DNA of 15,878 nt from an uncultured Alistipes sp. (GTDB lineage Bacteria; Bacteroidota; Bacteroidia; Bacteroidales; Rikenellaceae), in the NCBI GenBank assembly GCA_900770585.1, contig CAAGKW010000365.1, positions 1-15,878 of the forward strand, read 5' to 3'. Positions 1 through 15,878 of the stretch are shown one piece after another. Numbering within the stretch: the stretch's first letter is position 1; each line of letters starts with the position of its first letter. The translations under genes were made by a program, and so were the position numbers. A model generated the notes under the pieces. That model worked only from the letters and a program-made list of their open reading frames with translations. It did no database searches and had not been told where the DNA came from.

Positions 1-420
1 CACATCGAATGTCTCGGGCGACGAATCGCCGCGATGGGGCGTCGTTGACACAATGCGGTAGCCCGCGCCACGCAGAGCCTCGATAGCCTCCGCGGTCGAG
101 TGGTGACGGTGCAGGTCGATCCACTTATCCGTACCGCGAACGATATTCAGATTGGGGTTGAACTTGCAACGATCCTCGATCGTATGGATATCCTGCACAC
201 CGAACGCCTCGCAATGGCGCACCAGAGCGCTGGCATTCTGCGCGTGGTAGGTATTCTCCATACAGATAGTCATATAGCGAGTGCGGCTGTCGAGTGTACG
301 CGAGAGCACCTCGGCACGTTCATCGGTGATGAAATCGCGCAGATAGGCAATACGTTCGGCATACCATTCGTCCGAACGACCCGCTGAATCTCGCAACCAC
401 TTACTTTCGATATTTTTCAT
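1..420 (-). CDS. trmH: TrmH-type tRNA (guanosine-2'-O-)methyltransferase, 3' end cut by window edge
   Basis: The first 140 codons of a SpoU/TrmH-family RNA 2'-O-methyltransferase, read down from an ATG at 420 to the left edge with no stop. The segment RYMTICMENTYHAQNASALV followed by RHCEAFGVQDIHTIE is the characteristic start of the SpoU fold, with the conserved Glu-Asn...Asn-Ala-Ser-Ala stretch that binds the RNA substrate. TrmH methylates the ribose of G18 in the tRNA D-loop, using S-adenosylmethionine. The knotted SAM-binding motifs 2 and 3 should lie beyond the edge and cannot be checked. The ATG lies 20 bases inside the end of rsgA, so the gene is probably the third of a cvpA-rsgA-trmH operon and may be translationally coupled. 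The family is clear; the exact target (tRNA G18 or another nucleotide) is inferred. Confidence 0.85.
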   Translation of the reverse strand, partial: MKNIESKWLRDSAGRSDEWYAERIAYLRDFITDERAEVLSRTLDSRTRYMTICMENTYHAQNASALVRHCEAFGVQDIHTIEDRCKFNPNLNIVRGTDKWIDLHRHHSTAEAIEALRGAGYRIVSTTPHRGDSSPETFDV

Positions 421-1327
421 CTTCGTCCAAAATTTTCAGATAACTTTCGTAGCGCTCGACGGCTATGCGACCCTCCCTAACCGCCTCAACCACAGCACAT
501 CGCGGCTCGTGAGTATGGGTGCAGTTATAGAATTGGCACCCCTCGGCCTCGCGCATCATCTCGGGGAAGTAGTGCCACAACTCCTCGTCGGCAATATCGA
601 TCAGACCAAAGCCCTTGATACCCGGCGTGTCGATCACCGCACCACCCGACGGCAGAGGATACATCTGCGAGAAGGTGGTCGTGTGCTTACCCTTCTGGTG
701 CGCCTCCGAGATTGCGCCCGTACGAATGTCGATCGAAGGCTCTACCGCGCCAACCAGCGTCGATTTGCCCACGCCCGAATTACCCGACACGAGCGTCGTG
801 CGCCCTGCCAGCAGTTCGCGCACCTCATCGACACCCTCGCCCGAGGTTGCCGAGCACTCGATAATGCGGTAGCCCGCCAAGGTGTATATCTGCTTGAACG
901 CCGCGAGCATCTCGGGCTCGGTGCGTGCCAAGTCAATCTTATTCAACACGATAGTTGCGGGCACACGATAGGCCTCGCACGTAACCAGAAAGCGGTCGAT
1001 GAACTCCACATTGGTCGTGGGCGAGAACAACGTCGCCACCAACATCGCCTGATCGATATTTGCGGCTATGATATGCGACTCCTTCGACAGATTCGACGCA
1101 CGGCGAATGATATAGTTGCGGCGCGGAGCGATCTCCTCAATCAGCCAGCCACCCGTCTGGTCGCACTCGCACTCCACGCGATCACCCACCACAACGGGCG
1201 AAGTCGAGCGCACGCCCTTCAAGCGCAAACGACCGCGAACACGACAACGCAACTGCTCGCCGCTGTCGCTCAGCACATCGTACCAACTACCCGTAGCACG
1301 AATGACAACACCCTCGACCCTACTCAT
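401..1327 (-). CDS. rsgA: Ribosome small subunit-dependent GTPase A (RsgA)
   Basis: A circularly permuted GTPase that checks late 30S ribosome maturation in the cytoplasm. The order of motifs is diagnostic: an N-terminal OB-fold (about residues 3-70), then NKID (129-132, G4), the P-loop GNSGVGKST (182-190, G1), GKHTTT (213-218, switch I), DTPG (233-236, G3), and a C-terminal zinc knuckle with C264, C269, H271 and C277 spaced C-x4-C-x-H-x5-C. The 308-residue length is normal. I chose the ATG at 1327 over an in-frame TTG at 1357: the alternative adds a poor N-terminus, whereas the ATG starts directly at the OB-fold and overlaps the cvpA stop in the 8-base ATGAGTAG arrangement. The sequence just before it, GAAGG, could act as a weak ribosome binding site. 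Nothing in the gene looks broken. Confidence 0.96.
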   Translation of the reverse strand: MSRVEGVVIRATGSWYDVLSDSGEQLRCRVRGRLRLKGVRSTSPVVVGDRVECECDQTGGWLIEEIAPRRNYIIRRASNLSKESHIIAANIDQAMLVATLFSPTTNVEFIDRFLVTCEAYRVPATIVLNKIDLARTEPEMLAAFKQIYTLAGYRIIECSATSGEGVDEVRELLAGRTTLVSGNSGVGKSTLVGAVEPSIDIRTGAISEAHQKGKHTTTFSQMYPLPSGGAVIDTPGIKGFGLIDIADEELWHYFPEMMREAEGCQFYNCTHTHEPRCAVVEAVREGRIAVERYESYLKILDEDEKYRK

Positions 1328-1871
1328 CGCCTTCGTCGTTAGTAGTTTGATTCTCAATATCTTCGATCGGAGTATCGGTGTGCAGGGCTCTCACCTTATC
1401 GCGCACGTGGTCGAACAGCGGGAAGATCTTGGTCGAGAAGTTGCGCAGGGGCATATATCCGCGCGATGACTCGATTCGTTCCTTGCTGATCAGCACGTTA
1501 TTGACGTTCACCGAGTCGATTGCCGCGATGATCAGGCTCACGATTACTGCCGATTTGAGCACCGACACAACGGCACCCAGCACCGAGTCAAAGAAGCCTA
1601 AACCCGTCATACGGAACACACCGCGCAACAGACGGCTACCGACCGTGATCACAATGATCGTCACTACCAGCACCGTGACAAATCCGGCCACCGAAGCCTC
1701 TGCTCCGTGCATACCGAACCACGCACCCACGTGGTCGGCCTGCTGGAATGCCAGCCACACGCCGATCACCAATCCTACAACGCCTCCAACCTGCACCAGC
1801 AGACCGTCGCGAATACCCTCATAAACAGCCCAAGCGGCTATGACCAACAGAATGATATCTATGATGTTCAT
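1320..1871 (-). CDS. cvpA: CvpA family inner-membrane protein
   Basis: A 183-residue membrane protein starting MNIIDIILLVIAAWAVYEGI, with about four hydrophobic segments (roughly residues 2-20, 25-42, 62-85 and 100-120) and a polar C-terminal tail rich in Asp and Glu. This layout, and the motif Y-x-G-x-x-x-G-L between the first two segments, matches the CvpA family (named after colicin V production), which is widespread and linked to envelope robustness; the molecular function is not settled. An upstream in-frame start at 1907 is possible but adds a polar extension that spoils the typical N-terminus, so the ATG at 1871 is preferred. It is the first gene of the minus-strand cvpA-rsgA-trmH run and is divergent from the GH2 gene across about 90 bp. 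I found no convincing TAnnTTTG element for it in that gap. Confidence 0.85.
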   Translation of the reverse strand: MNIIDIILLVIAAWAVYEGIRDGLLVQVGGVVGLVIGVWLAFQQADHVGAWFGMHGAEASVAGFVTVLVVTIIVITVGSRLLRGVFRMTGLGFFDSVLGAVVSVLKSAVIVSLIIAAIDSVNVNNVLISKERIESSRGYMPLRNFSTKIFPLFDHVRDKVRALHTDTPIEDIENQTTNDEGDE

Positions 1872-1935
1872 CGTCAAAAATGGTTTACAATTTGTTGTTT
1901 TGAGCACGAATTTAGCATTTTTTTTCGTTTATTCG

Positions 1936-1943
1936 TATATTTG
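1936..1943 (+). promoter_or_regulatory. Bacteroidota -7 promoter element for the GH2 gene
   Basis: TATATTTG fits the Bacteroidota -7 consensus TAnnTTTG exactly. A TTTA at 1911-1914 lies 21 bases upstream and could be a -33 element (one mismatch to TTTG). The predicted start near 1950 leaves a leader of roughly 13 nt before the ATG at 1963. This is sequence matching only. Confidence 0.5.
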
Positions 1944-1962
1944 TTGTGCAAAAAGAATTACT

Positions 1963-3975
1963 ATGAAACGCTATATACTTGTATTACTGACACTTATCCT
2001 CTCTTTTGAAATTTCGGCACGTGAGGTCTACACGCTCAATACCGGCTGGCGATTCTTCTATGGCAACGCCGTGAGTAGCGACAACGCACGACAGGTGACA
2101 CTGCCCCACGTCTGGAACACCGACGGCGACCAGCAGCACACCTTGGGTAACTATATGCGCTCGCTCGATGTGCCCTCGGAGTGGCAAGGACAGCGTATCT
2201 TTATCCGTTTCTATGGCGCTGCGTCGGTGGCCGATCTCTCGGTCAACAGCCGCTACGTAGGCACTCATCGCGGTGCGGGTACGGCATTCACATTCGAAAT
2301 CACCGACTACGTTCGTTACGGTATGCCCAACTCGATTCGCGTGCAGGTCGACAACGCACAGCGAAGCGATCTGTTTCCACTGACACAAGAGGAGAACCGC
2401 TATGGCGGTCTGCATCGAGGTGTGGAGCTGATCGTGACCGATCGCGTGGCAGTATCGCCACTCCACTATTCAACTGACGGAGTGTTTGTTACACCCTCGA
2501 AGATAAGCACCGAGAGCGTCGAAGGCAAGGTTACGGTCCACATCGCAACCGACCGTCGTGACCGCCCCGCAAGCGTCCAAATGGCAATCCTCTCGCCCAC
2601 GCTCGATACGGTTTTCATCGACAATCTGCGCACGAAGATCGACGGCAAGAGCGCCCATACGACCATCGACGTTCCGTTCTCGCTCGACCGACCTCAGCTG
2701 TGGGGTGCAGAGATGGGTGAACAGCCGCTCTATACCGTTGTCGCAAAGGTGGCTACGGGTATGACCACCGACTCGGTAGCGGTAAAGACAGGTTTCCGTT
2801 CGATCACCATCGGTGACGACCACCTGATCCGCGTGAACAATCGCCCGCGCCGTATCAAAGGTGTAGCGCTCTATGGCGATCGCGCGGGCGTCGGCTCAGC
2901 CATTCAGCCCTGCCACGTCGATGAAGATATGGCTCTGATCGAGGAGATAGGTGCAAATCTGGTGCGTATGGTGACCTACCCCGCTGCTCCCGCCTACCTT
3001 GACGAGTGCGACCGTCGTGGCATTGGCGTTTGGTGCGACATACCGTTGATCAATTCGCCATTCCTGGCCGATGTGCCCTACACCACCTCGCCCGCGCTGG
3101 CAGAAAATGGTCGTGAGCAGCTGCGCGAGATCATCGCTCAGAACTACAACCGCCCCTCGGTGATGTTGTGGGGAATATTCTCGAAGTTGGTTGTGCCGGG
3201 TGACGACCCGCGAGCCTATATCCGCGAACTCAATACGTTGGCACACAAACTCGACGCCTCGCGTCCGACTGTCGCCGTAAGCAACCAGGACGGTGACATC
3301 AACTTCATCACCGATATGATCGTCTGGCACCAAACGCTCGGCTGGCAATCGGGTGATGTTCAAGACGTTCAGGTCTGGAAAGAGCAGCTGCGCGAAGGTT
3401 GGAGCAACCTGCGCTCGGGCCTGACCTACTCGGCCGGTGGCTCGCCCCAACATCAAGACAGCTTGACCGTTCGTCCGCGTCTGGACCGCAATTGGCACCC
3501 CGAGCGTTGGCAGACTATTTTCCACGAGAGTTATATGCGCACGGCAGGCAACGACCCGCTGTTCTGGGGCGTTGTGGCGGGCAATATGTTCGATTTCGGA
3601 TCGGTGCGTCAGGCTCATATCGACGGTAGCGAGGTGAATGACCACGGTCTGGTCAGCTACGACCGATCGACCCGCAAGGACGCGTTCTATATCTACAAGG
3701 CTGCGTGGAATCACTCGCAACCCTTTGTTCACATCGCCGAGAAGCGTTGGTCAACGCGCGAGAATCCCGAGCAGACCATACGTGTCTACTCAAATCAACA
3801 ACAGATTGAATTGATTGTCAATGGTTCGTCGCGCGGAGTGATGGAGTCCACCGACGGCATCTTCATTTGGGACAAGGTGGCTCTCAATGCAGGTTCGAAC
3901 ACCATCGAGGCCGTTTCGCCCGACTCACCCTACTCGGATCACACGACAATTATCGTAGGCAAGAGCGCAAGATAG
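1963..3975 (+). CDS. Secreted glycoside hydrolase family 2 protein, probably a pseudo-enzyme
   Basis: A 670-residue protein with a signal peptide (about 1-19, cut after FEISA). In order it has a GH2 sugar-binding jelly-roll domain (about 20-190), an immunoglobulin-like domain (190-290), a TIM barrel (295-575) and a C-terminal Ig-like domain (590-668). The architecture and many barrel segments (HVDEDMALIEEIGANLVRM, AGGS..QHQDSL, NMFDFG, DHGLVSYDR, KDAFYIYK) match Bacteroidota GH2 beta-galactosidases. The acid/base Asn-Glu of the usual WG-x-x-NE motif is instead Ser-Lys (K408), and the nucleophile Glu of SEYGAGGS is Thr (T488). The conserved His after KGV is Tyr (Y304), the His of AHY is Thr (T338), and the Trp of WNMFDF is Gly (G540). 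The reading frame is otherwise intact. It may be a carbohydrate-binding or structural protein rather than a hydrolase. I start it at the ATG at 1963 because the upstream in-frame start (1840) would precede the promoter and bury the signal peptide. Confidence 0.9.
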   Translation: MKRYILVLLTLILSFEISAREVYTLNTGWRFFYGNAVSSDNARQVTLPHVWNTDGDQQHTLGNYMRSLDVPSEWQGQRIFIRFYGAASVADLSVNSRYVGTHRGAGTAFTFEITDYVRYGMPNSIRVQVDNAQRSDLFPLTQEENRYGGLHRGVELIVTDRVAVSPLHYSTDGVFVTPSKISTESVEGKVTVHIATDRRDRPASVQMAILSPTLDTVFIDNLRTKIDGKSAHTTIDVPFSLDRPQLWGAEMGEQPLYTVVAKVATGMTTDSVAVKTGFRSITIGDDHLIRVNNRPRRIKGVALYGDRAGVGSAIQPCHVDEDMALIEEIGANLVRMVTYPAAPAYLDECDRRGIGVWCDIPLINSPFLADVPYTTSPALAENGREQLREIIAQNYNRPSVMLWGIFSKLVVPGDDPRAYIRELNTLAHKLDASRPTVAVSNQDGDINFITDMIVWHQTLGWQSGDVQDVQVWKEQLREGWSNLRSGLTYSAGGSPQHQDSLTVRPRLDRNWHPERWQTIFHESYMRTAGNDPLFWGVVAGNMFDFGSVRQAHIDGSEVNDHGLVSYDRSTRKDAFYIYKAAWNHSQPFVHIAEKRWSTRENPEQTIRVYSNQQQIELIVNGSSRGVMESTDGIFIWDKVALNAGSNTIEAVSPDSPYSDHTTIIVGKSAR

Positions 3976-4603
3976 TCGTTGCCGCAGGTCCCTCGCAGAA
4001 CAGCAGATCGAGGATCGAAATGTTGGGTGCGAACGGTGCACGATCGGCAAAGACCTGACAATAGGGCTGAGCCGCGAATCGTTCGTCGGCCATTGCCAAA
4101 CGTGGCTTGGGCGAGAAGGCTCCTCGCAGATCGTAGTCGAAGGTAGCCGTTGCCTCGGCATTAATCCAGCGCTCGCTGATATTCAGCTCCTTACCTATGC
4201 CCAACGCACGCATTGCCGTGTGGCAGAGATCTCTATTCCAATCCACCAGAAATTCGTACGATCGCTCAAAAAACGGAGCGAACTCCTCGCCATAAAAGTC
4301 GAAATAGGGCGATGATTTGTAGGCCGAGAGTATCGACACCCAATGCTGGTGCTGCCAACGTTTCGAGTAGTCGATACGCACGTCGCGCATCTTCATTCGC
4401 GGGCGGTTGGCATTGGCCACCTGCACCGTCAGCGGCATCAACCCATTGGCCGCCGCAATGACCGTACGGTTGCGGTAGCTCTGTTTGAGGTAGTATTCGT
4501 CGATGTCGATCACGCAATCGTCCACCAACATATGTGCAAACCACTGAACATTACCCAGATAGGTCAGCGGGAGTATCGTTCGTGCGCTCATCTCGTTACT
4601 CAT
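3950..4603 (-). CDS. WbqC-like family protein
   Basis: A 217-residue soluble protein. The N-terminus LPLTYLGNVQWFAHML, the Asp-rich DDCVIDIDEYYLKQSYRNR, and the later LTVQV...RDVRIDYSKRWQHQHW match the WbqC-like family, named after a gene in O-antigen clusters and common in Bacteroidota. The biochemical role is not firmly established; a link to surface glycan synthesis is suggested for some members only. The start ATG at 4603 overlaps the ispG stop by 8 bases (ATGAGTAA), so it is very likely co-transcribed with ispG and translationally coupled. An alternative ATG lies four codons further in (4591). Its last 26 bases overlap the convergent GH2 gene, leaving no room for a terminator between them. 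Confidence 0.85.
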   Translation of the reverse strand: MSNEMSARTILPLTYLGNVQWFAHMLVDDCVIDIDEYYLKQSYRNRTVIAAANGLMPLTVQVANANRPRMKMRDVRIDYSKRWQHQHWVSILSAYKSSPYFDFYGEEFAPFFERSYEFLVDWNRDLCHTAMRALGIGKELNISERWINAEATATFDYDLRGAFSPKPRLAMADERFAAQPYCQVFADRAPFAPNISILDLLFCEGPAATTILRSCLR

Positions 4604-6134
4604 TTTGTGAGGGTTCGACCCAGCGTCCGTCGGCCTTGATCAGCGCAATCAGGCGATCGAGAGCCTCCGTCTGCGGGATATTGCGCTCGACAATCTCGCG
4701 ACCACGATAGAGCGTAATGCGCTCGGGCGCCGCACCCACATATCCATAATCGGCATCGGCCATCTCGCCCGGACCATTCACGATGCAGCCCATAACGCCA
4801 ATCTTCAAATCCTTCAAATGCGACGTGGCGGCTTTGATCTTCGCAAGGATCGATTGCAGGTCGTAGAGCGTGCGACCACACGACGGGCAAGCGATATACT
4901 CGGTGCGCGAGAATCGCACACGTGCCGCCTGCATAATCATCAGCTCCAACTCCTTGATCTGCTCCTTCGAGAACTGCGGGGCATCGATCCAAATGCCGTC
5001 AGCCAATCCGTCAAGCAACATCACACCCATATCGGCCGCAGCCTTCACGGCCAGCGTTTCGAAATCCGTGTCATCATATCGGCGGTGGATCACCACGGGC
5101 GTATCGTCCTCAATGTCCAGAATTGCCGAACGCCACTCGGCTACGGGGTTCTTCGAAACTGCATCGGCAACAAATATATCCAACTCATTATCACCTAATT
5201 CCGAATGGGTTACGGGCACCTGATCGCCACCTACGCAACCCACACGGCGGGTCGTACGACGGCGATATTCATAGGGCGAGAAACGCTCCTCGGCAACCTC
5301 AAATTCGCCCTCACGATCGGTGAAATAGTCGGCCAACATCTTGGCCACGGGGATCTCGTTTTCGGGGTCCTCGGTCAGCGACACACGGATCGTATCGCCC
5401 ACACCATCAGCCAACAACGCACCGATACCTACGGCACTCTTCACGCGACCCTCCGTGCCGTCGCCCGCCTCGGTTACGCCCAGATGGATCGGGAAATCCA
5501 TCGCCTCCTCGCGCATTGCGGCAACCAACAGACGGTAGGCATAGACCATCACACGCGTATTGCTCGACTTCATCGAAACGACCACCTGATCGAAGCCCTC
5601 CGAGCGGCACACACGCAGAAACTCCATAGCCGAAACGACCATACCCTCGGGCGTATCGCCCCACTCATCGAAGACGCGCTTGGCCAACGAGCCGTGATTG
5701 ACACCAATACGCAAAGCCACGCCACGCTGGCGACACTTCTCGATCAGTCGCTCCAAACGGCGATCGGTCGTGCGATAATTACCCGGGTTGATACGCACCT
5801 TATCGACCGACTCGGCAGCGATCTCTGCCACCTCGGGAACGAAGTGAATATCAGCCACAATGGCGGTCGAGAAACCCTCTGCGCGCAACTGAGCCACGAT
5901 GTTTCGCAGGTTTTCGCCCTCGCGCGGGCCCTGAGCCGTGAGGCGGACAATCGGACCGCCTGCACGATCTATACGTTCGATCTGAGCCACACTTGCGGCC
6001 GTATCGTTGGTGTCGGTGTTGGTCATCGACTGCACGGCAATGGGTGCCCCACCACCGATCTCGACGCTGCCGATACGCACGCTACAACTTGCGCGACGCT
6101 CGTATCGACCGAGTGAATTGCAATACTTTTTCAT
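4596..6134 (-). CDS. ispG: 4-hydroxy-3-methylbut-2-en-1-yl diphosphate synthase (IspG/GcpE)
   Basis: Catalyses the reductive conversion of 2-C-methyl-erythritol 2,4-cyclodiphosphate to HMBPP in the MEP pathway of isoprenoid synthesis, using a [4Fe-4S] cluster. The N-terminal TIM barrel (about residues 15-265) shows VQSMTNTDT, VRLTAQGPREGENL, VADIHF, KVRINPGN, IGVNHGSL and GVTEAGDG. The C-terminal domain carries the cluster ligands CPSC (C416, C419) and the GCIVNGPGE motif (C450). Between them lies an insertion of about 130 residues (roughly 270-405), as in the three-domain IspG of plants and Bacteroidota. The 512-residue length is between the short E. coli type (about 370) and long Bacteroidota forms (about 600). 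It is first in an operon with wbqC and is preceded by a good promoter at 6168-6200. Confidence 0.97.
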   Translation of the reverse strand: MKKYCNSLGRYERRASCSVRIGSVEIGGGAPIAVQSMTNTDTNDTAASVAQIERIDRAGGPIVRLTAQGPREGENLRNIVAQLRAEGFSTAIVADIHFVPEVAEIAAESVDKVRINPGNYRTTDRRLERLIEKCRQRGVALRIGVNHGSLAKRVFDEWGDTPEGMVVSAMEFLRVCRSEGFDQVVVSMKSSNTRVMVYAYRLLVAAMREEAMDFPIHLGVTEAGDGTEGRVKSAVGIGALLADGVGDTIRVSLTEDPENEIPVAKMLADYFTDREGEFEVAEERFSPYEYRRRTTRRVGCVGGDQVPVTHSELGDNELDIFVADAVSKNPVAEWRSAILDIEDDTPVVIHRRYDDTDFETLAVKAAADMGVMLLDGLADGIWIDAPQFSKEQIKELELMIMQAARVRFSRTEYIACPSCGRTLYDLQSILAKIKAATSHLKDLKIGVMGCIVNGPGEMADADYGYVGAAPERITLYRGREIVERNIPQTEALDRLIALIKADGRWVEPSQNE

Positions 6135-6167
6135 CTGTTAGTTCAAAAAACTATTTTGCCAATAGTG

Positions 6168-6200
6168 CAAAGATACGAAAAAAGATGTGCAAGATTCAAA
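6168..6200 (-). promoter_or_regulatory. Promoter for ispG-wbqC
   Basis: Read on the minus strand, TTTG (6200-6197) is followed after 21 bases by TATCTTTG (6175-6168), a full match to the Bacteroidota -33/-7 consensus TTTG-N(19-21)-TAnnTTTG. Transcription should start near 6161, giving a leader of about 27 nt before the ispG ATG at 6134. Confidence 0.65.
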
Positions 6201-6218
6201 ATCTTTTCGCTACTTTTG
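6186..6218 (+). promoter_or_regulatory. Promoter for recG
   Basis: TACTTTTG at 6211-6218 matches the -7 consensus TAnnTTTG. A TGTG at 6186-6189, 21 bases upstream, is a one-mismatch -33 candidate. The ATG of recG begins only five bases after the -7 element, so the transcript would have essentially no leader. The element overlaps the ispG promoter on the other strand. Confidence 0.5.
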
Positions 6219-6222
6219 CATT

Positions 6223-8334
6223 ATGGGCAATGTATTCGACAACGATATCAAATTTGTAGGAGGCGTAGGTGAGCAGCGCGCCAAGTTGCTGGCCTCGGAA
6301 TTGGGCATTCGCACAATGGGCGATATGCTCTACTACTTCCCGTTCCGATATATCGACCGCACCCGCTACTACCGCATTGGCGAGATCACCGAAAACGAGA
6401 GCTCGACGCTGGTGCAATTCCGCGCCCGCATTACGGGTTTTGCACCGAGTGGCGAGGGTCGCAACCGACGATTCAAGGCCTTCGTGTCGGACCCGACCGG
6501 CTCGGCCGAGCTGACGTGGTTCAAAAATGTGCGCTGGATCGAGAAACGCTTGCAGGTGGGTGTCGAGTACATCATCTTCGGACGTCCGTCGTTCTTCCGC
6601 GGGCAGTTGCAGATGGTACACCCTGAGGTCGAGGAGGTTATGAGCGCACGCAAGCGTCCCGAAGGGTTGCAGGGCGTGTACAGCACCACCGAGAAACTGA
6701 CCAATGCGCAGCTCGGCACAAAGGGTATCTACAACATCATCTGCAACCTCTGGCCACTCATCGAGAGCCGAATCGAGGACCCGATGCCCGAGGCACTGCG
6801 TCGCGCTCACGGATTGATGCCCCTGCGCGAGGCGTTGTACAATATTCACTTCCCGCAGTCGCCCGAGCTGTTGCGACGTGCCGAATATCGCCTGAAATTC
6901 GACGAATTGCTTGGTATTCAGCTCAATATCCAATCGCGCCGCACGGTACGCAAGAACCGCTACAATGGGTTTATGTTCCCGCGCGTGGGCGACTATTTCA
7001 ACCGTTTCTACAACGAAAAACTACCCTTCGAGCTGACCGGCGCGCAGAAACGTGTGATCCGCGAGATTCGCCAGGACACCATCACGGGCTGCCAGATGAA
7101 CCGACTGTTGCAGGGCGACGTGGGTAGCGGCAAGACGATGGTGGCGCTGGCGTCGATGTTGATTGCCGCCGACAACGGTTTCCAATCGTGTATGATGGCG
7201 CCGACCGAGATCCTCGCACGACAGCACTTCGCCTCGATCAGCCGTATGGTCGAAGGACTTGGAATTGAGGTACATATACTCACGGGAGCATCGAAGAGTG
7301 CCGAGCGTCGTGCCTCGCTCGAAGCTGCTGCGACGGGTCGTGCCCACATCCTGATCGGAACGCACTCGCTGATCGAAGATACGGTGCAGTTTGACAACTT
7401 AGGTCTATGTGTGATCGACGAGCAGCACCGTTTCGGCGTGGAACAGCGCGCCAAGATGTGGACCAAAAATTCGCAACCGCCCCATATCCTTGTGATGACC
7501 GCCACACCCATTCCGCGCACGTTGGCGATGACGCTCTATGGCGATCTGGACGTGTCGGTGATCGACGAACTGCCACCCAACCGACGCCCGATTCAGACCT
7601 ACCACTACTTCGATTCGGCACGTTTGAAGTTGTTCGGATTTATGCGCCAGCAGATTGCACTCGGTCGCCAGATCTATGTGGTCTATCCGCTGATTGCCGA
7701 GAGCGAGAAGATGGATTATAAGGATTTGACCGATGGTTATCTTTCGATCACTCAGGCTTTTCCACCACCCCAATATATCACCTCGATCGTTCACGGCAAG
7801 ATGCGCCCCGACGACAAACGCGAGGGTGTGCGCCAATTCCTTGCGGGCGAGGCGCAGATTATGGTCGCCACGTCGGTCATCGAGGTGGGCGTCGACGTGC
7901 CCAATGCCACGGTGATGGTCATCGAGAGTGCCGAGCGTTTCGGATTGTCGCAGCTGCACCAGCTACGCGGCCGCGTGGGTCGCGGTGGCGAGCAGTCCTA
8001 TTGCATACTGATGAGTGGCGAGAAACTCTCGAAGGAGGCCCGCGCCCGCCTTGATGCGATGTGTCAGACAACCGACGGATTCCAACTTGCCGAACTCGAC
8101 CTCAAATTGCGCGGTGCAGGCGACATCGGAGGTACGCAACAGAGCGGTTTGGCCTTTGATTTGAAGATAGCCAATCCGACACGCGATGTGCAGATTGTCG
8201 AGCTGACCAAGCAGGTTGCAGCCGACCTGCTGGCCTCGGATCCCAACCTGGCACGTGTCGAGAATCAACCTCTGCGCGAGTTGAAGGCGCGTTACGCCTC
8301 ACGCGAGGAGCGCGATTTCAGTATGATCTCATAA
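6223..8334 (+). CDS. recG: ATP-dependent DNA helicase RecG
   Basis: A 703-residue superfamily 2 helicase that remodels stalled replication forks and branch-migrates Holliday junctions. The N-terminal wedge/OB domain (about 1-270) includes VGEQRAKLLASELGIRTMGDMLYYFPFRYIDR, the usual RecG start (positions 6256-6351). Helicase motifs follow: Walker A GDVGSGKT (298-305), DEQHRFG (399-405, the RecG form of the DEAD box), TATPIPRTLAMT (motif III), then a second RecA lobe with MVATSVIEVGVDVPNA, SERFGLSQ-like AERFGLSQLHQLRGRVGRG and the C-terminal GAGDIGGTQQSGL that couples ATP hydrolysis to translocation. Length is typical. I prefer the ATG at 6223 over an in-frame GTG at 6187 because the probable -7 element lies between the two. 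A DUF3108 gene follows after 37 bp with no promoter visible, suggesting co-transcription. Confidence 0.97.
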   Translation: MGNVFDNDIKFVGGVGEQRAKLLASELGIRTMGDMLYYFPFRYIDRTRYYRIGEITENESSTLVQFRARITGFAPSGEGRNRRFKAFVSDPTGSAELTWFKNVRWIEKRLQVGVEYIIFGRPSFFRGQLQMVHPEVEEVMSARKRPEGLQGVYSTTEKLTNAQLGTKGIYNIICNLWPLIESRIEDPMPEALRRAHGLMPLREALYNIHFPQSPELLRRAEYRLKFDELLGIQLNIQSRRTVRKNRYNGFMFPRVGDYFNRFYNEKLPFELTGAQKRVIREIRQDTITGCQMNRLLQGDVGSGKTMVALASMLIAADNGFQSCMMAPTEILARQHFASISRMVEGLGIEVHILTGASKSAERRASLEAAATGRAHILIGTHSLIEDTVQFDNLGLCVIDEQHRFGVEQRAKMWTKNSQPPHILVMTATPIPRTLAMTLYGDLDVSVIDELPPNRRPIQTYHYFDSARLKLFGFMRQQIALGRQIYVVYPLIAESEKMDYKDLTDGYLSITQAFPPPQYITSIVHGKMRPDDKREGVRQFLAGEAQIMVATSVIEVGVDVPNATVMVIESAERFGLSQLHQLRGRVGRGGEQSYCILMSGEKLSKEARARLDAMCQTTDGFQLAELDLKLRGAGDIGGTQQSGLAFDLKIANPTRDVQIVELTKQVAADLLASDPNLARVENQPLRELKARYASREERDFSMIS

Positions 8335-8371
8335 TAAAACAGTCGCTAAGAACGTTATACAACAAACGGCT

Positions 8372-9190
8372 ATGAAAAATCTCATCACATATCTCGCGCT
8401 TGTATTGTTGTCGATGGCTACGGCGTCGGCACAGCAGAGCGGTGTGCAACCCGCCTTCCGCGACGGCGAGCGGTTGACCCTCAAAGTGAGCTACCGTGCC
8501 AAGTTGATCCCCAACACCGAGGTGGCAACGGTCGTGATGAGCGTAGCCGACACAACGATCAACGGTCGCCCCTACTACTGCATCTACGGCAACGCCCGCA
8601 CGATGCCCTCGTGGCGCTGGTTCTACAACCTCAACGACACCTATCGAAGCTATGTCGATACCACCACCTTCCGCCCCGTGCTCTCCACCTCGCAGATCCG
8701 CGAGAATGGTTACCGCGCGTGGTCACGATTCGAATACGATTGGAGCAAGGGCGTGAGTATCAACCACAAACAACGCCGTCAAGACCCCGTTCGCGAGTGG
8801 CAAATCCCGATCTCGGGCAAGAGCTACGATGGTGTTTCGCTCTTCTACGACCTGCGCACGATCGACCCCGCGAGCTTAGTCGAGGGCGAGGATCGCACCA
8901 TTGCCCTGCTGCTCAACGACACGGTGCGCTATATCAACTACCGCTTTCTCGGGCGCGAGAGCAAGCGAGTGCGTGGCGTAGGCACGTTCCGCACGCTCAA
9001 ATTCTCGTGCCAGCTGGCGACCTCGACGGGCGAGAGCTTCGAGGACGGCTCGGAGTTCTTCATCTGGATCTCGGACGACCGAAACAAGATACCCATTTTC
9101 TTCGAGTCGCCCATACGTGTGGGTAGCGTCCGCGCCTACATCAGTGGTTTCGACGGGCTACGTTTCCCGCTCGAAAGCCTCGAAGAGTGA
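8372..9190 (+). CDS. DUF3108 domain-containing secreted protein
   Basis: A 272-residue protein with a clear signal peptide (about 1-20, LALVLLSMATASAQ, probable cleavage after ASA). The body is beta-rich and matches DUF3108: an early FRDGERLTLKVSYRAKLI, then ADTTINGRPYYCIYGNART, the WFYNLNDTYRSYVDTTTFRP stretch, the KSYDGVSLFYDLR segment, and a C-terminal ISDDRNKIPIFFES...VRAYISGF. The family is periplasmic or envelope-associated and of unknown function; the fold is thought to be lipocalin- or LolA-like, which I cannot test here. It sits 37 bp after recG and probably shares its transcript. Nothing is visibly truncated. Confidence 0.85.
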   Translation: MKNLITYLALVLLSMATASAQQSGVQPAFRDGERLTLKVSYRAKLIPNTEVATVVMSVADTTINGRPYYCIYGNARTMPSWRWFYNLNDTYRSYVDTTTFRPVLSTSQIRENGYRAWSRFEYDWSKGVSINHKQRRQDPVREWQIPISGKSYDGVSLFYDLRTIDPASLVEGEDRTIALLLNDTVRYINYRFLGRESKRVRGVGTFRTLKFSCQLATSTGESFEDGSEFFIWISDDRNKIPIFFESPIRVGSVRAYISGFDGLRFPLESLEE

Positions 9191-9205
9191 CGAAAATCAC
9201 CTTCG
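9181..9205 (+). terminator. Weak hairpin overlapping the DUF3108 stop codon
   Basis: CGAAG (9181-9185) pairs with CTTCG (9201-9205), and GTGA (9187-9190) with TCAC (9197-9200), around a CGAAAA loop with one bulged A. No U-run follows, so it is a doubtful terminator; it may only stabilise the 3' end of the recG-DUF3108 transcript. Confidence 0.3.
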
Positions 9206-9231
9206 GAACAGCTTAGAAACATAAAAATTGC

Positions 9232-9239
9232 TATCTTTG
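9232..9239 (+). promoter_or_regulatory. -7 promoter element for the coiled-coil gene
   Basis: TATCTTTG matches TAnnTTTG exactly and lies 33 bases before the ATG at 9273, the usual distance. No clear -33 TTTG is seen at the right spacing. Confidence 0.5.
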
Positions 9240-9272
9240 CACCAGAAATAATAAAAACAACAATCCAAAACT

Positions 9273-10190
9273 ATGGAAGAGAACAATCGCAATTACGAAT
9301 ACGACGACGAACAGCAGCAGCCCGCTGTTGATAAGTCGATCAAGGGTTATCGAATGGTAATCTGCATTTTGGCCGTTATCCTTGTGGCCATTTCGGGTCT
9401 GTACTTCAAGATCCATCAGGACCAGAAGCGCGACTACCAGTTCCTCGAAATCGAGCGCGACTCGATCCAGAGCAACCTGGGCGTGCTGATGGAGGATTTC
9501 GACAACCTGCAAATCACCAACGACACCATCTCGCAGAATCTGGCAACGGAGCGTCTGCGTGCCGACTCACTGATGCAGCAGTTGCAGAAGGAACGCAACC
9601 TTTCGCTGCGTAAAATCAAGCAGTATGAGAAGCAGGTGACGATGTTGCGTGGCATTATGGAGGGCTACTTGAAGCAGATTGACTCGCTCAACACGCTTAA
9701 CAAGAAGCTCATCAACGAGAATGTCGACTACCGTAAGCAGGTGGCAAGCCAGACGCTGCGCGCCGATATGGCCGAGGAGAAGGCTGCCGAGCTCGATACC
9801 AAGGTGCGTCAGGGTGCCGTAGTTCGCGCTCGCGACATCGTGCTCTCGACCCTCAACGAGAATGGCAAGGTGGTTACCCGTGCGGCACGTGCAGCACGTT
9901 TGAAGGTCGATTTCGTGCTGTCGGCCAATGAGTTGGCTAATCCCGGTGAGCGTACGGTCTATGTTCGTATCACCTCGCCCGACGGCTATCTGCTGACCAC
10001 CGACGCTGCGACGTTCGATTTCGAGGGCTCGCCCACGATCTACACCGCATCGCGTGAGGTCGACTACCAGAACGACGATCTGGACGTGGGTCTGTTCTAC
10101 AATGGCGACGGCATCACAGCGGGTAAATACGCGATCGAGGTCTATATGGACGGCATCAAGATCGGCTCGACCGAAACAATCCTCCGCTAA
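9273..10190 (+). CDS. Membrane-anchored coiled-coil protein, function unknown
   Basis: A 305-residue protein I recognise only as a conserved Bacteroidales-type hypothetical. It has an acidic, Gln-rich N-terminal tail (1-24), one transmembrane helix (about 28-46, MVICILAVILVAISGLYF), a long coiled coil (about 50-180, with repeated LxxExDSIQ, TERLRADSLMQQLQKE and QIDSLNTLNKKL heptads), and a beta-rich C-terminal domain (about 205-305) including VDFVLSANELANPGERTVYVR and GKYAIEVYMDGIKIGS. The predicted topology is a short cytoplasmic tail, with the coiled coil and beta domain in the periplasm. It has its own -7 element and a strong terminator, so it is probably a single-gene unit. It could be an envelope spacer or tether, or a partner of the division or peptidoglycan machinery; that is inference from shape and from the neighbouring amidase. 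Confidence 0.85.
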   Translation: MEENNRNYEYDDEQQQPAVDKSIKGYRMVICILAVILVAISGLYFKIHQDQKRDYQFLEIERDSIQSNLGVLMEDFDNLQITNDTISQNLATERLRADSLMQQLQKERNLSLRKIKQYEKQVTMLRGIMEGYLKQIDSLNTLNKKLINENVDYRKQVASQTLRADMAEEKAAELDTKVRQGAVVRARDIVLSTLNENGKVVTRAARAARLKVDFVLSANELANPGERTVYVRITSPDGYLLTTDAATFDFEGSPTIYTASREVDYQNDDLDVGLFYNGDGITAGKYAIEVYMDGIKIGSTETILR

Positions 10191-10210
10191 AAACGAACTC
10201 ACACACCTCA

Positions 10211-10247
10211 AAAAAAGGGAGCTATCCGCGCGATAGTTCCCTTTTTT
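10211..10247 (+). terminator. Strong intrinsic terminator after the coiled-coil gene
   Basis: A 16-bp stem, 10211-10226 against 10232-10247, with a 5-base CGCGC loop. All positions pair (one G-U), and the stem ends in A6 on one side and T6 on the other, so it can work in both directions. It begins 20 bases after the stop at 10190. Confidence 0.9.
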
Positions 10248-10252
10248 ATGCT

Positions 10253-10260
10253 TATATTTG
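10253..10260 (+). promoter_or_regulatory. -7 promoter element for the amidase operon
   Basis: TATATTTG is an exact TAnnTTTG match, 38 bases before the amidase ATG at 10299. Its -33 region would fall inside the terminator hairpin just upstream, where no TTTG is present. Confidence 0.5.
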
Positions 10261-10298
10261 TAGAGTGCAATGCAAACAAACTAAAAAAACATATCACA

Positions 10299-11999
10299 AT
10301 GAAACGAATCCTTATGCTTATGTGCGCCGTTGCAATGGCCGTAGTGCCCGCATCGGCTCAACGTCTTGAAATCGGTCGTGGCGAGCGCGCCACAACCCAA
10401 ACCGCACGCCACTCGATCACGGGTATTGCCGATCCCGACGCAACGCTCACGGTCAATGGCAAGCAGTTCACAGTCTATCCTACGGGCGGTTGGGCTGCCG
10501 AGGTGATGCTCGAAGAGGGCAAGAACACCGTATCGGTGGTTGCAGTTTCGAAGGCTGGTCGCGCCGAGAAGACATTCGACATCGAACTCACCCCACGCCC
10601 CGAGAAGGAGCCGCTCACGGGTGCAAAACTGATCGAGTGGGGCACCGTACCCGCTGACATCAAGGCTGTTACCGAGGGTGAGCGCGTGGCTCTGCGTGTA
10701 GTTGGCACACCTGGTTGCAAGGTGTCGATCGTAGGTGGTTGCGAACTGACCGAGGTTAAGGCGGGTGTTTATCAGGGTCTGATCACCGCCAAGAAGGGTT
10801 GCAAAGTGCTCAGCGAGCCGTTGCAGTTCAAAATCGAGGCCGAGGGTGAGTCGGCAACCTTCCCGATGAAGGATGCGATCAAGGTCATCGATCCCAATCA
10901 GCCCGTAATGTTGCGCACCGTAGGCGATCTGCCCTATCTGAACTATGGTTTGGGTACCGACCGTCTGGGTGGCTCGAAGATCGGTCACATCACCGAGGGT
11001 ATCCTGCTCGAAGCTGTTGGCGAGGTGGGCAACCAATACAAAGTTCGTCTGTCGAAGAACCGCACCGCCTACATTCCCAAGTCGTGTGCCGAGGTGCAGC
11101 CCGCAGGTACTCTGCCCGCGCAGTCGCTGGTCGGCTCGTGGAGCGTTCGTGGTGGCAAAGAGGCTGACGTAGTGCGTGTTTCGCTCACAGAGCGTCTGCC
11201 TTTCGCTACATTCCACCAGATGGATCCCGCACGTGTTGTGGTTGATATTTTCGGTGCTGTTGCCAACACTTCGTGGCTGACCCAATACCCCGAAACTAAG
11301 AATGCGATCAAGAGCGTCGATTACGAGCAGGTCGAGGAGGATATCTTCCGTGTGATCATTACGCTCGACCACAACGCACATTGGGGTCACTCGGTGAGCT
11401 ACGAGGGTAACTCGCTGGTTATCCGCGTCAAAGCTGCTCCGAAGGCTTCGTTGCGCGGTCTGCACGTCGGCATCGACGCTGGTCACGGTGGTCCGTACAA
11501 GGGCGCTGTTGGCGTTGCAGGTGTCGAAGAGAAGGACGTAAATCTTGACTTGGCACATATGCTGCGCAAGGAGCTCGAAAAGCGCGGTGCAAAGGTAACG
11601 ATGACCCGCACGGAGGACGTGAATGTCGATATGAGCGACCGCGTGCTGATGTTGCGCAAGGCCGATCCCAACCTGATGATCTCGATCCACTGCAACGCCG
11701 GTGGCTCGCCCTTGAAGCCCCTCGGCACAAGTACCTACTACCGTCACCCCGGTTTCCAGCCGCTGTCGGTAGCTGTTTTGAAGCGCGTTTTGGAGCTCGA
11801 TATGAACAACTTCGGCAACATCGGCAGCTTCAACTTTATCCTCAACTCGCCCTACGAATATCCCAATATGTTGCTCGAAACGTTGTTCATCTCGGCACCC
11901 GCTGAGGAGGCTCGTCTGGTCGACCCGAAGTTCCGCGCCGACCTGATCAACCGCGTTGTGAAGGGTTTGGAGGACTACCTGAAAGAGTACGCTAAGTAA
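10299..11999 (+). CDS. N-acetylmuramoyl-L-alanine amidase (AMIN + Amidase_3)
   Basis: A secreted zinc hydrolase that cuts the amide bond between N-acetylmuramic acid and the stem peptide, normally to separate daughter cells. In its 566 residues it has a signal peptide (1-20, cleaved after ASA), an Ig-like segment (about 30-100), a less defined region containing an SH3-like stretch (about 200-265), an AMIN peptidoglycan-targeting domain (about 290-380, VRVSLTERLPFATFHQMDPARV-like beta strands), and the Amidase_3 catalytic domain (388-566). Zinc ligands H396 (DAGHGG), E411 (VEEKD) and H464 (SIHCNA) and the catalytic E527 (LLETLFIS) are all present. I used the ATG at 10299 because it starts the signal peptide; an upstream in-frame ATG at 10248 precedes the promoter. 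The PHP-domain gene follows after 12 bp, so the two probably form an operon. Confidence 0.94.
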   Translation: MKRILMLMCAVAMAVVPASAQRLEIGRGERATTQTARHSITGIADPDATLTVNGKQFTVYPTGGWAAEVMLEEGKNTVSVVAVSKAGRAEKTFDIELTPRPEKEPLTGAKLIEWGTVPADIKAVTEGERVALRVVGTPGCKVSIVGGCELTEVKAGVYQGLITAKKGCKVLSEPLQFKIEAEGESATFPMKDAIKVIDPNQPVMLRTVGDLPYLNYGLGTDRLGGSKIGHITEGILLEAVGEVGNQYKVRLSKNRTAYIPKSCAEVQPAGTLPAQSLVGSWSVRGGKEADVVRVSLTERLPFATFHQMDPARVVVDIFGAVANTSWLTQYPETKNAIKSVDYEQVEEDIFRVIITLDHNAHWGHSVSYEGNSLVIRVKAAPKASLRGLHVGIDAGHGGPYKGAVGVAGVEEKDVNLDLAHMLRKELEKRGAKVTMTRTEDVNVDMSDRVLMLRKADPNLMISIHCNAGGSPLKPLGTSTYYRHPGFQPLSVAVLKRVLELDMNNFGNIGSFNFILNSPYEYPNMLLETLFISAPAEEARLVDPKFRADLINRVVKGLEDYLKEYAK

Positions 12000-12011
12000 T
12001 TGACAATCACT

Positions 12012-13199
12012 ATGAAACGCACTACATTGTTGCTTGCCGCGCTGCTGACCTGCTCAGTGGCGTCGGCACAGCACTACTACCAAGACGCCAAGAATCCCGA
12101 CATCACACGCCACACGCTCCGCAACTCGTCGCAGCGTGTCGAGTTTGTGTTGCCCGAGGTCAATGGCTACAATATTTATAAGGCCGATCTGCACACCCAC
12201 TCGATCTATTCGGACGGCGACTGCACGCCCGAATTTCGAGTACGCGAGGCGTGGTATGACGGACTGGACGTGCTGGCAATCACCGAGCACGTCGAGTATC
12301 GCCGCCACGAGGGCAATATGATCCGCGCGCTGGGTGGAATCCTGCCCGAAGGCACTAAGGCTCAGAACCATAACATAATCGGCAAAGCCGCCGACGAGCG
12401 TGGCATTGCCTCGGATTTGAACCTGCCCGTCGAGCTGGCTCGCAAGACGGCGAAGGGCTACGGAATGACCATTATCTCGGGCGTCGAGATCACCCGCACC
12501 CCCGAGACCATCGGTCACTACAACGCTCTGTTCACCACCGACAACAACGCCATCTATGACGCCGACCCTGCCGAGTCGATGCGTAAAGCACGCGCGCAGG
12601 GGGCACTCATTATGCACAACCACCCCGGCTGGCGTCGCACCTCGGTCGAGCAGACCCAGGCCGAGCAGGCGTTCTATGCCGCAGGGCTGATCGATGGCGT
12701 GGAGGTGATGAACGGCTCTTCGTTCTACCCGCTGACCCTCGATTGGGCTAAGCAGCACAACCTCTTCGTGTCGTCGAATACCGACATTCACGACGGTACT
12801 GCCGAGACCTATCGCATCAATGGCGTGCGCCGAAATATGACCCTTATTTTTGCTAAGGACAAGTCGGTCGAGTCGTTGCGTGAGGCCGTCGTGGCACATC
12901 GCACGCTGGCCTATTCGTGCGGCACGCTGGCAGGCGATGAGCAGTTGTTGCGCGATTTGGTGCTTGCGTCGGTGAAGATGACCGTCGTTGCCGAGTCCCC
13001 GAATGGCGTGAAGACCATACAGCTGACCAATATGAGCTCGGTGGATTACATCCTGCGTTTCGGCAATGGCAATCCTACGGTTCTCAGCCCCTTCTCGTCA
13101 CGTACCGCCAAGACCAACAAAGAGGGCATATTGCGTTTCGAGGTCGAAAATTGCTGGCACAGCAGCCAAGAGCAGTTGATGATTGAGGTGAAGTTATAA
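12012..13199 (+). CDS. Secreted PHP-domain phosphoesterase (Sb-PDE-like)
   Basis: A 395-residue exported protein with a signal peptide (1-20, LLAALLTCSVASAQ). The PHP metallo-phosphoesterase motifs are all there: DLHTHS (H61, H63), ITEH (E92, H93), GVEIT (E159), MHNHPGW (H202, H204) and NTDIHDG (D258, H260), which together build a tri- or binuclear metal site. The last 100 residues form a beta-rich domain. The overall layout resembles the Sb-PDE family of phosphodiesterases common in Bacteroidota; the natural substrate is unknown and could be a phosphodiester or phosphomonoester in the periplasm. It starts 12 bp after the amidase stop and shares its transcript, ending at the 13247 hairpin. 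I chose the ATG at 12012, where the signal peptide begins, over a TTG at 12000. Confidence 0.88.
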   Translation: MKRTTLLLAALLTCSVASAQHYYQDAKNPDITRHTLRNSSQRVEFVLPEVNGYNIYKADLHTHSIYSDGDCTPEFRVREAWYDGLDVLAITEHVEYRRHEGNMIRALGGILPEGTKAQNHNIIGKAADERGIASDLNLPVELARKTAKGYGMTIISGVEITRTPETIGHYNALFTTDNNAIYDADPAESMRKARAQGALIMHNHPGWRRTSVEQTQAEQAFYAAGLIDGVEVMNGSSFYPLTLDWAKQHNLFVSSNTDIHDGTAETYRINGVRRNMTLIFAKDKSVESLREAVVAHRTLAYSCGTLAGDEQLLRDLVLASVKMTVVAESPNGVKTIQLTNMSSVDYILRFGNGNPTVLSPFSSRTAKTNKEGILRFEVENCWHSSQEQLMIEVKL

Positions 13200-13246
13200 G
13201 TCGCTATTCAATCCTCAAAAGCAAGCTTCTGGATCTTGAAAAAACA

Positions 13247-13278
13247 AAACCGACCACCCTGAATTGGGTGGTCGGTTT
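13247..13278 (-). terminator. Bidirectional intrinsic terminator between convergent operons
   Basis: AAACCGACCACCC (13247-13259) pairs perfectly with GGGTGGTCGGTTT (13266-13278) around TGAATT. Read on the minus strand the stem is followed by a T-rich run (TTTTGTTTTTTC), the better tail, so it should end bamD-rpoZ transcripts; it can also stop the amidase-PHP operon coming from the plus strand. Confidence 0.88.
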
Positions 13279-13279
13279 G

Positions 13280-13452
13280 CTTCGGAGCGGGCGGTCGTTT
13301 CTGAAAAACCCCTACGGGTCCTACCTGCAAAACAACTCTCGGTCGGCTCGCAACTCGTTTCACAACGTGCGGCCCCTCAGTGGCCTCCTCCATCACATTC
13401 GTTGTACCAAGTCGTGGCGGTCGCAAATCCTCTTCGCCCCCCACGACACATC
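13280..13452 (-). ncRNA. Candidate structured RNA or long 3' UTR downstream of rpoZ
   Basis: About 180 bp between the rpoZ stop and the terminator has no credible gene. On the minus strand it folds by hand into a rod: terminal stem pairs 13408-13414/13351-13357, 13400-13405/13362-13367 and 13382-13385/13371-13374 (GGCC with a 7-base loop), and a closing region 13443-13447/13294-13298 plus 13430-13435/13303-13308. Between the two lies a large open region. This loosely resembles 6S RNA, but a competing perfect 7-bp local hairpin (13411-13417/13441-13447) exists and I see no conserved family motif. A one-mismatch -7 element (TAGCCTTG) overlaps the rpoZ stop codon. Real RNA or plain 3' UTR cannot be decided here. 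Confidence 0.3.
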
Positions 13453-13459
13453 AACAAGG

Positions 13460-13783
13460 CTACTCCTCGTTCTTGTTGTCGCGGAAGTAGAGCTTGCCTG
13501 CGAGGAACTCCTCGGTAGCAATGATCGCCGGCTTCGGCAGACGCTCGTAGTAACGCGAGATCTCGATCTGCTCACGATTCTCGAAGGTCTCCTCCAACGA
13601 ATCGGTGCTGGTCGAGAAATCAGCCAACTTGCGATTGAGCTCCTGCTTCATCTCGGTTGCGATCTGGTTAGCGCGACGCGAAATGACGTTGAGCGACTTG
13701 TAGATGTTACCCGTCGGCTGGTCCAAATCGACCAACTTACGAGTTTTGGTGTTGTTGGGAATGTTTGTTAATTTCAGATCCAT
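13460..13783 (-). CDS. rpoZ: DNA-directed RNA polymerase omega subunit (Bacteroidota type)
   Basis: A 107-residue protein with the omega/Rpb6 core: TGNIYKSLNVISRRANQI (the conserved helix with ARANQ-like RRANQI, about residues 24-42), EMKQELNRKLADF, and the Bacteroidota-specific tail ENREQIEISRYYERLPKP followed by ATEEFLAGKLYFRDN. Omega helps assemble and stabilise the RNA polymerase beta-prime subunit. It lies 21 bp after bamD on the same strand and is presumably co-transcribed. The size is normal for this phylum, where the protein is often annotated only as hypothetical or as an Rpb6-type omega. No truncation is seen. Confidence 0.92.
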   Translation of the reverse strand: MDLKLTNIPNNTKTRKLVDLDQPTGNIYKSLNVISRRANQIATEMKQELNRKLADFSTSTDSLEETFENREQIEISRYYERLPKPAIIATEEFLAGKLYFRDNKNEE

Positions 13784-13804
13784 ACTTTGCTTGTACTCTG
13801 ATGA

Positions 13805-14671
13805 TTATTTTGTGGTGTTATTTACATTTTCAGCCTCATCGGCGCTCTTCTGCTCGTTGGGGTCACCGAACTTTGCGATATACTTCTTAGCCTCCTGCAA
13901 CATTCGGTTGAGCTCCTTCACGTGCTTGCTCTCGGGAAATTCGGCCACGAACGAGTAGTAAGAGTCCATCATACTCATATATCGGTCGCGCTGCAACGAC
14001 TCGATCGAGTTGTGCGCCAATTCGTATGACGACTTGACGATCAGATACATCAACTCTTCGCGATGGGGCGTGTCGGGGTACTTCTTCAACGCGTTCTTCA
14101 AGGCGGGCACCGCCGACTTGTAGCGACCGATCGTGTAGTAGGTCTTGGCGTTGATGAATACTTTATCGTACTGCTTCTGATTCAGCTCACGCACCATCTG
14201 CTCGAACGCTGCACGGCGAGTCGAGTTGGGATAGCGGCCCAAGAACTCCTGAATTGCGGTCAAAGCCTGCGTTGTGGTGGTCTGGTCGCGCATCGGCTCG
14301 GGCGAGAGGTAGTAGTAGCTCAGGGCGTACATACCCTCGACATCTTCGAGGAACTGGCTACGGGTGTACTTACGACGGAATTCATCGAGCAGCTCGGTGC
14401 TGGTCATAAAGTCGTCGTTCTTGAAGTGGGCATAGGCCATATAGTATGCCAACGAGTCCTCACGCACCGTACCCGCGAAATAGGGTTGCACCTGCTCGAA
14501 GCACATAATTGCGCGGTTATACTTTGCCTGTTCGAGCAAAGCACGACCTTCGGCATATATCTTATCGTTGTCGCCGCTTTTGAGCAACTTGTTGAATGGG
14601 CCACAGCCGGTGCTTGCAACAGCAACTGCGCACACGGCGAGCAACATCAAAATCGATCGTTTCATCTTCAT
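13805..14671 (-). CDS. bamD: Outer-membrane assembly lipoprotein BamD
   Basis: A 288-residue lipoprotein of the BAM complex, which inserts beta-barrel proteins into the outer membrane. The signal peptide ends in a lipobox, STGC, with the lipidated cysteine at residue 23 followed by GPFNKLLKSGD. The mature part has TPR-like helical repeats: YAEGRALLEQAKYNRAIMCFE, SLAYYMAYAHFKNDDFMTS, LGRYPNSTRRAAFEQM, TYYTIGRYKSAVPALKNALK and the C-terminal AEFPESKHVKELNRM, the YfiO/BamD pattern. The C-terminus is polar and acidic. The start at 14671 (MKMKRS) could instead be two codons in, at 14665. rpoZ follows on the same transcript; a good promoter is seen at 14711-14742. Confidence 0.93.
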   Translation of the reverse strand: MKMKRSILMLLAVCAVAVASTGCGPFNKLLKSGDNDKIYAEGRALLEQAKYNRAIMCFEQVQPYFAGTVREDSLAYYMAYAHFKNDDFMTSTELLDEFRRKYTRSQFLEDVEGMYALSYYYLSPEPMRDQTTTTQALTAIQEFLGRYPNSTRRAAFEQMVRELNQKQYDKVFINAKTYYTIGRYKSAVPALKNALKKYPDTPHREELMYLIVKSSYELAHNSIESLQRDRYMSMMDSYYSFVAEFPESKHVKELNRMLQEAKKYIAKFGDPNEQKSADEAENVNNTTK

Positions 14672-14710
14672 TCAATAAAAATAATAGCGCATTGTTATGC
14701 TATAACCGCG

Positions 14711-14742
14711 CAAAGTTATACATTTTTAACGAGCCAAACAAA
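14711..14742 (-). promoter_or_regulatory. Promoter for bamD-rpoZ
   Basis: On the minus strand, TTTG (14742-14739) is followed after 20 bases by TAACTTTG (14718-14711), a full match to the Bacteroidota consensus. Transcription would start near 14704, giving a leader of about 33 nt. Confidence 0.65.
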
Positions 14743-14824
14743 AATATATTATAACCTTTCGATTATTTAATTTCAGTTTGTGCATTTTTTTGGTTCGGAG
14801 GGGTGCGCAGAGGCTCTAAAAATA

Positions 14825-14850
14825 TGAGTATAAATACCTATTTATGCTCA
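14825..14850. repeat. 12-bp near-perfect inverted repeat in the bamD/PLP-enzyme intergenic region
   Basis: TGAGTATAAATA (14825-14836) and TATTTATGCTCA (14839-14850) are inverted around CC with one mismatch (a G-T pair). It lies in a 317-bp gene-free stretch (14672-14988), about 40 bases upstream of the -7 element at 14891, a suitable position for a dimeric regulator. The rest of that stretch holds two promoters and a short leader hairpin and otherwise AT-rich sequence with nothing I recognise. Confidence 0.5.
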
Positions 14851-14890
14851 AAAATCGGGGTGAGATGTTACGAATCGAGCAGAAATGTTG

Positions 14891-14898
14891 TAAATTTG
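14891..14898 (+). promoter_or_regulatory. -7 promoter element for the PLP-enzyme gene
   Basis: TAAATTTG matches TAnnTTTG exactly. Transcription should start near 14905, giving a leader of about 85 nt before the ATG at 14989, longer than at the other promoters of this window. The -33 position carries only GTTA. Confidence 0.5.
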
Positions 14899-14909
14899 TG
14901 TGGTTGGAG

Positions 14910-14926
14910 GTCGAGCGAAACTCGAC
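14910..14926 (+). promoter_or_regulatory. Stem-loop at the start of the PLP-enzyme mRNA leader
   Basis: GTCGAG (14910-14915) pairs with CTCGAC (14921-14926) around CGAAA. It would lie within the first 20 or so nucleotides of the transcript, where such hairpins commonly protect the 5' end. No downstream U-run, so not a terminator. Confidence 0.4.
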
Positions 14927-14988
14927 ACAAAACAGACTAAAATTTTAATTACACAAAGATAGTTTAACATTAAATTTATACTACGACA

Positions 14989-15855
14989 ATGGTTGATATT
15001 TTTGAACGCCTTAAAAAGAATGCCGGCGGTCCGATTGGTATGTACCAAAAGTATGCTCACGGCTATTTCTCGTTCCCGAAGCTCGAAGGACCCATCGGTC
15101 CCCATATGAAGTTCCGCGGTAAAGAAGTGCTCAATTGGAGTTTGAACAACTACCTCGGTCTGGCTAACCACCCCGAAGTACGCGAGGCTGACGCCAAAGG
15201 TGCTATCGATTTCGGTATGGCTGCACCGATGGGTGCTCGTATGATGAGTGGTCAGACGGTCTACCACGAGCAGTTGGAGCGCGAGTTGGCTGAGTTCGTA
15301 GGCAAGGAGGACGCATTCCTGCTTAACTTCGGTTATCAGGGTATGATCTCGATCATCGACTGTCTGCTGACCCCCCGCGACGTTGTGGTTTATGACGCTG
15401 AGGCTCACGCTTGTATCATCGACGGTCTGCGCCTGCACAAGGGTAAGCGTTTCGTATTCGGCCACAACGATATGGACAGCCTCCGCTTGCAGTTGCGCCA
15501 CGCTACCGAGCTGGCCGAAACTCAGAATGGCGGTGTGCTGGTGATCACCGAGGGTGTGTTCGGTATGAAGGGTGACCTGGGTAAGCTGGACGAGATCGTG
15601 GCATTGAAGAGCGAGTTCTCGTTCCGTCTGCTGGTTGACGACGCTCACGGCTTCGGTACGATGGGTGAAGGCGGTCGCGGTACAGCTTCGCATTTCGGTG
15701 CGACCGAGGGCGTAGACGTGCTGTTCAATACCTTCGCTAAATCGATGGCCGGCATCGGCGCATTCGTTGCATCGCACAAGTGGCTGATCGACCTGTTCCG
15801 CTACAATATGCGCTCGCAGCTCTACGCCAAGAGCCTGCCGATGCCGATGGTTATG
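14989..15855 (+). CDS. Alpha-oxoamine synthase, serine palmitoyltransferase-like (3' end missing)
   Basis: The first 289 residues of a PLP-dependent fold-type I enzyme of the alpha-oxoamine synthase family (serine palmitoyltransferase, BioF, KBL, ALAS). Visible features are LNWSLNNYLGLANHPEV, the glycine-rich PMGARMMSGQTVYHEQLE, H140 (EAHACIIDGLRL, which stacks on PLP), D217 and H220 (DDAHGFG), and the Schiff-base lysine K251 in TFAKSMAGIGAF. Such enzymes condense an amino acid with an acyl-CoA; in Bacteroidota the serine palmitoyltransferase starts sphingolipid synthesis, but 8-amino-7-oxononanoate synthase or a paralogue of unknown substrate cannot be excluded. Codons such as GGT, GCT and CGT are frequent, which may point to high expression. 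Real sequence stops after SLPMPMVM at 15855; what follows is adapter, so about 100 C-terminal residues are lost. Confidence 0.85.
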
Positions 15856-15878
15856 AGATCGGAAGAGCGTCGTGTAGG
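15856..15878 (+). other. Illumina TruSeq adapter contamination at the contig end
   Basis: The last 23 bases begin AGATCGGAAGAGCGTCGTGT and run to the end. This is the reverse complement of the Illumina TruSeq universal adapter end. It interrupts the PLP-enzyme frame immediately after the conserved SLPMPMVM, where a homologue would go on with small residues and not with RSEERRV. It is not biological sequence. Confidence 0.96.

Follow-up and report, generated by a model that had tools for sequence, protein, structure and literature searches.

The window, 15,878 nucleotides of a contig from an uncultured Alistipes sp., contains a GH2-fold gene whose four-domain product carries a putative export signal and has lost both catalytic glutamates and most of its substrate contacts, and which has descended vertically at a housekeeping locus. 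We consider it reasonably likely that the gene, orthologous to those of LacZ4-type beta-glucuronidases, has come to encode a pseudoenzyme in Rikenellaceae, with an exported, non-hydrolytic scaffold or partner-binding role. If so, the protein would not hydrolyse glycosides, would work outside the cytoplasm, and would use its retained fold and its outer surface more than its old pocket, a pocket that differs between lineages. The non-catalytic role would already have been present in the ancestor, because the catalytic residues were lost separately across branches while the gene was retained. The literature covered, with preprints and most subscription papers outside its scope, yielded no account of a Rikenellaceae GH2 protein devoid of catalysis. 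Pseudoglycosidases are already known; what appears new here is one derived from GH2 that is near-universal in a bacterial family, with intermediate stages preserved. The features of the gene and its neighbours are collected in Table 1. Rikenellaceae copies are referred to by clade (A, B or C), the window's protein lying in clade C.

Table 1. Positions in the window of the GH2-fold gene, its domains and altered residues, and the flanking genes
Feature	Position	Strand	Basis or remark
GH2-fold pseudo-beta-glucuronidase gene	1963..3975	+	Open frame, 670 aa plus stop; Pfam GH2 domains
Export signal, residues 1-19, non-lipoprotein type	1963..2019	+	Putative, from sequence
GH2_N domain, residues 45-157	2095..2433	+	Pfam PF02837
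GH2 Ig-like domain, residues 174-279	2482..2799	+	Pfam PF00703
TIM-barrel match, residues 286-478	2818..3396	+	Pfam PF02836
Y304 replacing active-site His	2872..2874	+	Column His in 96% of 27 active-type sequences
T338 replacing active-site His	2974..2976	+	Column His in 96% of 27 active-type sequences
S407-K408 replacing Asn-Glu (acid/base)	3181..3186	+	Asn 100%, Glu 100% in active-type sequences
T488 at nucleophile site, strand one residue short	3424..3426	+	Glu 100% in active-type sequences
G540 replacing active-site Trp	3580..3582	+	Column Trp in 92% of 27 active-type sequences
H561 replacing Lys of N-x-K motif	3643..3645	+	Alignment with active-type sequences
DUF4982 domain, residues 605-652	3775..3918	+	Pfam PF16355
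rsgA, upstream divergent neighbour	401-1357	-	Pfam RsgA_GTPase
cvpA, upstream divergent neighbour	1320-1907	-	Pfam Colicin_V
wbqC, downstream convergent neighbour	3950-4603	-	Pfam WbqC; 3' end overlaps GH2 gene by 26 bases
ispG, downstream convergent neighbour	4596-6134	-	Pfam GcpE

The first-pass annotation described a full-length, uninterrupted GH2 frame with a signal peptide and four domains, and all of these were recovered. The matches to PF02837 (48.1 bits), PF00703 (41.5 bits) and PF02836 (57.3 bits) are each above the curated cut-off and place the protein in GH2 by sequence; in an AlphaFold2 model, the TIM barrel extends to about residue 585. Signal cleavage would be expected between A19 and R20. 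A hydrophobic 9-mer is present in 332/333 clade C sequences with enough residues ahead of R20, and a Cys within three residues ahead of R20 was found in none of the 333. The sequence TATATTTG at window positions 1936-1943, 19 bases 5' of the start codon, fits the Bacteroidetes -7 promoter consensus, TAnnTTTG, and could be a chance match.

The best solved relatives were 5z1a, 3cmg (B. fragilis) and 8dhe (T. forsythia), with E values of 1.1e-144, 2.3e-144 and 3.1e-138, respectively; 5z1a and 8dhe carry beta-glucuronidase titles. The NCBIfam LacZ4 beta-glucuronidase model NF050095 matched residues 11-655 with 598.1 bits, below its cut-off of 950. The AlphaFold2 model, for which the input was an alignment of 39 sequences from the window's clade, had a pLDDT of 83.1 and a pTM of 0.86, and TM-scores of 0.88-0.90 to 8dhe and 5z1a at 35-36% identity. 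As modelled, the GH2 fold is intact. The protein thus resembles the LacZ4-type beta-glucuronidases of Bacteroidales in full-length sequence similarity and in the shared four-domain fold, but differs from them in lacking both Glu residues, the Asn, two His, the Tyr, the Trp and the Lys of the N-K motif, and in its shorter nucleophile strand.

Active-site columns were defined with 27 active-type sequences as the reference. The reported loss of the acid/base Glu to K408, in the motif FSKL, was confirmed, as was the occurrence of Y304, T338 and G540 at usual active-site positions. The nucleophile change had been read as Glu to Thr. T488 is indeed at that site, immediately preceding the conserved Tyr, but the strand reads GLT-YSAG in the window and GISEYGAG in active-type sequences; as it is one residue shorter, a residue has been deleted in addition to the substitution, and 'Glu to Thr' describes only part of the change. 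The deletion is present in all 342 clade C sequences and in none of the 23 from clades A and B. While every altered residue that had been named was correct, the list was incomplete: the acid/base Asn has become S407, and a Tyr, an Arg and an Asp of the active site have become T458, L303 and E143. The N-x-K motif, N559-D-H561 in the window, has its Lys in 92% of the 27 active-type sequences and in 10% of clade C. The roles of both catalytic glutamates and of the N-K motif, which contacts the uronic acid carboxylate, are described in PMC10535898. With K408 and T488, the protein has neither of the two glutamates that mark a GH2 enzyme and, with H561, it lacks the Lys that marks a beta-glucuronidase; the absence of catalytic residues together with purifying selection on the gene (see below) fits a pseudoglycosidase, a kind of protein rather than a sequence family, which would also be expected to hydrolyse nothing and to keep another function, for example binding.

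S407, K408 and T488 are each found in 100% of 34 sequences of the window's subclade, the farthest member of which, among the matches listed, is 57% identical to the window protein. Identical motifs in independent relatives rule out chance or sequencing error in the window. Across clade C, the acid/base site varies by subclade (L 39%, R 14%, K 11%, Q 7%, D 6%, E 6%).

Trees were computed with both catalytic windows removed. In a 94-row IQ-TREE analysis, active enzymes were outermost, followed by clade A (support 99) and then clade B (86) beside clade C (100). The order was identical in a 393-row FastTree analysis, run after 15 of 408 sequences had been set aside as partial or broken. In it, B (0.68) and C (0.52) were weakly supported; the value for C, against 100 in the smaller tree, counts against the explanation we favour. 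Clade A comprises two copies with FNEL and SEYG, seven that have lost the acid/base residue (FDQL) and kept the nucleophile, and one that has lost both residues. In clade B, one copy has both glutamates, ten have only the nucleophile and two have neither. Neither glutamate is present in 312/342 clade C sequences. A further 22/342 have Glu at the acid/base site but no nucleophile, and 8/342 have Glu immediately preceding the Tyr plus Arg at the acid/base site; these Glu-bearing sequences also weigh against the favoured explanation. On the 94-row tree, at least one change is needed for the deletion, three for the nucleophile and seven for the acid/base residue, a count that does not distinguish gains from losses. 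L061, the intact member of clade B, is on a long branch beside the longer one of L064, so its placement is unsure.

As reconstructed from the trees, the pattern shows a catalytic loss that was stepwise and repeated, and such repetition suggests that catalysis was dispensable in the ancestor, where the protein would have been kept for another role. It is conceivable, though we would put it somewhat below an even chance, that a scaffold role came first and catalysis was then dismantled in parallel, leaving a protein that is now a core non-catalytic envelope component of Rikenellaceae. Dismantling would usually have begun at the acid/base residue where intermediates survive, and the one-residue deletion in the nucleophile strand would have become fixed in the large clade to which Alistipes belongs.

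Three groups of sequences with partial sites were observed. The clade A copies with FDQL and SEYG (L058, L283, L285, L288, L290, L291 and L292) recall the Gln half-site of myrosinases (family GH1) and might still act on activated substrates. An FSEL/FTEM subclade (L306, L307, L310, L311, L313, L314, L316, L319, L321, L322, L324 and others) has the acid/base Glu without the preceding Asn or the nucleophile, and this Glu may have been either regained or retained. The eight clade C sequences with Glu-Tyr and Arg (L047, L134, L168, L190, L203, L223, L256 and P0069) perhaps have a secondary Glu-Arg pair.

An enzyme of different chemistry in the barrel would fit the 17/23 clade A/B copies that keep the nucleophile alone, a half-site like that of myrosinases, and the acids conserved near strand ends in clade C, such as D306 (99%) and D359 (94%). 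However, active enzymes also have acids in these two columns (Asp in 95%, Glu in 97%), subclades differ widely at the acid/base site, and a search of clade C for a new invariant acid pair found none. We regard a different chemistry as improbable.

Conservation of the pocket was compared with that of the scaffold. The mean entropy of 16 active-site columns against that elsewhere was 0.17 versus 1.01 in active enzymes, 1.68 versus 1.76 in clade C and 0.32 versus 0.57 in the window's subclade. The catalytic face, represented by a rule-based set of positions, was compared with the helices in pairs of matched overall identity (about 40-70%). Its conservation was higher by 0.16-0.23 among active enzymes, while for clade C the difference was -0.02 to +0.05, and -0.05 at about 30% identity. 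The window's subclade gave +0.08 for pairs about 60% identical and +0.05 for those about 70% identical. Clade C shows higher conservation of the N-terminal domain than of the barrel; active enzymes and the window's subclade do not. Sixty positions are at least 97% conserved in clade C, among which C349, Y524 and D468 occur in fewer than half of active-type sequences. Judged from these alignments, the pattern across the family speaks for a role of the scaffold or surface, the pocket differing from lineage to lineage.

The first idea of the first-pass annotation, a protein that binds but does not cleave glycans, corresponds to a lectin-like protein whose remodelled pocket would hold a glycan or another small ligand, not the same one in every lineage; we treat this alternative as unlikely but worth serious attention. 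According to PMC7828330, pseudoglycosidases are known as a kind and some bind glycans. The conserved pocket of the window's subclade, where the N-terminal domain is not conserved above the barrel, fits a pocket ligand there and runs counter to the explanation we prefer. In clade C as a whole, however, pocket columns are at background and the uronic-acid recognition residues are largely lost. As these residues are lost and the face is no more conserved than the helices, binding of a glycan there is just one of several options; because pocket conservation in the window's subclade is above average, the option stays open there, and a specific pocket ligand in that subclade is quite possible. The chitinase-like proteins (GH18) and Klotho (GH1), according to PMC7828330, likewise have a glycosidase fold without catalytic residues and another role, but belong to other families and hosts, whereas the present protein is GH2, near-universal in a bacterial family and preserved with its intermediates.

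A first protein search returned 958 homologues, of which the best 120 were inspected. At E ≤ 1e-50, 263/268 Rikenellaceae genomes had a match, including one (G025) that matches only via a distant GH2 gene with 31% identity. Loci were fetched from nearly all matching genomes (334 loci, 331 with a hit, 293 distinct frames), and a copy was assigned to a clade if it spanned 75% or more of the alignment. Classifiable copies were present in 252/268 genomes (229 clade C, 13 clade B and 10 clade A), and just three of these genomes (G213, G216 and G194) keep both glutamates. Two of the classified copies are broken (G022 and G210) and some are truncated by contig ends. The other 16 genomes comprise two without a locus and 14 that are unclassified: seven with fragments, most at contig ends (G051, G052, G102, G108, G118, G254 and G264), three with broken copies (G209, G211 and G263) and four with distant or short hits only (G025, G060, G206 and G214). 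A wbqC hit is also absent from G025, G060, G108 and G236, as would be expected if the assemblies lack this region. The control was a search at E ≤ 1e-100 of 393 genomes drawn across the order Bacteroidales. Five of the 20 matches were Rikenellaceae already counted, leaving 15 among at most 388 other genomes, and all 15 homologues from other families retain both glutamates. The protein is thus near-universal in Rikenellaceae and sporadic elsewhere, and within this sample catalysis has been lost in Rikenellaceae only. Neither this extent of the loss nor its stepwise course was visible to the first-pass annotation.

Copies of different clades (A, B or C) do not occur together in any genome of the classified set, and a single match at E ≤ 1e-50 was counted by hand, with only the best candidates scored, in 224/263 matching genomes. 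One genome (G067) has two equal matches, and G221 and G199 additionally carry an active-type copy (L301 and L302). Duplication as the driver of the change is therefore unsupported. Glycosidase pseudoenzymes of beetles reportedly serve as decoys. A decoy or inhibitor-binding protein that shields active glycosidases is a conceivable counterpart here, and pseudoenzymes of another glycoside hydrolase family do matter in beetles according to PMC6549527 and PMC8213348. However, in 4/14 Rikenellaceae genomes searched with the beta-glucuronidase model NF007538 (E ≤ 1e-20; assembly completeness unstated), namely G001, G002, G004 and G230, the GH2-fold gene is the sole match, leaving no other to protect, and we rate this role as very improbable. 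Several of the 14 genomes do possess other GH2 genes. The beetle polygalacturonase pseudoenzymes (GH28) are comparable as glycosidase pseudoenzymes said to matter (PMC6549527), but are there described as gene-duplication products in multigene families, whereas here no genome mixes clades.

The locus was compared across the family. Of the window's neighbours, rsgA and/or cvpA were found upstream within 8 kb at 110/126 clade C loci with a flank of at least 2.5 kb, and wbqC and/or ispG downstream at 115/137 with at least 1.5 kb. None of these neighbours was found at 21 clade A/B loci or at the broken, unclassified copy of G211, where flanks ranged from <1 kb to 8 kb; by eye, from first residues, some clade A/B-type loci adjoin era-, ispD- or PBP2/rodA-like genes. 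The identities of the GH2 protein and of neighbouring products were correlated in rank for rsgA (0.764, 132 loci), ispG (0.860, 77 loci), recG (0.845, 48 loci) and wbqC (0.750, 173 loci), and 0/200 permutations gave values as high, as expected for vertical descent. Given its orientation, away from cvpA and towards wbqC, the gene probably has a transcript of its own. An enzyme of a polysaccharide utilisation locus was rejected: the neighbours include rsgA, cvpA, wbqC, ispG and recG, and none of 10 window proteins matched SusC or SusD.

Purifying selection on the gene is strong. When the window was compared with L001, L002, L003 and L004, dN/dS was 0.097, 0.122, 0.150 and 0.101, respectively. 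Among clade C pairs with identities of 85-98.5% and dS of 0.05-1.5, the median was 0.100 in 28 independent pairs and the maximum 0.307 over all 54. Values of about 0.10, far from the value near 1 expected of a decaying gene, rule out random decay and, with orthologues across the family, uphold the first-pass annotation on this point; its proposal of a pseudo-glycosidase is well supported by the same evidence, by the confident GH2 fold and by the lack of a new acid pair. Of eight copies inspected for reported stops or splits, three were intact and five broken (G210, G211, G263, G022 and G209), which is a minimum figure. At least five broken copies indicate that the gene is dispensable in places and not essential everywhere; they count against the favoured explanation and are what a decaying relic retained by chance would leave, but given the dN/dS values and the presence of the gene in nearly every Rikenellaceae genome, we consider a relic the least credible reading, with hardly any likelihood. 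Internal TAG codons were seen in L308, L351 and L352 (two of them in G263, others in G210 and G211), at positions where relatives have no stop. These are probably due to decay or assembly error; recoding of TAG in these relatives was set aside, as adjacent long frames are open in L351 and gene decay or error is likelier.

Databases label clade C proteins beta-galactosidase (e.g. P0028 and P0034), and reviews name Alistipes among beta-glucuronidase producers (PMC10535898 and PMC13233536). Gene-based surveys may therefore wrongly credit Alistipes with glycosidases, although other GH2 genes exist in several Rikenellaceae. Should the scaffold role indeed have come first, gene-based counts of Alistipes beta-galactosidases and beta-glucuronidases would include a dead enzyme in most species. 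The findings point to an unrecognised exported protein kept by nearly every member of the family, and the coexistence of enzyme-to-pseudoenzyme stages within one bacterial family makes the order of events testable.

Elsewhere in the window, cvpA is fast-evolving beside a slow rsgA (79% versus 98% identity between the window and L001). Positions 9273-10190 encode a conserved, unnamed protein of 305 aa without a Pfam match, which is 97-98% identical in L001-L003 and 52-60% identical in most other loci that have it. An N-acetylmuramoyl-L-alanine amidase with an AMIN domain and a Glucodextran_B match near its N-terminus is encoded at 10248-11999. The last 23 bases (15856-15878) start with AGATCGGAAGAGC, which matches the first bases of the Illumina adapter exactly; the contig thus probably ends on the right in an untrimmed-adapter artefact, and the last gene of the window (from 14989) is cut by this adapter-like end.
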